From Halalkaliarchaeum sp. AArc-CO (GTDB taxonomy: Archaea > Halobacteriota > Halobacteria > Halobacteriales > Haloferacaceae), in NCBI RefSeq assembly GCF_024972735.1, contig NZ_CP087723.1, positions 1,240,001 to 1,304,000 of the forward strand: a DNA stretch of 64,000 nucleotides, given 5' to 3'. The notes under the pieces were generated by a model. That model did not search any database. It was not told the DNA's origin and worked only from the letters and a program-made list of their open reading frames with translations. This document shows positions 1 to 64,000 of the stretch, in pieces. Position numbers and translations under genes: made by a program. Within the stretch, counting starts at the first letter, position 1. Every line of letters starts with the position of its first letter.

Positions 1-140
1 TTTGGAGTAACATGTTATTACGAAATCTTAGGCCCTAATTCACTATCGGTCCCGCTCTCGTACGATGTGATTACCTAACTGGGGACATGCCATCGTGTTA
101 TCTGACTCGATGGGTGTGTCGGCCATCGGGGGGTTCAACA

Positions 141-746
141 ATGGGGATCAGCAATGACACCATCTCGTCGACCGTCGATTCGCTCGTACCGTCCAGTCGA
201 AACCGAGATCCGGCGATTTCGCGGGAGGAGATCTTCGAAGTACTGAGCAACGAACGGCGCCGACTCGCATTACAGTATCTCGAACAGGCAGACGAGGAAC
301 CGGTCCCCCTCCGGGAGGTGGTCGACTACGTCACCTCCCGTCAGAACGGCGCTTCACTGGAGGAAATCGACTCGGGGACCCGAAAGGCAGTGTACACCGC
401 GCTCCGGCAGTCTCATTTTCCGAAGATGGACGACATGGGGGTCGTCGAGTACGATCAACTCCGGGGGGAAATCGAGCTTACGGACACCGCAAACGAGGTC
501 CAGATGTACCTGGAGTACGTTCCGAAAAACGACATCCCCTGGCACGAGTACTATCTCGGGCTCGCGGGCGTCTGTGCCGCGCTCGTGACGGTAACCTGGG
601 CCGGAATCTATCCGTTCGGCGGCCTTTCCTGGCAGTTGCTTTCGCTTTTGTTCGTCCTACTGTTCGTGATTTCGGCCGTGTCGCATGCGTATCACGCACG
701 GGGGAACAGACTCGAAAACGCGACCGTCACCGAAGAGGCTCAGTGA
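141..746 (+). CDS. DUF7344-type winged-helix protein with C-terminal membrane segments
   Basis: About 201 residues. The N-terminal half (roughly residues 30-115) has the haloarchaeal winged-helix pattern EIFEVLSNERRRLAL followed by an Arg-rich turn and ELTD, as in DUF7344 regulators. The C-terminal part has two hydrophobic stretches (about residues 135-180) consistent with membrane anchoring. I chose the ATG at 141 because an in-frame ATG at 87 would add a non-homologous, unusually basic leader. It sits 6 nt upstream of the next gene, so the two are probably co-transcribed. The role is inferred: a membrane-tethered DNA-binding regulator of the adjacent surface-protein genes. The target is unknown. 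Confidence 0.75.
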   Translation: MGISNDTISSTVDSLVPSSRNRDPAISREEIFEVLSNERRRLALQYLEQADEEPVPLREVVDYVTSRQNGASLEEIDSGTRKAVYTALRQSHFPKMDDMGVVEYDQLRGEIELTDTANEVQMYLEYVPKNDIPWHEYYLGLAGVCAALVTVTWAGIYPFGGLSWQLLSLLFVLLFVISAVSHAYHARGNRLENATVTEEAQ

Positions 747-752
747 TCGAAC

Positions 753-1247
753 ATGCCCTCGATCCGTCAGGGGCTGATCGTTTTCGCGGCCGTCGCTGTG
801 GGTCTGGCCATCGCGGTCGCCGCGACTGGGGGGTTCTCCACGGGCGACGTCGACCGGCTCGTGGAGATTCAGCTCGACGATCAGTCCTACGTGGACTCGG
901 AGGCGCACCTCGATACCGAAAACTGTACGCTTGAGGCGACGGTCACGAACCGGTACAAGACGACGCTCGACGTCTCTGTCTCCGTGAACGATCAGTCCGA
1001 GACAAAACCCATCGGCGAGGGAGAGACAGTGAGTTTCGAATTCGAACTCGAGGACAATCCCGAGGAAGTCGGGTTACAAGCGCTCGGTGACGTGGTTCTC
1101 TTCGAGCACGCGATTAGTGACTTTCCGGACTGTGAGGACGGGACTGAAGACGGCTCGACTGCAGAAGACGGCTCGACTGCAGAAGACGGCTCGACTGGCG
1201 ACGAGGAAGACGGAGACAACGAAACCGACGAGGAGACTGACGAATAG
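753..1247 (+). CDS. secreted or membrane-anchored acidic protein, function unknown
   Basis: 164 residues. An N-terminal hydrophobic segment (about residues 8-25) serves as signal or anchor. It is followed by a probable beta-rich ectodomain (30-125) and a very acidic tail with three copies of EDGSTA/EDGSTG. There is no recognisable catalytic motif. It lies in tandem with the DUF7344-type gene and converges with the DUF1102-like gene. Such pieces often accompany SipW-type signal peptidases in haloarchaea, and one lies about 6 kb downstream, so an accessory surface role is possible but not shown. Confidence 0.7.
   Translation: MPSIRQGLIVFAAVAVGLAIAVAATGGFSTGDVDRLVEIQLDDQSYVDSEAHLDTENCTLEATVTNRYKTTLDVSVSVNDQSETKPIGEGETVSFEFELEDNPEEVGLQALGDVVLFEHAISDFPDCEDGTEDGSTAEDGSTAEDGSTGDEEDGDNETDEETDE
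1146..1198 (+). repeat. 18-bp in-frame tandem repeat, about 3 copies
   Basis: Three consecutive copies of an 18-bp unit (gaagacggctcgactgca) encode the repeated EDGSTA hexapeptide in the acidic C-terminal tail of the secreted protein. The first two copies are identical and the third differs at its end. The period is a multiple of three, so copy-number change would keep the frame. Confidence 0.9.
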
Positions 1248-1365
1248 CGCTTATTCCACGTCCTCTGGCAACAAACGGTTCGATACCGGAGTTCTGTGAT
1301 GGATGCGTCGGCCGTCCCGGCAATATCTCCGGCAGGTAGTATCTCCGGCAGGTACGTCTCTGTCC

Positions 1366-2439
1366 CTAGGAGGGCCCTCCCGGACCGGACGGACAATTTT
1401 CACTGGTGTGCTCGGGAGTCGTAACGTCGAACCCGTCGTTGTAGTTGAGCTTTAATCCAGCGGTTCCAAGGCAGGGTGACGACTGACACCGTTGAGCGTC
1501 TCCCTCGCCGTCCTCATCGAATCTGAAGCGGGCCGGTGGGTCGGGATCTGCGACGTCATCTGCGTCCTCTTCGTCCATTTTGACTTGGCCTCCAGTGGCA
1601 CCGTTCTCGTAGGTGTAGAGATACCACTCTCGACCGCCAAAGAGAACGACCTCGTAAACCGGCTGTGCCGTGCTCCAGCTCACTCCTGTCGGTTCGCCAT
1701 CTCCGTTTTCGTGAGTCACGGTGATGTCCGTCACGGTGTTTGCAGTTCCATTGCTGCAGAACGCGATGAAGCTAATCGCCGTCGCATCGAGCCGTTCGGG
1801 GAGGTCGTTTTCCTCGGGCGGGATCTCGGGCCCCGGACATTCCCCGCCTTCGTCTGCGTTGATGACGATTCCGTCCTCGAGGTCGTCCAACAACGTGTCT
1901 CCCTCGGTGAGCCCTTTGCTGATCGTACTGATCCCGACGCAGGCACATGCACCCACGTCGAGGACGACGCCGTTTTCTTCACCGATCAGTGATCGGTCCC
2001 GATCGGATTCGTAATAGAAGTCGACGCGACGTTCTCCGTCGTACGCGGAGTAATCTTCCTCGAAGTCATCGTCATCGACGCGGGGCCACTCATCGTCGTC
2101 TCCGATCCAGACACAGACCGGCTGTTTCCCGTTGTTGCAGATCTGGAACACTCGATCGAACCAGATCAGGGAGTTCGAGTTGATCCCCTGTCCCCCTGCG
2201 TCTGTCGGGTTGTCGTCCGTCATGTCGACGGTCAGATGCCCCGCTCCGTCGTCGGAGGTGTAACTTTGATTTGCGCTATCGGGACATCCTTCGAGCCCGA
2301 GATATGCGTCGGCGTCTTCGGCTACCTGGATCATCGCGTTTCGCTGTGACTCCACCCTGCTATACGCCCCACTGCCGACCAGGGCACTCCCGCCGATCGA
2401 GGCACTGCCGACGCCGACGAGGAAGTGACGTCGTTTCAT
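1366..2439 (-). CDS. DUF1102-like exported surface protein
   Basis: 357 residues starting at MKRRHFLVGVGSAS. This is a basic twin-Arg start, a hydrophobic stretch and then SGAYSRVES, like SipW/TasA-type and haloarchaeal DUF1102 substrates (GAYS/GAFS after the signal). The mature part is acidic with several Cys residues (around CPDSAN, ICNNGKQPVCVWIG, GACACVG), which may form disulfides. I chose the ATG at 2439 because it places the signal peptide at the N terminus; the upstream 40 codons of open frame look non-coding. It is a plausible substrate of the signal peptidase at 7119. The exact structural role is unknown. Confidence 0.75.
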   Translation of the reverse strand: MKRRHFLVGVGSASIGGSALVGSGAYSRVESQRNAMIQVAEDADAYLGLEGCPDSANQSYTSDDGAGHLTVDMTDDNPTDAGGQGINSNSLIWFDRVFQICNNGKQPVCVWIGDDDEWPRVDDDDFEEDYSAYDGERRVDFYYESDRDRSLIGEENGVVLDVGACACVGISTISKGLTEGDTLLDDLEDGIVINADEGGECPGPEIPPEENDLPERLDATAISFIAFCSNGTANTVTDITVTHENGDGEPTGVSWSTAQPVYEVVLFGGREWYLYTYENGATGGQVKMDEEDADDVADPDPPARFRFDEDGEGDAQRCQSSPCLGTAGLKLNYNDGFDVTTPEHTSENCPSGPGGPS

Positions 2440-2633
2440 CGTGCCGGCCCTCCACAGTCCACTCCGTTCGCGACGGTACTCGTCCAGTTGTACGTCATAC
2501 CTCCCGATTGTGAACGTATCCCCAATAGTATAGAGAACCTGCAGACGGGTCGCTCGCACTCGTTTTCGTACAATCTGAGATTACCTCCGATCAGCGAGTG
2601 TAAAACGCCGGTTTCGCGACGACGCCATCCATT

Positions 2634-2987
2634 TCAGAGGAGGACGACCCCGATAATCGCAACGTTCCACAGCGTCACCAGGACGCCGAGCACTGCCAGG
2701 CCGAGCGGCACCCCCATCCGATGCGGGGCCGGAACGACGCGCCACAGCCCGTAACAGATCGCAAACACCGCCAACTTCAGCGCCACCATCGCCGGGACGC
2801 CGTAAACTGCGATCACGTCGGCGACGAGGGGACCAGTCTCGACGATCTGCTCGAGATGCAGTCCGGCGACTGTGGTGAGGAGGTCGCCGATCCCGAAGAA
2901 CACGACGGCGACGAGCCAGAGAAACCGCTCGTTGGCAACCAGTACGTCGACGGCGGACGGCTCCGGCTGGCTCGTTTCGTACGCCAT
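2634..2987 (-). CDS. small membrane protein, DUF5658-like
   Basis: 117 residues with three hydrophobic helices (about 22-45, 57-80, 93-116). The first carries GIGDLLTTVAGL, characteristic of haloarchaeal DUF5658 proteins. No enzymatic motif is visible. It stands alone between the DUF1102-like gene and the methyltransferase gene. Function unknown. Confidence 0.7.
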   Translation of the reverse strand: MAYETSQPEPSAVDVLVANERFLWLVAVVFFGIGDLLTTVAGLHLEQIVETGPLVADVIAVYGVPAMVALKLAVFAICYGLWRVVPAPHRMGVPLGLAVLGVLVTLWNVAIIGVVLL

Positions 2988-3088
2988 CCGTACTGACGTT
3001 ACGAACCGCCCCCTTATCGGTATGCGTTGCCTGAAAAACGTTCGCGTCGGGATCGGACCGTCTCACGTCGGCTTCCGTCCCAGTACCG

Positions 3089-4429
3089 CTACTCGCTTGC
3101 CTCTTCTTCGGCGTCCATCTTCGCCTTCTCGCGGGCGCTCGGGTGCACGGACTCCTTGAACGGCACCTGGGCGACACGCGCCTCGACCGGTTCGCCCGGC
3201 TCTTCGGCGTACTCGTCCGGGAGGTGGACGAGATACTCCGTCCCGAGGTCGGTTCCGTCGACCGGGACAAACCCGAGCGCGATGTTGGTCTCCAGCTCCG
3301 GCGACCACCACGGCGAGGTGAGGTAGCCGACTTCTTCGCCCGAGTCGGGATCCGCCACGAGCCAGAAGTCCGGTGCGTAGTCCCGGATCGGCTCGCCGCC
3401 GAGCTTCAGCCCCACGAGCTCGTGGTTGAACGGCGATTCGCCGGCCTCGATCAGTTCGCGCTGGCGCTCCAGTTCCTCCTTGCCGACGTAGTCGGCCTCC
3501 TTGTCGTCGGGCACCTGGTAGGCGAGGTTGACCTGGAACGGCGACGTCTCGTGGTCCATGTCCTGGCCCCACGAGAGGATCCCGGCGGCGATCCGACGGT
3601 GGTGGGCGGGAGCGATCACCTCGCCATCGTAGGATTTCACGCGCTCGAGCACCGGGTTCCACACCGCCTCGGCGTTCTCCATCGAGTCTCTGACGTATAT
3701 CTCGAAGCCCTTCTCGCCCGAGAACCCCGTCTGGCTCACGAGCACCGGACAGCCGTTTACTTCCCCTTCCATCAGGCCGTAGTACGGGATGTCGTGGATC
3801 TCGTCGCCGAACAGGTCCTCCATCACGTCGGTCGACAGCGGCCCCTGGATCTGCATCGGGGAGACGTCGATCTCGTCGATCTCGACGTCGAATCCCTCCC
3901 CCACGTTGACGCCCTGGAGCCACTGCATCAGCGTCGAGTCCGAGATCGAAAACCAGAACTCGTCTTCGGCGAGCCGCAACAGTACCGGATCGTTAAGGAT
4001 GCCGCCGTCCTCGTTACAGAGGATGACGTACTTCCCGTGCATCGGCTCGATCTCCGTCGCATCGCGAGTGATTACGTAGTTGACGAGGTCTTCGGCCTCC
4101 GGTCCAGCCACCCGGATCTGGCGTTCGACGGCGACGTTCCACAACGTCACGCGGTTGACCAGCGCGTTGTACTCCGCCATCGCGCCGCCCTCCTCCTCGG
4201 TGCGCATCCCGCGCGGGTGGTACATGCGGTTGTAGACGGTCGCTCGCCAGCAGCCCTCCTCCACGGAGAGATGCCAGAACGGGGACTTTCGAACCCGCGT
4301 CGAGATCAACATCTCGATGCCTGGATCGCCTGACTGTCTGAGGTTTCGGGGAATGATTCGATCGGACTGGTCGACTGAGGGAACGTTCGGGTGGCTGTCG
4401 GACTCCGCTGGCGACTCCTCGTTAGACAT
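3089..4429 (-). CDS. GcvT/DmdA-family folate-dependent aminomethyl/demethylase-type enzyme
   Basis: 446 residues, the usual length for stand-alone GcvT-like proteins with an N-terminal extension. Family features are GGAMAEYNALVNRVTLWNVAVERQIRVAGPEA near the start, then NDPVLLRL, QIQGPLS, GFSGEKGFEIYV and a C-terminal barrel containing GYLTSPWWSPELETNIALGFVP. GcvT relatives move a one-carbon unit from an amine or sulfonium substrate to tetrahydrofolate. DmdA (dimethylsulfoniopropionate demethylase) is a close relative. No GcvH or GcvP lies nearby, which argues against the ordinary glycine cleavage role. The substrate cannot be decided from sequence; DMSP, glycine betaine or sarcosine-type compounds are candidates. 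Confidence 0.8.
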   Translation of the reverse strand: MSNEESPAESDSHPNVPSVDQSDRIIPRNLRQSGDPGIEMLISTRVRKSPFWHLSVEEGCWRATVYNRMYHPRGMRTEEEGGAMAEYNALVNRVTLWNVAVERQIRVAGPEAEDLVNYVITRDATEIEPMHGKYVILCNEDGGILNDPVLLRLAEDEFWFSISDSTLMQWLQGVNVGEGFDVEIDEIDVSPMQIQGPLSTDVMEDLFGDEIHDIPYYGLMEGEVNGCPVLVSQTGFSGEKGFEIYVRDSMENAEAVWNPVLERVKSYDGEVIAPAHHRRIAAGILSWGQDMDHETSPFQVNLAYQVPDDKEADYVGKEELERQRELIEAGESPFNHELVGLKLGGEPIRDYAPDFWLVADPDSGEEVGYLTSPWWSPELETNIALGFVPVDGTDLGTEYLVHLPDEYAEEPGEPVEARVAQVPFKESVHPSAREKAKMDAEEEASE

Positions 4430-4567
4430 TGCCCTTCATAGGACGGCCTATTACATTGAAAATGTATCGGTGAAACTGAATTTGAACTATGTGGGCGGGC
4501 GGCAACCAATCGATAGACAAACGAAGACGTGACCGCTCGCGTCGGCGAGAAGAGGGGCCGATGTCGT

Positions 4568-5002
4568 CTACAGGTTTCCGGTGCCGTACGCCCGTCCGGA
4601 GAGCGTTTCGGGGACGAGTTCGTACAGTTCGTTTTCGTCGTTGCCGTCCGAGTCACTCCAGATGTCTCCGTCCAGCGGGAAGTCGGCGTTCTCCCGCACC
4701 ACCGCGAACGCCTCCCGCTGGTCGGCGTCGGGGATCGGACGCAGTTCTCCTGTGGCGATCACGCTCTCGACGACCCTGTTGGGATGTTTTGCGTACACGA
4801 CGAAACAGACCCACGGCTTCTCGCCGATGAAGTCGGCCTTCCGCCCTCGTTTCGACTTGCTGAGCTGAAACACGAACCGATCGCCGTCGTACCCGTACGA
4901 GACCGGGACACCGTACGGCTCGTCGTCGTCCGCGAACGTGAGCACGCCGTCGTCCTCACGCCGCAGCACTTCCTCGACCGTCTCTTCCGAGAAGCGCTCC
5001 AT
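4568..5002 (-). CDS. pyridoxamine 5'-phosphate oxidase-like FMN-binding protein
   Basis: 144 residues with the split-barrel flavin-binding pattern: VLTFADDDEPYGVPVSYGYDGDRFVF followed by SKRGRKADFI and CFVVYAKHPNRVVESVIATGEL. This is the haloarchaeal PPOX-class small protein, probably binding FMN or F420 as a dimer. The ATG at 5002 gives a compact domain starting MERFSEETVEEVL. It is transcribed divergently from the gene at 5132. The substrate is unknown, and true PdxH activity is unlikely for this short class. Confidence 0.75.
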   Translation of the reverse strand: MERFSEETVEEVLRREDDGVLTFADDDEPYGVPVSYGYDGDRFVFQLSKSKRGRKADFIGEKPWVCFVVYAKHPNRVVESVIATGELRPIPDADQREAFAVVRENADFPLDGDIWSDSDGNDENELYELVPETLSGRAYGTGNL

Positions 5003-5131
5003 TATGACGTCCTCGATTCCACGTACGGGTGCCACGATTAATAAGCCTGTGTCGCCGAGTCGTCGTCGGACTTTCGATCCCACCCGGTACGCAGCGGTTA
5101 CCTTTCCCTGACGGACGAGTACGTTTCGAAC

Positions 5132-5437
5132 ATGCACCCAGCACCGGGTGATCTCCTGGACCGGGTTCGCCATTTCGGATACACGGGAGACCGTCGGTGT
5201 GTCCCGTGCACCCTGTTGAACCTGTACGTTGCCGCAATCTCTGGGCTCTCGGTCGCACTGGCCCGGAGCGAGCTCTTCGGGGCGGCGGTGTTCGTCTCTC
5301 TCGGGCTGGTCGTCTACTTTCGGGGGTATCTCGTTCCCGGGTTTCCCTCCATCACGACGATCCCGGTGGCTGCTTTCGAGTGGTGTCGACAGCTCTTTGC
5401 CGAAAACGAGGCTCCAAACTCGGAGTCCAGATTCTGA
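5132..5437 (+). CDS. small membrane protein with CVPCT motif, paralogue of the 6087-6944 product
   Basis: 101 residues. The N terminus has HFGYTGDRRCVPCTLLN, then two hydrophobic helices (about 28-65) with VVYFRGYLVPGFPSITTIP. The same layout occurs in the product of 6087-6944 (EYTGENRCMPCTALN ... YFRGYLIPGTPTIT), so this is a short paralogue lacking the C-terminal cytosolic domain. The CxPC pair after a short amphipathic start suggests metal binding or redox, but this is inference. I do not recognise the family. Confidence 0.7.
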   Translation: MHPAPGDLLDRVRHFGYTGDRRCVPCTLLNLYVAAISGLSVALARSELFGAAVFVSLGLVVYFRGYLVPGFPSITTIPVAAFEWCRQLFAENEAPNSESRF

Positions 5438-5561
5438 CCGACCAGAAGCGTAAGGCTCACGTCCCGTATCATTATCAGTGCTGGAAGACACTGGAGACGC
5501 GAACAGGGTTGCCGAATCGTAGTCGAGGGCGTCGGCAGCCAGTTTCCTCGATGCCCGTGTC

Positions 5562-5882
5562 TCAGACGAGCTCGACGAGTTCCACCCGCTCGCCGTCTTC
5601 GATCCGGATCCGGTAGTCCCCGTGGGTAAACGCCACCGTGATGTCCGATGGATCGCCACCGGACGGCTCGAACAGCCGATCCAACCCGTCCGGATCGATC
5701 GTGTCCGACAGCGGTCGTTGTTCGAAGGTGCTGCGTTCGCTTACCTCCTCCATCAAAAGCCCCACCGCGACAGTGATTGACTCGCCTGGAACGTCGGAAA
5801 CGTTCAGCGTGTGGGTTCTCCCGGCACCGTTTTGTTTGCCCGACGATGAAGTGTGAACATCGATGTCCGGTGATTTACTCAT
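5562..5882 (-). CDS. HalOD1 output-domain protein
   Basis: 106 residues. The C-terminal two thirds matches the haloarchaeal HalOD1 output domain, with SITVAVGLLMEEVSE, PLSDTIDPDGLDRLF and ITVAFTHGDYRIRIEDG. HalOD1 occurs alone or behind receiver domains and is assigned to signal transduction with no known molecular activity. I chose the ATG at 5882, which follows an AT-rich upstream stretch. It stands between the two CxPC membrane paralogues. No partner kinase is adjacent. Confidence 0.8.
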   Translation of the reverse strand: MSKSPDIDVHTSSSGKQNGAGRTHTLNVSDVPGESITVAVGLLMEEVSERSTFEQRPLSDTIDPDGLDRLFEPSGGDPSDITVAFTHGDYRIRIEDGERVELVELV

Positions 5883-6086
5883 TTGACTATTGATGTTGCT
5901 TTCACAATGACCTGACTTATGCTTTTTCCTTGTTGATAGATTGACTCGAACATCTAGATTCTCGGTGACCACGTTCGATTCATAAGCAGTTTTTACCTGA
6001 CATTCGTCGTGATGTGTTTTCGGATCGTTCCTGTCTGGCGGGTTGTTTTTTGAAGAATCTGACCGTGTCGAATCCGAAGGCGTTGC

Positions 6087-6944
6087 TCACTGATACGATC
6101 CGTTGAAAACCGATGCGTCACACTCCGTACAGTCCCGGGAGACGTTGACGTACTCTCCCGAACAGCAGGTTTTGGTGACGTCCTCGATCGACGTCAGTTC
6201 CCCGTCGCAGTCCGGACACCGCTGGAGGAACGCACGAAGGCTGGCCAGCAGTTCCCCGCTTTGTCGCTGATCGAGCTCGTCCCAGATCGGGAGCCACTCG
6301 GCGACAGTGGGTTCGGCTCCGAGGTCCGCCAGAAACGCCGCACGAGAACTCCACCGACCGGCTGTCACGCCGTCGATCTCCACCTCGAACGGGTCGGTCC
6401 CGGCGACTGCTACCCCCTCGGGATCGACGTCCAGAACGGCGGCGAGCCGCTCGATCGCCGCGTCGTCGTCCCGGAACCGTTCGATCCGGTCCCACCACGC
6501 CTCCTCGAACGCCGGCGTGAGACAGAGGTCGTCTTCGTCGGCACAGTCCTCGACGATTCCGGCGTCTGCGAGCAGTTCCCCCACGTGCTCGTAGTCGGCG
6601 AGCGGGTTTTCCCCGCGATCGTTCGTCCCGGCTGTGACGCCGCCGTCGGTGTCGAGTGCGTTGGGTTCCGCCAGCGGCTCCTTTCCGAACAGCCGGAGCG
6701 CCCATGTGGGGAAGTACCGCTGTGTGATCGTCGGCGTCCCGGGAATCAGGTAGCCACGGAAGTAGATCGCCGCACCACCCACGAGAAGGACGACAGCCCC
6801 CGCGCCCGTCGAGACGACGCCCACCGTGATGGCCAGGACCCCTGTGATCACCGCGTTGAGTGCCGTACACGGCATACATCGGTTCTCCCCCGTGTATTCC
6901 GGCCGACGGAACCGGCCGATCATTTCCGCGATCGACAGTGACAT
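6087..6944 (-). CDS. membrane protein with CxPC motif and C-terminal zinc-ribbon-like tail
   Basis: 285 residues. The N-terminal membrane module (residues 1-80) contains EYTGENRCMPCTALN, two hydrophobic helices and YFRGYLIPGTPTIT, shared with the 101-residue paralogue at 5132. The middle is acidic and soluble (about 100-225). The last 55 residues hold CPDC, TCCSGEY and DCTECD, a likely zinc-binding ribbon. I recognise no named family. A membrane-tethered metal-binding or regulatory protein is a reasonable but unproven reading. Confidence 0.75.
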   Translation of the reverse strand: MSLSIAEMIGRFRRPEYTGENRCMPCTALNAVITGVLAITVGVVSTGAGAVVLLVGGAAIYFRGYLIPGTPTITQRYFPTWALRLFGKEPLAEPNALDTDGGVTAGTNDRGENPLADYEHVGELLADAGIVEDCADEDDLCLTPAFEEAWWDRIERFRDDDAAIERLAAVLDVDPEGVAVAGTDPFEVEIDGVTAGRWSSRAAFLADLGAEPTVAEWLPIWDELDQRQSGELLASLRAFLQRCPDCDGELTSIEDVTKTCCSGEYVNVSRDCTECDASVFNGSYQ

Positions 6945-7118
6945 GGACGGGAGATTCCCTCGCTCGCCACATAGGTATAGAGAGGTTACTTGGGTGATAC
7001 CCCACAGATCGGTCTTTCAGGCCTCCTCTGAGGGGATCTAACCGGTGGTTTCGCTCCGGAAACGTCTGATTACCTAAGGGAGAGAGCGACGAACGTCGCG
7101 ATCAGGTGTTGGGGGGAA

Positions 7119-8285
7119 ATGGGTACGAGCCTCGGAAAGCTGGCGGAGTATGCCCTCGCTGTCGTTCTGTTGGTGCTCGTCGTGTCGCTTGTCGCGGGCC
7201 ACTTCCTCGGTCAGCCGGTGTTGCTCGCGTACGTCGAAACCGGCAGCATGGAGCCGACGCTCGAGGCGGGCGACGGCTTCGTGGCGATCCCCTCCGCCAT
7301 CGCGGGAGAGGTCACGACGGGGGACGTCGTCGCGTTCGAAGCCGAACAGGTTCACGGGGGTGATCTGACGACCCACCGTGTCATCGACGAGCGGTCCGGC
7401 GGCTACATTACCCAGGGCGACGCCAACCCCTTCACCGACCAAGGGGAGGGTGAACCGCCCGTCACCGACGGACAGGTGAAGGCGGTTGCGCTCCAGGTCA
7501 ACGGGGACGTCGTTCGCATCCCACATCTCGGCACCGGCGTCACGGCTGTGGGGGCAGCACTCGATCGGGGGGAACGGTTCCTGGCCGGGTTCTTCGGCAC
7601 GCCTCGCCTCGGAGATCAACAGCTGGCGTATCTCCTGTTCGGCTTCGGCGTCCTGATCTACGCCGTTAGCCTGGCCACGGACAGATCGGGCAGGCGAGAC
7701 AGAGCAGACAGCCGCTCCCGGTCGCGCTCCCGGGCGGGCGTGCTCGATCCGCGGCTGCTCGTGATCGTCTTTACGGTCCTCATCATGGTCGCCGCGACCG
7801 CCGCGATGGTTCTGCCAGCGGGCACCCAATCCTACGGGATCGTGAGCACCGAAGGGGACTCGGCCAATCCGACGATTGTTCCGATGGGCGAGTCCGACGA
7901 GATGACGTTCGTGAGACACAACGGCGGCCAGCTCCCGGTGGTCTCGTACATGGAGCCGGCGAGCGAGGGCGTCGAGGTGGAGCCACACGTCTCCCACATG
8001 AGTGCAAACGAGACGGTCAACGCGACGATAACGTTCCACGCGCCACCGGAAACCGGCTACTACATGCGATCCGTGACGGAGTATCGGTATCTGCTAGTGC
8101 TTCCTGCCCCAGTGATTCACGGTCTCTATGCCGTGCATCCGTGGCTCCCGTACGTCGCGGTAAACGCCGTCATCGGTGGAGCGATCGCGATCCCCGGACT
8201 GCTGCTGGTGGGTCCCGGGGAGCTTCGGCTGCGGACCCGATCCCGGAACCGTCGAGGGGGCGTTCTCACCCGCCTGCTCGAGTGA
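7119..8285 (+). CDS. type I signal peptidase, SipW-like archaeal family (S26B), with extra C-terminal ectodomain
   Basis: 388 residues. After an N-terminal membrane helix (about 9-30) comes ETGSMEPTLEAGD with the nucleophile Ser43, then TTHRV with His86. Archaeal and ER-type enzymes use this His where bacteria use Lys. GDANP and TDGQVKAVALQ follow as the later conserved boxes. A second membrane segment (about 168-185) leads to an unusual additional part: another helix (about 208-228), an ectodomain of about 90 residues and a final membrane segment near the C terminus. It should cleave Sec-exported preproteins at the outer membrane face. The downstream DUF5305-type gene suggests a dedicated export unit, perhaps for the DUF1102-like protein. 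Confidence 0.85.
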   Translation: MGTSLGKLAEYALAVVLLVLVVSLVAGHFLGQPVLLAYVETGSMEPTLEAGDGFVAIPSAIAGEVTTGDVVAFEAEQVHGGDLTTHRVIDERSGGYITQGDANPFTDQGEGEPPVTDGQVKAVALQVNGDVVRIPHLGTGVTAVGAALDRGERFLAGFFGTPRLGDQQLAYLLFGFGVLIYAVSLATDRSGRRDRADSRSRSRSRAGVLDPRLLVIVFTVLIMVAATAAMVLPAGTQSYGIVSTEGDSANPTIVPMGESDEMTFVRHNGGQLPVVSYMEPASEGVEVEPHVSHMSANETVNATITFHAPPETGYYMRSVTEYRYLLVLPAPVIHGLYAVHPWLPYVAVNAVIGGAIAIPGLLLVGPGELRLRTRSRNRRGGVLTRLLE

Positions 8286-8360
8286 ACACGAAGAACACGA
8301 GAGAGAATACGGAGAGAACGGAGGAACACGACATGAATTTACCGAACGGAGGACAGCACG

Positions 8361-9749
8361 ATGGCAGACAGTGACCGACCACAAGGGGGCGAGGAGCGCC
8401 CGCCGAACGTCTGGGAATTCAGGCTGCGCCGGGCGCTCGACCGGCAGTTCGTCGTGGTCGTCACAGCCTTGCTCATCACCGCCGCACTGGGTGGATATCT
8501 GGCCTACGAACCACACGTCGAACCAGGCGTCGAAATCGATGAGGAGACGGTTACGGACTGGTCCGAACGGACGGCGTTCGGCCACTCTGCAACCGTACAG
8601 CAGTCGAACCCGGTGTTTCCGGTCGGATCCGAACTGACGGATCGGTCGCTGTACTACACGACCCTCGCGCCGGAACTGGATGGAACCTACGAGTACCAGT
8701 ACTCGGGAAACGGCGGTGACGGCTCCGTCGAGGTTGAGATGGATGTCCAGCTCCGGTATCGATCGGTTGCAGGCGACGACGATGGTATCTTCTGGGAACG
8801 CAGTGAGCCGATCACCACTGTCGAACGGGAGGGGGTCGATCCCGGCGATCCCGTCACGGCGGAGTTCCAGGTCAACGTCTCCGAGGCCGAATCGCAGGTG
8901 GACAGCATCCAGGAGCAACTGGGGACGACGATCGGAACGACGGAGGTCGACGTCGTCGTGCACACGCAGGTGCAGGGGACAGTCGACGGTGAGGAGGTCA
9001 CAAGCGCCCACCGGCAGGCGTTACAGATCTCCCCCGATGGTTCGACGTATTCCGTCGAGGATCCGGGAACCGAAACGGAACTCCACCAGTCTACGGTTAC
9101 GCACGAAGTGCCTGCCGAGTACGGCCCGTTGCGGTCCTACGGCTCTCTCGCCCTCGTTGCAGTCTCGCTTCTGGGGTTGATCGGGCTCGGAACCGCCCGG
9201 CATCGGGGGAAGATCGCACCCTCGAAACGGGAGGAACGGGCGTTCGAGTGGGCCAGGACGCGATCGGAGTTCGACGAGTGGATCAGCCGCGGACGAGTTC
9301 CAGCCGATTCGATCGAGTCGACCCGGATCGAGTTGGAATCGCTGGACGGGCTGGTGGACGTTGCGATCGACTCCAATCAGCGGGTGATCGAGGACGTCAC
9401 ACGGAACGCCTTTTACGTTCTCGGAGAAGACGCCCACTACGTTTTTGTTTCGGAGCCGGTTGACCTCGATGAGCCGCTCTCGCTGGAGCATTCCACGGCT
9501 GTGTTTTCGGATCGCTTTACAGTTGACACCGACACCGATACCGCCACAGACTCCGATTCCGACTTTGACTCCAGGGACTCCGACTCCGAGGAGCCCGACG
9601 TCTCGGACGCCGAGCCGGAGACCGCCGATCAACCCGCGTGGCACTCTGGAGACGATCTGTCGCGACCGACGAAGCAAGACACCGGAGAGAATCCCGAACG
9701 AGGCGACGGAACCGCCGAAACGGTGGGATCTCGACCGGACGACGAGTAA
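8361..9749 (+). CDS. DUF5305-type membrane protein, partner of the signal peptidase
   Basis: 462 residues. One N-terminal membrane helix (about 31-50) is followed by a large predicted extracellular beta-rich region (60-255) with YEYQYSGN and VNVSEAESQVDSIQEQLG. A second helix (about 258-280) leads to a cytoplasmic part ending in a low-complexity Asp/Ser/Thr tail. This topology and its position 75 nt after a SipW-like peptidase fit haloarchaeal DUF5305 proteins. Role inferred: a scaffold or substrate-presenting partner in surface-protein processing. It has no catalytic motif. Confidence 0.7.
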   Translation: MADSDRPQGGEERPPNVWEFRLRRALDRQFVVVVTALLITAALGGYLAYEPHVEPGVEIDEETVTDWSERTAFGHSATVQQSNPVFPVGSELTDRSLYYTTLAPELDGTYEYQYSGNGGDGSVEVEMDVQLRYRSVAGDDDGIFWERSEPITTVEREGVDPGDPVTAEFQVNVSEAESQVDSIQEQLGTTIGTTEVDVVVHTQVQGTVDGEEVTSAHRQALQISPDGSTYSVEDPGTETELHQSTVTHEVPAEYGPLRSYGSLALVAVSLLGLIGLGTARHRGKIAPSKREERAFEWARTRSEFDEWISRGRVPADSIESTRIELESLDGLVDVAIDSNQRVIEDVTRNAFYVLGEDAHYVFVSEPVDLDEPLSLEHSTAVFSDRFTVDTDTDTATDSDSDFDSRDSDSEEPDVSDAEPETADQPAWHSGDDLSRPTKQDTGENPERGDGTAETVGSRPDDE

Positions 9750-9814
9750 CCGGGTCAAAAAGTCCCGTCGCTTGTCGGACGGCTTCCAACCTGCTACGTT
9801 GCGTATTTACAGAT

Positions 9815-10852
9815 ATGGCGACCGACAACTGGACGGCTTCGGGGAGGCTATCGACGTCTCCGGAGCATCTCGCGTTACAGCTCTCCCGGGGGACGATCGG
9901 CGCACTGACTGTGGGATTCGTGCTGCTTTCGGTCGCCGGCCGCGGGATCACACTCCAGACCCAGTTGCTCGTCTATCTCGTCGGGATGGTCGCGTTGAAC
10001 CTCCCACACGGCGGCTACGAACACTTTTCGAACCTCCGCAATCGAGGGCCCCCGTTCGGCGCCCGCTACGTCGTGTTGTACGTGGGATTCGTCGTCGCCT
10101 TTGTCGCGCTGTTTCTGGTCGCTCCAGTGGTGGCACTGGCGTTCGCGTTCGCCACGGCCGTCGCCAAGGGCGGTCACGGCGACCTCCACGTCATGGAGGG
10201 GCTGATCGGCACGGGCCACCTAGACACGCGGTTCCAGCGCGGGCTGGCGGCGTTCGTTCGCGGCGGCGCCGTGATGATTGTCCCCCTCGTGTTCTGGCCG
10301 GAGACGTTCTACACCTTCTCGGAGTACATGGTCGCCATCTTCGATCCCGGGGCCCTCGCGGCGGTCGCGGGCGGCTTCGAACGCTCTCGGCTCGTTCTCG
10401 GTGGCGGCTTCGGGCTCGCGGTCGTCGCTCATCTCGGCCTCGGGTACGCACGCGGTGGCGTTTCACGCGAGTGGCTCGTCGACGCCGGGGAGACGCTGCT
10501 TCTGGTCGCCTATTTCGCGTTCGTCCCGGTCGTCGTTGCGATCGGACTGTACTTTCCGCTGTGGTACTCGCTCCGTCAAGCCGGTCGGAGCGTCGCCGTC
10601 GAACGCCGGAATCCGGGACGGAACGACGGCCTCGCCATCCCCGTCGCGTGGGGGGTTCTTGTCGTCGGCGCGCTCGCGACCGCGCTGGTTGCGGCGGGGC
10701 TGTACGTCGTCGCGCCGAACCCCCTCGGAGGTGCGGCGTTGCTCCCCGGAATCGTCGCCTTCTACACCGTGTTCGTCTGTGTTATCGCGTTACCCCACGT
10801 CGTCGTCGGCGAGTGGCTGGACATGAAGCGCGGGATCTGGTACGTTCCCTGA
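9815..10852 (+). CDS. brp: Brp/Blh-family membrane protein, likely non-catalytic paralogue
   Basis: 345 residues, about eight hydrophobic segments. It aligns without ambiguity to the product of 17577-18638 (shared WLVDAGET, AIGLYFPLW, ALPHVVV), so it belongs to the Brp/Blh 15,15'-beta-carotene cleavage family. Of the four iron-ligand histidines known in Blh, only the first is kept (His65 in LPHGGYEH). The second aligns with Lys118 and the i,i+4 pair is Tyr251 and Gln255 (WYSLRQ against WHSLRH). The usual retinal-forming reaction is therefore doubtful, and a regulatory or carotenoid-binding role is possible. It faces the HTH-10 regulator gene convergently, at the edge of the opsin island. The ATG at 9815 was chosen over an upstream frame without homology. 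Confidence 0.8.
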   Translation: MATDNWTASGRLSTSPEHLALQLSRGTIGALTVGFVLLSVAGRGITLQTQLLVYLVGMVALNLPHGGYEHFSNLRNRGPPFGARYVVLYVGFVVAFVALFLVAPVVALAFAFATAVAKGGHGDLHVMEGLIGTGHLDTRFQRGLAAFVRGGAVMIVPLVFWPETFYTFSEYMVAIFDPGALAAVAGGFERSRLVLGGGFGLAVVAHLGLGYARGGVSREWLVDAGETLLLVAYFAFVPVVVAIGLYFPLWYSLRQAGRSVAVERRNPGRNDGLAIPVAWGVLVVGALATALVAAGLYVVAPNPLGGAALLPGIVAFYTVFVCVIALPHVVVGEWLDMKRGIWYVP

Positions 10853-10883
10853 GAACTCGGGCGGGCGACCGATGGACAGTCGG

Positions 10884-11504
10884 TCACCCGTCACCGAGAA
10901 CGGTTTCGACCAGCGTCGACTGGGCGGCGGCAAGGTGCTCTGCGAACGTCGATCGGGCGATCCCGATCTCCTCGGCGACGCCCTCGGCGTTCGTCTCCCG
11001 GGGATACTCGAAGTAACCCATCCGAAGTGCCGTTTGGAGCACCTCCCGCTGCCGGGACGTGAGTCGCTTCCTGTCGACGACGATCGGGTCCGCCCCGCCC
11101 TTCGATTTCGTTCGAACGAGGTAGCGGAGCTCCGTCTCCGATCCCGTCGCCTCGATCGCGCTGATGATCTCCTCGAGCGGTTCCGAGGAGGGGAGGTGAA
11201 CGGTCACCACGAGTTCCGACGGGTCACTCCGAACCTCCACGTCCGAAACTGGATGCCCACAGGATTCGATCACCGAACAGGGACAATCCGTGGCTTTCTT
11301 CCGCTCGACCCGGTAGACGCTTTCCCCGTTGGCTTCGAAGTCGGCCTCCACATCCAGATCCGACGGGGCCCGGAACTGTTCGGTGACGGGATCCCGTCCG
11401 GTCGTCCACTCGACTGCAGTCGCGTTCGTTCCGCTCTCGAGTGCATCTTCGACCGGGCAGTTCGGAGGATCTCGTATCGACAGTCTCGCACGAACTCCAC
11501 TCAT
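10884..11504 (-). CDS. HTH-10 (Bat-like) transcription regulator
   Basis: 206 residues. The C-terminal 55 residues form the bacterio-opsin-activator helix-turn-helix, starting LTSRQREVLQTALRMGYFEYPR and ending GIARSTFAEHLAAAQSTL. The N-terminal sensor region has two Cys residues in DCPCSVIESCGHP, hinting at metal or redox sensing, and no PAS or GAF domain. It diverges from crtI across about 150 nt and converges with brp, which makes it a likely local regulator of carotenoid or opsin genes. The inducing signal is unknown. Confidence 0.85.
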   Translation of the reverse strand: MSGVRARLSIRDPPNCPVEDALESGTNATAVEWTTGRDPVTEQFRAPSDLDVEADFEANGESVYRVERKKATDCPCSVIESCGHPVSDVEVRSDPSELVVTVHLPSSEPLEEIISAIEATGSETELRYLVRTKSKGGADPIVVDRKRLTSRQREVLQTALRMGYFEYPRETNAEGVAEEIGIARSTFAEHLAAAQSTLVETVLGDG

Positions 11505-11656
11505 GAATGCAGCGAAGGTAGACGGAGAGATAGCGTCGTCTCCTTACTGGTTAGATCGCGCGGCGGGCCGAGTCTGTGTCGCTCCCGTTCTACGTCAAAT
11601 AAAAACCCCCTACAAACCGGAGCCCGTTCTCGGTGGTCGCGCCCGTTCGTCCGGGT

Positions 11657-13174
11657 ATGGACGACGCTGTACTCCGCGGGGAATCGATCGCGATCGTCGG
11701 TTCCGGATTCGGCGGGCTCTCCGCCGGTGCGTATCTCGGCGCTGCTGGGGCGGACGTTACCGTTTACGAGAAGAACGAACACGTCGGGGGCGTCGCCGGC
11801 CGCCTCGAACGGGACGGGTTCCGGTTCGACACCGGCCCATCCTGGTATCTGATGCCGGAGGTGTTCGAGAACTTCTTTGCGGCGTTCGGGGCGGATCCAT
11901 CGGACTACTACGATCTGATCCGCCTCGATCCGAACTACCGGGTGTTCTGGCGGGACGGCGAGCGGGCAGACGTTCCCGCGGACCCTACTGCCGCTGCAGA
12001 ACTGTTCGAATCATACGAATCCGGCGCAGGGGAGGCATTGGAACGCTATCTCGACCAGGCCGAAGAAGCCTACGACGTGGGCATGAACCGGTTCGTCCGT
12101 GCCAACAGGACCCGGTTCCGGGACTACATTTCACTCGACGTGTTCCGCTCGGCCAGGGGGATCTCGTTTCTCGGGACGATGGACGACCACGTCGCGGAGT
12201 ACTTCGAGAACCCGCGTCTCAGACAACTCGTCCAGTACACCCTGGTTTTTCTGGGTGGCTCCCCCCACAACACGCCGGCGCTGTACACGCTCATGAGCCA
12301 CGTCGATTACGGGCTGGGCGTCTACTATCCGCAGGGCGGGATAACGGCTGTCGTCGACGCCGTCGAATCCGTCGCAACCGACCAGGGAGCGACCGTCCAC
12401 ACCGGAGTTGAGGTGACTCGACTCGCGCCGGAGCACGGCGGCATTGAACTCGCGACGGCCGACGGGACGGTGCAGACGTACGATCGGGTTGTCTGCAACG
12501 CGCCGATTGCGCACGTCGAACGGGAGCTCCTCCCGGCGGGATCGACGGATCGGTCCGACGGCTACTGGGACTCGCGGACGTACGCCCCCTCGGCGTACAT
12601 GTTGTACCTCGGTGTCGAGGGCGGCGTCGACCCGCTAAAACATCACACGCTTTTGTTACCGACAGACTGGGACCCCCACTTCGAGACGATTTTCGAGGAA
12701 CCCGGCTGGCCGGAGGATCCGGCCATGTACGTGAACGTGCCCTCTCAGACCGATCCCGACGCCGCCCCCGACGGCTGTGAAACCGTCGTCGTCCTCGTTC
12801 CGATCGCGCCGGGGCTCGAGGACACACCGACGCGTCGGGAGGGCTTTCGGGAGAGCGTTCTCGACGCCATCGCCGAAGATACGGGCGTCGAGCTCCGCGG
12901 TCGGATCCGAACGGAATCGACTGCCTGCGTTTCGGAGTTCGCCGAGCGGTACCGGAAACCGGAGGGGACGGCGCTCGGATTGGCGCACACGCTCCGACAG
13001 ACTGGCCCGCTTCGTCCCCGCCACCGGGCACCCGGCGTCGATCGGCTCTACTACGTGGGCGACGACACCAATCCCGGTATCGGTGTTCCGATGTGTCTCC
13101 TCAGCGGAAAGCACGTCACGGAGGCAGTTCGATCGGACGCAAACGGAAATTTCCTCGCGAACCTTATTCCATAA
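11657..13174 (+). CDS. crtI: CrtI-type phytoene desaturase / carotenoid FAD oxidoreductase
   Basis: 505 residues. The Rossmann fingerprint VGSGFGGLSAGAYLGAAGADVTVYEKN is at residues 12-40, followed by HVGGVAGRLERDGFRFDTGPSWYLMP. The CrtI C-terminal signature YYVGDDTNPGIGVPMCLLSGKHV is present. Members desaturate phytoene to lycopene or act on the 3,4 bonds of C50 carotenoid precursors; haloarchaea usually have several paralogues, so the exact substrate is open. Its position between an HTH-10 regulator and halorhodopsin, with crtY and blh downstream, points to supply of retinal precursors. An AT-rich TATA-like stretch lies at 11597-11606. The ATG at 11657 was chosen because it puts the flavin motif at the N terminus. 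Confidence 0.9.
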   Translation: MDDAVLRGESIAIVGSGFGGLSAGAYLGAAGADVTVYEKNEHVGGVAGRLERDGFRFDTGPSWYLMPEVFENFFAAFGADPSDYYDLIRLDPNYRVFWRDGERADVPADPTAAAELFESYESGAGEALERYLDQAEEAYDVGMNRFVRANRTRFRDYISLDVFRSARGISFLGTMDDHVAEYFENPRLRQLVQYTLVFLGGSPHNTPALYTLMSHVDYGLGVYYPQGGITAVVDAVESVATDQGATVHTGVEVTRLAPEHGGIELATADGTVQTYDRVVCNAPIAHVERELLPAGSTDRSDGYWDSRTYAPSAYMLYLGVEGGVDPLKHHTLLLPTDWDPHFETIFEEPGWPEDPAMYVNVPSQTDPDAAPDGCETVVVLVPIAPGLEDTPTRREGFRESVLDAIAEDTGVELRGRIRTESTACVSEFAERYRKPEGTALGLAHTLRQTGPLRPRHRAPGVDRLYYVGDDTNPGIGVPMCLLSGKHVTEAVRSDANGNFLANLIP

Positions 13175-13236
13175 CCGCAGTACGAAACGATCTTGTAACC
13201 CCGTTCGCCAGACGGTATCTTACAAGTCAGGTATCA

Positions 13237-13244
13237 GTTTTACT
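13237..13244 (+). promoter_or_regulatory. TATA-like box of the halorhodopsin gene
   Basis: gttttact, about 30 nt upstream of the halorhodopsin ATG, is the best candidate TATA element and would give an almost leaderless transcript. A Bat-type upstream activating site is expected a little further upstream, but I could not identify one with confidence. Confidence 0.4.
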
Positions 13245-13273
13245 CCGGCAGGTAGCGTGTATCAGTATGGAGT

Positions 13274-14179
13274 ATGACAGAATTACTGACAGCAGTACTG
13301 GCCGCCATCGCAGGGGGCGTACCGATCGACGCGCTGGTTGCAGTCGACGTGACACAGGGGCAGATGTACGAACACCTGCAGGAGGCGACGCTGTTGAATG
13401 CGTCGCTGTGGGTCAACATCGCGCTCGCGGGCCTTTCGATCCTGCTGTTCGTCTATATGGGGCGCAACATCGAGAACCCGCGGGCGCAACTGATCTGGGT
13501 TGCAACCCTGATGGTTCCGCTGGTGTCGATTTCGAGTTACACCGGGCTCGCGTCCGGGCTCACGATGGGCGTCCTCGAGATGCCGGCCGGACACGCGCTG
13601 CACGGTGGCGAACTCGTCCTCGCCGACGGGACGACGATACAGGACGGTGCGATCAGCATGTGGGGTCGGTATCTCACGTGGGCGCTGTCGACGCCGTTTA
13701 TCCTGCTCGCGTTGGGGCTGCTCGCGAACACGAACTTCACGAAGCTGTTCACCGCGATCGTGGCCGACGTCTCGATCATGATCACGGGGCTGGCCGCGGC
13801 GCTTACCACTTCCAGCTACGCGATGCGGTGGTTCTGGTACTTCATCAGCGTCACGTTCTTCCTCGTGGTCGTGTACATCCTCCTGGTCGAGTGGCCGGAG
13901 GACGCACAGGCGGCGGGAACCGCGGAGATATTCAACCTGTTGAAGGTGCTTACGGTCGTGCTGTGGTTCGGCTACACGATCTGGTGGGCCGTCGGTAACG
14001 AGGGCCTCGCACTGATCGAGAGCGTCGCTGTCACCTCGTGGGGGTACAGCATCTTCGACATCATCGCGAAGTACGTCTTCGCGTTCCTGCTTTTGAACTG
14101 GATCGCGAGCAACGAGGGGATTATTGCCGAGCAGTCCTCGTCGGCCGAAGGCAGTGCAGCCGCGCCCGCTGACGACTGA
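13274..14179 (+). CDS. hop: halorhodopsin, light-driven chloride pump
   Basis: 301 residues, seven transmembrane helices. Helix C reads WGRYLTWALSTPFILLALG. Aligned to bacteriorhodopsin, Asp85 is Thr135, Thr89 is Ser139 and Asp96 is Ala146, the TSA signature of chloride pumps, with Arg132 kept. The retinal Schiff-base Lys is Lys266 in DIIAKYVFAFLLLN. The B-C loop has the long halorhodopsin-type insertion (HALHGGELVLADG). It imports chloride on illumination, balancing osmotic pressure and membrane potential. It sits between crtI and bat, with lycopene cyclase and Blh downstream to make its chromophore. Bacteriorhodopsin is ruled out by the missing proton-acceptor and proton-donor Asp residues. 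Confidence 0.96.
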   Translation: MTELLTAVLAAIAGGVPIDALVAVDVTQGQMYEHLQEATLLNASLWVNIALAGLSILLFVYMGRNIENPRAQLIWVATLMVPLVSISSYTGLASGLTMGVLEMPAGHALHGGELVLADGTTIQDGAISMWGRYLTWALSTPFILLALGLLANTNFTKLFTAIVADVSIMITGLAAALTTSSYAMRWFWYFISVTFFLVVVYILLVEWPEDAQAAGTAEIFNLLKVLTVVLWFGYTIWWAVGNEGLALIESVAVTSWGYSIFDIIAKYVFAFLLLNWIASNEGIIAEQSSSAEGSAAAPADD

Positions 14180-14263
14180 ACAGCCCAACTCGACCGTCGA
14201 GGTCGGCAGTTTCCGCGGTCGCTGTCGAAACGCGTCGGCCGCCGCGATTTTTCCGGAGACAGG

Positions 14264-14467
14264 TCAGGTGCCCCGGAGCAGGTGATCGATCACCACCACG
14301 ACCAGGACGATCCCCGGGACGATTCCTGCAGTCAGCACGCCGAGTACGAACAGTGTCGCAAACAACAGAATAGCCGAGAGAAACTGGACGGGGAGCGTCT
14401 GCTTTCGATACCAGCTGAAGAACCGTTCGAGTATCGACACGTTAGACAGAACGTGTTGCTGACACAT
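14264..14467 (-). CDS. small membrane protein in the opsin cluster, unknown
   Basis: 67 residues. A basic amphipathic N terminus (RFFSWYRKQTLPVQ) is followed by one or two hydrophobic stretches (about 27-62) ending DHLLRGT. It lies antisense between hop and bat. Small membrane proteins are recurrent beside opsin genes, but I cannot match this to a known one. The open frame, hydrophobicity and start are the only evidence. Confidence 0.5.
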   Translation of the reverse strand: MCQQHVLSNVSILERFFSWYRKQTLPVQFLSAILLFATLFVLGVLTAGIVPGIVLVVVVIDHLLRGT

Positions 14468-14564
14468 CTTTCTGTCGTCGCCTGGCTCTCGGTTTCGTCG
14501 ACGCCTATTGGATGTTCCTCTCGGCTACCCGAACGCTTACTTTCGGTAGTGGTGAAGGGTAACT

Positions 14565-16556
14565 GTGCCAACCAAACGCGTGCTTCTCGCCTCGGTCGGC
14601 GAGCCAGCAAGCGAGACGGCTGCATTCCTCCGGGACCGAAACCGGTCAGTGACGACCGTCGAAAGCGCCACGATAGCGCTACGGGAGCTCGCGGCAACCC
14701 ATTACGACTGCGTCGTCACGGCGAACCGGCTCTCCGGGGACGACGGGCTGCAACTTCTGGAGGCTATCGAGGAATTCGACCCTCTGCTCCCGGTTATCGT
14801 CTACGCCGACGACGACGCCGTCGGGACGGAGGCGCTGGACCGTGGTGCCGAACGGTTCGTCTCTCGCAGCGAAACAGGAGCACTCGACCGCCTCGATACG
14901 GGAATCACCGAAGTGACGGAATCGTCGCCGCACGCGCCGGCGAAACAGGACGTCTCAAAACAGGGGCCCTCCACCGACGAAATCGTCCACGCGATCGACG
15001 AAGCGCCGATCGGGATTACCCTCGCGGATCCGTCGCTACCCGACGAACCGCTCGTGTACGTAAACGAGGCGTTCGAACGGGTGACCGGCTATCCGACCGA
15101 CTACGTCAGGGGACGGAACTGCCGATTCCTGCAGGGACCGGACACCGATCCCGCCACAGTCGCGGAGATGCGCCAGGCAATCGAACGTGAAGAACCCGTC
15201 ACGGTCGTGGTCCGCAATTACCGGAAGGACGGCTCCCCGTTCTGGAACGAAGTGACGATCGCACCGATCTACGACGACGACGGCGAACTGGTCCACTACG
15301 TCGGCTTTCAAAGCGACGTCAGCGAACGGGAACGAGCCAAACGAACGGCCGAAAAGCGAGCCGAAGCGTTGCGAGAGGAGCGCATCGCACTCGAGCGGGT
15401 GCTGGAGCGTGTCAACGGCGTTCTCAGCGACGTGGGACGGGCGCTCGTCGAGGAAAACGACCGAGGGGCGATCGAGCGACGGATCTGTGAGACCGTCGTC
15501 TCCGCCCGCGGATACGGCGCAGCGTGGATCGCCGGGACGAACGCTCCGGACACGAGAATCCAGCTTCACGAAAGCGCTGGCTTGCTATCGGACGCCGACG
15601 TCGACTGGGCCGTCGACGAGCTCCCGGACGCAGTAGGGCGCGCCATCGAATCCGGACGCGTCGAAGGTTCGAGCCTCGAACCGAGAAGCGTTGCCGAGGT
15701 CGGGCTGAACCCGGTCGGCTGTCGGCGGATCGTCGTCGTGCCGCTCGTGTACGGCCAAACCACCTACGGGCTGTTGGCCGTCTACTCGGAGGACGCCGAC
15801 TCGCTGGACCGTCGGGAGGAAGTGCTCTTCGAGTCGATCGGTCGGATGGTCGCCAGCGGCCTCAACGCGATCGAGACCACGCGGATCCTCACTGTCGATC
15901 GAGTGACAGAACTGGTTTTCGAGATCAGGGACCCGTCGTTTCCGCTGTCGGCAGTGGCGGACATGCTCGACGATCCCGTCGAGTACGTCGGGCTGACAGA
16001 GGGCGTTTCCGCGGACGAGTATCACCTGTATCTCACCGTGGCCGGCAGCGGTGGTATCGATCCGGAGGTACTCACCGACCTACCGTTCGTCGAGGACGTC
16101 CGCAAGATTGCCGACAGGGGGGAAGAATACGCGTTCGCGATCGTGCTCGAGGGGACCACACCGTTCGTCGAACTCGCCGACTACGGGGCAACCGTTCAGT
16201 CGATATCGGCGGACCGGAACTCGGCGAAACTCGTGGTTCACTCGCCGCCGGAACACGATCACGACGCCCTTTTGAAATTCCTCGAGTCGGAGTACGAGTC
16301 CGTCGAACTTCGGTCGAAACGCGACCGGGAGCGACGCGATCGGACGGCCCACGAGTTCGTCTCGGACGTGGAGTCGACGCTGTCGGAGCGCCAGTACACT
16401 GCGCTCAAGACGGCCCATCTCAACGGCTACTTCGAGTGGCCGCGACCGGTCGACGGGACGGAGCTCGCGGATTCGATGAACATCTCGAGACAGACGTTCC
16501 ATCAGCATCTCCGGCTGGCACAACGGAAGCTCGTTGGGGCCTTCTTCGAGGAATGA
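14565..16556 (+). CDS. bat: Bat bacterio-opsin activator with LOV photosensor domain
   Basis: 663 residues, GTG start. Domains in order: a degenerate receiver (about 1-110) lacking the phospho-acceptor Asp (VVTANRLSGDDG), a PAS/LOV domain (about 137-255), a coiled linker, GAF (about 285-435), the Bat-specific domain (about 440-600) and a C-terminal HTH-10 (about 605-660). The LOV core has GRNCRFLQ with photo-adduct Cys186, flavin contacts Asn218 and Asn228 in NYRKDGSPFWN, and Gln249 in GFQSD. In Halobacterium, Bat activates opsin, brp and crtB genes in response to low oxygen and light. Here it probably does so for hop, blh and crtY. A TATA-like tttcgg-flanked cttactt lies just upstream. Confidence 0.93.
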   Translation: MPTKRVLLASVGEPASETAAFLRDRNRSVTTVESATIALRELAATHYDCVVTANRLSGDDGLQLLEAIEEFDPLLPVIVYADDDAVGTEALDRGAERFVSRSETGALDRLDTGITEVTESSPHAPAKQDVSKQGPSTDEIVHAIDEAPIGITLADPSLPDEPLVYVNEAFERVTGYPTDYVRGRNCRFLQGPDTDPATVAEMRQAIEREEPVTVVVRNYRKDGSPFWNEVTIAPIYDDDGELVHYVGFQSDVSERERAKRTAEKRAEALREERIALERVLERVNGVLSDVGRALVEENDRGAIERRICETVVSARGYGAAWIAGTNAPDTRIQLHESAGLLSDADVDWAVDELPDAVGRAIESGRVEGSSLEPRSVAEVGLNPVGCRRIVVVPLVYGQTTYGLLAVYSEDADSLDRREEVLFESIGRMVASGLNAIETTRILTVDRVTELVFEIRDPSFPLSAVADMLDDPVEYVGLTEGVSADEYHLYLTVAGSGGIDPEVLTDLPFVEDVRKIADRGEEYAFAIVLEGTTPFVELADYGATVQSISADRNSAKLVVHSPPEHDHDALLKFLESEYESVELRSKRDRERRDRTAHEFVSDVESTLSERQYTALKTAHLNGYFEWPRPVDGTELADSMNISRQTFHQHLRLAQRKLVGAFFEE

Positions 16557-16759
16557 ACGGCGGCCGGTATAGCGGAAGAGTGGAATGCGTTCCGGAAGCC
16601 AGACAGGTTAGGATTGATCTCTTTGCTCGGAACGATCGTACGTAATTGCATGAGAGCGTTCTTGGCAGCCGTTTCACATGCGACCCGTGTCGGGAGGCGA
16701 CCCGAGCTCCGGCTCGCCGGAACGGTCCGGAACCACTCGAACACGTCCGACGGTGAGAA

Positions 16760-17542
16760 ATGACACCACCGTTGAGCTATCTCGAGTTCCACGCGCTGTT
16801 CATTTTACCGCCGATCTTCCTTCTGGGATGGCTGGCCCATCGTCGATCGGGCGCCTGGTGGGGTCGGCGGCCCCTTTCTGGGCTCGGGATCATCCTGGTT
16901 TTGGCGGTGGTGTACACGACGCCATGGGACAATCTCCTCATCGACGTCGGAGTGTGGTGGTACGGGGACGGGGCCGTGGTCGAGACGATCTGGCACGCCC
17001 CCGTCGAGGAGTACCTGTTTTTCGTGCTCCAGCCCATCCTGACCGCGCTTTTCCTGTTTCTGTTCCCCACAGGTGAGGACCTGTCGCTTCGGATCCCCAG
17101 CTCGCATCGATTTGTCGGCGCGGTCGGCGGACTCGGACTCGGAGCGGTGGGATGGTTCCTGCTCGGCTCGTCGTCGACGTTCTACATGGGTGCGATACTG
17201 CTGTGGGCGGGTCCGATCCTCGCGATCCAGTGGGCGTTCGGTCTCACCTACCTCTGGCGGGTCCGACGTCGGGTGGCGCTCGCGATCCTGGTTCCGTCGG
17301 TGTACCTCTGGATCGTAGACCGGATCGCGATCGGGATGGGGATCTGGGTCATTTCCGAGGAGTACACAACCGGGTACACACTGTTCGGCCTGCCGATCGA
17401 GGAGGCGACGTTTTTCCTCGTGACGAACATCTTTGTCGTTCAAGGAATCGTACTGTACATGTGGCTCCTGGATCGTGCAAGCGACGTTCCAGCCCTCGCA
17501 GGGGCGCTCGAACGGACACCCGTCGCCTTCGATGCTCGGTGA
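16760..17542 (+). CDS. crtY: lycopene beta-cyclase (fused CrtYc-CrtYd type)
   Basis: 260 residues with seven predicted membrane helices made of two repeats of the lycopene cyclase domain. Each half shows the expected acidic box: TTPWDN with APVEEYLFFVLQP in the first, and WIVDRIAIG with LPIEEATFFLVTN in the second. It cyclises both ends of lycopene to give beta-carotene, the precursor that Blh splits into retinal. It is followed 34 nt later by blh, so the two form the retinal-making pair. Upstream, 16557-16759 holds no recognisable feature. Confidence 0.93.
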   Translation: MTPPLSYLEFHALFILPPIFLLGWLAHRRSGAWWGRRPLSGLGIILVLAVVYTTPWDNLLIDVGVWWYGDGAVVETIWHAPVEEYLFFVLQPILTALFLFLFPTGEDLSLRIPSSHRFVGAVGGLGLGAVGWFLLGSSSTFYMGAILLWAGPILAIQWAFGLTYLWRVRRRVALAILVPSVYLWIVDRIAIGMGIWVISEEYTTGYTLFGLPIEEATFFLVTNIFVVQGIVLYMWLLDRASDVPALAGALERTPVAFDAR

Positions 17543-17576
17543 GAGAGTGGCTGACCAGTGAGAGAGTCGATGTCCG

Positions 17577-18638
17577 ATGACAGAGCCGACGACCAGTGAG
17601 AGAGCCGTCGCGGCCCGCATCGCGCTCGCGGGCGGGATCCTGACGGTTTCTCTGGGAGTCGCGCTGCGGGGATTCGGGGGGACGATTCCACTCGCGTATC
17701 AGTACGTTCCACTCGTCGTCAGCGCGATCGTGCTGGGGGTTCCCCACGGGGCAGTCGATCACCTCGTGTTGCCCCGCGCCCGGGATGTGCCGGTCACCCG
17801 TCGCTCGCTCGCGTTCGTCGGCGGGGTGTACCTCCTGATCGGCGGAAGCTACGCAGCGATCTGGGTTCTGGCTCCAGCGGTCGCGTTCGTTCTGTTCATC
17901 GTCGTCACACTGCTACACTGGGGACAGGGCGACGTGTACGCCCTCGTCGAGTTGACGGGTGCGTCGCACCTGTCGACCCGAACGATCCGGGCCTCGACGG
18001 CGCTCGTCCGGGGCGGACTGCCGATGCTGGTTCCACTCGTCGCGTTTCCGGAGCAGTACAGGTTCGTCGCGGCGACGGTGATCGGTTCGTTCGATCCCGG
18101 CGCAGTCGGGGCGCTGGATGCGGTGTTCACACTCGAGGCGCGTCTCGTGGTAGGCCTCGGTTTCGGCCTTGTGACCGCCGCGACGCTCGGTATCGGCTAC
18201 CGACGAGCGGTTCGGACGAACGCCGTTCGCCCGTGGCTGACCGACGCCGGGGAGACGCTTTCGCTGATCGCGTACTTCGGGCTGGTGCCCCCGATACTCG
18301 CGATCGGACTGTACTTCCCGTTGTGGCACTCGCTTCGTCACATCCTGCGGACGATGCTCGTCGACGACGTGGCGGCTGCTGCGCTTTCGACCCGATCGAC
18401 CGGGATGGCGTTTCTGCGGTTCACGCGGGATGCGGCCCCGCTCACGGCGGCAGCGTTGGTGATTCTCGGTGCCGTTTGGGTCGCCGTCCCCGAGACGCCG
18501 ACCACCATGCCCGACGCAGTCGGCGTGTATCTCGTCTTCATTGCGGTGTTGACACTCCCCCACGTCGTCGTGGTTTCGTTTCTGGACAGGGAGCTGGACC
18601 TCTGGTCGCCACAGCGCCTAAGCCGTTCGGAAACCTGA
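17577..18638 (+). CDS. blh: Brp/Blh beta-carotene 15,15'-dioxygenase
   Basis: 353 residues, about eight hydrophobic helices. All four iron-ligand histidines of the Blh family can be placed: His57 (VPHGAVDH), His114 (LLHWGQGD), His251 and His255 (LWHSLRH). The spacing between the first two is the same as in the characterised bacterial enzyme. It cleaves beta-carotene symmetrically into two retinals in the membrane. It lies directly downstream of lycopene cyclase and supplies halorhodopsin. The paralogue at 9815 lacks three of these ligands, so this copy is the likely working enzyme. Confidence 0.92.
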   Translation: MTEPTTSERAVAARIALAGGILTVSLGVALRGFGGTIPLAYQYVPLVVSAIVLGVPHGAVDHLVLPRARDVPVTRRSLAFVGGVYLLIGGSYAAIWVLAPAVAFVLFIVVTLLHWGQGDVYALVELTGASHLSTRTIRASTALVRGGLPMLVPLVAFPEQYRFVAATVIGSFDPGAVGALDAVFTLEARLVVGLGFGLVTAATLGIGYRRAVRTNAVRPWLTDAGETLSLIAYFGLVPPILAIGLYFPLWHSLRHILRTMLVDDVAAAALSTRSTGMAFLRFTRDAAPLTAAALVILGAVWVAVPETPTTMPDAVGVYLVFIAVLTLPHVVVVSFLDRELDLWSPQRLSRSET

Positions 18639-18645
18639 TACCCGT

Positions 18646-19581
18646 ATGAAGGTTCTCGTCACCGGTGCGACCGGGTTCGTCGGCGGTCGTCTCGTCCCCG
18701 CGCTTTTGGCCGCCGACCACGACGTGTCGGTACTGGTCAGAGACCGGGACAGCTACGATGCGCCGGATGGGGTCACCGTCTTCCAGGGTGACGTACTCCA
18801 GCAGGGGAGTTTCGAGCCGGCGCTCGCAGACGTGGACGCCGCGTACTACTTGATCCACGGGATGGGCGCCGGCGGCGGGTTCGAGGAACGCGACCGACAG
18901 GCAGCGGAAAACTTCGCACGGGGCGCCTCCGCCGCGGGAATTGCGCGGGTGGTCTACCTCAGCGGACTTGGCGTGGACGCTGACGACCTCTCGGCACATC
19001 TCCGGTCCCGCCGCGAGGTAGAGCGGGTGCTTGCCGAGGGGGAGTACGAACTGACGGTGCTCCGTGCGGCGATCATCGTCGGCGACGGCAGCGCGAGCTT
19101 CCGGATGGTCCGACAGCTCGCCTCCCGGCTCCCGGTGATGATCACGCCGCGGTGGGTCTCGACCCGCGTGCAGCCGATCGCGATATCGGACGTGATCGAG
19201 TATCTCGTCGGCATACTCGACGTACCGGAAACGGCCGGCGACACGTTCGAGATCGGCGGTCCCGAGGTTCTCACGTACCGCGAGATGCTGATCGAGACGG
19301 GGAAACTCCTCTCCGGGCGGGAACCGTTCGTCCTGCCGGTGCCGTTTCTCACCCCACGACTCTCCGCGTACTGGGTGGACCTTGTGACCGACGTCCCCGC
19401 GAGCGTCGCCTACCCCCTCATCGACGGGATGACGACGGACGTGGTCGTGACCGACGATCGGATCCGGTCGCTCGTCCCGATCGAACTCACCCCCTACGAA
19501 ACTGCCGTGCGGCGGGCTCTCGAGGAGGCGGAAGACGCGAGAATTGTCGAGAGTGCTCGACCGGTGCAGCGCGATCAATGA
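18646..19581 (+). CDS. NAD(P)-binding atypical short-chain dehydrogenase (NmrA/complex I NDUFA9-like)
   Basis: 311 residues. VTGATGFVGGRLVPALL at the N terminus is the dinucleotide-binding TGxxGxxG motif. It is followed by DAAYYLIHGMG and ARVVYLSGLG, typical of the extended or atypical SDR group annotated as NAD(P)H-binding or NDUFA9-like. The canonical YxxxK is absent, so it may bind rather than reduce a substrate. It starts 7 nt after blh and may belong to that transcript. Substrate unknown. Confidence 0.8.
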   Translation: MKVLVTGATGFVGGRLVPALLAADHDVSVLVRDRDSYDAPDGVTVFQGDVLQQGSFEPALADVDAAYYLIHGMGAGGGFEERDRQAAENFARGASAAGIARVVYLSGLGVDADDLSAHLRSRREVERVLAEGEYELTVLRAAIIVGDGSASFRMVRQLASRLPVMITPRWVSTRVQPIAISDVIEYLVGILDVPETAGDTFEIGGPEVLTYREMLIETGKLLSGREPFVLPVPFLTPRLSAYWVDLVTDVPASVAYPLIDGMTTDVVVTDDRIRSLVPIELTPYETAVRRALEEAEDARIVESARPVQRDQ

Positions 19582-19585
19582 TCCG

Positions 19586-20356
19586 ATGGAACTGGGGGAA
19601 CCGGGGGAACCGGAGGAACCGGGAGAACCGGGGGAATCGGGCGAGATGAACGATCCGAACTACGGGGAGACCTGGGTCTACGAGAGCATCGTGGGGACGA
19701 TACCGGGCGTACGCGTCTCCGACCGGACCGCGATCGCCATCCAGCTCGTCGGCTTCGAAGCTGCCGTGTTAGTGATTGCCGCCGTTTACGGGCTGTGGGG
19801 CGCTGTCCTCCCGGGAACCATCGCCGTCGCCGTCGCAGGCGTCGGCAGCTGGCTGATGCTTCGGTTCAGCCGGGCGGTCCGAAACCTTGACGCCCCCGAG
19901 CCGTATCGGCGACTCCTTTTCGGTTCGAGCATCGAGATGGCGTTGAGCGTGTTCGCCTTCGTCTTGCTCGTGACCTACCTGTTCGTCGTCGATCCACGGG
20001 GAACGGGCCCGACGCTGGTGGAGTCACTCTTCGGGGCGGATCCGCCGGCGATCGCAGTCGCCCTCATGCTGGTGATCACGTGGGACGTGGTGTATCGGAT
20101 CGGCACCTGCTGGTGGGCCACGGTGGTCGGACTGTGGCGCGCGCTCCAGTATGGATTCGACCGAGAAACAACACGGAAGTACGTCCGGATCGACGCACTG
20201 AACGTCGGATTCGCGGGTGTACAACTGTTTTTAGTGCCGTTCGTCTTCGACCATCCGGTGTTGCTGATCGGGTTCGCTGGACACCTGTTTGCGGTGTTTG
20301 GCGTCGTGTCAGTGACGATTGGGATACAGCGGCGTCGGCGGACGGCGGTCCGATGA
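19586..20356 (+). CDS. haloarchaeal multi-pass membrane protein, unknown
   Basis: 256 residues from the ATG at 19586, or 236 from the ATG at 19646 (MNDPNYGETWVYES). The first 20 codons are a 9-bp-period GEP/EEP repeat, so the second ATG may be the conserved start. About five hydrophobic helices follow (for example FEAAVLVIAAVYGLWGAVL and IEMALSVFAFVLLVTYLFVV), with a conserved-looking WWATVVGLWRALQYGFDRET loop. It starts 4 nt after the dehydrogenase gene. I do not recognise a named family. Confidence 0.7.
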   Translation: MELGEPGEPEEPGEPGESGEMNDPNYGETWVYESIVGTIPGVRVSDRTAIAIQLVGFEAAVLVIAAVYGLWGAVLPGTIAVAVAGVGSWLMLRFSRAVRNLDAPEPYRRLLFGSSIEMALSVFAFVLLVTYLFVVDPRGTGPTLVESLFGADPPAIAVALMLVITWDVVYRIGTCWWATVVGLWRALQYGFDRETTRKYVRIDALNVGFAGVQLFLVPFVFDHPVLLIGFAGHLFAVFGVVSVTIGIQRRRRTAVR

Positions 20357-20360
20357 CGCC

Positions 20361-22748
20361 CTACAGCGCGCCAGCCGGAATGGCGGGACAGCCGCCGCCC
20401 AGACCGCCGTCGTCGCCGTCACCGTCGTCATCCTCCTGGTCGTCTTCGCCGGGGTCGTCGGGGTCGGCGGCGGTTTCACCGGCCATGTACGCCAGATCTT
20501 CCTGCTCGATCTGGTTGGCGTCCGGATCAGAGACGTCGGTCAGTTCCTCGTTGAGATCCGGATCGATGTCGAGGCTGCTGGCGCCGGTGTCGCCGTCGGT
20601 TCGTCCCTCCAGGTCGACCCGCCAGGCGTCGTTGGGAACGACATCGGCGTTGCCGTCGTAATGCTGCCACTGACGGGAGAACGACCCGTCGTAGACGGCA
20701 ACGTCGTCGTACCCCAGGACGCCGTCGAGCGCGAAGAAGCTCATCGTCGCGCGGTAGCCGCTGCCACAGTAGGTGACGATCTCGTCACCGTCGGAGACAC
20801 CGTCCAGATCGAAGACGTACGATTCGATCTCGTCAGCGCTCTTCCAGGGGGCGTCGCTGAAGTACTCCGCCCCTTCGTGGTAGTTGCTCGGCGGATCGAC
20901 GACCGCATTGGCGAGCGTGGCATCCGGATCGGGACGGTTGTCCAGGAACGAAATCCCCGTCTCGCCGTCGTTGACAGCGTCGACCTTCTGGATCGTGTCC
21001 CCGAGCGACAACCGGAGATCGTCGTTGAGATCGTCGTTGTCCTGGACGCTGAACGTCGTGGTGGCCACGTTCGGTTCGTCCCCCTCTGCGAGACCGTACG
21101 CTTCCTCGTAGGCGGTGAACCCGCCGTTGAGAACTTTGACGCGATCGCGGGGGAAGCCCCAGTACCGCAGCGTGAAGTACGCCCGCGCCGCCCGGAGGGG
21201 TGCCGGAGCCGAGATCACGATTGTGGTCTTGTTACAGACGCCGGCACGCTGCAGGAGTTCGTCCATTGTCGCGCCGTCCGGGACGGTCGGCGAGAGCTCC
21301 GACAGCGCCTCGAACCGGGTCTGATGGACCGTCTCCCACGGCACGGCGCCGGGGACGTGCCCGTCCTCGTACTCGTCGATGCCGAAGGCCCGGAGGACGA
21401 CGACGCGTTCGCGGCCGTCGGTGTTTTCGCGGTTGACCATCCCACGCGCCTGGTACTCTTTGAGCGTTTCGGGCTCGATGAGCGCATTGTCGGTTTCGGT
21501 GGGATCGGGTTCCGGGACGGCCGGTTCGTACTCGTCGCCGGCCATGTACGCTTGGTCCTCCTGTACGATCTGGTTGGCGTCCGGATCAGAGACGTCGGTG
21601 AACGCTTCGTTCAGCGACGGGATGATCTCCAGTTGGCTCTCCCCAGTGTCGCCGTCAGTCCGCCCCTCGAGGTCGGTCCGCCAGGCGTCGTTTGGCACCA
21701 CGTCGGCGTCGCCGTCGTAGTGCTGCCACTGGAAGGAGAACGACCCGTCGTAGACGGCAACGTCGTCGTACCCCAGGACGCCGTCGAGCGCGAAGAAGCT
21801 CATCGTCGCGCGGTAGCCGCTGCCACAGTAGGTGACGATCTCGTCGCCGTCGGAGACGCCGTCCAGATCGAAGACGTACGATTCGATCTCGTCGGCACTC
21901 TTCCAGGGAGCGTCGCTGTGATATTCGGGGCCCTCGTGGTAATTGCTCGGCGGGTCGACGACCGCGTTAGCAATGGTGGCGCTCGGGTGGGGACGGTTGT
22001 CCAGGATCGAAATCCCGGTCTCGCCGTCGTTGACGGCGTCGACCGTCTGGATCATCTCGCCCAGAGAGACCCTCTTGTCGTCGTTCAGCCCGCCGTTATC
22101 GCGGACGCTGAACCCGGACGCGGTCACGTCCGGCTCTCCTCCGGTTTCGAGGCCGAACTCCTCGTCGTAGGCGGTGTACCCGCCGTTGAGGATTTTGATG
22201 CGCTCGCGGGGGAATCCCCAGTAGCGCAGCGTGAAGTACGCACGAGCCGCACGGAGCGGGTTCGGGCCCGACAACACGATGGTGGTGTTCTCGTCGACGC
22301 CCGTTTGTTGGAGCATCTCGTCCATCGCCTCGCCGTCCGGAACCGTCGGGGCGAGAGCTGCAAGCGCCTCCGTCCGACTCCCGTGGAGCGCCCCCCACGG
22401 CAGTGCGCCGGGGACGTGTCCGTCCTCGTAATTTTCCGTATCGAAGACGCGAAGCACCGTCACGCGCTCCTCGCCGTCGCGTGCGGCGTTGACCAGGCCC
22501 TCGTCCTGCCACGCCGCAAGCATTTCGGGCTCGATCAGCGCGGTCTGCGTCTCAGTCGGCTCCGGCGTCTCCGGTTCCTCGGTCGGTTCCTCCGCGGGTT
22601 CTTCGGTCGGTTCATCTGTCGGCGTGTCCTGGGGTTCCTCTTCCCCCGCACAGCCGGCGATCGCAGCCATGCCAGCCAGGCCTGTCGCCTTGACGAACTG
22701 TCGTCGCTTGATCGACCGATCTCGGTCAGTTCTGTCGTCCATGGGCAT
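20361..22748 (-). CDS. secreted lipoprotein with four rhodanese domains (two tandem sulfurtransferase modules)
   Basis: 795 residues. KRRQFVKATG followed by a lipobox with Cys33 marks Tat export and lipid anchoring, then a Glu/Pro/Thr linker (40-68). Two homologous modules follow (about 70-405 and 420-757). Each has an N-terminal rhodanese without catalytic Cys and a C-terminal one with CGSGYRAT (Cys308 and Cys661). Each ends with SDPDANQI and an acidic YMAG stretch. Two-domain rhodaneses of this type are thiosulfate or 3-mercaptopyruvate sulfurtransferases; four domains is double the usual size. The tail is Gly/Asp-rich and ends with an extra Cys. It diverges from a molybdopterin oxidoreductase operon, which suggests extracytoplasmic sulfur transfer, perhaps thiosulfate or polysulfide handling. 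Confidence 0.9.
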   Translation of the reverse strand: MPMDDRTDRDRSIKRRQFVKATGLAGMAAIAGCAGEEEPQDTPTDEPTEEPAEEPTEEPETPEPTETQTALIEPEMLAAWQDEGLVNAARDGEERVTVLRVFDTENYEDGHVPGALPWGALHGSRTEALAALAPTVPDGEAMDEMLQQTGVDENTTIVLSGPNPLRAARAYFTLRYWGFPRERIKILNGGYTAYDEEFGLETGGEPDVTASGFSVRDNGGLNDDKRVSLGEMIQTVDAVNDGETGISILDNRPHPSATIANAVVDPPSNYHEGPEYHSDAPWKSADEIESYVFDLDGVSDGDEIVTYCGSGYRATMSFFALDGVLGYDDVAVYDGSFSFQWQHYDGDADVVPNDAWRTDLEGRTDGDTGESQLEIIPSLNEAFTDVSDPDANQIVQEDQAYMAGDEYEPAVPEPDPTETDNALIEPETLKEYQARGMVNRENTDGRERVVVLRAFGIDEYEDGHVPGAVPWETVHQTRFEALSELSPTVPDGATMDELLQRAGVCNKTTIVISAPAPLRAARAYFTLRYWGFPRDRVKVLNGGFTAYEEAYGLAEGDEPNVATTTFSVQDNDDLNDDLRLSLGDTIQKVDAVNDGETGISFLDNRPDPDATLANAVVDPPSNYHEGAEYFSDAPWKSADEIESYVFDLDGVSDGDEIVTYCGSGYRATMSFFALDGVLGYDDVAVYDGSFSRQWQHYDGNADVVPNDAWRVDLEGRTDGDTGASSLDIDPDLNEELTDVSDPDANQIEQEDLAYMAGETAADPDDPGEDDQEDDDGDGDDGGLGGGCPAIPAGAL
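20677..20786. repeat. 110-bp direct repeat copy A within the rhodanese gene
   Basis: I read this 110-nt segment as identical to 21736-21845, an offset of 1059 nt (353 codons). It encodes the active-site region CGSGYRAT of the last module. Flanking sequence diverges at synonymous sites, so the perfect block points to recent duplication or ongoing gene conversion between the two modules. Confidence 0.9.
21736..21845. repeat. 110-bp direct repeat copy B within the rhodanese gene
   Basis: Partner of the block at 20677-20786, covering the active-site loop of the first catalytic rhodanese domain in the same gene. Confidence 0.9.
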
Positions 22749-23027
22749 CCACAGCGAATTATTTCTCCATGGACTGGATGTACTGATCTCTGGATTGGGT
22801 TAGGTTTTTTAAGCTGTTCTGGGGCTTCGGTGGTGAAGTTTATTATAAAGTGCTTTTTGAACCACTCGCGTGTGAGGGCCGCAAATCGACAGACTCGGAC
22901 GGGAAGGGTGGGCTACCGGGAATTCATTGGTATAGCTTCACAATATCTCGCCGTTTATAAAGGCTAAACGAATCCAGAGAACTGGTTAACCAGGGTAGTC
23001 CCGTTGTTCGAACCGTAAGGGATCCAG
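22749..23027. promoter_or_regulatory. divergent promoter region between rhodanese and Mo-oxidoreductase genes
   Basis: 279 nt, clearly AT-richer than the genes. A TATA-like tttataaa at 22954-22961 fits the rightward operon, with an untranslated leader of about 40 nt. On the minus strand, cttaaaaaac (around 22803-22812) is the candidate TATA for the rhodanese gene. I found no clear inverted repeat for a shared operator. Confidence 0.5.
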
Positions 23028-25394
23028 ATGTCATCCGAAGGAACACGCGAAGCGAAAGAGCAGGGTCGGGTCAACTTGACCCGCCGCAGACTCGTGCAGA
23101 TCGGCGGCGCCGGCGCAGGGGTCGCAGTGAGCGGCTGTCTCGGGTTCTTCGAGGAGACCGAGGAGGAGCCGACTCCGACCGAGGAACCGCCCGAAGAGCC
23201 CACAGAAGAACCGACCGAGGAACCGCCCGAAGAGCCCACAGAACGGCTCGCGTACGGGATCTGTGAGATCTGCCACCACCAGTGTGGCCAGGAAGTGGTG
23301 GTCCGCGACGACGGTGAACAGGCAGTAACGTACATCACCGGCGTCGACGGCAACCCACGCGGAAGCGCCGGCGAGGGAACCGAGGGAACGATCTGCCCGA
23401 AAGGACAGACCCAGATCGAGAAGGTTCACGATCCGGACCGGATCAAGCAGCCCCACATCCGCGAGAACGGTGAGCTCCGCGAGGTGAGCTGGGAGGAAGC
23501 CTTCGAGTACACGGCACAGCGTCTCCAGGAGTTCGACGCCGAGTACGGCGCGGAAACCTTCCTCAACGCAGCCAGCTTCACGACCACCCCGGTTCACAAC
23601 CAGTTCTGGCGGAACCTCTACGGTACTCCCGAGCGTATCGGCCGTGGAATCCACGTCTGTGCGGGTCCGACGTTCCAGGCCGGCGGCGTAATGGGCGTCG
23701 GATCGAACAATCGGATCCCGGATTACCAGAACTCCGAGTACATCATCGCCTGGGGCCGGAACATGCTCGAGACGTTTGCCGGCCAGTTCGAGGCGAAAGG
23801 GGTCATGACGGCGTTCGAGGAGAACGACGCCACCCTCGTGACGATCGATCCACAGCACACCGAGACTGTCCAGAAGTCCGACAAGTGGCTCCAGATCGAG
23901 CCCCGGACCGACGGCGCGCTCGCGTTGGCGATGGCGAACGTCATCATCGAAGAGGACCTGTACGACGAGGAGTTCGTCGAGAACTGGACGTACGGCTTCG
24001 AGGCGTACCGCGAGGCAGTCGAGGACAAAACCCCCGAGTGGGCCGAAGAGATCACCGGTATCGACGCCGAGGACATCCGCGAGGTCGCGATCGGCTTCGC
24101 GGAGGCTGCACCGAACGCTGGAATTTCGATCTGGACCGGCACCGCCCAGTACGGCAACGCCTGGAAAGGCACCCAGAACATCACCGCCCTCAACGGGCTC
24201 GTGGGCAACATCGACAGGCCGGGCGGGCTCCGGCTCTGGCAGACCGCACCGCTCGGAAACCCCTTCGAAATTCGGGAGGTCGGGCTCCCGAACAACGCGT
24301 CCGGCAAGACGCCCGCCCTCAGAAAGCACGAAGAGTACGAGGACTACGCAGTTCGGCACACGGAAACGATCGCTCACAACCTCGTGCCCGACATGGTCGA
24401 GAACGGGCACATCAACGGGATCTACTGTCACTACGACCAACCGTTGAAGGACGGAAACGCGGAGGCGTGGATCGAGGCGCTCGAAGAGATGGATCTCGTG
24501 ATCTCCGTCGACGCGTTCTGGAGCGGCGTCGCGAAACGGGCGGACATCGTCCTTCCGGAGGCGACACAGCTCGAGATGGACACGGTCGATAACGGCGGGT
24601 GGAGCGCCTACAGCAACAACAGCTGGATCATCGGTTCCAAGGCCGCAATCGAGCCCCAGTGGAACACCAAACCGGGCTTCGACATCCTCGCCGGCATCGC
24701 AGAAGAGATGGGCTGGGGCGAGTACTTCCCCTGGGACAGCGAGCGGGAGTTCATCAACGACCAGCTCTCGATCCACGATCTGACGCTGGATGAACTCGAG
24801 TCGGGCGGCGACAACTACGAACTCGTCGACGAGTACGACTACGAGCAGTGGAGAAACGGTGACGGGACGGCGTTCCGCTTCGACCTCGATCAGATCGGCG
24901 TCCTCGTCGACGCCTTCGAGGAGACCGGGATGGACACCGCTCCCGAGTGGATCCCCCCGGGAACGTACGGAGACGAAACCAGCGACGAGTATCCCCTGGA
25001 GTTCTTCGACACTCGCGCGGTGTTCTTCTCGCAAGGTGGGGACCAGCACAGCGAACAGATGTTAGAACGGTACGCACTCCGGCACAAACTCGCCGACGAA
25101 GAGTACCGCGGGAACTACCTCGTCATCAACCCGTCGGACGCGAACGAACGGGGTATCGAAACTGGCGACATGGTTCGCATCGAGTCCGCGACCGGCGAGG
25201 GCGAACTCATGGCGTACGTTTCCGAGCGCACGAAACCCGGCTTCGTCACCGCGACGTATGGCTTCGGCGAAGGGTCGGTACAGCCCGACAGGGAAGGAAT
25301 GAACACGATGAAACTCCACGAAAAACAGATGGACCCGATCTCCGGACAGCCGGACAGACACATTGCTGTCGACGTGGCACCGGGGGGTGACTGA
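23028..25394 (+). CDS. molybdopterin oxidoreductase catalytic subunit, PsrA/PhsA-like Tat lipoprotein
   Basis: 788 residues. A Tat-like RRR start (residues 19-21) with lipobox Cys37 is followed by a Glu/Pro/Thr linker (43-72). Then comes the [4Fe-4S] site Cys79, Cys82, Cys86 and Cys123 (CEICHHQC ... CPKG). The Mo-ligand position is Cys211 (IHVCAGPTF), as in polysulfide and thiosulfate reductases, where DmsA has Ser. A molybdopterin dinucleotide-binding domain closes the protein. It should reduce a sulfur or similar acceptor outside the membrane; the exact acceptor cannot be read. It heads an operon with an Fe-S subunit, a TorD-like chaperone and an HTH-10 protein. No NrfD/PsrC membrane subunit is present, so the lipid anchor is probably its membrane attachment. 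Confidence 0.9.
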   Translation: MSSEGTREAKEQGRVNLTRRRLVQIGGAGAGVAVSGCLGFFEETEEEPTPTEEPPEEPTEEPTEEPPEEPTERLAYGICEICHHQCGQEVVVRDDGEQAVTYITGVDGNPRGSAGEGTEGTICPKGQTQIEKVHDPDRIKQPHIRENGELREVSWEEAFEYTAQRLQEFDAEYGAETFLNAASFTTTPVHNQFWRNLYGTPERIGRGIHVCAGPTFQAGGVMGVGSNNRIPDYQNSEYIIAWGRNMLETFAGQFEAKGVMTAFEENDATLVTIDPQHTETVQKSDKWLQIEPRTDGALALAMANVIIEEDLYDEEFVENWTYGFEAYREAVEDKTPEWAEEITGIDAEDIREVAIGFAEAAPNAGISIWTGTAQYGNAWKGTQNITALNGLVGNIDRPGGLRLWQTAPLGNPFEIREVGLPNNASGKTPALRKHEEYEDYAVRHTETIAHNLVPDMVENGHINGIYCHYDQPLKDGNAEAWIEALEEMDLVISVDAFWSGVAKRADIVLPEATQLEMDTVDNGGWSAYSNNSWIIGSKAAIEPQWNTKPGFDILAGIAEEMGWGEYFPWDSEREFINDQLSIHDLTLDELESGGDNYELVDEYDYEQWRNGDGTAFRFDLDQIGVLVDAFEETGMDTAPEWIPPGTYGDETSDEYPLEFFDTRAVFFSQGGDQHSEQMLERYALRHKLADEEYRGNYLVINPSDANERGIETGDMVRIESATGEGELMAYVSERTKPGFVTATYGFGEGSVQPDREGMNTMKLHEKQMDPISGQPDRHIAVDVAPGGD

Positions 25395-25396
25395 CT

Positions 25397-26029
25397 ATGG
25401 CTGAAGACTGGATATTCTACTACGACTACAACAAGTGCATCGGCTGTCACGCCTGCTCGGTGTCCTGCAAGCAGTTCCACAACGTGGAAGCGACGAAAGA
25501 CGACTGGCGGAGCGTCGAACACGTCGAAAGCGGATCCGGAAACGAGTTTGAGGAGATCCCGATCTCCACCTCCTGTATGCACTGTCCGGACGCTCCCTGC
25601 GTGGACGTGTGCCCTGTCGACATCATCGAAAAGCGGGAGGAGGACGGTATCGTGGTTCACGAACGCGACGAGTGTATCTTCTGCTTCCAGTGCGGCGAGG
25701 CGTGTCCGTACGACGCCCCCACCTACCCCGAGGACGAACAGCTAATGGCGAAGTGTAACTTCTGTCTCGGCGAGGGGCCCGGAAGCGCCTACGGCCAGCC
25801 GGAGAAACAGAAGGAATCGGACGGCGGCAAGAAGCCGTCCTGCGTCGACAACTGCGTCGGCGGTGCGATCCAGGCTGGTCCCGTCGACGAAATGCTCGAA
25901 CTCGCTTCCGCAGAGGCCGTCCAGCGGTACGAGGACGGTGCACAGAACCAGCGTGTGATCGTCGAACCGATGCGTAAAGGGACGACGGACGTTGATACGC
26001 TCATCGAATCCGCTGTATCGGAGGACTGA
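25397..26029 (+). CDS. four-cluster [4Fe-4S] electron-transfer subunit (PsrB/DmsB-like)
   Basis: 210 residues with no signal peptide, as expected for a B subunit that is carried through Tat with its catalytic partner. Cys groups in order: CIGCHACSVSC, CMHCPDAPCVDVC, CIFCFQCGEAC and CNFC with a distant CVDNC, giving four cubane clusters. It passes electrons to the molybdenum subunit encoded 2 nt upstream. The electron donor is unclear because no quinol-oxidising membrane subunit is encoded. Confidence 0.92.
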   Translation: MAEDWIFYYDYNKCIGCHACSVSCKQFHNVEATKDDWRSVEHVESGSGNEFEEIPISTSCMHCPDAPCVDVCPVDIIEKREEDGIVVHERDECIFCFQCGEACPYDAPTYPEDEQLMAKCNFCLGEGPGSAYGQPEKQKESDGGKKPSCVDNCVGGAIQAGPVDEMLELASAEAVQRYEDGAQNQRVIVEPMRKGTTDVDTLIESAVSED

Positions 26030-26065
26030 CGCAGACTCATGATGGTCGTCTCACCGGGGGAACAC

Positions 26066-26659
26066 ATGCTCAGTACTGACGACCGACGATCGCTTGCGGA
26101 GCTGTACGCGCTGCTGTCGGCGTGTTTCCAGACGCCCGACGAGGAACTCGTGGAGGCAATCGAGGAAGGCGACCTCCACGAACAGCTCCTGACCCGTGCC
26201 GAACCGCTCGGAATCGACCCGGAACGCCCATCTCTCGGCGACATCGACAGCGTCGGCGACTTCCAGGAAGCGTATCTCCGGAGCTTCGAGGGGTACGAGG
26301 GGCCGTCGGCGCCCCCGGCGGAGTCGGTCTACGAACCGTGGTGGGACGATCAGGACCGCGAGATCCTCTCGGGTCCTGCCGCAGCCGACATGCGGCGCCG
26401 ATTCGACGAGGTGGGCGCCGATGTGCCCGAACGATATCCTCCAGACCACGTGGCACTCCTGTTGGAGTACGGGAGTCTCCTGCTGGAAGCAGGCGAGTTG
26501 GAGGCGTACGATCAGTTCCACCGCGATCACTTCGACTGGATCCCGGAGTTTCACGCCCGAGTCGAGGAGACGTGCGACGAGCCGTTCTACCGATGGGCGA
26601 CAGCGGTACTGTCGGCGACGATCGAGGCTGTAGAATCGCGCCTTCGACAGGAGCAGTAA
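26066..26659 (+). CDS. TorD/DmsD-like Mo-enzyme assembly chaperone
   Basis: 197 residues, mostly helical, with RRSLAELYALLSACFQTPDEEL near the start and the loop PPAESVYEPWWDDQ in place of the family PPYxSxY. Members bind the Tat signal of the catalytic subunit until cofactor is inserted. The ATG at 26066 starts at the first conserved helix; an in-frame ATG at 26039 would add nine residues. It is in the same operon as its likely client encoded at 23028. Confidence 0.8.
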   Translation: MLSTDDRRSLAELYALLSACFQTPDEELVEAIEEGDLHEQLLTRAEPLGIDPERPSLGDIDSVGDFQEAYLRSFEGYEGPSAPPAESVYEPWWDDQDREILSGPAAADMRRRFDEVGADVPERYPPDHVALLLEYGSLLLEAGELEAYDQFHRDHFDWIPEFHARVEETCDEPFYRWATAVLSATIEAVESRLRQEQ

Positions 26660-26663
26660 CGGA

Positions 26664-27038
26664 ATGCAATCTTCACGGGACCGCCCGGAGTCCGACGACA
26701 GTCGAACCAGGATTACGGTGACGGTATCCGATCCTGGAGCGACCGCTGAACTGCTGAACTGTCTCCTCGAGCAGAGTGAAGGCGTCGACAGCAGTCAGAT
26801 TCACATCTCGGCGACTGATCCACAGGAGGTTCAGACGGTGACGGTCGACGGCCTCACCCAAAAGCAGCGACAGGCGGTCCTGAGTGCGACAGCCCTCGGC
26901 TACTACGACGATCCTCGTTCGGCGTCGCTGGGCGACGTTGCCGCCGAACTCGACGTGTCGGATTCGGCAGCGTCGAAACGGTTGAAAACGGTCGAACGAA
27001 AGCTGGTACTGGCACTTGCAGACCAACTCTCTAGTTGA
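26664..27038 (+). CDS. short HTH-10 family regulator
   Basis: 124 residues. The C-terminal half LTQKQRQAVLSATALGYYDDPR ... LDVSDSAASKRLKTVERKL is the Bat-type helix-turn-helix. The N-terminal part (about 15-70) is a small alpha/beta region, TVSDPGATAELLNCLLEQ, with no PAS or GAF. It is the last gene of the first oxidoreductase operon, 5 nt after the chaperone gene. DmsR in Halobacterium dms operons is a Bat-like regulator, so autoregulation or control of the second operon is plausible. Confidence 0.8.
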   Translation: MQSSRDRPESDDSRTRITVTVSDPGATAELLNCLLEQSEGVDSSQIHISATDPQEVQTVTVDGLTQKQRQAVLSATALGYYDDPRSASLGDVAAELDVSDSAASKRLKTVERKLVLALADQLSS

Positions 27039-27490
27039 GCAACGTCGTCGATGTGCCGCGGCAGAGGTCGACCGTCGCAGAGGTCGTGTCGCTTTCGTCC
27101 GATTTCCCGATGACGAGACGCTTCGCGTCTGGAACCACTTGACACGGAGGCGGTAACACTGTACGTTTGATTGTGAAGGGAAAAATCGTCGATTATCTTT
27201 CCCTATTAGCACATTCTCTCTATTCGTGCCGATAACGACTGCTATTCGGGAGCAGTTGGCAGCTAGCTACTAGTATATATTCCTTTCTTATGGAGGAGCT
27301 ACCATAATTATTCAGAATTATTTAAATTAAATAAATACTTCATATTCAATAGACATGCACTCCCCAACCCAGTTCTTATACAAAATCGCTACAGGGACTC
27401 CGAGAAACGCCTGACGACTACCTTCCGAGACGGACTGCCCCGTCGACAGGGGCGAACCAGCGATCCAACGAACCAGTCCACCGACAGATC
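27039..27490. other. 452-nt AT-rich intergenic region before the second Mo operon
   Basis: No gene seen. From about 27180 to 27360 the sequence is far richer in A+T than the rest of the window, with a block of A/T-only runs at 27313-27336 that would serve as a TATA element. A short reading frame from the ATG at 27355 ends after 19 codons and is not in frame with the next gene. The frame of the next gene is open back to the TAG at 27350. Confidence 0.6.
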
Positions 27491-28513
27491 CTGAGCAAGT
27501 CAAAACCGAACGGAGAAACGGACGGAGAAGAGAGCCGTGGAACGATACGGCGCCTCGCCGCGATCGGCGGCGCCGCCGTCGGGACGGCCAGCGCGGGCTG
27601 TCTCGGGTTCTTCGAGGAGGAGGAACCCGAACCGACGCCGACGCCCGAACCGGAGGAGACGCCGACACCGACGCCCGAAGAGGAGGAAACGCCGACGCCG
27701 GAACCGCCCGAAGAGGAACCGGACGTCGAACTCGGGATGGTGATCGACCTCCAGCGGTGTTCCGGCTGTCAGGCGTGTAACATCGCCTGCAAGAACGAGA
27801 ACAACGTCCAAGAGGGGTTCGCCTGGTCCGACCGGATTACGGTAACGGACGGGGAGTTCCCGGACACCAGCTACGAGTTTATTCCGACACTGTGTAACCA
27901 CTGTGAAGACGCTCCCTGTATCGACGTGTGTCCCGTCGCCGGCGACGCCCTCTACAAGGGCCCCGGCGGGATCACGATGCAGAACCGCGACGAGTGTATC
28001 GGCTGCCAGCAGTGTGTCGGCGCCTGCCCGTACAACAAGATCGAATTCTCCCAGGGGGAGCAGTACGACTTCTGGCGCGGCGACGAACGCGTCATGGCGG
28101 GGACGGCGACGCCTCGGGAAGTCACCGAGCAGGTCGGCGATTACGTCCCCCCGTATCAGAACCCCTCGCGTGACTCCCTTGAGGGACACTACGCCGACCG
28201 CGCTGACGCGGACGGTGCAATGGACTCGGGGGTCGCCGAGAAGTGTGAGTTCTGTGTCTCCCGGGTCACGCAGGGCGAACTCCCCGCGTGTGTCGAGGCG
28301 TGCCCCTGCGACGCGCGGATCTTCGGCGACCTGAACGATCCGGACAGTTCGGTGAGCCATGTCCTCGAAGAACACGACGGTCGATTCGTCGACGAGTGGT
28401 ACGGCGAGGACTTCGGTACCGAACCAAAGGTGCAGTACATCCGCGAGTTCGACGGCAGCGACGCCGGGGAACCGCTCGGCGTCGGAAAGGGAGAGGTTCC
28501 CGAACTCGACTGA
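27491..28513 (+). CDS. four-cluster [4Fe-4S] subunit with its own Tat-lipoprotein signal; probable CTG start
   Basis: About 340 residues if started at CTG 27491 (would read MSKSKPNGETDGEE). The in-frame sequence before the first internal ATG (27737) encodes TIRRLAAIGGAAVG, a lipobox SAGCLG and a Glu/Pro/Thr linker like that of the 23028 product, so this part is clearly coding. There is no ATG, GTG or TTG in frame back to the stop at 27350. Four [4Fe-4S] clusters follow: CSGCQACNIAC, CNHCEDAPCIDVC, CIGCQQCVGAC and CEFC with CVEAC. It is the electron-transfer partner of the catalytic subunit 12 nt downstream. A mutated start or an assembly error is the alternative. Confidence 0.8.
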   Translation: MSKSKPNGETDGEESRGTIRRLAAIGGAAVGTASAGCLGFFEEEEPEPTPTPEPEETPTPTPEEEETPTPEPPEEEPDVELGMVIDLQRCSGCQACNIACKNENNVQEGFAWSDRITVTDGEFPDTSYEFIPTLCNHCEDAPCIDVCPVAGDALYKGPGGITMQNRDECIGCQQCVGACPYNKIEFSQGEQYDFWRGDERVMAGTATPREVTEQVGDYVPPYQNPSRDSLEGHYADRADADGAMDSGVAEKCEFCVSRVTQGELPACVEACPCDARIFGDLNDPDSSVSHVLEEHDGRFVDEWYGEDFGTEPKVQYIREFDGSDAGEPLGVGKGEVPELD

Positions 28514-28525
28514 GAGGTGATACTC

Positions 28526-31261
28526 ATGTCAAAAGCAAACGACGACATCGCGGCCGAGCACAGTAAGAGAGACGGCGTCATGCCGACCGACCGGAGAGGG
28601 TTCCTCAAACTCGGGGCGGTGGGCGTTGCAGGGGCCGCAGCGACCCTGCAACTGTCCGCGCTCGCCGAGGCCGAGGACGGAGTCGACACGGCGTTTTCGC
28701 CCCGGGACGCCCTCGCGGAAGAGACTGGGGAGTGGCGCGCCTCGACGTGTGCGGGGTGTACCTCGTGGTGTGCCTCCGAGATCCTCGTCGAGGGCGGGCG
28801 CGCCCTGAAGGTCCGCGGGAACTCGAACTCCCAGATCCACGGCGTTTCCAACTGTCCCCGCAAGCACCTGGGCATCCAGCAACTGTACGATCCCGACAGG
28901 GTCACCCAGCCGATGCGGCGGACGAACCCGAACAAAGGCCCCGACGAGGATCCGGAGTTCGAGCCGATCACGTGGGATGAGGCGATCTCCGAGATCGCCG
29001 ATCATATCATGATGCTCCGGGAGAACGAGGAGACCCACAAGGCGATGGTCACCCGCGGCCGGTACACGTACCTCCGGCCGATCCTCTACAGTCATTTCCC
29101 GGCGATCGTCGGCACCCCGAACAACATCTCCCACAGCGCGATCTGTGCGGAGGCCGAAAAGTTTGGCCCGTACTACACCGAAGGCGAGTGGTCGTACCGC
29201 CAGTACGACATCGAGAACACCGACTACGTGATCGCGTGGGGAGCAGACCCGATAAACTCCAACAGGCAGGTCTCCTACTACTCCAGCGAATGGGGAGACA
29301 TGCTGGACGACGCGGATCTCGCGGTCGTCGAACCGCGCCTGAGTGCGACTGCCGCCAAGGCGGACGAGTTCCTCCCCGTCGAACCAGGCGAGGACGGCGC
29401 GGTCGCGGTCGCGATGGCCCACGTGATCCTCACGGAGGGGCTGTGGAGCCGCGAATTCGTCGGCGAGTTCGCGGACGGCGAAAACCTGTTCGTCGAGGGC
29501 GAGGAGGTCGATCCCGGGGAGTTCGACGAGTCCGAAAACAGTACCGGCGTCGTCGACTGGTGGAACGAGGAGCTGAAGAACAAGACCCCCGAGTGGGCAG
29601 CGGAGCGCTCCGGCGTGCCGGCCGACCAGATCGAACGCGTCGCCCGCAACTTCGGCGAAGCTGGACCGAACGCCCTCGTGTGGATGGGTGGCGGCCCGGT
29701 CATGCAGGTTCGGGGCAGCTACACCAGCATGGCGGTCCACGCGCTCAACGGCCTCGTCGGCTCCGTCGGTAACGAGGGTGGAACGCTCTTTTCACCGTCC
29801 GACGGTACCGCGAGCCTCCCCGGCGCGGACGACTACATCGACGAGGTCGCCCAGCAGGGGCTCGACTACATCGAGGAACACCGCGACGAGGTGACCGGGG
29901 ACAAGATCGACCAGCGCGGCGCCAAGGACCAGCCCGTGCTCAAGGAGGGGTCGTCCGGCGGCGGCGTCGTGACCAACAACGCCGCCGACGGGATGCTGGA
30001 GGAGGACCCGATGGAGATCAAGTTCCTGCTGTCCTACTGGAACAACTACGCCTTCTCCAATCCCGAGAACCAGCGCTGGATCGATGCGCTGGAGAAACTC
30101 GAGGGCGAGGAGTACCTCCACGTCACCGTCGAGACCAACCCCAGCGAGACGGCATGGTTCGCCGACATCGTTCTGCCGGCGACCCACCACCAGTTCGAGC
30201 GGTGGGGTCAGCTCCGCAGCACGGCCGCCCGTCGTCGGTCGATCAACCTCCACCAGCCGGTGCTGTGTGACGATCCCGACGATCCGGAGGAGGTCCTCGA
30301 GAACGGCCGTCTCTGGAACGTCAAAAGCGACGAGACTGAGATCGTCTACATGATCGCCGACGAACTGGCCGAGCGGGGCTTCACCGAGATGCTCGACTAC
30401 TGCGAGCAGTACGAGGACCCCGAAACCGGGTTGTCTCCGAGCGACGAGTACGACGACCGCGAACTCCGCGCCCAGGCGTTTTCCCGGAACGCGATCAAAC
30501 TCCGCATGCAGCCGATGTGGGACCCGGAAGTCGGTCATCCCGGCGGCGACGACTACGACGGCTGGGAACAGTTCCGGGAAGCCGGCATCTGGAACTCCGA
30601 CGAGTGGGAGTACAGACACCGCTGGCCCTCGGAGGGCGGGGAGTTCGGCACCGTGTCGGGCACCTTCGAGTTTTACAGTGAGACGCTCAAAGAGGCTCTC
30701 GGCGGCCACGCCGACCGCTACGACACGGACGTCGACGACATCCTCGAGACGTGTAACTATCTGGCACGGGAAGGCGACGATAACGCGCCGCACCCGTTCC
30801 TCCCGCACTACGAGGAGCCGTACATCCACGGCGAGGACGACTACGACTTCGAGTTCGTCGACTACAAGTCCCGGCTCAACAGGGAGGGACGGTCGGCGAA
30901 CACAGAGTGGTACCAGGAGTTCGGCGACGCCGATCCCGGCGACGAACCCGGGCAGGACGTCGTCAAGCTCCACCCGGACGACGCCGCCGACCTCGGCATC
31001 GACGACGGCGACGAGGTCGTGATCGAGTCGCCCGTCGGCGAAATCGAGTGTACGGCCAAACTCTGGGAAGGCGTCCAGCCCGGCACGGTCGCCAAGACGT
31101 ACGGGCAGGGGCACTGGGCGTACGGCCGCAGGGCCGCCGAGGTGTTCGGCGAGGAAGCCAAAGGTGGCAACAACAACCGCCTGATCCCGGCCGACTACGA
31201 CCGTCTGAGCGGAAGTTCGGTGTTCTACGGCTGTGTCAGCGTCAACGTGAAGCCGCAGTAA
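28526..31261 (+). CDS. molybdopterin oxidoreductase catalytic subunit (Psr/Ttr/Arr clade), Tat-exported
   Basis: 911 residues from MSKANDD (a GTG at 28517 would add three). The canonical Tat motif DRRGFLKLG is at residues 22-30, with no lipobox Cys. The [4Fe-4S] site is Cys75, Cys78, Cys82 and Cys110 (CAGCTSWC ... NCPRK). Cys207 in ISHSAICAEAEKFG is the likely Mo ligand, followed by YVIAWGADPINSNRQ. The C-terminal domain binds molybdopterin dinucleotide (VVKLHPDDAADLGIDDGDEV). Size and motifs put it with tetrathionate, polysulfide and arsenate-type reductases. The acceptor is undecided. Its Fe-S partner upstream carries the lipid anchor, the reverse of the first operon. Confidence 0.9.
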   Translation: MSKANDDIAAEHSKRDGVMPTDRRGFLKLGAVGVAGAAATLQLSALAEAEDGVDTAFSPRDALAEETGEWRASTCAGCTSWCASEILVEGGRALKVRGNSNSQIHGVSNCPRKHLGIQQLYDPDRVTQPMRRTNPNKGPDEDPEFEPITWDEAISEIADHIMMLRENEETHKAMVTRGRYTYLRPILYSHFPAIVGTPNNISHSAICAEAEKFGPYYTEGEWSYRQYDIENTDYVIAWGADPINSNRQVSYYSSEWGDMLDDADLAVVEPRLSATAAKADEFLPVEPGEDGAVAVAMAHVILTEGLWSREFVGEFADGENLFVEGEEVDPGEFDESENSTGVVDWWNEELKNKTPEWAAERSGVPADQIERVARNFGEAGPNALVWMGGGPVMQVRGSYTSMAVHALNGLVGSVGNEGGTLFSPSDGTASLPGADDYIDEVAQQGLDYIEEHRDEVTGDKIDQRGAKDQPVLKEGSSGGGVVTNNAADGMLEEDPMEIKFLLSYWNNYAFSNPENQRWIDALEKLEGEEYLHVTVETNPSETAWFADIVLPATHHQFERWGQLRSTAARRRSINLHQPVLCDDPDDPEEVLENGRLWNVKSDETEIVYMIADELAERGFTEMLDYCEQYEDPETGLSPSDEYDDRELRAQAFSRNAIKLRMQPMWDPEVGHPGGDDYDGWEQFREAGIWNSDEWEYRHRWPSEGGEFGTVSGTFEFYSETLKEALGGHADRYDTDVDDILETCNYLAREGDDNAPHPFLPHYEEPYIHGEDDYDFEFVDYKSRLNREGRSANTEWYQEFGDADPGDEPGQDVVKLHPDDAADLGIDDGDEVVIESPVGEIECTAKLWEGVQPGTVAKTYGQGHWAYGRRAAEVFGEEAKGGNNNRLIPADYDRLSGSSVFYGCVSVNVKPQ

Positions 31262-31278
31262 CGAATTCAACACCAACG

Positions 31279-31911
31279 ATGAACGAACTATCCAGGGACG
31301 AACTGCTGGCCGAGGCGGAATGCCGAGGGAACGCCTACAAGTTCCTCTCGGTCTGTTACCGCCTCCCGGACGAGGAGTGGCGAGAGACGATGGCGGCCGC
31401 GCGGAACGCCTCGATACACCCGCGCCTCGAGGAGCTGGTCGGGACAACGCCCCCCGATCGTGACGATCTCCGGGTCGACTACGCGAAGCTGTTCGTCGGT
31501 CCCTTCGAGGTGCTCGCGCCGCCGTACGGGTCGGTGTACATGGAGCAACACGGCAGGGCGATGGGCGAGTCGACCCTGGATGTCGAGCGCAGATATCGGG
31601 AAGAAGGGCTGGATATCGGCCTCGACGAGCCCGCCGACCACATCGTGGCAGAGCTGGAGTTCCTCTACTACCTCGTCGTAAACGAGGCCGAGGCGCTCAG
31701 GAACGACGATCTCGAGACGGCCGCCACCTATCTGGAGAAACAGCGGTCGTTCCTCGAGAGCCACCTCGGGAACTGGATCGGCGAGTTCGCGACCAACGTC
31801 GCCGAGAACGCCACCACCGAGTTCTACCGGACGCTCGGCCGGGAGACGGCTCGGTTCGTCGACGGCGATCTAAACCGGATTCGAGAGCAACTCGAGAGAC
31901 TGGACGGCTGA
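31279..31911 (+). CDS. TorD/DmsD-family chaperone for the second Mo enzyme
   Basis: 210 residues with the family signature FVGPFEVLAPPYGSVYMEQ and helices typical of redox-enzyme maturation proteins. A later block, LDEPADHIVAELEFLYYLV, matches the conserved ExxDH region. It starts 17 nt after the catalytic gene and closes the operon. The two chaperones of the window are clearly different, consistent with one dedicated chaperone per enzyme. Confidence 0.9.
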   Translation: MNELSRDELLAEAECRGNAYKFLSVCYRLPDEEWRETMAAARNASIHPRLEELVGTTPPDRDDLRVDYAKLFVGPFEVLAPPYGSVYMEQHGRAMGESTLDVERRYREEGLDIGLDEPADHIVAELEFLYYLVVNEAEALRNDDLETAATYLEKQRSFLESHLGNWIGEFATNVAENATTEFYRTLGRETARFVDGDLNRIREQLERLDG

Positions 31912-32032
31912 AGCGAGGACGCCGGAAGCAGCGACGTCGAAAGCGGTGACAAGGGCGCGGCGACGTCGGAGACGACAGCCGTCCTCTGGAGTACCCGCGA
32001 CGCGGCGAATCAGCGGCTCACTCTCGAGCGTA

Positions 32033-32040
32033 CTTATATA
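32033..32040 (+). promoter_or_regulatory. TATA box of the ATP-grasp gene
   Basis: cttatata, about 25-30 nt before the ATG at 32065, which predicts a leaderless transcript. Confidence 0.6.
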
Positions 32041-32064
32041 GCATCTCGCACCGATGGGGGCGGC

Positions 32065-33390
32065 ATGAACGCCTCCGACACCAAGCGGTTCCTGTTCTGT
32101 TCGCTGGACGCCGCCCTGATCACCGATCTCGCCTGGCAGATCCATCGGGAGGGGCACGACGTCAAGTACTACATTGAAGCCGAAAGCGACAAAGAGATCG
32201 GCGACGGGTTCGTTCCGAAAACCGACGATTGGCGCGCGGACGTCGAGTGGGCCGACGTCATCGTTTTCGACGACATCTGGGTCGGCTCCGAGGTGGGAAC
32301 CGGACAACTCGCACAGGAACTCCGCGAGGACGGACACGCCGTCGTCGGCGGGACCCCGAACACGGATCGCCTCGAGGAGGACCGCGGCTACGCGATGGAG
32401 ATCCTCGAGGATCACGGGGTGAACACGATCGACCATCGGGAGTTCTACGACTTCGAGGAGGGAATCGAATACGTCCAGAAGAACCCGGCCCCCTACGTCA
32501 TCAAGCCGCTCGGGGAAGTGCAGAACGTCAAACGATTGCTGTACGTCGGGCGCGAACCCGACGGCGGTGACGTGATCGACGTCCTGCGTGCCTACAAGAA
32601 GGCGTGGGGACACCGGATGAAAGGGTTCCAGCTCCAGCGCAAGGTCGAAGGCGTCGAGATAGCCATCTGTGGGTTCTTCGACGGGGAGGAGTTCATCGAC
32701 GAGGTGAACTTCAACTTCGAGCACAAGCGGCTCTTCCCGGGGAACATCGGCCCACAGACCGGCGAGATGGGGACGTCGATGTTCTGGTCTGGACAGAACC
32801 AACTGTTTGCTGAAACGTTCGAAAAACTGGAAGGCTGGCTCGCACAGGAGGGCTACGTCGGAAGCATCGACCTCAACTGCATCGTCAACGCGACCGGGAT
32901 CTATCCCCTGGAGTTCACGCCGCGCTTTGGCTATCCGACGATCACGCTCCAGGAGGAGTCGATCGAGTCATCCACCGGCCAGTTCTTCTACAATCTCGCA
33001 CACGGGAACGAGCCCGAACTGGAGGTCCACAGCGGCTTTCAGGTGGCGATACGGGTAGTCCTGCCGCCGTTCCCGTTCGACGACGAGAAGACCTACGACG
33101 AGAACTCCCGGAACGCAGCAGTCGTCTTCGAAACCGACAGCCGAGAGGGAATTCATCTCGAGGACACCAAGAAGGTGGACGGACAGTGGCGGGCGGCGGG
33201 GGAAAGCGGGATGCCGCTTGTCGTCACCGGTAAAGGAGAGACGATGCAGGAGGCCCGAACGCAGTGCTACGGACGCGTCGACGACATCGTGATCCCGAAC
33301 CTCTACTACCGGGACGACGTCGGCGAGCGCTGGATGGACGGCGAGGGGGATCGGCTGCAGGCGTGGGGCTATCTCGGGCCGAGATCGTAG
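32065..33390 (+). CDS. ATP-grasp protein related to phosphoribosylamine-glycine ligase
   Basis: 441 residues. It has the PurD-like layout: an N-terminal alpha/beta domain, then PYVIKPLGEVQNVKRLLYVG, GFQLQRKVEGVEIAICGFFDG, and SIDLNCIVNATGIYPLEFTPRFGYPT as metal- and ATP-binding elements of the ATP-grasp fold. Haloarchaea have a separate bona fide PurD, and this sequence diverges from it (no typical GGREHALA start), so it may ligate another amine and acid. It stands alone with its own promoter. The substrate is unknown. Confidence 0.75.
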   Translation: MNASDTKRFLFCSLDAALITDLAWQIHREGHDVKYYIEAESDKEIGDGFVPKTDDWRADVEWADVIVFDDIWVGSEVGTGQLAQELREDGHAVVGGTPNTDRLEEDRGYAMEILEDHGVNTIDHREFYDFEEGIEYVQKNPAPYVIKPLGEVQNVKRLLYVGREPDGGDVIDVLRAYKKAWGHRMKGFQLQRKVEGVEIAICGFFDGEEFIDEVNFNFEHKRLFPGNIGPQTGEMGTSMFWSGQNQLFAETFEKLEGWLAQEGYVGSIDLNCIVNATGIYPLEFTPRFGYPTITLQEESIESSTGQFFYNLAHGNEPELEVHSGFQVAIRVVLPPFPFDDEKTYDENSRNAAVVFETDSREGIHLEDTKKVDGQWRAAGESGMPLVVTGKGETMQEARTQCYGRVDDIVIPNLYYRDDVGERWMDGEGDRLQAWGYLGPRS

Positions 33391-33461
33391 CGCCCGACTG
33401 TCGTGTCGTCTCCACTCCCTGCTCCGAGGGGATTTACTCGCGTTCGAATCCCATCGTCCCA

Positions 33462-33469
33462 ATTTTAAC
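33462..33469 (+). promoter_or_regulatory. TATA-like box of pyruvate kinase
   Basis: attttaac, centred about 25 nt before the ATG at 33491 and only about 16 nt before the ATG at 33482. This favours the downstream ATG as a leaderless start. Confidence 0.45.
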
Positions 33470-33490
33470 GTCGGCGTCCCAATGGACAGC

Positions 33491-35248
33491 ATGCGCAACG
33501 CCAAGATCGTCTGTACGCTCGGGCCGGCCTCCGACGATCGGAGGACGATCCGGGAGCTCGTCCGGGCGGGGATGTCGGTCGCCCGGCTCAACGCCAGCCA
33601 CGGGACGACAGACCACCGGGCCGACGTCATCGACAGGATCCGGGAGGTCGACGACGCCACCGCGGAGCCGGTGGCGACCATGGTCGACCTCCAGGGACCG
33701 GAGGTCAGGACGGCGCCGCTCGAGGAACCGATCCAGCTCGAGTCGGGGTCGACCGTCCGGTTTTTCGAAGGGGAGACAGCCACGCCGGAGGAGGTCGGGC
33801 TGTCGGTGTCGATCACGGCGGCGAAAGCGGGAGACACCGTGTTGCTCGACGACGGAAAGATCGAAGCGACAGTCGAGAGAGTCGACGGGTCGGACGTGTT
33901 CGCGCACATCGACTCCGGTGGGAAGCTGGGTGGTCGCAAGGGAGTCAACGTGCCCGGCGTCGATCTCGATCTCGAACTGATCACCGAAGACGACGAGGCG
34001 GAGCTTCGACTCGCTGCCAGAAAGGACGCCGACTTCGTCGCCGCGTCGTTCGTGCGCGACCCGGAGGACGTCTACGCCGTTTCCGACTACCTCGAAGACG
34101 ATTGCGGGGCCGACATCCCGGTCGTCGCGAAAATCGAACGGGCTGGCGCCGTCGACAACCTCGCGAGGATCGTCGACGCCGCCGACGGCGTGATGGTTGC
34201 CCGGGGTGATCTCGGTGTGGAGTGCCCCCTCGAGGACGTCCCGATGATCCAAAAGCGGACGATCCGGCTCGCGATCGAACGGGGGGTGCCGGTGATCACC
34301 GCTACCGAGATGCTCGACTCGATGGTCCATTCGCCCCGCCCCACCCGCGCGGAGGCGTCGGACGTGGCCAACGCGGTGTTGGACGGCACCGATGCGGTGA
34401 TGCTGTCGGGGGAAACAGCGGTCGGCGACCACCCGGTCGACGTCGTGAAGACGATGGACCGGATCGTCCGCCAGGTCGAAGCCAGCGACGAGTACGCCGA
34501 GACACGCGAGAGGCGGGTTCCGGCGGCACAGCGGGAATCGCGTACGGAAGCGCTCTCCAGATCGGCCAGGTATCTCGCCCGCGACATCGGCGCCGCCGCA
34601 ATCGTTGCAGTCTCGGAGTCGGGATACACGGCACGGAAGACGGCCAAGTTCCGTCCCGGGGTGCCGGTCGTGGCGACCACTCCCGACGACCGGGTTCGTC
34701 GTCAACTCGCGCTCTCGTGGGGGGTCCAGCCGAAGTACGCCGACTACGCCGAGGGGATCGAAGAGATCCTCGACAACGCGGTCGAGGCAGCCCTGTCCGC
34801 GGGCGCCGCCGAGAGCGGGGATACCGTCGTCGTCCTGTCCGGAATGATGACCGAAGTGGAGGGAACGAACACAACGAACATGCTGAAGGTACACGTCGCC
34901 GCCGAGGCCGTCGCGACGGGCAAGCGGATCGTCGGCGGCCGGGTCGCCGCGCCGGTGATTCGGACCGCAAGCGGCGACCTCTCCGGTGTCGAGGACGGAA
35001 CGTTGTTGGCGCTCGATGCGGATTTCGACGGCGAGTTCGAGGGCGACGTCCGGAAGCTCGCGGGGATCGTCGACGCTCGACCGGGAATGACGGGATATCC
35101 CGCCGTCGTCGCCAGGGAACTGGGGATCCCGATGGTGTCGGGGGCGCCGCTCCCCGATCGAATCGCGGACGGGACGGTTCTCACCCTGGACGCGGAACGC
35201 GGGGTCGTCTACGAGGGTGACGTGACGGTGGATGCGAGCCGTCGGTAG
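33491..35248 (+). CDS. pyk: pyruvate kinase with C-terminal PEP-utiliser-type swivel domain
   Basis: 585 residues. It converts phosphoenolpyruvate and ADP to pyruvate and ATP, the last step of the lower glycolytic trunk. Visible motifs: KIVCTLGPAS, RLNASHGTTDHR, MVDLQGPEVRT, catalytic Lys in VVAKIERAG, metal ligands in VARGDLGVE, and SGETAVGDHP. The last 110 residues form the phosphohistidine-like mobile domain (GIPMVSGAPLPDRIADGTVLTLDAERGVV) found in many archaeal and Bacillus enzymes. It starts MRNAKIV; an ATG three codons earlier fits the promoter less well. Confidence 0.95.
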   Translation: MRNAKIVCTLGPASDDRRTIRELVRAGMSVARLNASHGTTDHRADVIDRIREVDDATAEPVATMVDLQGPEVRTAPLEEPIQLESGSTVRFFEGETATPEEVGLSVSITAAKAGDTVLLDDGKIEATVERVDGSDVFAHIDSGGKLGGRKGVNVPGVDLDLELITEDDEAELRLAARKDADFVAASFVRDPEDVYAVSDYLEDDCGADIPVVAKIERAGAVDNLARIVDAADGVMVARGDLGVECPLEDVPMIQKRTIRLAIERGVPVITATEMLDSMVHSPRPTRAEASDVANAVLDGTDAVMLSGETAVGDHPVDVVKTMDRIVRQVEASDEYAETRERRVPAAQRESRTEALSRSARYLARDIGAAAIVAVSESGYTARKTAKFRPGVPVVATTPDDRVRRQLALSWGVQPKYADYAEGIEEILDNAVEAALSAGAAESGDTVVVLSGMMTEVEGTNTTNMLKVHVAAEAVATGKRIVGGRVAAPVIRTASGDLSGVEDGTLLALDADFDGEFEGDVRKLAGIVDARPGMTGYPAVVARELGIPMVSGAPLPDRIADGTVLTLDAERGVVYEGDVTVDASRR

Positions 35249-35286
35249 GCCGCGCCATCATCTCTCCCGGCAACACCGCGGGAGAA

Positions 35287-35739
35287 TCAGTCCTCCATCT
35301 CGGTGGGCAACACCACGACCGGCCGGTCGGCGTTCAAAAGCAGGGAGCTTCGAACGCCACCTGTTATCAGGTTCAGCCACGTTCCGGTCCCCCTGGAGGT
35401 GAACGCGATCGCGGAAGCGTCGAGTTCGTCGGCGTACTCGAGGATCACCTCCGCGACGTCGGTTCCGTAGCGGATCTCCGATTCGATCTCGAGTCCGTCT
35501 GCCCCCGCGAGCATCTCGAACCGGTCGAACGCGTCCCGTGCGTACTCCTCTCGCTGTTCGACGCTCGCGATGTCGGGCGCGCCGCCTGCTTTCTTGACGA
35601 CGTAGACGACGTAGATTTCTACGTCGGTGTCGACGGTCCCGTCCGGATCGACGACCCGCGGCCTGAACGACTCGTAGGTGTTGGCCGCGTCCTCGGGGCC
35701 GGCCACCGGGATCACGACGCGATCCAGGAGCGAACTCAT
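35287..35739 (-). CDS. universal stress protein (UspA family), divergent
   Basis: 150 residues. It begins LDRVVIPVAGPEDAANTYESF and ends with TSRGTGTWLNLITGGVRSSLLLNADRPVVVLP. The nucleotide-binding glycine loop is reduced (GTGTW...GGVRSSL) compared with the usual GxHGxxG...GS pattern, so ATP binding may be weak. It converges with pyk. A TATA box lies about 25 nt upstream of its ATG. Function is general stress adaptation by family only. Confidence 0.8.
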   Translation of the reverse strand: MSSLLDRVVIPVAGPEDAANTYESFRPRVVDPDGTVDTDVEIYVVYVVKKAGGAPDIASVEQREEYARDAFDRFEMLAGADGLEIESEIRYGTDVAEVILEYADELDASAIAFTSRGTGTWLNLITGGVRSSLLLNADRPVVVLPTEMED

Positions 35740-35760
35740 GTTCGGTAGTTCGAACGGCGA

Positions 35761-35770
35761 CTATTTATAA
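35761..35770 (-). promoter_or_regulatory. TATA box of the Usp gene at 35287
   Basis: Reads ttataaatag on the minus strand, about 25 nt before the ATG at 35739. This spacing implies a leaderless mRNA. Confidence 0.65.
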
Positions 35771-35840
35771 GCACAGCCGGAACCGCCCCGTCACCCGACC
35801 GACGTCACTGCAGCCCATCGGTCGGACGCCAGACGAAAGG

Positions 35841-35850
35841 CCCTTATGTG
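35841..35850 (+). promoter_or_regulatory. probable promoter of the SRP RNA
   Basis: cccttatgtg contains a TATA-like cttatgtg about 25 nt before the expected 5' end of the 7S RNA near 35872. Confidence 0.5.
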
Positions 35851-35871
35851 ACTCCGGTGTACTCCCGTATG

Positions 35872-36178
35872 GACTAGGCTGGGCGGTTAGGCCCCGCTCG
35901 AAACCCGTGATAGAGTCTTTAGCGGGGGCCGAAATCCGGGGGCGTCCGGTCAGACCGACGCGGGCCCCGGAAGTCGACGTGGAAGCCTCGTCCGACGGGG
36001 ACAGCGGTCCGCGGTGCCCGCCCGCAGGGGCGGTCCGCCGCGGTTCATCGGCGGCACCGGGTCAGGCGCGGAAGCGAGCAGCCCACCGTCGAACGCCCGT
36101 CGCTCGTCGGGTCGCGGGGTGGAGAAGACGACCGGGACTACCCGGGTCGGAACGCCGGGCAATCTCGGGGCGTCCGCA
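35872..36178 (+). ncRNA. ffs: signal recognition particle 7S RNA
   Basis: About 305 nt of structured, non-coding GC-rich sequence. The universal domain IV (helix 8) is plain: gtcagg at 36061, ggaag at 36070 and agcag at 36077, the binding site of SRP54. The 5' part (ggctgggcggttaggcc ... gtgatagagtc) fits the Alu-type domain, and long complementary stretches (ccgggggcgtccggtc with gaccgggactacccgg) form helix 5. The ends are estimated from promoter spacing and the end of pairing, so they may be off by about ten bases. The particle targets membrane and secreted proteins during translation. The SRP19 gene lies 5.4 kb downstream. Confidence 0.92.
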
Positions 36179-36271
36179 TTCATACTCCGTACTTTCAGGC
36201 CCCAATACCCGCGTCGCTCGCGGTCGATCCGTATCAATCATAACCCTGCACGTACATCGGTCCATCGTTCA

Positions 36272-36727
36272 ATGAGTCTCGAAATCGCAGTCGCGGTCCC
36301 GTTCCGTCAGGAGGGAACCGATCGGCTGGGGGAAGGGGAGTTCGTCGTCGCCCTCTCGCTGGATCGCGACTGGTTTTCGCCCGATCAGGCCAAGCGGCTC
36401 GTCGATATCGCTCAGGGGCGCGGTCTGCTCGCGGAGGAGGAAGGGGCGCTTCGTGCCCGGTTCGATCCAGCCGACGTCGAGGTGCCGGAGGGGTTCGTCC
36501 CCGACGAGTCGATCCTCAGAGAGCAGTCCACGTTCGAACGGGTGCTCGAGTCCCTGGTCGACGCGGGAGTCGAAAAACGGGACGCCGTCGCCGCCATCAA
36601 CGACCGACAGCGACGGCTCGGCGTGGCGAACGAGGCGGCTGCGATACTCGTTGCGCGCGAGCACGGGATCCAACTCGACGGCATCGCCGAGCGCGCGCGA
36701 AGCGACCTCGTGGGGGAGGAGCGCTGA
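36272..36727 (+). CDS. DUF2240 family protein
   Basis: 151 residues, helical. LSLDRDWFSPDQAKRLVDIAQGRGLL is a winged-helix-like stretch, and VLESLVDAGVEKRDAVAAINDRQRRLGVANEAAAILVAREHG is the conserved C-terminal block of haloarchaeal DUF2240. It lies directly after the SRP RNA and overlaps the next gene (ATGA), so the two are translationally coupled. The molecular function is unknown; nucleic acid binding is a guess from the helix pattern. Confidence 0.8.
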   Translation: MSLEIAVAVPFRQEGTDRLGEGEFVVALSLDRDWFSPDQAKRLVDIAQGRGLLAEEEGALRARFDPADVEVPEGFVPDESILREQSTFERVLESLVDAGVEKRDAVAAINDRQRRLGVANEAAAILVAREHGIQLDGIAERARSDLVGEER

Positions 36728-37104
36728 TGGTCGACGACCGGCTCTCCGACGGCCCGCGGATCGCAGAGCTTCTCGCCTCGGAACTCACCGGGGGAACAGG
36801 CCCGATCCGTAAGCTGGCCGTCGTCGACGCCGAGGTCGACGTCGAGCCGTCCGTCGACGGTGCGTTCGGCTACGCCGTCGAACGGACCGACGGCCGAACC
36901 GTCGCTGAGGTGTCCGTGCAGCCGGACCGTGCGTACGTGGAGTTCCGGGTCAACCCGGACGCTGTCGCCCGCACGGCTCGCGAGCGGGGCCTGCGAGTGC
37001 GTCCGAAGGCGGTCCATCCGCCTCGGACGATCGTGTTTCTGGAGGACGGAGCCCAGGTAAAGCGGGTCCTCGACGCGTTCGAGGTCGTCTCGGAACCCTC
37101 CTAG
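36727..37104 (+). CDS. conserved haloarchaeal protein of unknown function, coupled to DUF2240
   Basis: 125 residues, alpha/beta, without membrane segments or Cys. A helical start (RIAELLASELTG) is followed by several beta strands (KLAVVDAEVDVEPSVDGAFGYAV ... VEFRVNPDAVARTARERGLRVRPKAV). It overlaps the DUF2240 stop by 1 nt, so it is probably a functional partner. I do not recognise a domain. Confidence 0.65.
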   Translation: MVDDRLSDGPRIAELLASELTGGTGPIRKLAVVDAEVDVEPSVDGAFGYAVERTDGRTVAEVSVQPDRAYVEFRVNPDAVARTARERGLRVRPKAVHPPRTIVFLEDGAQVKRVLDAFEVVSEPS

Positions 37105-37179
37105 CGTGGTCGACGGCGCGTCGGTTCGGACCCCACCGAAGTTCACTGGGTACAAAAGCCGTCGGGACGACCGGCAGAT

Positions 37180-38130
37180 ATGCACACCGCCGAGACGCTG
37201 ACGCTCGCCCGGCTTCCCTCCGGCGTGCCGCTTTCGACGACAATCCACACGTACGGCGACGGCGAACCCGTCGTCTACGTCCAGGCAGCCCAGCACGGCC
37301 GCGAGGTGAACGGCACCGAGGTTCTGCGCCGGCTCCACGGAACGCTTCTCGAGGCAGACCTCGACGGGACTGTCGTCGCCGTCCCGATCGCGGATCCGCT
37401 CACTTTCGACCGGGTCGCGTACGTCACGCCCGAACCCATCGATCCGGTCAACTCCAACATGAACCGTGTGTGGCCGGGCGACCCGGAGGGTACCGTTCAC
37501 GAACGGATGGCCGATCGCCTGTGGGAGTACGCCGGCCGGGCCGACTACGCCGTCGACCTTCATACGGGTAGCCCGGACACGCTGATCCACACGGTGTATT
37601 ACGAGGGGGAACCGTCGTGTCGGCGGCTCGCTGAGGCGTTCGGAACGGACCTCCTGCTTGCGGAGCCGGCCGGCGACGACGCCGACACGGAGTGGGACCA
37701 GCGGTCGTTCGCGGGCAAGTTCCGGGTCGCCGCCACCCGGGAGGGGATCCCGACGATCACGCCGGAACTGGCCCACAACAGACAACTGGTCGAACCCGCA
37801 ATCGAGGCCGGCGTCGACGGCATCCTCGAGGTGCTCAGGGAGGTCGGGATCCTCACCGGGGAGCCGCAGCCGTGGGACGGCACCGTCGCACGAAACCATC
37901 TCGGGCGGATCCGGGCGACGGACTCGGGGCTGTTCCGCCCCGCCGACGTGGCGACGCTGGGTCGGGAAGTGTCCCCGGGCGACCGACTGGGGACACTGTA
38001 CCATCCGACGACATACGAGGAACTCCAAGCGGTGAAGGCCGATCGGGAAGGAATCCTGTATTCGGTCACCCGGGAGCCGACTGTCACTGCTGGAAGTAGC
38101 CTCGTCGGCGTCGCCGAACGGGTCGAGTGA
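37180..38130 (+). CDS. succinylglutamate desuccinylase/aspartoacylase-family M14 metallohydrolase
   Basis: 316 residues. Zinc-binding residues are visible in QAAQHGREVNGTEVL (His and Glu) and YAVDLHTGSPD (His); MNRVWPGDPEGT carries the substrate-binding Asn-Arg. The C-terminal part (LFRPADVATLGREVSPGDRLGTL) is the beta-barrel of the family. Members cut N-acyl amino acids or related amides. No arginine-succinyl pathway genes are nearby, so the substrate is open. Confidence 0.85.
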   Translation: MHTAETLTLARLPSGVPLSTTIHTYGDGEPVVYVQAAQHGREVNGTEVLRRLHGTLLEADLDGTVVAVPIADPLTFDRVAYVTPEPIDPVNSNMNRVWPGDPEGTVHERMADRLWEYAGRADYAVDLHTGSPDTLIHTVYYEGEPSCRRLAEAFGTDLLLAEPAGDDADTEWDQRSFAGKFRVAATREGIPTITPELAHNRQLVEPAIEAGVDGILEVLREVGILTGEPQPWDGTVARNHLGRIRATDSGLFRPADVATLGREVSPGDRLGTLYHPTTYEELQAVKADREGILYSVTREPTVTAGSSLVGVAERVE

Positions 38131-38181
38131 GGGGTCTCCGGGGCGGATCGTTCTCTACGAATGAGAACCGCCAACGCCTTT

Positions 38182-38195
38182 TTAGGGAAACCTAA
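38182..38195. promoter_or_regulatory. iron-regulator (DtxR-type) operator 1
   Basis: TTAGG-GAAA-CCTAA, an inverted repeat with a 4-nt spacer, 63 nt upstream of the iron-binding lipoprotein ATG. The same TTAGG-N4-CCTAA pattern occurs twice more in this locus and resembles the known binding consensus of haloarchaeal Idr/SirR DtxR-family regulators. Confidence 0.75.
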
Positions 38196-38236
38196 ACGAT
38201 TTCCCTCGCGTGGGAACGAGCGGAACTCTTTTAGTT

Positions 38237-38250
38237 TTAGGCCGGCCTAA
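38237..38250. promoter_or_regulatory. iron-regulator (DtxR-type) operator 2
   Basis: TTAGG-CCGG-CCTAA inside a perfect 18-bp palindrome (38235-38252, ttttaggccggcctaaaa). It overlaps the expected transcription start, 8 nt before the ATG at 38259, with a TATA-like cttttagttt immediately upstream. Repressor binding here would block initiation. Confidence 0.82.
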
Positions 38251-38258
38251 AACTACGT

Positions 38259-39446
38259 ATGCGACAGCGTGAAGCTGGTGAAAGTGGCTGTACCGACGCC
38301 GAAACCGACGATATCGTCGACGAACGGCGATCGAATCTCTCCTCCAGGATTGCGGGCTGGGGGAGTCGACGGCAGTTCCTCGCGGCGGGGGCGACGGCGG
38401 TCGGAATCGGCCTGGCCGGCTGTCTCGGGGGAGACGGGGAGGCGACCTACGAACGAAACTACGACGGGCCGGGCGTCTCTCCTGAAGGAACTGACTGGGA
38501 AGAGCTGCCCGACCTCCACGGGGAACTCACCGTCTACTCCGGTCGGCGCGAGGCACAGATCGGACCCGTGCTGACGGAAATTGAGTCCTATTACGACGAT
38601 CTCACGATCAACGTCCGGTACGAGGACAACGAAACCCATCTCCGTGCAATCGACGAGGAGGGAGAAAACAGCCCCGCGGACGTCCTCTACACACAGGATT
38701 CCGGGACGCTCGGAGCACTCAAAGCGCTCGGCCGGACTGTCGATCTCACCGACGACATCCTGGAGACGGTCCCCGGGAGCTGGCGGGACCCGGAGGGGAC
38801 CTGGACGGGCGTCTCGGGTCGGACGCGGTGTATCGCGTACAACACGGACACATGGGACGCTGGGGATCTGCCGACGGATCTGTTTGCGTATCCAGAAGCG
38901 GACCGGTTCCACGGCGAGATGGGGTGGCGGGTCGATTCGGGCTCGTTCCTCGGCTTCGTTCGGGCGATGATGGTCGAGAACGGGGACGACAGGACCCGAC
39001 AGTTCCTCGAGGACATGCTCGCGGCCGACGTCAATAATTACGAGGGGGGCTCCACGACACCAAACGCGCTGGCCGACGGCGAGGTGTCGATCGGCCTCGT
39101 GAACCACTACTACGTCGGGCGGTTGATCGCGGATCAGCCGGACGCGCCAGTGAGTATCACCTTCACCGAGGGGGACGTCGGATCGCTGTTCAACGTCTCG
39201 GGAGCAGCCGTGCTCGATTCGAGCGACGAACGGGAGCTCGGCCAGGACTTCATCCGGCATCTGCTGGGACGCCAGGGGCAGGAGTTCTTCGTGGACACGA
39301 ACAAGGAGTACGCGGTGATCGACGGCGTGGACTACGTCGGTGACCTTCCGACTCTCGAGGATCTCAACCCGCCGGAGTTCGACCTCAACGAACTGGCGGA
39401 CATCGAGCCGGCGGTCGACCTGCTCCGGGACGTGGGGATGCGGTGA
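38259..39446 (+). CDS. iron ABC transporter substrate-binding lipoprotein
   Basis: 395 residues. A Tat signal SRRQFLAAGA (36-45) and lipobox GLAGC (Cys55) lead into an Fbp/FutA-type periplasmic-binding fold: ELTVYSGRREAQIGPVLTEIE, ADVLYTQDSGTLGALKALGR, and later VNHYYVGRLIA with the tyrosine pair that usually binds ferric iron. It captures iron outside the cell and hands it to the permease encoded at 39548. DtxR-type operators upstream indicate repression in iron sufficiency. The N-terminal 30 residues before the Tat motif are unusually long and acidic. Confidence 0.88.
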   Translation: MRQREAGESGCTDAETDDIVDERRSNLSSRIAGWGSRRQFLAAGATAVGIGLAGCLGGDGEATYERNYDGPGVSPEGTDWEELPDLHGELTVYSGRREAQIGPVLTEIESYYDDLTINVRYEDNETHLRAIDEEGENSPADVLYTQDSGTLGALKALGRTVDLTDDILETVPGSWRDPEGTWTGVSGRTRCIAYNTDTWDAGDLPTDLFAYPEADRFHGEMGWRVDSGSFLGFVRAMMVENGDDRTRQFLEDMLAADVNNYEGGSTTPNALADGEVSIGLVNHYYVGRLIADQPDAPVSITFTEGDVGSLFNVSGAAVLDSSDERELGQDFIRHLLGRQGQEFFVDTNKEYAVIDGVDYVGDLPTLEDLNPPEFDLNELADIEPAVDLLRDVGMR

Positions 39447-39503
39447 CTCGTTTCGTGGTGTCGACTATTGGCGTTTGCCTCCCGCCAGAGAGTGTCACCA
39501 CGG

Positions 39504-39517
39504 TTAGGAACCCCTAA
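39504..39517. promoter_or_regulatory. iron-regulator (DtxR-type) operator 3
   Basis: TTAGG-AACC-CCTAA, about 30 nt before the permease ATG. The right half merges with cctaaaaac, the best TATA candidate, so the regulator would cover the promoter. The permease therefore has its own iron-controlled promoter in addition to any read-through. Confidence 0.75.
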
Positions 39518-39547
39518 AAACGTCCGGAAGTAACCACAGATAACCTC

Positions 39548-41167
39548 ATGGGTGTAACGGAAACGGAATCCGGAACGACCGGAGCCACGGACGGCGGCCC
39601 TGACGCCAGACAGGTGGGCCTTACGTTTCTCAGTGGCGCGATCGCGGCCGCAATGTTGCTTCCGGTCTCCTGGATCCTGCTCCGCGCGGCCAGCGTAAAC
39701 CTCGACCGTGCAGCGGGAATCGTCTTTCGGGCCCGCACGGTCGAGATCGCTTTCAACAGTCTCCTCCTGATGGGTGTTGTGACAGGGCTGTCGGTGTTAA
39801 TCGGCGTCCCGTTGGCGTATCTCACCGTTCGGACCGACCTCCCGTTCCGGCGGTTCTGGACGATCGCCGTCGCGCTTCCGCTTGCCGTTCCCAGCTATCT
39901 CGGCGCGTTCGCGTTCATCGCGGTTTTCAGTCCGCGGGGACAGCTCCAGAGCCTGCTCGAACCGTTCGGGGTCGAGGCGGTTCCCTCCATCTACGGTCTC
40001 CACGGCGCGATCCTCATCATCACGCTGTACACGTATCCGTACGTGTATCTGACTACTAGGGCAGCGCTGAAGACGTTCGACACGTCGCTCGTCGAGGCCG
40101 CACGGATGTTGAACCACGGTCGCTGGGAGACGTTCAAACGGGTGACGTTTCCACACGTCCGCCCCGCGGTTGTCGCCGGCGCGCTGCTGGTCGCGCTGTA
40201 CGCCGTCTCCGACTTCGGAACGCCGGCGTTTCTCCAGGCAGAGGTGTTCACCCGGCAGATCTACCTGGAACACCGGTCGCTCGGCGGCGGCGATTACGCG
40301 GCGTTCCTCTCGCTGCAGCTCGTGGTGTTGACGGTGTTCATTCTCGCACTCGAATCCCGGATCCGAGGCGACGAGACGATGCACGGTGACACCGCCCGCG
40401 CTGGAACCCATCGGATCTCGCTGGGCCGATGGAAGTGGGTGGGCATGGCCGCCTGTGCCGCGATCGTCTTTTTCACGATCGTTCTCCCGGTCGGCGTGTT
40501 CCTGCAGTGGCTCGCGACGTCTCAGGCGGACGTTCCCGCGAGCTTCCAGTTCCAGCTCGAATACGTCGTCAACTCCGTTTCCGTGTCGCTTGCAGCGGCA
40601 GTCGTGGCGGGGCTCGCGGCGCTGCCGGTTGCGTATCTGGCGACACAGTACGACTCGCGGCTCGGGTTCCTCTTCGAACGGGCGACCTACGTCGGCTACG
40701 CGGTTCCCGGCATCGTCATCGGACTCGCCTTAGTGTTCTTCGGGGCGAACTACGGCGGGCTCCTCTACCAGTCGATCCCGATCTTAGTGTTCGCGTACGT
40801 CGTCCGGTTCATCCCCCAGTCCGTGGGTTCGACCCGGACCTCGATGCTGCAGGTCGATCCGAAGCTGGTCGAGGCGTCTCGGTCACTCGGGCGGTCGTCG
40901 ACGGCCACGTTCCGGGAGGTGACGCTGCCGCTGATCGCGCCGGGGGTCGTCGCCGGCGCAGCGCTCGTGTTCCTCACCACCATGAAGGAGCTTCCGGCGA
41001 CGCTTCTGTTGCGTCCGACTGGATTCGAAACGCTGGTGACCCGGATCTGGGCGGCGGAGTCGGCTGGCCTCCACGGATACGCCGCGATCCCGGCGTTGAT
41101 TCTGGTTGTGGTGTCCGGACTTTCGATGGTCGTCATACTGCGGCAGGAAGGCTACACCGAAGAGTGA
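39548..41167 (+). CDS. iron ABC transporter permease (FbpB/ThiP-type, two fused permease domains)
   Basis: 539 residues, about 12 membrane helices. The two halves each contain the EAA loop for docking the ATPase: VEAARMLNHGRWETFKRVTFPHVRPAVVAGALL in the first and VEASRSLGRSSTATFREVTLPLIAPGVVAGAALV in the second. It pairs with the binding lipoprotein upstream and is preceded by its own operator. No ATP-binding subunit follows: the next gene is convergent and unrelated, so the ATPase must be encoded elsewhere. Confidence 0.9.
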   Translation: MGVTETESGTTGATDGGPDARQVGLTFLSGAIAAAMLLPVSWILLRAASVNLDRAAGIVFRARTVEIAFNSLLLMGVVTGLSVLIGVPLAYLTVRTDLPFRRFWTIAVALPLAVPSYLGAFAFIAVFSPRGQLQSLLEPFGVEAVPSIYGLHGAILIITLYTYPYVYLTTRAALKTFDTSLVEAARMLNHGRWETFKRVTFPHVRPAVVAGALLVALYAVSDFGTPAFLQAEVFTRQIYLEHRSLGGGDYAAFLSLQLVVLTVFILALESRIRGDETMHGDTARAGTHRISLGRWKWVGMAACAAIVFFTIVLPVGVFLQWLATSQADVPASFQFQLEYVVNSVSVSLAAAVVAGLAALPVAYLATQYDSRLGFLFERATYVGYAVPGIVIGLALVFFGANYGGLLYQSIPILVFAYVVRFIPQSVGSTRTSMLQVDPKLVEASRSLGRSSTATFREVTLPLIAPGVVAGAALVFLTTMKELPATLLLRPTGFETLVTRIWAAESAGLHGYAAIPALILVVVSGLSMVVILRQEGYTEE

Positions 41168-41392
41168 TCACAGGATCGTCGCCAGGATCGCGCCGATCCC
41201 CATCAAGACGCCGAGAACGACGAACAGCGCGTGCTCGAGGTGTATTCCCTCCGGTTCGATCGACCGTCCTTCGCGTTTGACACCGTCGGGACCGACGTCG
41301 TCGACCTCGAACCGCCATTCGGATTCGTCGCCGTCGAGTTCGTCGTCACTCTCGAGTGTGTTGCCGTCTGCGTCTTGGGGACGGTCACTCAT
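41168..41392 (-). CDS. small acidic membrane-anchored haloarchaeal protein
   Basis: 74 residues. A soluble acidic part ([15 protein letters not shown]) is followed by one C-terminal helix ([21 protein letters not shown]). The pattern resembles short haloarchaeal DUF7312-like proteins, but I am not certain. It is convergent with the permease gene, the two abutting at 41167/41168. Confidence 0.65.
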
Positions 41393-41529
41393 CGCTCACT
41401 CGTCTTTACTGGGGCGTGCGTATAGGCGTGACGACCCATCCTGGCGCGCGAGTGACGACTCCACCGGCGGTGGTCGGGAGTGATCTCCCGAGTCGAAACG
41501 GTATTACGCCCGGCCGTCGGCGTGTCCGT

Positions 41530-41811
41530 ATGGTCGAGAACGTGCTGTGGCCCGCGTACTTCGACGCGGCGCTGTCCCGATCCGAGGGACGGCGCGTCCC
41601 GGTCGAACAGGCCCTCGAGGAACCGGCGGTCGACGAGATCGCCACTGCGGTACAGCAGATCGGATACGACGCGGTGATCGAACGCGACAAGGCCTACTCC
41701 CGGGAGTACCGTACCCGGGGTCGCGTCCTGGTCCAGGGTGCGACCGACGCCTCGAAGAACGATCTGGTGCAGGCGACGGCCGCGTACCTGAACCTGCTTC
41801 GGGAGGAGTGA
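41530..41811 (+). CDS. srp19: signal recognition particle protein SRP19
   Basis: 93 residues, typical for archaeal SRP19. [20 protein letters not shown] at the N terminus and [11 protein letters not shown] further on are the RNA-contacting signatures. It binds helices 6 and 8 of the 7S RNA (encoded at 35872) and primes SRP54 binding. The ATG at 41530 gives the conserved MVENVLWP start. The stop overlaps the gar1 start (TGATG). Confidence 0.95.
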
Positions 41812-42038
41812 TGCGCCGGCTCGGCACGGTTTCACGGACTGCACAGGGGCTGGCCGTGATCCAGTGTGACGCGGACGAGCCGCCCGAGGTCGGTGCGGAG
41901 GTCGTCGACGAGTCGCTCTCCCGAGTCGGGCGGGTCGTCGACGTGTTCGGCCCGGTTTCAGCACCGTACGCCGCGGTTGCGACCGACGACCGGACCGATC
42001 TGGTCGATCTCGTCGGCGAGAAGCTGTACGTCCGGTGA
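41811..42038 (+). CDS. gar1: H/ACA ribonucleoprotein subunit Gar1
   Basis: 75 residues, a small beta-barrel: [57 protein letters not shown]. The GRVVDVFGPVSxPY core is the Gar1 signature. It takes part in guide-RNA-directed pseudouridylation with Cbf5, Nop10 and L7Ae. Overlap with srp19 shows translational coupling, a linkage often seen in haloarchaea. Confidence 0.93.
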   Translation: MRRLGTVSRTAQGLAVIQCDADEPPEVGAEVVDESLSRVGRVVDVFGPVSAPYAAVATDDRTDLVDLVGEKLYVR

Positions 42039-42099
42039 TCCGTGATTCCGACGGACGCGAACGGAAACCCACAAACGTCTCGACACCGAGCGATAGAAT

Positions 42100-43059
42100 A
42101 TGGTTCCCCGCGAGTATCCTGCCGTCGGCTTTGCCGTCTCGATCTTCTTCCTCGTCCAGCTCGGTGCGCTGGCGCTCGTTCCGGGCTTTTTCGAGAGCGG
42201 CTATCAGGCGGTGGAAAACCCCGACGACCCCGCTATCAGTATCCTGTATCTCGGCGTCATCCTCGTCGCGACCGCCCTCATGCTCGCGGCGTTCAAGTAC
42301 AACCTCGACCGCGTCGTCCGCGGGTTCGTCCTGTTCGCTGGCGGGATGCTCGCGTGGTACGTCTTCAGCGTGCTGGTCCCACCAGTCTTCGCGCTGATCC
42401 CGGCGGTGCTGGTCGTTCTCGGACTGCTGTATCATCCGGAGTGGTACGTCATCGACGTTACCGGAATCGTGATGGGGGCCGGCGCAGCGGGGCTGTTCGG
42501 GATCAGTTTCGGACTCCTCCCGTGTATCCTCCTTTTGAGTGCGCTGGCGGTGTACGACGCGATCAGCGTCTACGGGACCGAGCACATGCTCTCGCTCGCG
42601 GAGGGGGTCATGGAGCTTCGGATCCCGGTGATCCTCGTCGTTCCGCTCTCGCTTTCCTACTCGCTTCTGGAGGACGACTTCGCCGGCCCGGAAGGCAACG
42701 GCGACGACGGGTCGGATTCGGAGGGAAGCGACGGGATGAAAGACGAGTCTCCACAGCGGGACGCGTTCTTTATCGGGCTCGGCGACGCGGTGATGCCCGC
42801 GATCATGGTCGCAAGCGCTGCGTTCTTCTCCCCGGCCCCGAACTACGAGGTCCCGATTATCGCGGTGAACCTTCCCGCGATCGGCGCGATGGTTGGAACG
42901 ATCCTGGGTCTGCTCGTGTTGCTCCGGTGGGTGATGCGCGGCCGGGCCCACGCCGGCCTCCCGCTTTTGAACGGCGGCGCCATCGGCGGCTACCTGCTGG
43001 GGTCCCTCGCGGCGGGGGTCACGCTCGCCGAGGCAGTCGGCGTCGCCGGGTTCTTTTGA
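42100..43059 (+). CDS. presenilin/signal-peptide-peptidase-family intramembrane aspartyl protease
   Basis: 319 residues, nine hydrophobic helices. The catalytic pair is Asp153 in AVYDAISVY and Asp229 in IGLGDAVMP. The C-terminal PAL-like box appears as GLPLLNGG. An acidic hydrophilic loop (about 190-220) separates the two halves, as in archaeal PSH proteins. It cleaves transmembrane segments, possibly remnant signal peptides. It lies 61 nt after gar1 and may be in the same transcript. Confidence 0.92.
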   Translation: MVPREYPAVGFAVSIFFLVQLGALALVPGFFESGYQAVENPDDPAISILYLGVILVATALMLAAFKYNLDRVVRGFVLFAGGMLAWYVFSVLVPPVFALIPAVLVVLGLLYHPEWYVIDVTGIVMGAGAAGLFGISFGLLPCILLLSALAVYDAISVYGTEHMLSLAEGVMELRIPVILVVPLSLSYSLLEDDFAGPEGNGDDGSDSEGSDGMKDESPQRDAFFIGLGDAVMPAIMVASAAFFSPAPNYEVPIIAVNLPAIGAMVGTILGLLVLLRWVMRGRAHAGLPLLNGGAIGGYLLGSLAAGVTLAEAVGVAGFF

Positions 43060-43090
43060 ACTTCTGTACGGTCGACAGCCTCTGGGAGGA

Positions 43091-43924
43091 CTACTCGCCG
43101 AGATACTCGCCGACGATCGAGGCGAGCTCCGACCGGAAGGCCCGACGGTCGACTGTCGACTCGGGATGATGGAGCCGGCGGTGATGTCGCCTGAGTGCGT
43201 CCTCGAGCAGTCGTTCGTACAGGGAATCGACTGTCACCGGTGTCCCCTGAGCTTCGAGCCGCCCCACGATCCAGTCGAGTCTCGTGTCGGTCGCGTACTC
43301 CCGGGCGAACTCTCCAGTGGGTGCGGTGATCGGCACCGGTGGCGAGTCCGACGTGCTGTCGAACTCCGGATGGAGAAGCTTCCCCCGGGGACCGCTGGTG
43401 TTCCGGATCTCGATCCCGGCTGCGTGGCCGTCGTACCAGTTCGAGTCCGGGATCCCGTCGGGTGACGGATCGAAATCACGCGGGGGGAGCTCCTTGCGGA
43501 CGGCGTTGACCGGCTCCAGCCCCAGGCGCTCGAAAACTCGTTCGGCGGCATCTGGCGGGAGGAGCCCCTCGTCGGCCGACCACACCTCGACGCCCAGCAC
43601 GGACGGCAGCCTATCGAAGTCGTACTCGATGGTCTGACGGTGGGTCGCGACGCCGAACAGGACCACGCGCTCTACGTCGTCGACGGCCGCAGACAGCGCC
43701 CCCCTGTCGAGACGTTCCCGGACGTGTCTCACTGCGTGTCGATACGCGCCCGGCACGTCGTCGTCCTCGAAAATCCGTTTGCCGTCCCCGAACCTGACGA
43801 CGCCGGAGTGTCGCAGCTGGAACCGAAGCGGGGCGCCGTCGATCCACTCCCGGATCCACAGGTGTCCCCCCTCGAACAGCCCGTCGACGTCGTGGATGTC
43901 CGGCGTCTTTGGGTACGGTCGCAT
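43091..43924 (-). CDS. RNA-ligase-like nucleotidyltransferase with degenerate active site
   Basis: 277 residues. The start YPKTPDIHDV ... GGHLWIREWIDGAPLRFQL has the shape of the covalent nucleotidyltransferase motif I (KxDG), but the nucleophilic Lys is Trp27. The position normally carrying the motif III Glu is Val92 (LFGVATH), and motif IV, normally EGxVIRN-like, reads AGIEIRN. The motif V Lys is kept (Lys182, GKLLHP). It therefore looks like a ligase fold that has lost adenylation chemistry; RNA binding may remain. It converges with the presenilin gene. Confidence 0.65.
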   Translation of the reverse strand: MRPYPKTPDIHDVDGLFEGGHLWIREWIDGAPLRFQLRHSGVVRFGDGKRIFEDDDVPGAYRHAVRHVRERLDRGALSAAVDDVERVVLFGVATHRQTIEYDFDRLPSVLGVEVWSADEGLLPPDAAERVFERLGLEPVNAVRKELPPRDFDPSPDGIPDSNWYDGHAAGIEIRNTSGPRGKLLHPEFDSTSDSPPVPITAPTGEFAREYATDTRLDWIVGRLEAQGTPVTVDSLYERLLEDALRRHHRRLHHPESTVDRRAFRSELASIVGEYLGE

Positions 43925-44037
43925 GCTCGTTTCCGACGAGCGACCGCCGGACCCATATAGCCGTCGGCACGCTCCCGGTCGGGAGGGAAAGCGCTTTACT
44001 GGCCGGGGACAGTGTCACGTCGTAGACGAACCCGAGA

Positions 44038-44697
44038 ATGACTGATCACGGAACTCCCGCCGGCGACGAGCGGTCCGAAAGTCTGACCGACTGGTTTCGC
44101 GGCGTCCGTTCGTGGCTTTCGAGGACGGCCGATCGGTCTGCGGTCGTCGGCATCGGTCGGCGCGCGTCGAGCTCGGGCGAACGGGTCGCCGACATCGTCA
44201 AAGGTTCGTGGCTCTATCGGTGGCTCACCGCAGAACCGGAACCGGAGGTCATCGTGATCGACCTCCGGGAGACCTACACGGTCGGGCCGTTCATCCGGTT
44301 GCTCGATCTCCTCCTGGAACGTGGTGCCGAGTGGGCTGACAGTTCCCGATCCGTCTCCGGGGTGAAGATCGGGATCGAACGCACCACGGCAGCACCCCTC
44401 CGGATCGGAGGGGCGTTCGTCGCGATCCTCGCGGCAGTCGGGTTGATCGTGACGCTGCTCACGGCTGAGTCATCGACGGTGGCCGGAGTCGGCCTCGTGG
44501 GGCTGTTGCTCGTCGGCGCGCTAGCGACTCGCGACGAGCGGTCCTGGAGTGAACTGCAAGAGACGCGTCCCGTTCGGCTGCTGGCGGCGGCGTTCGAACC
44601 GCCGGAGCCGCCCGAGTCGGGATCGCAGGAGTCGACGCACCTGTCGAAACGGACCGAGACCGCGGATGCGGGCGAGGACCGGGAACAGGCCGGGTGA
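44038..44697 (+). CDS. haloarchaeal membrane protein, unknown
   Basis: 219 residues. The soluble N-terminal half contains VADIVKGSWLYRWLTAEPEPEVIVIDLRETYTVGPFI. Two hydrophobic helices follow (about 121-140 and 143-160), then an acidic tail. No recognisable domain. Its stop overlaps the start of the MBL-fold gene by 4 nt, so they are co-translated. Confidence 0.75.
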   Translation: MTDHGTPAGDERSESLTDWFRGVRSWLSRTADRSAVVGIGRRASSSGERVADIVKGSWLYRWLTAEPEPEVIVIDLRETYTVGPFIRLLDLLLERGAEWADSSRSVSGVKIGIERTTAAPLRIGGAFVAILAAVGLIVTLLTAESSTVAGVGLVGLLLVGALATRDERSWSELQETRPVRLLAAAFEPPEPPESGSQESTHLSKRTETADAGEDREQAG

Positions 44698-45479
44698 TCG
44701 GCGTGCGAGTGACGGTTCTCGGGACCGGGGCCGCGCTCGCGACCGGCGATCGCGTCCAGACCGGCCTGCTCGTCGACATGGGCGGGTCAACGCTGCTGGT
44801 CGACTGCGGGAGCGGCGTCCTCCACCGCCTCGCGGGGATCGGCCGTGATCCCACCGAAATCGACGCTGTCCTGCTTTCCCACACCCATCTCGATCACGTC
44901 TCGGATCTCCCTGGCCTCGCGAAAGCACGATGGATGATCGATGGGTCGACGACGCCGATTATCGGTCCCCCGGGGACCGCCGCCGACGTCGCTCCGCTGT
45001 TCGAGCTCGACGGGCAGTCGGACAGGATCGACGTGTCCTGCTTCGAGATCGGAGCGGAGCCGAGGGATCGGCGCGAAATCGACGTTCCGGGGACGGAGGG
45101 TATCGATGTCTCCGTTGTGCCGACGGTTCACTCCCGCCCGGGGGTGGGGTATCGGTTCGAGGACCGGTTCGGCTTCAGCGGCGACACGGAGGCGAGTGCG
45201 AATCTGCTCGGGTTCTTCGACGGGGTCGACGTGCTCGTCCACGACTGCGCTCGACCGCCGGGTGGTGAGCCGGACAATCACCCGACACCGGAGGCGCTCG
45301 CCGAGGCGCTCGAACGCGCGGCTCCCGACATCGAGCGACTGTATTTGACGCACCTGTATCCGGACGCCGCAGCTCGCGCCGACGAAGCGAGAGAAGTCGT
45401 CGCCGAGGCCACCGACGCGACCGTCCACGTCGCCGCCGACACCGACATCGTCGTGAGTGAGCGCGACCAGACGAACTGA
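44694..45479 (+). CDS. metallo-beta-lactamase-fold hydrolase (RNase Z-like group)
   Basis: 261 residues, GTG start overlapping the previous stop. VTVLGTGAALATGDRVQTG and LLSHTHLDHVSDLPGL (HxHxDH zinc site) belong to the RNase Z/arylsulfatase-like MBL group, with SGDTEAS and a late His in LTHLYPDA. It hydrolyses a phosphodiester or ester. It lacks the exosite of tRNase Z, so tRNA processing is not assured. Confidence 0.82.
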   Translation: MIGVRVTVLGTGAALATGDRVQTGLLVDMGGSTLLVDCGSGVLHRLAGIGRDPTEIDAVLLSHTHLDHVSDLPGLAKARWMIDGSTTPIIGPPGTAADVAPLFELDGQSDRIDVSCFEIGAEPRDRREIDVPGTEGIDVSVVPTVHSRPGVGYRFEDRFGFSGDTEASANLLGFFDGVDVLVHDCARPPGGEPDNHPTPEALAEALERAAPDIERLYLTHLYPDAAARADEAREVVAEATDATVHVAADTDIVVSERDQTN

Positions 45480-45515
45480 CGGCGTCCTGCGTTCGCCCGA
45501 CTGAGGTCCAGCAGG

Positions 45516-46268
45516 CTATCGGTCCCGGACCCGTTCGGTCGCCCGATCGAGATCCGCCGGACGGTTGACGTTCTGTCGCCAGCCGCCGAACTCCGCGAGT
45601 TCGACCGCCTCCACGCGTGCGCCGGCCGCACAGAGCACGTCGATTGCGTCGGACAGTTCGTACTCGCCGTGATCGCTCGGCCGGAGCAGCGACAGCGCCG
45701 AAAAGATCTCCGCGGGGAGCACGTAACAGCCCGCGCTGGCGAGCGTCGACGGTGGCTCCTCCGGCTTCTCGACGACGCCCTCGACGCGGACGGTACCGTC
45801 GACGTCCGGGGGAGCCACCGGTACGAACACCCCGGTCTCCCTGGCGACGTCTGGTGACAGACGTTCCGCGAGCGCTGTCACTGCGGCGTCGCTTTCGGCG
45901 TGGCGGTCGAGCAGCTCCTCGAAATCGAACTCCGGATCGAACACGTTGTCGCCGTTTACCAGCAAAAACTCCCCGTCCACGAACGGTTCCGAAAGCGACA
46001 CCGCGTGGCCGAGTCCGAGACGGTCCCGCTGGTGGACGTACTGGAGATCGAGGTCCCGATAGCTGTCGCCGTACTGGGCGACGATGTCGCTGGCCCGGTA
46101 GCCGACGACGACGACGGCCTCTGTTATCCCGGCCGAGAGCAACTGGTCGAAACACCGGGTCAAGATCGGCGTACCGTCGACCGCGAGCAGCCCTTTCGGG
46201 CGCTCGCGAGTGAGCGGACGAAGTCGCGTCCCGTCCCCCGCCGCGGGAACGACAGCCTGTCGGATCAT
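45516..46268 (-). CDS. sugar-1-phosphate nucleotidyltransferase
   Basis: 250 residues. VVPAAGDGTRLRPLTRERPKGLL is the nucleotide-binding signature, then LLVNGDNVFDP (metal-binding Asp) and GVVEKPEEPPSTLASAGCYVL. It makes an NDP-sugar from NTP and sugar-1-phosphate. There is no left-handed helix domain as in GlmU. It sits next to a VanZ-like gene, with no other glycan-synthesis genes nearby. Substrate not determinable. Confidence 0.87.
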   Translation of the reverse strand: MIRQAVVPAAGDGTRLRPLTRERPKGLLAVDGTPILTRCFDQLLSAGITEAVVVVGYRASDIVAQYGDSYRDLDLQYVHQRDRLGLGHAVSLSEPFVDGEFLLVNGDNVFDPEFDFEELLDRHAESDAAVTALAERLSPDVARETGVFVPVAPPDVDGTVRVEGVVEKPEEPPSTLASAGCYVLPAEIFSALSLLRPSDHGEYELSDAIDVLCAAGARVEAVELAEFGGWRQNVNRPADLDRATERVRDR

Positions 46269-46321
46269 CGATCGATCCAACAGGCGGGACGGTGTTGGCC
46301 CTTTCGCTCGTAGAACGGTTG

Positions 46322-46774
46322 CTACTGCACTGGCGGTTTCAGCTCCGCGAGCTTCCGGATCCGATAAAACCGCACGTACTGGACGACCGCACGCCACAGG
46401 CCGACCGCGACGGCTGCACCGACGGCGTTGGTGACCATGTCCAGCGGGCTGTACGTTCGCTCGGGAACAGTCGCCTGGACGAGTTCGATCCCGATCCCGT
46501 AGCCGACTGCGATCAGGAATACGATCGACAGGATCTGCCAGTCGGGCCGGGGGGAGTCGTGGAGCGCGTACGCGAGCACCAGCGCGAGCCCGCCGTACGC
46601 CAGGAGATGCATCCACTTGCTGAACGGGAGGATCCCGAAGGGACCGGTTCTGAAGGCGTCGCCGCCCGGCATCGGAATGATGGAGAAGTAGAGAATCGTT
46701 CCCATTACGGCACCCACGAGCGCCAGCCGAACCCATCGCGGGAAAAGCGGGAGTCGGAACCGACGGGATCGCAT
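46322..46774 (-). CDS. VanZ-family membrane protein
   Basis: 150 residues, four helices. The VanZ-like core reads LPFSKWMHLLAYGGLALVLAYAL ... GIGIELVQATVPERTYSPLDMVTNAVGAAV, with conserved His, Glu and Asp positions. The biochemical role of the family is not established in archaea. It is in the same orientation as the nucleotidyltransferase, 53 nt upstream of it. Confidence 0.87.
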   Translation of the reverse strand: MRSRRFRLPLFPRWVRLALVGAVMGTILYFSIIPMPGGDAFRTGPFGILPFSKWMHLLAYGGLALVLAYALHDSPRPDWQILSIVFLIAVGYGIGIELVQATVPERTYSPLDMVTNAVGAAVAVGLWRAVVQYVRFYRIRKLAELKPPVQ

Positions 46775-46881
46775 ACCTGCAGGTGGTTCGGCCCGCCAGT
46801 TAAACCACCGATCTCGGTGGCGGACGCGTCGCACTCGGTGGCGCCACAAACGGTAAGCTGTCGCCCCGCGAACTTGATCGC

Positions 46882-47625
46882 GTGACGTGGACACGCCGGA
46901 GCATTGCGATCGCGCTCGTCGGAGGGGTGGTCGTTCTCGCGATCGCCGGCGGGGGGCTGTACCTCGAACTCGGTCAGGGTCCGGACCGGGCGGCGCTGTC
47001 GGCAGTCCAGGACGATCCGAACGTGATCGTAACCCACACTGTCGGCGGCCACCTGGTTCACTCCGGAACCGTTTCAAACGACACGACGGGGATCGTGCTG
47101 TATCCGGGCGGATTGGTTACTCCGGAGAGTTACGTCCCGACCGCCGCAGAGATCGCCGTCAGGGACGACGTCGCAGTCGTGATCCCGAAGATGCCGTACA
47201 ACCTGGCGATCCTCGACGTCGACCGCGCGGGGACCGCCCGCGACGCCGCGCCGGAGATCCGGGACTGGTACGTCGCCGGACACTCGCTGGGGGGTGTGGC
47301 GGCCTGTCGGTACGCCGTCGGGGAGCCGGACGAGGTCGAGGGGATCGTCCTGTTTGCGTCCTACTGCGATCGCGACGGTTCCGACGCGGACCTCCGGGCA
47401 CTTTCGGTGTTGGCAACCGAAGACGAGGTTCTCGATCGGGAGGCCGAACGCCGGAACCGGGAGCTGTTTCCGGCGGAGGCCCGGATCGTCGAGATCGACG
47501 GGATGAATCACGCCCAGTTCGGCGCCTATGGTTCACAGCGCGGTGACGGGACGGCGAAGATCGACAACGAGGCGGCGAGAAATCAGGTGGCAATCGAAGT
47601 TGTGGTGTGGTTGGAGCAGCAGTAA
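46882..47625 (+). CDS. alpha/beta-hydrolase with N-terminal membrane anchor
   Basis: 247 residues, GTG start. One N-terminal helix (about 9-28) is followed by an alpha/beta-hydrolase domain with the nucleophile elbow VAGHSLGGVAACRYA and the late catalytic His in GMNHAQFGAYG, as in the hydrolase_5 group. It probably acts outside the membrane. The substrate is unknown. Confidence 0.85.
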   Translation: MTWTRRSIAIALVGGVVVLAIAGGGLYLELGQGPDRAALSAVQDDPNVIVTHTVGGHLVHSGTVSNDTTGIVLYPGGLVTPESYVPTAAEIAVRDDVAVVIPKMPYNLAILDVDRAGTARDAAPEIRDWYVAGHSLGGVAACRYAVGEPDEVEGIVLFASYCDRDGSDADLRALSVLATEDEVLDREAERRNRELFPAEARIVEIDGMNHAQFGAYGSQRGDGTAKIDNEAARNQVAIEVVVWLEQQ

Positions 47626-47672
47626 CTGGACGATTGACGCTCCCTTATACCGGCCGGAGCGACGTACCCCTA

Positions 47673-48557
47673 TCAGGGATGTTCGTCCGTCTCGACGGCG
47701 AACTCCTCGCGGGGTTGGCCGGTACAGGTGAGGACGTAGCCCTCCTCGATCTCGTCGTCGTCGAGAACCTGATTGTCGGTCATCTCGACGAGTTCGTGCC
47801 CGTCGCCGTCGACCTTCGCGGTACACTGCCCACAGACGCCGACTTCACACTGGTAGGGAAGATCCCAGCCCTGATCCAGGCCGGCGTACAGCAGCTCCTC
47901 GTCTTCGCTCACCGGGATCGTCTCGCCTTCCTTCACGAACTCGATGTCGTACTGCTCTCCGTCGTCGACAGCGTCTTCCTCTTCGGTGTCGTCCTCGTCG
48001 TCGGGGTGGACGCCCGTCTCGATGGCGAACTCCTCGCGGGGCTGGCCGGTACAGGTGAGGACGTAGCCCTCCTCGATCTCCTCGTCGTCGAGGTAGTCGT
48101 TGGACGTCATCTCGACGAGTTCGTGCCCGTCGCCGTCGACCTTCGCGGTACACTGACCGCAGACGCCGACCTCACACTGGTAGGGGAGATCCCAGCCCTG
48201 ATCCAGGCCGGCGTACAGCAGCTCCTCGTCTTCGCCTACCGGAATCGTCTCGCCCTCGTTGGTGAACTCGATGTCGTAACCTTCACCGTCGTCGCCGGTG
48301 TCGCCCTCCTCGCCGTCGTCCTCCTCGCCGTCGTCCTCGCCGTCCGCCGGGTCTTCGGGCTCCTGGAGATGTTCGGGTTCCTCGAACAGCCCGACGCAGC
48401 CGGCCGTCCCGACGGCCGCAGCGCCGGAGATGGCAGCAAGGACTTTCCGGCGCTGTGTTTTACAGCCGCCACGACCATCACAGTCGGCACCGTTCCCGCC
48501 GTCACAGTCGCTCGTTTTCGGTACGTGGGGCGTTTCTCCCGAAGCACTGTCGTCCAT
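47673..48557 (-). CDS. Tat lipoprotein with two tandem plant-type [2Fe-2S] ferredoxin domains
   Basis: 294 residues. QRRKVLAAISG (35-45) and lipobox TAGC (Cys54) are followed by an acidic linker. Two nearly identical ferredoxin domains follow (about 93-185 and 202-292), with clusters at Cys128/133/136/169 and Cys237/242/245/278 (CEVGVCGQC ... TCTG). The repeat period is 109 residues. The N-terminal 34 residues before the Tat motif contain three additional Cys. It would be an extracytoplasmic electron carrier, unusual for this class. It could deliver electrons to the anchor-less Mo reductases of this window, but that is only inference. Confidence 0.9.
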   Translation of the reverse strand: MDDSASGETPHVPKTSDCDGGNGADCDGRGGCKTQRRKVLAAISGAAAVGTAGCVGLFEEPEHLQEPEDPADGEDDGEEDDGEEGDTGDDGEGYDIEFTNEGETIPVGEDEELLYAGLDQGWDLPYQCEVGVCGQCTAKVDGDGHELVEMTSNDYLDDEEIEEGYVLTCTGQPREEFAIETGVHPDDEDDTEEEDAVDDGEQYDIEFVKEGETIPVSEDEELLYAGLDQGWDLPYQCEVGVCGQCTAKVDGDGHELVEMTDNQVLDDDEIEEGYVLTCTGQPREEFAVETDEHP

Positions 48558-48668
48558 TATGTTCGTGGATTAGGCTCTGTTTATTTCGGGATTCGGTTGA
48601 ATATGACAGTGGTTTAAGTACCAGTCCGCCCGTCGTGCTTCCTCCGGCGGAACCGACATTGTGAATCG

Positions 48669-48750
48669 CCTCGGGGTCAAGCCCCGGGGCATTCTCCTCG
48701 ACAGCCTGTAAACGAAGACGGGCGCTGTATCCCCGCGCTGAACGCGAGGT
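48669..48750. other. hairpin pair, possible remnant of an IS200/IS605-type element
   Basis: Two short perfect or near-perfect hairpins, cctcggggtcaagccccgggg (48669-48689) and ccgcgctgaacgcgagg (48732-48748), lie in a 244-nt gap without a gene. Sequences of this look flank TnpB-only elements in haloarchaea, as I remember them. No transposase remains, so this is a tentative relic. Confidence 0.35.
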
Positions 48751-48801
48751 TTTAGGCCCTGCACCGCAGTACATAAGTCGACGGCTCCCGGCCCCAGTAT
48801 C

Positions 48802-50685
48802 ATGGGGCTGGAGGATTTCAGCGATTTCTCGACGGACGACGGCGGCGGATCCGATGGAGACGACTCCAGTGGGGATACCTCCGGCGGGCCGGACGCTCCG
48901 GCCGAGACACTCGAGGAGGAACCGGAGTCGACTGCAAGCAGCTTTCAGCGATACGCGATGGAGCCGGTCGGCGAGGACGCCGGCCTGGGGACGATATCCG
49001 TTTCTCAGGGGCTCCGGGTCGCCGAGGAGGGCGACGACACCACGCTGCGTGCGTTCATCACGACGGGCAACCGCGAGTCCGTCCGGATCGGGACGTACCT
49101 CCTGGTGCCGTATCCGGACGACGAGCGCCTGTTCTGTCGCATCACGGCCCTGGAGTACGCCCAGGAGTTCCAGTCGGACGACGCGACCGAAATCCACGCC
49201 AGACGGCAGATGCGCCGCAACGAGTTCGAAGAACGCGATTACAAGTTCACCGCGACGCTTGAACCGGTCGCCGTGCTCTTCGAGGACGACAGTTCGGCGG
49301 ATGCCGACGGATCGGACGCCGACCGGACGGAACTGAAGCGACGCATGACGGACCGGGTTCCGAAACCGGGTGCTGTCGTCCGGGAAGCGACCGACGCGAC
49401 CGACATCAAAACCGGACTCAACATCCCCGAGGAGGGCGTCTTCCTGGGTCATCTCTCCGTCGGTGGCGAGAAGATCCGGACCGCCGCGGAGCCGCCGACG
49501 GTCGATTACCGGATCGCCGACGACTACGCCGATGGCGATCCGCTGGTGTTTCGTCACACCCTCGTCGCCGGCGGCACCGGTTCCGGAAAAACGCACGCCT
49601 CGAAGAACGTCCTCCGGCAGTATCTCGCCGAAGACAGGCGGTACCCCATGGACGACGGTCGGCGGGTGGCTCCGGCGCTGGTGCAGTTCGACCCGCAAGA
49701 CGAGTACGCCCAGATGCACGACGACAACCCCGAGATGGACGACGCGTTCCGGCGGCGACTCGACAGGGAGGGCGTCGCCTACGGCGGGTACGACGACACG
49801 GTCGCGTTGATCCCGACCGAGGCGGGCGTCGAGTATGGCGGCGGCTCTCACCGGGCCGAGCAGCTCCGGTTTACGGTCCCGTTTTCGATCGTCGACGAGT
49901 ACGACATGCCGTGGCTGGTCGCGGGTGCGTCGCTCAACGACAACCAGTACGGGGCGCTCACCCATCTACTCTCGCGGTTCTTCCGACAGACCGGCGGCGA
50001 AGGAACCTATCGGGAGTTCTGTACCTTCCTGGACGACCCCGCTGTGAAAGAGGAGCTCGACGAGTCCGGTCGGGTTCACGAGGCGACGTTCGATGCCGTA
50101 AAGCGTCGGGTTCACGGCGTTCCGTCGGGTGTGTTCGACGGCGACGCGGCGGCGATAACCGAACTCGATCACGAACTCGTCCGGCCCGGGGGGTTGTCGG
50201 TCGTCCCGACGTATCACCTCTCCTCGAGCCGGGCGAAGGAACTCGTCGTGCTCGCTGTCTCGACGATGCTCGTCGACGACAAGCTCTCGAACAGCCCGAA
50301 CAGCGAGCGAATCAAGCGAACGCCGATGATCCTCGGGATGGACGAGGCTCACAACTTCCTCTCGGAGGCCGACAACGTCCAGGCCCGAAAGGTGGTCCAG
50401 AAGTTCACCGAGGCGGCAAAGCAGGGCCGAAAGGAGCGGCTCGGGCTGTTTCTCATCACACAGGATCCCCAGGACGTCGCCGAACCGGTGTTCAAACAGG
50501 TGAACACGAAGGTGGTGCTCAATCTCGGAGACGAGGACGCGATCCAGAGCGTGAACATTCCCGCGAACCTCCAACAGAAGGTACCCTACATGGAGAAAGG
50601 ACAGATGGTCGTGTACTCGCCGGACAACTCGGATCCCGTCGAACTCATCGGACTGTCGACGTGTCTGACCCGCCACGGGGAGTGA
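48802..50685 (+). CDS. HerA-like hexameric DNA-translocating ATPase
   Basis: 627 residues. The acidic N terminus (1-45) is followed by a HAS-barrel-like region (60-200). The P-loop is LVAGGTGSGKTHASKN (about 253-268), Walker B is MILGMDEAHNFL, and the sensor and Arg-finger region is GLFLITQDPQDVAEPVFKQVNTKVVLNLGDEDA. HerA works with NurA in end resection of DNA breaks, but no nurA is adjacent, so this may be one of the several haloarchaeal HerA paralogues. A TATA-like tacataag sits about 30 nt before the ATG (leaderless). Confidence 0.88.
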   Translation: MGLEDFSDFSTDDGGGSDGDDSSGDTSGGPDAPAETLEEEPESTASSFQRYAMEPVGEDAGLGTISVSQGLRVAEEGDDTTLRAFITTGNRESVRIGTYLLVPYPDDERLFCRITALEYAQEFQSDDATEIHARRQMRRNEFEERDYKFTATLEPVAVLFEDDSSADADGSDADRTELKRRMTDRVPKPGAVVREATDATDIKTGLNIPEEGVFLGHLSVGGEKIRTAAEPPTVDYRIADDYADGDPLVFRHTLVAGGTGSGKTHASKNVLRQYLAEDRRYPMDDGRRVAPALVQFDPQDEYAQMHDDNPEMDDAFRRRLDREGVAYGGYDDTVALIPTEAGVEYGGGSHRAEQLRFTVPFSIVDEYDMPWLVAGASLNDNQYGALTHLLSRFFRQTGGEGTYREFCTFLDDPAVKEELDESGRVHEATFDAVKRRVHGVPSGVFDGDAAAITELDHELVRPGGLSVVPTYHLSSSRAKELVVLAVSTMLVDDKLSNSPNSERIKRTPMILGMDEAHNFLSEADNVQARKVVQKFTEAAKQGRKERLGLFLITQDPQDVAEPVFKQVNTKVVLNLGDEDAIQSVNIPANLQQKVPYMEKGQMVVYSPDNSDPVELIGLSTCLTRHGE

Positions 50686-50781
50686 CAGGCCGCTCTCGTA
50701 CTGCTGTCGATCGGCACGCTGCGTTGCCGGAGGGCCCGATAGCCCCACCCGTTTTTGTAGGAGGCCGGCGAACGTTCTACT

Positions 50782-51210
50782 ATGGTAGAACACGTCGTGA
50801 TCGGGGTCGACGAGTCCGCGAAATCGCGAGCCGCAGTCCAGTTCGTCGTCGACGAGTTCGACGACCTGAAGCTGACGCTCGTTCACGTGCTCAACCCCGG
50901 CGAGGCGGCAAGCGGCGGGAGCGTCGGCGGATTTCCGTCGGGCGCGGAAGACTGGTACGAGGACGCAAACGAGCGTGGACACCGATATCTCTCGGAGGCT
51001 GCAGAAACGATTCCCGACGGATTCGAGGTGGACAGCCGCGTCGAACTCGGCTCGCCGGCCGAACGGATCGTCGCCGTTGCAGAGGAGGAAGGGGCCGATC
51101 ACATCGTCGTCGGGAGCCACGGCCGAAGTGGCGTCTCCCGGCTGTTGCTCGGTAGCGTCGCGGAACGCGTCGTGCGAACCTCGCCGGTTCCGGTGACGGT
51201 GATCAGGTAA
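50782..51210 (+). CDS. universal stress protein (UspA family)
   Basis: 142 residues. HVVIGVDESAKSRAAVQFVVDEF at the start and VGSHGRSGVSRLLLGSVAERVVRTSPVPVTVI at the end give the full ATP-binding loop GxxGxxxxxxxxGS. It stands alone, convergent with the MscS gene. It differs from the Usp at 35287, which has a reduced loop. Confidence 0.92.
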   Translation: MVEHVVIGVDESAKSRAAVQFVVDEFDDLKLTLVHVLNPGEAASGGSVGGFPSGAEDWYEDANERGHRYLSEAAETIPDGFEVDSRVELGSPAERIVAVAEEEGADHIVVGSHGRSGVSRLLLGSVAERVVRTSPVPVTVIR

Positions 51211-51228
51211 CCGGAACTCGACGCCGGC

Positions 51229-52329
51229 CTACGCTTTCTCGAGGGGCTCATCGGTCGACGGGCTGCTCTCGTCGGGATCCTCGCGGCGCTCTCTGTGGCT
51301 CAGTTCCCGCTGTGGGTACGGAATCTCGATACCCTCCTCGGAGAACCGGTTACTGATCGCGGCGATCAGTTCGCCGCGGGCCCTGGTCAGCTCCCTGGGC
51401 GTGGGGTCTTCGACCCAGAGCCGAACGACCAACACGACCGCCGAGTCACCGAACCGATCGATCACGACCTCCGGCGACGAGCCCGGGAACCCCTCCTCTG
51501 CGGCGAGATCGGTTGCAACCGACTGTGTGACCTCCCGTGCGTGCTCTAGGTCTACGTCGTAGTCGACCCCGACCTCGACGGCCGTCCGGAGCCGGCCGTT
51601 CCGGGAGCGGTTGGCGACGATCTCGTTGCCGACGACGTCGTTCGGGACGACGACGTATTCGCCGTCGAATGCCTGGATGCGGGTGCTCATCATCGTGATG
51701 TCCGTGACGATCCCCTCGTCGCCGTCGACGGCGACCCAGTCGCCGACCTCGAACGGGCGGGAGAACATGAGCACGAAGCCGGCGAGCATGGACCCGATGG
51801 TCTTTCGTGCCGCGAGGCCGATCACGATCCCCAGGAACCCGGCGCCGACGAGCAGCCCGGCGATGTCGACGTTCCAGACGCCGAGGATGACGATGATTCC
51901 ACCGCCCCACAGCGTGACCTGGGTCACCCGGAGGCTCACCTCGCGCTGGTGGCGGGTCAAGGCGTCGCTTTCGTCACCGAGGTCCTCGAGCAGCCGCCCG
52001 CCGATCCCGACGAACACCTGGATCGCGATCAGAACGATGATCGTGACGACTAGCTGCGGGGCACGTTCGTCGAGCCGGAGCACGCCGAACTGATCGAGCA
52101 GCGTCTCGGTCTGTCCCCAGATGTCCGCCATGGCAAGCGCCGTGACGATCACGATCCCGACGACCACCGCCGAACTCACCAGGTCGACGCCGACCGGGTT
52201 GAGACGGCGGACAGCTCGGCGTCGTACCCTGCGAACCAGATACGCGAACGCGATCCCCACCACCGGCACTATTGCGGTGGCGAGCAGCTTCAGTTCCCAG
52301 GACGGGAGGAGTTCTTGGAGTCCAAACAT
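51229..52329 (-). CDS. small-conductance mechanosensitive channel (MscS family)
   Basis: 366 residues. Four helices come before the beta domain. The pore-lining helix reads GLLVGAGFLGIVIGLAARKTIGSMLAGFVLMFSRPFEVGDWV, then GDEGIVTDITMMSTRIQAFDGEYVVVPN, the MscS beta-domain signature. The C-terminal alpha/beta domain follows, then a charged tail. It releases solutes on osmotic downshock. The ATG at 52329 starts directly before the first helix; an upstream frame adds 32 unrelated residues. Confidence 0.92.
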   Translation of the reverse strand: MFGLQELLPSWELKLLATAIVPVVGIAFAYLVRRVRRRAVRRLNPVGVDLVSSAVVVGIVIVTALAMADIWGQTETLLDQFGVLRLDERAPQLVVTIIVLIAIQVFVGIGGRLLEDLGDESDALTRHQREVSLRVTQVTLWGGGIIVILGVWNVDIAGLLVGAGFLGIVIGLAARKTIGSMLAGFVLMFSRPFEVGDWVAVDGDEGIVTDITMMSTRIQAFDGEYVVVPNDVVGNEIVANRSRNGRLRTAVEVGVDYDVDLEHAREVTQSVATDLAAEEGFPGSSPEVVIDRFGDSAVVLVVRLWVEDPTPRELTRARGELIAAISNRFSEEGIEIPYPQRELSHRERREDPDESSPSTDEPLEKA

Positions 52330-52540
52330 GACGCGTGCGCGACGTCCGTTCGCTGTCGTCGTTCGAAACTGCAGACGGGGGCCGTTCACCTGACGAACGG
52401 AGTGGATTCGGGAGTACTCCGCCATGAGTACACATGTATCCTCCGATATTCGCCGGACGGGGGAGATGTCGTCACCCAGCGTGAATTAGCCGTCGACGGA
52501 TAACAGTAAGTTTGAGTAGTTGCCTCGGATTCTCCTGGGT

Positions 52541-53674
52541 ATGGAGACGCACGGAACGACCGATCCCGACGAGGGGAATGGCGACTCCGGCGAACCGCTC
52601 GTCCGTCGGATCGCCGGACGGTTCGCCGGGAGCGGCCACGTTCCGACCTCGTTGCGGGCGGCACTGGATCACTACGCCGACACGGGCCGACCCGCAATCG
52701 GGTCCATTCGTGCCCATCGCCGGGCCGAAGATCGGGTCGACGCGATCGTCGACGAGGCGTTCGACGACGTCGAGTGCGCCATCGCGACGGAGTTCGATCG
52801 CCAGCCCGACGAGGTCGAGTTCGAATACGGCACAAAACTCACGATGCCGGTCGAACTGACGCTCGCGCACGTGTACGCCGACCGGGACGAACGTGGCGAC
52901 GACACCGTCGAAACCGCAAAAGCGGTCACGGAACTCGTGGTCGTCGCGCTGCTCGACGGCGACGTTCGGGACGCCCTGAACGACGGCGAGTACGAGGATT
53001 TCCGAGTCAACTTCCCGCTCGACGGTGACGAGGATCGCCGCCGGCTCGCGGAGGTGGTCCAGGCGACGCTCCAGACCGACGTCGATACCCGGTTCGAGTC
53101 GTTCGACGAGGAGGTCCGGAATGCGTACGACCGCGCGGTCGCGTTCTCGGAAGCACACCAGGACAGGGACCCCCACTTTCGACAGCTTTTCGTGGACGCC
53201 AAATCGGGCGACGAGGAGGCGCTCGACTCGATCCGCGAGGAGTACAAACACGCAGGCTTCGAGGAGTCGCCCGAACTGCTCTCGGAGATACCGGGCGATC
53301 TGCCCTACTTCAAAACGCAGTACGGCCGTGTCGGCGTGATCTACGACGGGATGATCGACATGTACCGTGCCGCCGGGATTGACGTCGATCCAGCCTTCGA
53401 GCTGTCGATCGTGCTGTCGATCATCGGCGCACAGATCTGGCTCGACGACGTCGACGATTATCGACGGGATCTCGCTGACGACCAACTGACTCCCGTAACC
53501 GCGGAGTATTTGCTCGCCGAGTCGGACGCGCAAGCGTACGAACGGATCGTCTCGATCACGGAGGCGTATCTCGACGCTGCAAAACGTCGCGCTCTGGCGG
53601 CGGATTCGGACCTCGTCAGCATCGGTTCCCGATACATCTACTACTCCGGCAACCCCGACGTTTTGCCGCGGTGA
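52541..53674 (+). CDS. haloarchaeal all-helical protein with DDxDD motif, unknown
   Basis: 377 residues, predicted mostly helical and very acidic. No signal or membrane segment. Near residue 310 there is IIGAQIWLDDVDDYRRDLADDQLTP, which resembles the Asp-rich metal site of prenyl-diphosphate or UbiA-type enzymes, but no matching first Asp-rich site is evident. I do not recognise the family. It is divergent from the MscS gene. Confidence 0.7.
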   Translation: METHGTTDPDEGNGDSGEPLVRRIAGRFAGSGHVPTSLRAALDHYADTGRPAIGSIRAHRRAEDRVDAIVDEAFDDVECAIATEFDRQPDEVEFEYGTKLTMPVELTLAHVYADRDERGDDTVETAKAVTELVVVALLDGDVRDALNDGEYEDFRVNFPLDGDEDRRRLAEVVQATLQTDVDTRFESFDEEVRNAYDRAVAFSEAHQDRDPHFRQLFVDAKSGDEEALDSIREEYKHAGFEESPELLSEIPGDLPYFKTQYGRVGVIYDGMIDMYRAAGIDVDPAFELSIVLSIIGAQIWLDDVDDYRRDLADDQLTPVTAEYLLAESDAQAYERIVSITEAYLDAAKRRALAADSDLVSIGSRYIYYSGNPDVLPR

Positions 53675-53697
53675 GGGGGGTGTTTCTTCGCGTTCCG

Positions 53698-54858
53698 TCA
53701 GGCAACGTTCCGCTCGACGTGGGTCTGTCCGGATTCGAACCGGTCGCTCGACAGCCCGGAGACGTCGATCGTCGACGCCTCGCCGTCCGTGTAGAGTTCG
53801 GCGACGACCGTGCCGGTCGCCGGGGCGTGCTGGAATCCGTGACCCGAATACCCCGCGGCACTTATAAATCCAGGGACGGTTTCCTCGAGGATCGGGTGGT
53901 GGTCCGGGGTGACAGCGTACAGGCCGGCCCAGCCGCGCCTGATCCGGGTTTCGGGACCGAAATACGACGCGACGTCGGCGGCCCGTTCGATCGCCGTCGC
54001 GGCCCACTCGAGGTCCGTTTTCTCGTCGTAGCTGTCGGGATCTTGTTCCGGGTCCTCGCCCCCGAACTCGCCGCCGACGATCGCGGTTCCCTCCCGTTCG
54101 GGGCGGTAGTAGACGCCGACGTCGAGATCGATCGAAAGCGGGGCGTCCTCGGGGACGGGCGTCGTTGGATCCACCACGAGTGCCTGCCGCCGCCGCGGCG
54201 AGACCGGCAGGGTCACGTCGGCCATCGCTGCTACTTCACCCGCCCAGGGACCCGCCGCGTTCACCACGACGTCGGCGTCGACCTGCGTTCCGTCGGCGAC
54301 TACGCCCGAGACAGACGCGTCTTCGCCGGTTCCGTCCCGGATCACGTCCGTCACCGGCGTGTGGGTGTGGATCGTCGCCCCCGCCTCGCGAGCGGCGGCG
54401 GCGTACCCCTGCAACGCGAGGTACGGATCCCCGAACCCGTCACAGCCGGCGTAGGTACCACCCTGGAAGGCTCCGGCGTGGAGCTCTGGATACCGATCCC
54501 GGAGCTGCTCGGGTTCGAGAAACTCCACTGGAATCCCCAGCTCCTGCTGCATTTCGACGTTTTCCCGGAAGGTCGATACCGTCTCCTCCTCGCGGGCCAA
54601 GAACAGATAGCCGACCTGTCGAAAGCCGATGTCGACGCCGAACTCCTCCTCGAACGACTCCCACACCGGAAGCGACGCCCGCGAGAGCTCCACGTTCACC
54701 CGCGTCGAGAACTGCGTCCGGACACCCCCCGCCGATCGGGCGGTGCTCCCTCTGCCGATCGATCCCGACTCGTACACGTCGACGTCGACGCCCCTGGAGG
54801 CGAGTTCGTATGCACATGCCGCCCCGACGATCCCGCACCCGACAACCACGGCAGTCAT
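53698..54858 (-). CDS. FAD-dependent amine/amino-acid oxidoreductase (DAO family)
   Basis: 386 residues. VVVGCGIVGAACAYELASRGVDVDVYE is the FAD-binding N terminus, RSAGGVRTQFST the flavin contact region, and GLYAVTPDHHPILEETVPGFISAAGYSGHGFQHAPATG the C-terminal DAO signature of sarcosine and glycine oxidase-like enzymes. It oxidises a secondary amine or amino acid. It is divergent from an ornithine-cyclodeaminase-like gene, which fits cyclic imine or amino-acid metabolism. Confidence 0.87.
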   Translation of the reverse strand: MTAVVVGCGIVGAACAYELASRGVDVDVYESGSIGRGSTARSAGGVRTQFSTRVNVELSRASLPVWESFEEEFGVDIGFRQVGYLFLAREEETVSTFRENVEMQQELGIPVEFLEPEQLRDRYPELHAGAFQGGTYAGCDGFGDPYLALQGYAAAAREAGATIHTHTPVTDVIRDGTGEDASVSGVVADGTQVDADVVVNAAGPWAGEVAAMADVTLPVSPRRRQALVVDPTTPVPEDAPLSIDLDVGVYYRPEREGTAIVGGEFGGEDPEQDPDSYDEKTDLEWAATAIERAADVASYFGPETRIRRGWAGLYAVTPDHHPILEETVPGFISAAGYSGHGFQHAPATGTVVAELYTDGEASTIDVSGLSSDRFESGQTHVERNVA

Positions 54859-54967
54859 ACACAAGCGTTCGTGCCGGCACGCAAAACCGTTGCGACGGCG
54901 GCGATGTCGACCGGACAGGACACAGCGGACGCAAACTCCTTGTCCTGGCGGGTTGTTGCTTTTTCCC

Positions 54968-55966
54968 ATGCGCGTACTCTCCGACGACGATGTGAGCACG
55001 GTACTGGACCTTTCGGCGTTGGTTCCCGAAATCGAAACGGCGTTTCGAAAGGAGGCAGCCGGGGAGGTCGAACGTCCCGAACGTCCACACGTCCCGATCG
55101 GGGCGGGACTCGGCGGCGACCGTCGCACCGCGATGGACCCGCAGTCGATCGAGGAACCGCTCGGGACGGGGCTCGTGATGCCGGCGTACATTCACGCCTC
55201 GCCGTACTTCGTCGTCAAACTCGCGAACGTCCACCAGGGGAACGTCGAGCGTGGGTATCCGACTGTAAACGCCACGATCGCCCTCGTTGCCGCCGACACC
55301 GGCCTTCCGGTCGGTTACATGGCGGGGACCCGGATCACGAACGCGCGAACTGGCTGTATCGGCGGGCTCGCCGCACGGGAACTGGCCGTCGACGGTCCGA
55401 TCGCGGTGGGCGTGATCGGCGCGGGCGCACAGGCCCGCTGGCAGGTACGTGCGGTCGCGGCCACGAGAGAGATCGAGAACGTGTTCGTCTACTCGCCCAG
55501 CGACTCTCGGGAGGTGTGTGCTGCCGATCTGCGGGACCAGGGCATCCCCGCCCGAGCGGTCGATTCGGCCGAGGAGGCAGTCGGCGCCGCCGACGTCGTC
55601 GTCACGGCGACGACCGCGACCCGGCCGGTCTTCGACGGCGGGTCGCTTTCTCCCGGAACGCTGGTCGTCGCAGTCGGTGCCTACGAAAGATCGATGCGCG
55701 AGCTCGACGACCGCACGATCGAGCGCGCGGGTCGGCTGTTCGCCGACGTGCCCGCCGAGGTTGCGGAAACGGGCGACTTTCCGCAACACGAACCTGCGGA
55801 TCTAACGCCGTTTTCGGCGGTTCTCCTCGGAGAGTCTGGGAGAGCCGACGACGAGGAGATCATCGTACTGGGCTCGGTCGGCACCGCGGTTCTCGATGCA
55901 GCCGCGGCCGCGTTCGTCTACGATCGTGCAGTCGACGCCGACGTCGGCACTACGGTCGACCTGTGA
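54968..55966 (+). CDS. ornithine cyclodeaminase / mu-crystallin family oxidoreductase
   Basis: 332 residues. AVGVIGAGAQARWQVRAVAATREIENVFVYSPS is the Rossmann motif of the OCD/mu-crystallin family. VVKLANVHQGNVERGYPTVNATIAL and MAGTRITNARTGCIGGLAA (Thr-Arg and substrate Lys/Arg sites) support this. Family members include ornithine cyclodeaminase, archaeal alanine dehydrogenase and ketimine reductases. The DAO-type neighbour fits a cyclic imine or amino-acid route. Exact substrate open. Confidence 0.88.
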   Translation: MRVLSDDDVSTVLDLSALVPEIETAFRKEAAGEVERPERPHVPIGAGLGGDRRTAMDPQSIEEPLGTGLVMPAYIHASPYFVVKLANVHQGNVERGYPTVNATIALVAADTGLPVGYMAGTRITNARTGCIGGLAARELAVDGPIAVGVIGAGAQARWQVRAVAATREIENVFVYSPSDSREVCAADLRDQGIPARAVDSAEEAVGAADVVVTATTATRPVFDGGSLSPGTLVVAVGAYERSMRELDDRTIERAGRLFADVPAEVAETGDFPQHEPADLTPFSAVLLGESGRADDEEIIVLGSVGTAVLDAAAAAFVYDRAVDADVGTTVDL

Positions 55967-56118
55967 GCGAGTCGGCGTCACTGCGGTCGGTCTCTCCTGC
56001 CGCCCAACGGGTCCGAACCGGTGTGGTCTGTCACAACGGGTCCCCTCAAGAACCGGCAATCCGTTCCGGGAGGAAAGATTAAGTCGTTCGACCCGAAGGT
56101 TGAGACGAGTTTACCCGG

Positions 56119-56628
56119 ATGTACAGCTGTATCCTGATTCCGACGGACGGTTCGACGGAGGTGGAGCGCGCCGTCGAACACGCGCTCGATCTCGCCGAGG
56201 CCCACGGAGCGACAGTTCACGCGCTTTACGTCGTAAACACCGCGAGCTATGCGGGCCTCCCGATGGAAACCGCCTGGGAGGGGGTCGACGAACTGCTCCG
56301 CTCTGACGCCGAGGCAGCCGTCGAGACGGTTCGCGAGCGGGCCCAGGCTCGCTCGATCCCGGTCGAAACGTCGATCGTCGAGGGGACGCCGAGCCGATGT
56401 ATCGTCCGCGAAGCCGAGGAACGTGGTTGTGACCTCATCGTGATGGGTACCCACGGACGCGGCGGGATCGATCGCCTGTTGCTCGGCTCCGTCGCCGAGA
56501 AGGTCGTTCGCGCCTCCGCGCTTCCGGTGTTGACAGTCAGCGTCGCTCCCCCAGAAGACGACGCTGTAGTCGAAAGCCAGCCGGCCGAGAGTCGGCCGTC
56601 CGACGTCGAAGCCGATCAGTCTTCCTGA
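56119..56628 (+). CDS. universal stress protein (UspA family)
   Basis: 169 residues. CILIPTDGSTEVERAVEHALDLAEAHGATVHALYVV and GTHGRGGIDRLLLGSVAEKVVRASALPVLTV give a complete Usp fold with an ATP-binding loop. It has a 30-residue acidic tail. Its last codons overlap the end of the biotin ligase gene by 13 nt on the opposite strand. Confidence 0.92.
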   Translation: MYSCILIPTDGSTEVERAVEHALDLAEAHGATVHALYVVNTASYAGLPMETAWEGVDELLRSDAEAAVETVRERAQARSIPVETSIVEGTPSRCIVREAEERGCDLIVMGTHGRGGIDRLLLGSVAEKVVRASALPVLTVSVAPPEDDAVVESQPAESRPSDVEADQSS

Positions 56629-57560
56629 TCGTCGGTTTCGATCGTTTCCGCTTTCGAGTCCGTTTCCGTGGCAACTCGACGGAGATGAGAACACTCCCCG
56701 GCGTGTATCGTTCGGGGCCCCGTCGACGTTTCGACGACGAGCGCTCCCGGAGGTGTGACGTCGACGGCTTTCCCCTCGACTGTGCCGTCGGCCGTTTCGA
56801 CGCGAACGCGTCGACCCAGCGTGATCGCCCGTTCTCGCCAGGCCGGAAGCACGGCGTCGGGATCGTTCGCGAGTTCGTAAAACCGGTCCAGGAGCTCTCG
56901 GATCGCCACGCGACGGTCGATGTCTGTCCCCCGTTCTCCGCTGAGACTGGTAGCCCCTGACGGAAGCGTTTCGGGATCGACGTTCGCGTTGATTCCGATC
57001 CCGACGACGAGCCACGAGAGCTGATCGTCTTCGGTTTCCGTTTCGGTCAGTATCCCCGCGAGTTTCCGGCCGCCACGACCCGTGATTTCGTTGTCTTTTT
57101 TCCCGTCACCGCCGGCGTCGACCTCGACGATCACGTCGTTGGGCCACTTGATCCCGGCGTCGACGCCGACAGCCTCGCAGGCGGAGACTGCCGCCACGGC
57201 AGCCGCCAGCGTAAAAAGGGGCGCGTCACCCGGGGATCGATCGGGGCACAGTAGAATCGACGCGTAGATCCCGCCGGGCGGCCCCGTCCATCCCCTGTCG
57301 CGTCTTCCCCGACCGTGTGTTTGTTCGTCGGCGATCACGGCGACGTCGGAATGCCCCTGTGCTGCGAGCCTCCGAGCACGCTCGTTCGTCGACGGGATCG
57401 ACTCGTGAGTCTCGGTGACGTACGGCGCCTCGATCGATCCTTCGAGTGACGCCGCGAACGCCGCCACTCCGTCGTCGGATGCTGGATCCCCTTCCACGCC
57501 GTTCGGTGTGTTCCGATCAGTGATAAACCTGTGTCGGCTCGCCACCGCCGAGTACAACAT
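56616..57560 (-). CDS. birA: biotin-[acetyl-CoA-carboxylase] ligase, catalytic type without HTH
   Basis: 314 residues from ATG 57560. ADEQTHGRGRRDRGWTGPPGGIYAS is the biotinyl-AMP-binding loop, with GIKWPNDVIVE (catalytic Lys) and LAGILTETE following. The C-terminal SH3-like domain (LGRRVRVETADGTVEGKAVDVTPPGALVVE) is present. There is no N-terminal winged helix, so it is an enzyme rather than a repressor. The first 50 residues are poorly conserved and the start is uncertain; an ATG at 57596 is possible. It is divergent from the HD gene. Confidence 0.88.
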   Translation of the reverse strand: MLYSAVASRHRFITDRNTPNGVEGDPASDDGVAAFAASLEGSIEAPYVTETHESIPSTNERARRLAAQGHSDVAVIADEQTHGRGRRDRGWTGPPGGIYASILLCPDRSPGDAPLFTLAAAVAAVSACEAVGVDAGIKWPNDVIVEVDAGGDGKKDNEITGRGGRKLAGILTETETEDDQLSWLVVGIGINANVDPETLPSGATSLSGERGTDIDRRVAIRELLDRFYELANDPDAVLPAWRERAITLGRRVRVETADGTVEGKAVDVTPPGALVVETSTGPRTIHAGECSHLRRVATETDSKAETIETDDQED

Positions 57561-57622
57561 CAGGTTTGCCGAGTCGTTGGCGATCAGAAAGCCCAAACCG
57601 ATCCCCCGCGCATCGGCGGACG

Positions 57623-58819
57623 ATGACCCCGGTCAAGGACAGCGTCCACGACTACATTCCCCTGGATCCGGTCGCGGCGGAGTTGATCGACACGCCCGTC
57701 TTTCAGCGTCTCCGTCACATAAAACAGCTCTCGACGGTCCGGCTTGTGTATCCGTCGGCCAACCACACGCGGTTCGAACACTCCTTGGGCGTGTACCACC
57801 TCACGTCCCGCTCGCTCGAGACGCTCGACGTCGACGAGGATCGGGCCCGCCACGCTCGGGCTGCGGCGTTGTTGCACGACATCGGTCACGGTCCCTACGG
57901 CCACCAGACCGAGGAGCTGATACGGCGCCACACCGGGAAGGACCACGACGACGTCGAGTGGCTCGTCACCGACGCCGACCGGGAGGTGACGCAGGTGCTG
58001 GAAAAGCACGGGCTGGAACCCGAACGGATCGCCGGACTCGTCCGGGGAGATGGCCCACTCGGCGATCTCGTCTCGGGGGAACTCGACGCCGACCGGATGG
58101 ATTACCTGGTCCGGGACGCCCACCACACCGGGGTCCCGTATGGGACGATCGATCACGGGAGACTCGTTCGAGAACTCACGCTTCGAGACGGTCGACTCGT
58201 CCTCGCGGAAGGCAACGTCCCGACCGCAGAGAGCCTCCTGCTCGCGCGGGGACTGATGAACGCGATCGTCTACCGCCACCACGTCTCACGGATCGCCGGC
58301 GCGATGCTGGAACGGGCGAGCGAGCGACTGCTGGACGCCGAGGAGGGATCCGCGGCGGACGTAGACGTCGAAACGTTCCGCCGAATGGCGGATCACGACC
58401 TCCTGGTCCGGCTCCGCGAGGGTGCGCCCGATCTCGCCCGCCGGCTCGAACGTCGAGAGCTGTTCAAACGTGCCGTCTGGGCCGAACGCTCCCGGGTTCC
58501 CGCCGGCACTGCCGACGTCGATCGGGTCGGTGAACGCGCCGCTGCACGGGAAATCGCCGACCAGGCGGGGATCGATCCCGGAGAGGTCATCGTCGACATC
58601 CCGTCCCGTCCGACGCTGAAGGAGTCGAACGCCACGGTCGTCGTCGATGGGACGCCACAGCGTCTCGAGGACGCAAGCGAACTCGTGACCGGGCTGCGCA
58701 GCGCACAGCAGGCGAACTGGCGGCTCGGCGTTTACTGTCCCGCACGCCACCGGGAGTCAGTCGCCGACGCCGCAGAACGGGTGCTCGACCTCCAGCCGGG
58801 ACGTGCTGGAGCGACGTAG
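57623..58819 (+). CDS. HD-domain phosphohydrolase (SAMHD1/dNTPase-like)
   Basis: 398 residues. DSVHDYIPLDPVAAELIDTPVFQRLRHIKQL, then NHTRFEHSLGVYHL and LLHDIGHGPYGHQTEELI, gives the H...HD...D metal site of the YedJ/SAMHD1-like HD group, plus DADRMDYLVRDAHHTGVPYG. It is probably a nucleotide triphosphohydrolase or phosphodiesterase. The ATG at 57623 starts the conserved MTPVKDSVHDYIPL. Confidence 0.9.
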   Translation: MTPVKDSVHDYIPLDPVAAELIDTPVFQRLRHIKQLSTVRLVYPSANHTRFEHSLGVYHLTSRSLETLDVDEDRARHARAAALLHDIGHGPYGHQTEELIRRHTGKDHDDVEWLVTDADREVTQVLEKHGLEPERIAGLVRGDGPLGDLVSGELDADRMDYLVRDAHHTGVPYGTIDHGRLVRELTLRDGRLVLAEGNVPTAESLLLARGLMNAIVYRHHVSRIAGAMLERASERLLDAEEGSAADVDVETFRRMADHDLLVRLREGAPDLARRLERRELFKRAVWAERSRVPAGTADVDRVGERAAAREIADQAGIDPGEVIVDIPSRPTLKESNATVVVDGTPQRLEDASELVTGLRSAQQANWRLGVYCPARHRESVADAAERVLDLQPGRAGAT

Positions 58820-58830
58820 CCGACCGACCG

Positions 58831-59616
58831 CTACAGCTGTCCTTTCAACCGCTCGAACTGGTCGAGATCGTGGCCGTACAGGACGGTCGCGTCGGTGTGC
58901 CGCTCGCGCTCTTTTAGTTTCCGGCGGCTCCGGGCCCACGCGCGGGAGTCGTACACCAGGCTCGATCCCATCGAGCGTCCCTCCTCGTAGTTCTCCGCGA
59001 GGAACGCCTCGTCGCCCGCGATCAACAACGTCCCCTGCTCGCGGTCGATCTCCGCACCCAGCAACCCGGGCGTGTGACCCGGGAGATCGAGGAGGTCGAT
59101 TCCCGGAAGCAGTTGACGCTCGCCGTGGACGACCTGCCAGTTCAGGTCGCGGTCGAAGTCGGCCGCGAGATACGCGTCTCCGCCAGCGTCAGTGTTTGCG
59201 CTGAGATAGGCGTGTTCGAGTTCGCGACGGTGGACGTACACTGGAACGTCGGTTCCTTCGAACCGATGGAGCCCGCCGGCGTGATCGAGGTGGAGGTGTG
59301 ACTGGACGACGCAATCGACGTCGCCGACGCCGTATCCCGCTTCCGAAAGCGCCGTCTCGAGGTCGCGCTCCCGGGCGTCCACGTGGGCGAACGCCTCGAA
59401 CAGCGGGGCCGGCCAGTGTCCGTCGCCGGCGTCGGGATGTGAGCCTGTATCCCAGAGGACCGTCGCCTCGGGATGGTCGATCAACAGGTTCCAGACGGCG
59501 AACTCGCCGTACTGTAGTTCCGGTGATTGGTCACTTTGAATGGCCGCCACCTCGGCGTCGAGCGCGAAGTTCAGATCGGCGTGAATGCGTCCCCTGTCGA
59601 GCAGGTGTAGCTCCAT
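58831..59616 (-). CDS. MBL-fold hydrolase of the N-acyl-homoserine-lactonase type
   Basis: 261 residues. VVQSHLHLDHAGGLHRFEG is the zinc-binding HxHxDH motif in the lactonase context. The rest follows the same subgroup: VWDTGSHPD-like strand, PGHTPGLLGAEI and LLIAGDEAF. AHL lactonase activity is only a family possibility. It is convergent with the HD gene. I chose the ATG at 59616 because it starts the conserved MELHLLDRGRI. Confidence 0.85.
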   Translation of the reverse strand: MELHLLDRGRIHADLNFALDAEVAAIQSDQSPELQYGEFAVWNLLIDHPEATVLWDTGSHPDAGDGHWPAPLFEAFAHVDARERDLETALSEAGYGVGDVDCVVQSHLHLDHAGGLHRFEGTDVPVYVHRRELEHAYLSANTDAGGDAYLAADFDRDLNWQVVHGERQLLPGIDLLDLPGHTPGLLGAEIDREQGTLLIAGDEAFLAENYEEGRSMGSSLVYDSRAWARSRRKLKERERHTDATVLYGHDLDQFERLKGQL

Positions 59617-59747
59617 GCGAAGTTGTTGGGGTCGCACCGTCGTAGTTCCTGTGACGGGTTCAAGCCGTGGGGATCTGCAACGACACGATCCGCCGATTCG
59701 ACGGTCGCACCACTTCCGTTTTCACGCTCCACTCCTGAAAGACGGTA

Positions 59748-60443
59748 ATGAACCGACCGACGAGTCGACGCGGCTATCTTGCGACCGTGGGCGCGGTCGG
59801 CCTCGGAGGAGCACTGGCCGGCTGTCTCGGGGACGACGACACGGTCCTGGGCCCGCCCGAGGACCAGGACGCAGAAAGCGAGGCGCTCTCGTTTCCAGCA
59901 TACGGGCAGCGACTCCCCGAAGCGACGCTGCCGTCCCCCTTGCACGATCGCGAGGTGACTACCACGGAATTCGAAGGCAACCGGGAGACGCTCGTGACGT
60001 TCGTGTTCACCCGGTGTTCGATGGTGTGTCCGGCGCTCACTGGCAACCTGGCGCAAGTGCAGGCCCACGCAGCGGAGGGTGGGTTCGAGGACGAAATCGC
60101 GCTGGTGCCGATCACGTTCGACCCCGTCTACGACACGCCCGAAGTGTTGCGGGAGTACTCGGAATACGTCGGCGCGGACCCGACGGCGGAAAACTGGCAG
60201 TTCCTCCGACCGGAATCCGAAGAGCGGGCACGGGAGGTCGTTGCAGAGAGGTTCGGAGTCGGATACGAGAAAACCGACGCGTACACACCGAACGAGGAGA
60301 GCGAGGAGATGGAGTTCGTCCACACGTCGGTCACGGTCCTCGCGAACCGCGACGGATACGTCGAGCGGGGCTACAACCCCGGGTCGCCGTCGCCCGCCCG
60401 GGTGATCGACGACCTCGATACAGTCAGGGAGGGATACCGGTGA
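59748..60443 (+). CDS. SCO1/SenC-family copper chaperone lipoprotein
   Basis: 231 residues. TSRRGYLATVG (Tat) and lipobox LAGC (Cys26) are followed by a thioredoxin fold with copper ligands Cys90 and Cys94 (TRCSMVCPALTG) and His192 (FVHTSV). It inserts copper into the CuA centre of cytochrome c oxidase-type enzymes outside the membrane. It is the first gene of a tight five-gene operon ending with a copper-type P-ATPase. Confidence 0.93.
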   Translation: MNRPTSRRGYLATVGAVGLGGALAGCLGDDDTVLGPPEDQDAESEALSFPAYGQRLPEATLPSPLHDREVTTTEFEGNRETLVTFVFTRCSMVCPALTGNLAQVQAHAAEGGFEDEIALVPITFDPVYDTPEVLREYSEYVGADPTAENWQFLRPESEERAREVVAERFGVGYEKTDAYTPNEESEEMEFVHTSVTVLANRDGYVERGYNPGSPSPARVIDDLDTVREGYR

Positions 60444-60976
60444 ACCGGCGGGAGACGATCGCCGGAATCGCGAGCCTCGGGGTGGTCGGCGCCGGGGGCG
60501 CGGTCGCGTTCCGATCGCGGCTCTTCGACGGGGCCAAACGCATCGATCCCGTGGAGATCGAGACGATCGACGCGCCGGGAAGCGAGGCCGGAACGTCACT
60601 GATTCCCGACGACGATCGGCCGACAGTCGTCGAGTTCTTCGCGACGTGGTGTACCGTCTGTGCCCGGATGATGCCCGCCATCGCCGCTGTGGAGGCGGAT
60701 CTCGGCGACGACGTGTGGTTCGTCTCGGTGACGAACGAGCCGATCGGGCATACGGTCTCCCGCGAGAACGTCCGGGCGTGGTGGCGCGAACACGGCGGCG
60801 ACTGGACAGTGGGCTACGATACGGATCTCGATCTGACGCGCGAACTGGACCTCTCGGACACGCCGACGACGATCCTCCTCGATCCGGACGGACGAGTGCT
60901 CGAGACGGACCGGGGATACAAGTCGGAGGCCGAACTCCGATCGCTCGTCGGGGAGACGTTCGGGGTCGATTCATGA
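60440..60976 (+). CDS. TlpA/ResA-like membrane-anchored thioredoxin
   Basis: 178 residues, GTG start overlapping the previous stop. One N-terminal anchor (about 7-25) is followed by a thioredoxin domain with EFFATWCTVCARMMPA (Cys71, Cys74) and cis-Pro in SDTPTTILLDPDG. It reduces extracytoplasmic disulfides, for example in SCO1 or cytochrome targets, with electrons from CcdA encoded next. The overlap indicates translational coupling. Confidence 0.9.
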   Translation: MNRRETIAGIASLGVVGAGGAVAFRSRLFDGAKRIDPVEIETIDAPGSEAGTSLIPDDDRPTVVEFFATWCTVCARMMPAIAAVEADLGDDVWFVSVTNEPIGHTVSRENVRAWWREHGGDWTVGYDTDLDLTRELDLSDTPTTILLDPDGRVLETDRGYKSEAELRSLVGETFGVDS

Positions 60977-61635
60977 CCGGGCTCGCGGGCGCGCTCGGGG
61001 TTGCAGGCGTCGCGGGAGTCGCGACGTTTTTCTCGCCGTGTGCGTACGCGTTACTCCCCGGTTACGTCGGCTTTTACGTCTCGGCGACCGGCGACCGCGG
61101 CCCGACCCTCTCGGGGGCTGCCATCCGCGGGCTCGCGGCGGCCGCCGGTGCGGTCGGGGTGGTCCTCGGGTTAGGCGTTCTCGCGGCGGCGGCCGGAGAC
61201 GTGGTTCGGAGTTCTCTGCCGTTCCTCGAGGTCGGCGTCGGGATCGCACTGATCGGATTCGGCCTGATCACCCTCCTTCGAGTCGGGCGTGGATGGCACG
61301 TTCGGCTCCCCGGACGACGGGCGTCGGTCCCGGGGTTCGCGCTGTTCGGCGGCCTTTATGCGGCCGCGGCCGCCGGCTGTGTCGCCCCCGTCTTCTTCGG
61401 GGTCGTCGTCCAGTCGCTGGCGTTTCCTGCGACGGGGACGATCGCCGTGTTCCTGACGTATGCGGTGAGCCTCGGACTGTTGCTCACCAGCGCGACCGTC
61501 GCGATCGCTGTCGGCTCGGGGTTCGGGTTCGAACGCCTCGGCGACAGACCCGAACTCCTCCAGCGGTTTGCCGGCGTCGTGCTCGTCGTCGCCGGCGTCG
61601 GACAGCTGTACGTCGCATACGGGGGTAGCTTATGA
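60973..61635 (+). CDS. ccdA: CcdA/DsbD-type thiol-reducing membrane protein
   Basis: 220 residues, six helices. The paired redox Cys lie in TFFSPCAYALLPGY (helix 1) and AAAAAGCVAPVFFG (helix 4). It moves electrons from cytoplasmic thioredoxin to the TlpA-like protein. It overlaps both neighbours by 4 nt. Confidence 0.92.
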   Translation: MTGLAGALGVAGVAGVATFFSPCAYALLPGYVGFYVSATGDRGPTLSGAAIRGLAAAAGAVGVVLGLGVLAAAAGDVVRSSLPFLEVGVGIALIGFGLITLLRVGRGWHVRLPGRRASVPGFALFGGLYAAAAAGCVAPVFFGVVVQSLAFPATGTIAVFLTYAVSLGLLLTSATVAIAVGSGFGFERLGDRPELLQRFAGVVLVVAGVGQLYVAYGGSL

Positions 61636-62459
61636 ACGCCGGCGCGTGGACGCTTTTGCAGTTCGACGGCCTCGACCGGCTCGCCGACGCCGCCGGCGGG
61701 GAACTGGTGCTGTTTTTCCTGATCGGTCTGCTCGGTGGCGCACACTGTATCGGTATGTGCGGCCCGCTGGTGACGATCTACGCCGGGCGCATGGACGAGC
61801 GAATCTCCGAACCGGGCGAACGACTGACGGTTTTCGAGGTTCGTCAACACGGGCTGTTCAACCTCGGCCGGGCGGCCAGCTACACCGCAATCGGCGCCGC
61901 CTTCGGCGCGCTCGGCGGGCTGTTTTACCTCACGACGGGGACGCTCACCGGGATCACCGACGCGATCCGAGGTTCGGTCGGAATCGTCGTCGGACTCGTC
62001 GTCATCGCCATCGGTGTCTACTACCTCGTCGGCCGCGCGGCACCCGGCCTCCATCTCGGAATCGGCGGAAACCGCCTGGTCGCCGCGCTCACGACCCGGC
62101 TCGACCGGCTCGCATCCGGACCGGGGATCGTCGGGCTGGGGAGCCTCCACGGGCTACTCCCGTGTCCGATCCTCTATCCGGCGTACCTGTATGCGTTCGC
62201 CGCGGGGTCGGCGACGTCCGGTGGACTCGCGCTGGCGGCGCTCGGCCTCGGGACGATCCCGGCTGTGTTCCTCTACGGGACGCTCATCGAGGCTGTCGGC
62301 CCGACCCGCCGGCGACAGCTCCACCGAGTTCTGGGCGCGGCGTTTATCCTTCTCGGGTACATTCCACTCCAGCACGGACTGATGCTGTACGGAATCCACC
62401 TTCCGCACCCGGAGATTCCGTTCTATCAGCCGCTGGAGACGCCCGGACATGGTCACTGA
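61632..62459 (+). CDS. SafE/TauE-type membrane protein of the copper-oxidase maturation group
   Basis: 275 residues, six to seven helices. GLLGGAHCIGMCGPLV and the second half-site LHGLLPCPILYPAYLYA are the Cys-containing boxes of the sulfite exporter TauE/SafE (UreH-like/DsbD_2) family. Members near ccoI and SCO genes take part in copper delivery to heme-copper oxidases. It overlaps ccdA by 4 nt and the P-ATPase gene by 11 nt. Confidence 0.87.
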   Translation: MNAGAWTLLQFDGLDRLADAAGGELVLFFLIGLLGGAHCIGMCGPLVTIYAGRMDERISEPGERLTVFEVRQHGLFNLGRAASYTAIGAAFGALGGLFYLTTGTLTGITDAIRGSVGIVVGLVVIAIGVYYLVGRAAPGLHLGIGGNRLVAALTTRLDRLASGPGIVGLGSLHGLLPCPILYPAYLYAFAAGSATSGGLALAALGLGTIPAVFLYGTLIEAVGPTRRRQLHRVLGAAFILLGYIPLQHGLMLYGIHLPHPEIPFYQPLETPGHGH

Positions 62460-64000
62460 CCGCAGGAACCGAGCATCCACCCCCGAGGACGGCTGCAGGC
62501 TCTGTGGACTTCCGACAGCGACGCCGCCGATCCGAAACGACGACGGGGAGACGTTCTGCTGTCGCGGCTGTCTCGACGTGTCCGACGCGCTCGCCGACGT
62601 CGACGGAGTGGACGCCGAAGAGGTCCGCAGGCGCCGGGAGGTTGCCGTCGACGATTCCGAACGAAGCGTCGGGGATTCGGACTCCGAGTCGGTCCCCGAC
62701 GGCTACGAACGGAGCTTCTTCCGTGTCGACGGGATGCACTGTGTCACCTGCGAGTCGTTCGTCGAATCCGTCGCCTGCGGAACCGACGGGGTCGAAAACG
62801 CCCGGGCGAGCTACGTCACCGATACGGTCCGCATCGACCACGATCCCGACGCCGTCGACGACGAGGAACTCACAGAGCGACTGACGGGGCTCGGCTACCG
62901 GGCGAACGCACGCGACGACGAGTTCGCGCGACGACAGGCCGAAAACACCGCATTCGTCCGCCTCGCGGTCGGCGTCCTGTTCGGGATGATGGTGATGTTC
63001 CAGTACGTCGTTCTCATCTATCCCACGTACTTCGACGGCCTGTTTTACGACGAGCGGACGGCCGAGTTCCTCGCGGAGTCGATGGCCGCAACCGGGGGTC
63101 GCTACCTCTTCGTCGTGATCGCGGTACTCACGACGATCGTGCTCGTCGTCGCCGGCAAACCCCTGTTGCGTGGCGCGTACGTCGCGATCCGGACCCGATC
63201 GCCGAACATGGATCTGCTGGTCTCGATCGCGGCGGTGAGCGCGTACCTCTACAGTCATCTCGTCGTCGCGACCGGTGGCACCCACGTCTACTACGACGTG
63301 ACGGTAGCGATCGTCGTCGTCGTGACGGTGGGTCGCCACTACGAATCGACAGCGAAATCCCGCGCGACGGAACTGCTCTCGGAGCTGTCGACGGTGCGGG
63401 TCCGCGAGGCGCGACTGCTGCCCGATCCCGGGGACGGGAAAACGGACGGCGGCGATCCCGTCTCCGGCGATCCCATCTCCGGTGATCCCGTTCCTGGAGA
63501 AGTCGCAGACGGCGAAACCGTCCCGGTCGAGGACCTCGTCGGCGGGGAACGCGTGCTCGTCCGGACGGGGGAGCGCGTTCCGGTCGACGGCACCGTCCTG
63601 GAGGGAACGGCGGCTGTCGACGAGGCGGTGATCACCGGCGAGTCGCTGCCAGCCACACGGGAACCCGGGGACGCGGTCGTCGGCGGCTCCGTCGTCCGCG
63701 ACGGCGCGCTGGTGGTGGAGGTCGCACCGGGCGGCGAAAGCGGCATCGACCGACTCTCGACGATGGTGTGGGATCTCCAGAGCTCCAACCGGGGGATTCA
63801 GAAGCTGGCGGACAGGCTCGCCACGATATTCGTCCCCGTGGTTCTCGTGCTCGCGGCGGTCGTCTCCACGGCGTATCTCGTCACTGGTTCGGGCGTCACC
63901 GCGGCGCTTCTGGTCGGGCTGACCGTGCTCATCGTCTCGTGTCCGTGTGCGCTCGGGCTCGCGACCCCGCTCGCGACCGCCGCCGGGGTCAGGGAGGCGC
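62449..64000 (+). CDS. copper-type P1B ATPase (CcoI/CopA-like), truncated by the window edge
   Basis: The first 517 codons are visible. It begins with a CRLCG ... FCCRGC zinc-ribbon-like module (Cys16/19/37/38/41), as in CcoI-type pumps, then an HMA domain with GMHCVTC (Cys98, Cys101). Six membrane helices, the actuator TGES (VITGESLPAT) and the ion site Cys498-Pro-Cys500 (SCPCALGLATP) follow. The DKTG phosphorylation loop lies beyond the edge. A GDPVSG-type repeat (near residues 337-350) expands the actuator loop. It exports copper for oxidase assembly, consistent with SCO1 and SafE in the operon. Confidence 0.93.
   Translation, partial: MVTDRRNRASTPEDGCRLCGLPTATPPIRNDDGETFCCRGCLDVSDALADVDGVDAEEVRRRREVAVDDSERSVGDSDSESVPDGYERSFFRVDGMHCVTCESFVESVACGTDGVENARASYVTDTVRIDHDPDAVDDEELTERLTGLGYRANARDDEFARRQAENTAFVRLAVGVLFGMMVMFQYVVLIYPTYFDGLFYDERTAEFLAESMAATGGRYLFVVIAVLTTIVLVVAGKPLLRGAYVAIRTRSPNMDLLVSIAAVSAYLYSHLVVATGGTHVYYDVTVAIVVVVTVGRHYESTAKSRATELLSELSTVRVREARLLPDPGDGKTDGGDPVSGDPISGDPVPGEVADGETVPVEDLVGGERVLVRTGERVPVDGTVLEGTAAVDEAVITGESLPATREPGDAVVGGSVVRDGALVVEVAPGGESGIDRLSTMVWDLQSSNRGIQKLADRLATIFVPVVLVLAAVVSTAYLVTGSGVTAALLVGLTVLIVSCPCALGLATPLATAAGVREA

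Follow-up and report, generated by a model that had tools for sequence, protein, structure and literature searches.

Two molybdenum reductases without NrfD and with predicted lipid anchors on opposite subunits in Halalkaliarchaeum sp. AArc-CO

In the polysulfide reductases, the membrane subunit PsrC was termed indispensable by Duval et al. 2008 (PMC2500031). An earlier Psr operon without psrC is that of strain AArc-Sl (PMC6176080), and a term search of that paper revealed no mention of lipoproteins. Two-subunit arsenate reductases (Arr) without ArrC are already common in bacteria (PMC2500031, PMC8076601). In Shewanella, CymA feeds an anchor-less ArrAB, which is a precedent for a donor shared among reductases (PMC2500031).

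Two reductase operons could be located at 23028–27038 (operon 1) and 27491–31911 (operon 2) of the window, the whole 64-kb stretch of DNA that was analysed (Table 1). As proposed in the initial annotation, neither operon has a linked NrfD gene; none was found within the window, and none within 40 kb of operon 1. The lipoboxes were also predicted on opposite subunits, as that annotation described, namely the catalytic subunit of operon 1 and the Fe-S subunit of operon 2. All 16 cluster cysteines are kept in each of the two Fe-S subunits.

Table 1. Features of the two operons and their surroundings, with signals and motifs predicted from the sequence
Feature	Coordinates (window)	Strand	Remarks
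Tandem ExtH-like rhodanese Tat-lipoprotein	20361..22748	-	Divergent from operon 1
Catalytic Mo subunit, PsrA/PhsA type	23028..25394	+	Operon 1; Tat signal and lipobox Cys37
Four-cluster Fe-S subunit, PsrB/DmsB type	25397..26029	+	Operon 1; without signal peptide
TorD-type maturation chaperone	26039..26659	+	Operon 1; PF02613
HTH_10 regulator	26664..27038	+	Operon 1; same regulator type flanks most operon 1 relatives
Fe-S subunit, ArrB type, 16 cluster cysteines	27491..28513	+	Operon 2; Tat-lipobox Cys37; CTG start
Catalytic subunit, ArrA type	28529..31261	+	Operon 2; plain Tat signal without lipobox; Mo-ligand Cys206 conserved
TorD-type maturation chaperone	31273..31911	+	Operon 2; PF02613
Tandem [2Fe-2S] ferredoxin Tat-lipoprotein	47673..48557	-	One of four in the genome; candidate carrier

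Operon 1 resembles PsrABC/PhsABC in carrying PsrA-type catalytic and PsrB-type Fe-S subunits in the order A-B, followed by the chaperone. The nearest structure was the Thermus thermophilus polysulfide reductase 2vpw, and the top NCBIfam model of the catalytic subunit was PhsA with 288 bits (cut-off 694). It also shares with haloarchaeal Psr operons the rhodanese and HTH_10 neighbours, rhodaneses of the ExtH-like family adjoining many of its relatives, and a lipobox on the catalytic subunit, which was present in all haloarchaeal relatives seen. It differs from PsrABC in the lack of PsrC and in a longer acidic tether. The Tat-lipobox sequence reads LTRRRLVQIGGAGAGVAVSGC-LGFFEE, and a Glu/Pro/Thr tether of 41 residues separates the lipobox from the [4Fe-4S] motif. 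The Fe-S subunit is presumably co-exported with the catalytic subunit. Operon 1 is thus predicted to encode a PsrAB-type reductase of sulfane-sulfur compounds, with polysulfide or thiosulfate as the probable substrate. Identity with DmsABC was rejected, as the DmsA models scored far under their cut-off and no DmsC anchor is present.

For the catalytic subunit of operon 2, ArrA was both the top family and the top structure by a wide margin. Both subunits align near full length with the ArrAB/ArrCAB of Shewanella ANA-3 (6cz7; 898 bits for the catalytic subunit; 226 bits for the Fe-S subunit against chain B). The bacterial enzyme also has the Cys Mo ligand and the Tat signal on ArrA, and bacterial ArrC is often absent. 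The Tat signal of operon 2 ArrA (DRRGFLKLGAVGVAGAA...ALAEA) contains DRRGFLK, and Cys206 aligns within NNISHSSVCAEA of 6cz7. The catalytic subunit gave 1041 bits to NF041714, under the equivalog cut-off of 1600, and the match does not separate ArrA from an ArxA-type function. The top match of the Fe-S subunit was NF041715 with 255 bits (cut-off 450), and it has the four cubane sites of ArrB. Unlike the Shewanella ANA-3 enzyme, operon 2 has the gene order B-A instead of arrAB or arrCAB (haloarchaeal relatives are ordered C-B-A), it has no multihaem cytochrome, and a Tat-lipobox followed by a long tether (43 residues) is predicted on the Fe-S subunit itself. In Frackibacter, Sulfuricurvum, and a deltaproteobacterium, an ArrAB that lacks ArrC likewise has a predicted lipid anchor, but the catalytic subunit carries it there. 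Operon 2 is therefore annotated as a putative ArrBA-type arsenate reductase, with the substrate predicted from these similarities.

No ATG, GTG, or TTG codon lies upstream of the lipobox of the operon 2 Fe-S gene, and CTG at 27491 is the only plausible start codon. The ortholog of the sister species (82% identical) has ATG at this position, and all seven codon differences in the leader past residue 15 are synonymous. Both observations indicate that the ArrB leader is real.

The initial annotation suggested that a lipid takes the place of NrfD as the membrane attachment. This part stood for operon 2, since a Tat-lipobox was present in 3/3 haloarchaeal ArrB without NrfD (this genome, G015, and strain SHR40), while 7/7 with a linked NrfD had no signal; lipobox and NrfD are thus mutually exclusive in haloarchaeal ArrBA. 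It did not hold for operon 1, where the catalytic lipobox was also found in every NrfD-bearing relative (21), so that NrfD loss is ruled out as its cause and the lipobox is ancestral. Operon 1 was present in 23 genomes, and NrfD was missing only from the same three genomes that carry the NrfD-less operon 2; in SHR40, the two operons are on separate contigs. Gene calling had also scored G294 as NrfD-less, but ORF reading revealed an intact PsrC; the NrfD-less set was thus restricted to three genomes, and the tree and tether rank-test statistics that used the G294 label are superseded. The NrfD-less copies of operon 1 form one clade (100/99), with tethers of 38–41 residues versus 19–29 in the others. 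As this genome (G000) and G015 belong to the same genus, these represent only about two independent NrfD-less lineages. In the ArrA tree, SHR40 was basal, and in the ArrB tree the three lipoprotein forms were joined (88/91); a single clade of lipoprotein forms was not rejected (p-AU 0.39). The switch in operon 2 may have been a loss or a gain of NrfD.

A genome-wide search did not bear out the expectation of a genome short of NrfD, as six NrfD genes were found, the nearest approximately 44 kb upstream of operon 1. Two of them have a Mo partner. The other four occur at three sites, each with its own Fe-S protein, and each of these Mo-free sites adjoins a tandem [2Fe-2S] Tat-lipoprotein. The same pairing was present in G015, G228, genus g55, G403, and a Halodesulfurarchaeum MAG, and the NrfDs concerned fall in two separate clades. 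In SHR40, the Mo-free NrfD module adjoins a halocyanin lipoprotein; a search of the available literature for NrfD together with halocyanin found no paper. The idea that a lipoprotein serves as the electron carrier gained from these neighbourhoods, although the lipoprotein at 47673, which had been singled out, is the only genomic copy that does not adjoin NrfD, and its sister-species ortholog has lost the second domain.

The GCLGFFEE start shared by both reductases, as initially noticed, is more than a widespread haloarchaeal motif. A degenerate DNA search of the 3.18 Mb for GC(L/V)GxF(D/E) revealed only four occurrences (reversed control, 0), all in the leaders of the two reductases and of two tandem [2Fe-2S] lipoproteins. 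Over 106 bases starting at the lipobox, the DNA of the G015 ArrB leader shares 86% identity with the leader of a [2Fe-2S] lipoprotein from that genome. The sharing of leaders may reflect recombination rather than common work.

It is suggested, at a little under even chances, that quinol modules without Mo, shared between the tethered reductases, supply them with electrons by way of lipid-anchored carriers. Tat would export both enzymes, and a lipid, joined to the protein through a long acidic tether, would hold them on the outer surface of the membrane; this lipid is predicted for the catalytic subunit of operon 1 and for the Fe-S subunit of operon 2. Menaquinol oxidation would be beyond either reductase alone; the quinol would be oxidised by separate, shared modules of NrfD and a Tat-exported four-cluster Fe-S protein, and electrons would pass through the tandem [2Fe-2S] lipoproteins, or the halocyanin beside the corresponding SHR40 module, to the tethered reductases. 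As with Shewanella CymA, one shared quinol dehydrogenase is proposed for anchor-less terminal reductases; unlike CymA, the candidate consists of NrfD, an Fe-S protein, and a [2Fe-2S] lipoprotein, without c-type haem. A general haem-free extracytoplasmic hub in haloarchaea, in which such modules feed several tethered Mo reductases through lipid-anchored [2Fe-2S] ferredoxins or halocyanin, is put forward more tentatively. Against the proposed electron route, no operon is common to the Mo-free modules and the reductases, the nearest module being approximately 44 kb off, and such modules are likewise present where a genome's reductases come with NrfD subunits of their own. In SHR40, which also possesses the NrfD-less enzymes, no tandem [2Fe-2S] lipoprotein was found. 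Furthermore, the potentials of plant-type [2Fe-2S] ferredoxins usually lie well below that of menaquinol, so that electron transfer from menaquinol to them would run uphill, and halocyanin has a potential far too high for the reduction of sulfur.

The four NrfD genes without a Mo partner could also allow the tethered PsrAB and ArrBA to dock in trans onto an unlinked NrfD/Fe-S module or a lone NrfD, with the [2Fe-2S] lipoproteins in another role, and the usual contact of NrfD is indeed the four-cluster Fe-S subunit. This is considered unlikely, as all four free NrfDs fell outside both the haloarchaeal ArrC clade (100/100) and the operon 1-type PsrC in the NrfD tree, and neither original type was found unlinked. 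Moreover, the own Fe-S protein of each would fill the docking face, and the restriction of the ArrB lipobox to operons without ArrC suggests a different attachment. Somewhat less probable still, the enzymes may work oxidatively on arsenite or sulfide, with halocyanin or the [2Fe-2S] lipoproteins as electron acceptors in the way that copper proteins or cytochromes serve arsenite oxidases; no quinol-oxidising subunit would then be needed. Arsenite oxidases are found within the single lineage formed by ArrA and ArxA (PMC10100899), soluble shuttles are used by arsenite oxidase (PMC2500031), a halocyanin adjoins the SHR40 module, and no arsenic-resistance genes were noticed next to operon 2. However, the top match is respiratory ArrA, with the caveat that sequence alone cannot give direction, a rhodanese often flanks the operon 1 relatives, and sulfur-respiring Halodesulfurarchaeum has a rhodanese-linked PsrA as its most abundant Psr (PMC5437934).

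An unrelated donor, such as cytochrome b or another quinol dehydrogenase, appears improbable, since no such gene was present in either operon or in the operons of relatives that were read; the parallel is haloarchaeal NarGH, likewise without a classical anchor, for which a cytochrome b (NarC) was proposed as the donor (PMC8301774). It is very unlikely that the operons are decaying remnants, in which NrfD and the start codon of the operon 2 Fe-S gene were lost and the lipoboxes are without particular function. The CTG start, and the absence of NrfD here though relatives have it, would fit decay. All frames are nevertheless open, identity to the sister species is 78% and 91% for the catalytic and 84% and 82% for the Fe-S subunits, the leader changes past residue 15 are synonymous only, the cluster cysteines are intact, and the same pair of reductases is kept in a second lineage (SHR40).

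NrfD, regarded as essential to polysulfide reductases, is thus absent from two different reductases of one cell, and in operon 2 the predicted lipid is on the Fe-S subunit exactly where NrfD is missing. How anchor-less reductases gain access to the quinone pool is a question that also concerns the haloarchaeal nitrate reductase. The Mo-free modules of NrfD with ferredoxin lipoproteins provide a concrete and deletable candidate route from the quinone pool without multihaem cytochromes.

The two reductase operons in the window, which spans G000:C2:1240001-1304000 of the 3.18 Mb haloarchaeal genome, could be assigned to different families. In operon 1, the genes for the catalytic Mo and Fe-S subunits were followed by those for a TorD-type chaperone and an HTH_10 regulator; operon 2 ran from the Fe-S subunit through the catalytic subunit to a chaperone. 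Among solved structures, the operon 1 catalytic subunit matched best the Thermus polysulfide/thiosulfate reductase 2vpw (209 bits), and the operon 2 subunits matched Shewanella ArrA (898 bits) and ArrB (226 bits). Judged by sequence, operon 1 is PsrA/PhsA-like and operon 2 is ArrA-like; the predicted substrates are likely but not proven, because both operons scored under the NCBIfam equivalog cut-offs. The initial annotation had placed lipoboxes on opposite subunits, which was confirmed: operon 1 carried a Tat-lipobox on its catalytic subunit with no signal on the Fe-S subunit, and operon 2 combined a Tat-lipobox on its Fe-S subunit with a catalytic subunit that had a plain Tat signal. In the operon 2 Fe-S gene, no ATG, GTG, or TTG fitted upstream of the lipobox, so the predicted start must be a CTG; in the sister species (G015), the orthologous gene had ATG at this position, and past residue 15 the two leaders differed by synonymous changes only.

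Coordinates of the features in the window, the genome, and the loci (L numbers)
Feature	Position	Strand
Tandem ExtH-like rhodanese lipoprotein	window 20361-22748	-
Operon 1	window 23028-27038	+
Operon 2	window 27491-31911	+
Predicted CTG start, operon 2 Fe-S gene	window 27491	+
Fourth tandem [2Fe-2S] lipoprotein	window 47673-48557	
NrfDs inside Mo operons (two)	1.118 and 2.853 Mb	
Mo-free NrfDs (two)	1.216-1.220 Mb	
Mo-free NrfD	1.518 Mb	
Mo-free NrfD	1.749 Mb	
Locus L037	G000:C2:1208000-1226000	
Module Fe-S protein	L037:6605-7843	
Module Fe-S protein	L039:5215-6378	

Among the 392 genomes sampled from the class, 8 encoded a haloarchaeal ArrA of the operon 2 kind. Three copies (AArc-CO, the G015 ortholog, and strain SHR40) had no NrfD with the operon and a Tat-lipobox on the Fe-S subunit. 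The other seven, from Halalkalirubrum salinum, Halorubrum alkaliphilum (two copies), Halobiforma nitratireducens, G187, G242, and the second G015 copy, had an NrfD-like membrane gene followed by a signal-less Fe-S gene. This split had zero exceptions, and one change on the tree, which may have been a loss or a gain of NrfD, suffices for it.

Operon 1 was present in 23 of the 392 genomes. A Tat-lipobox was found on every catalytic subunit among the relatives read, and NrfD lay downstream in all but AArc-CO, G015, and SHR40, the same genomes that carry lipoprotein ArrB. In SHR40, the two operons were on separate contigs, and its only two NrfD genes were both on a contig other than that of operon 1. 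The tether that separates the lipid cysteine from the cluster motif measured 38-41 residues in these three and 19-29 residues in the 21 others; the three formed one clade (support 100/99), so the longer tether counts as one event. G294, one of the 21 (tether, 23 residues), was rejected as a fourth NrfD-less case, as an intact PsrC gene was present; the tree and the tether-length test still carried it under the NrfD-less label. The 795-residue rhodanese lipoprotein beside operon 1 scored 478 bits to NF040901 (cut-off 200). Many operon 1 orthologs were flanked by shorter members of its family, whereas the matching place in G015 lacked the lipoprotein. By eye, genes flanking some operon 1 relatives (L180, L182, L183, and L165) resembled TusA, rhodanese/metallo-beta-lactamase, and YeeE/YedE proteins, a setting that would be in keeping with a sulfane-sulfur role.

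The operons lacked a membrane subunit, as noted initially. The whole genome had seven Mo catalytic genes and six NrfD genes, of which two were in Mo operons and four had no Mo partner. Each of the four was instead paired with a four-cluster Fe-S protein that bore a Tat motif of its own; the proteins tested for it also had PF16947 at the N terminus. In the tabulated module proteins, PF16947 preceded an internal Tat motif, and that of L039 also had a lipobox-like GLAGC. At L037, two NrfD/Fe-S pairs, whose NrfDs fall in different clades, shared a cluster with a tandem [2Fe-2S] lipoprotein and another lipoprotein in which a domain is duplicated.

A Tat-lipoprotein bearing a pair of plant-type [2Fe-2S] domains adjoined Mo-free NrfD at all three AArc-CO sites. 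This lipoprotein occurred in 11 of 392 genomes; it adjoined Mo-free NrfD at three sites in G015 and also in G228, genus g55, G403, and a Halodesulfurarchaeum MAG, and lay about 4 kb from it in G172 and G242. The paired NrfDs belonged to two separate clades; thus, the pairing is not a single inherited cluster. SHR40 had no tandem [2Fe-2S] lipoprotein in its genome, and a halocyanin lipoprotein took its place in a Mo-free NrfD module. The G015 ortholog of the fourth AArc-CO copy (L123) stopped after the first [2Fe-2S] domain, and G172 and G242 had extra single-domain [2Fe-2S] lipoproteins (L120, L121, L122, and L110; one TGA in the match region). The DNA pattern for GC(L/V)GxF(D/E) had four occurrences genome-wide (control, 0), one in each reductase and one in each of two tandem [2Fe-2S] lipoproteins. 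In G015, the ArrB leader from the lipobox onward was 86% identical over 106 bases to that of a same-genome [2Fe-2S] lipoprotein. These sequences point to leader exchange between the two kinds of genes, which does not prove that their products work together.

Bacterial ArrAB without ArrC is common (PMC2500031, PMC8076601), and some bacterial ArrA sequences read here had a lipobox. One Psr operon without psrC has been recorded, in strain AArc-Sl (PMC6176080), and Tat-lipoproteins, predicted to include NirK and NosZ, are common in haloarchaea (PMC8301774). The literature searched yielded no description of a Mo reductase Fe-S subunit as a lipid anchor exactly alternating with NrfD, nor of tandem [2Fe-2S] lipoproteins that accompany Mo-free NrfD modules. 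The main difficulty for the proposed electron path is the redox potential of the putative carriers. Plant-type ferredoxins ordinarily lie on the negative side of menaquinol, and halocyanins are rather positive. The path resembles that of Shewanella, in which CymA serves an anchor-less ArrAB (PMC2500031), but would operate without haem. Most likely, electrons would reach the tethered reductases through the Mo-free modules and the putative carriers, either tandem [2Fe-2S] lipoproteins or a halocyanin.
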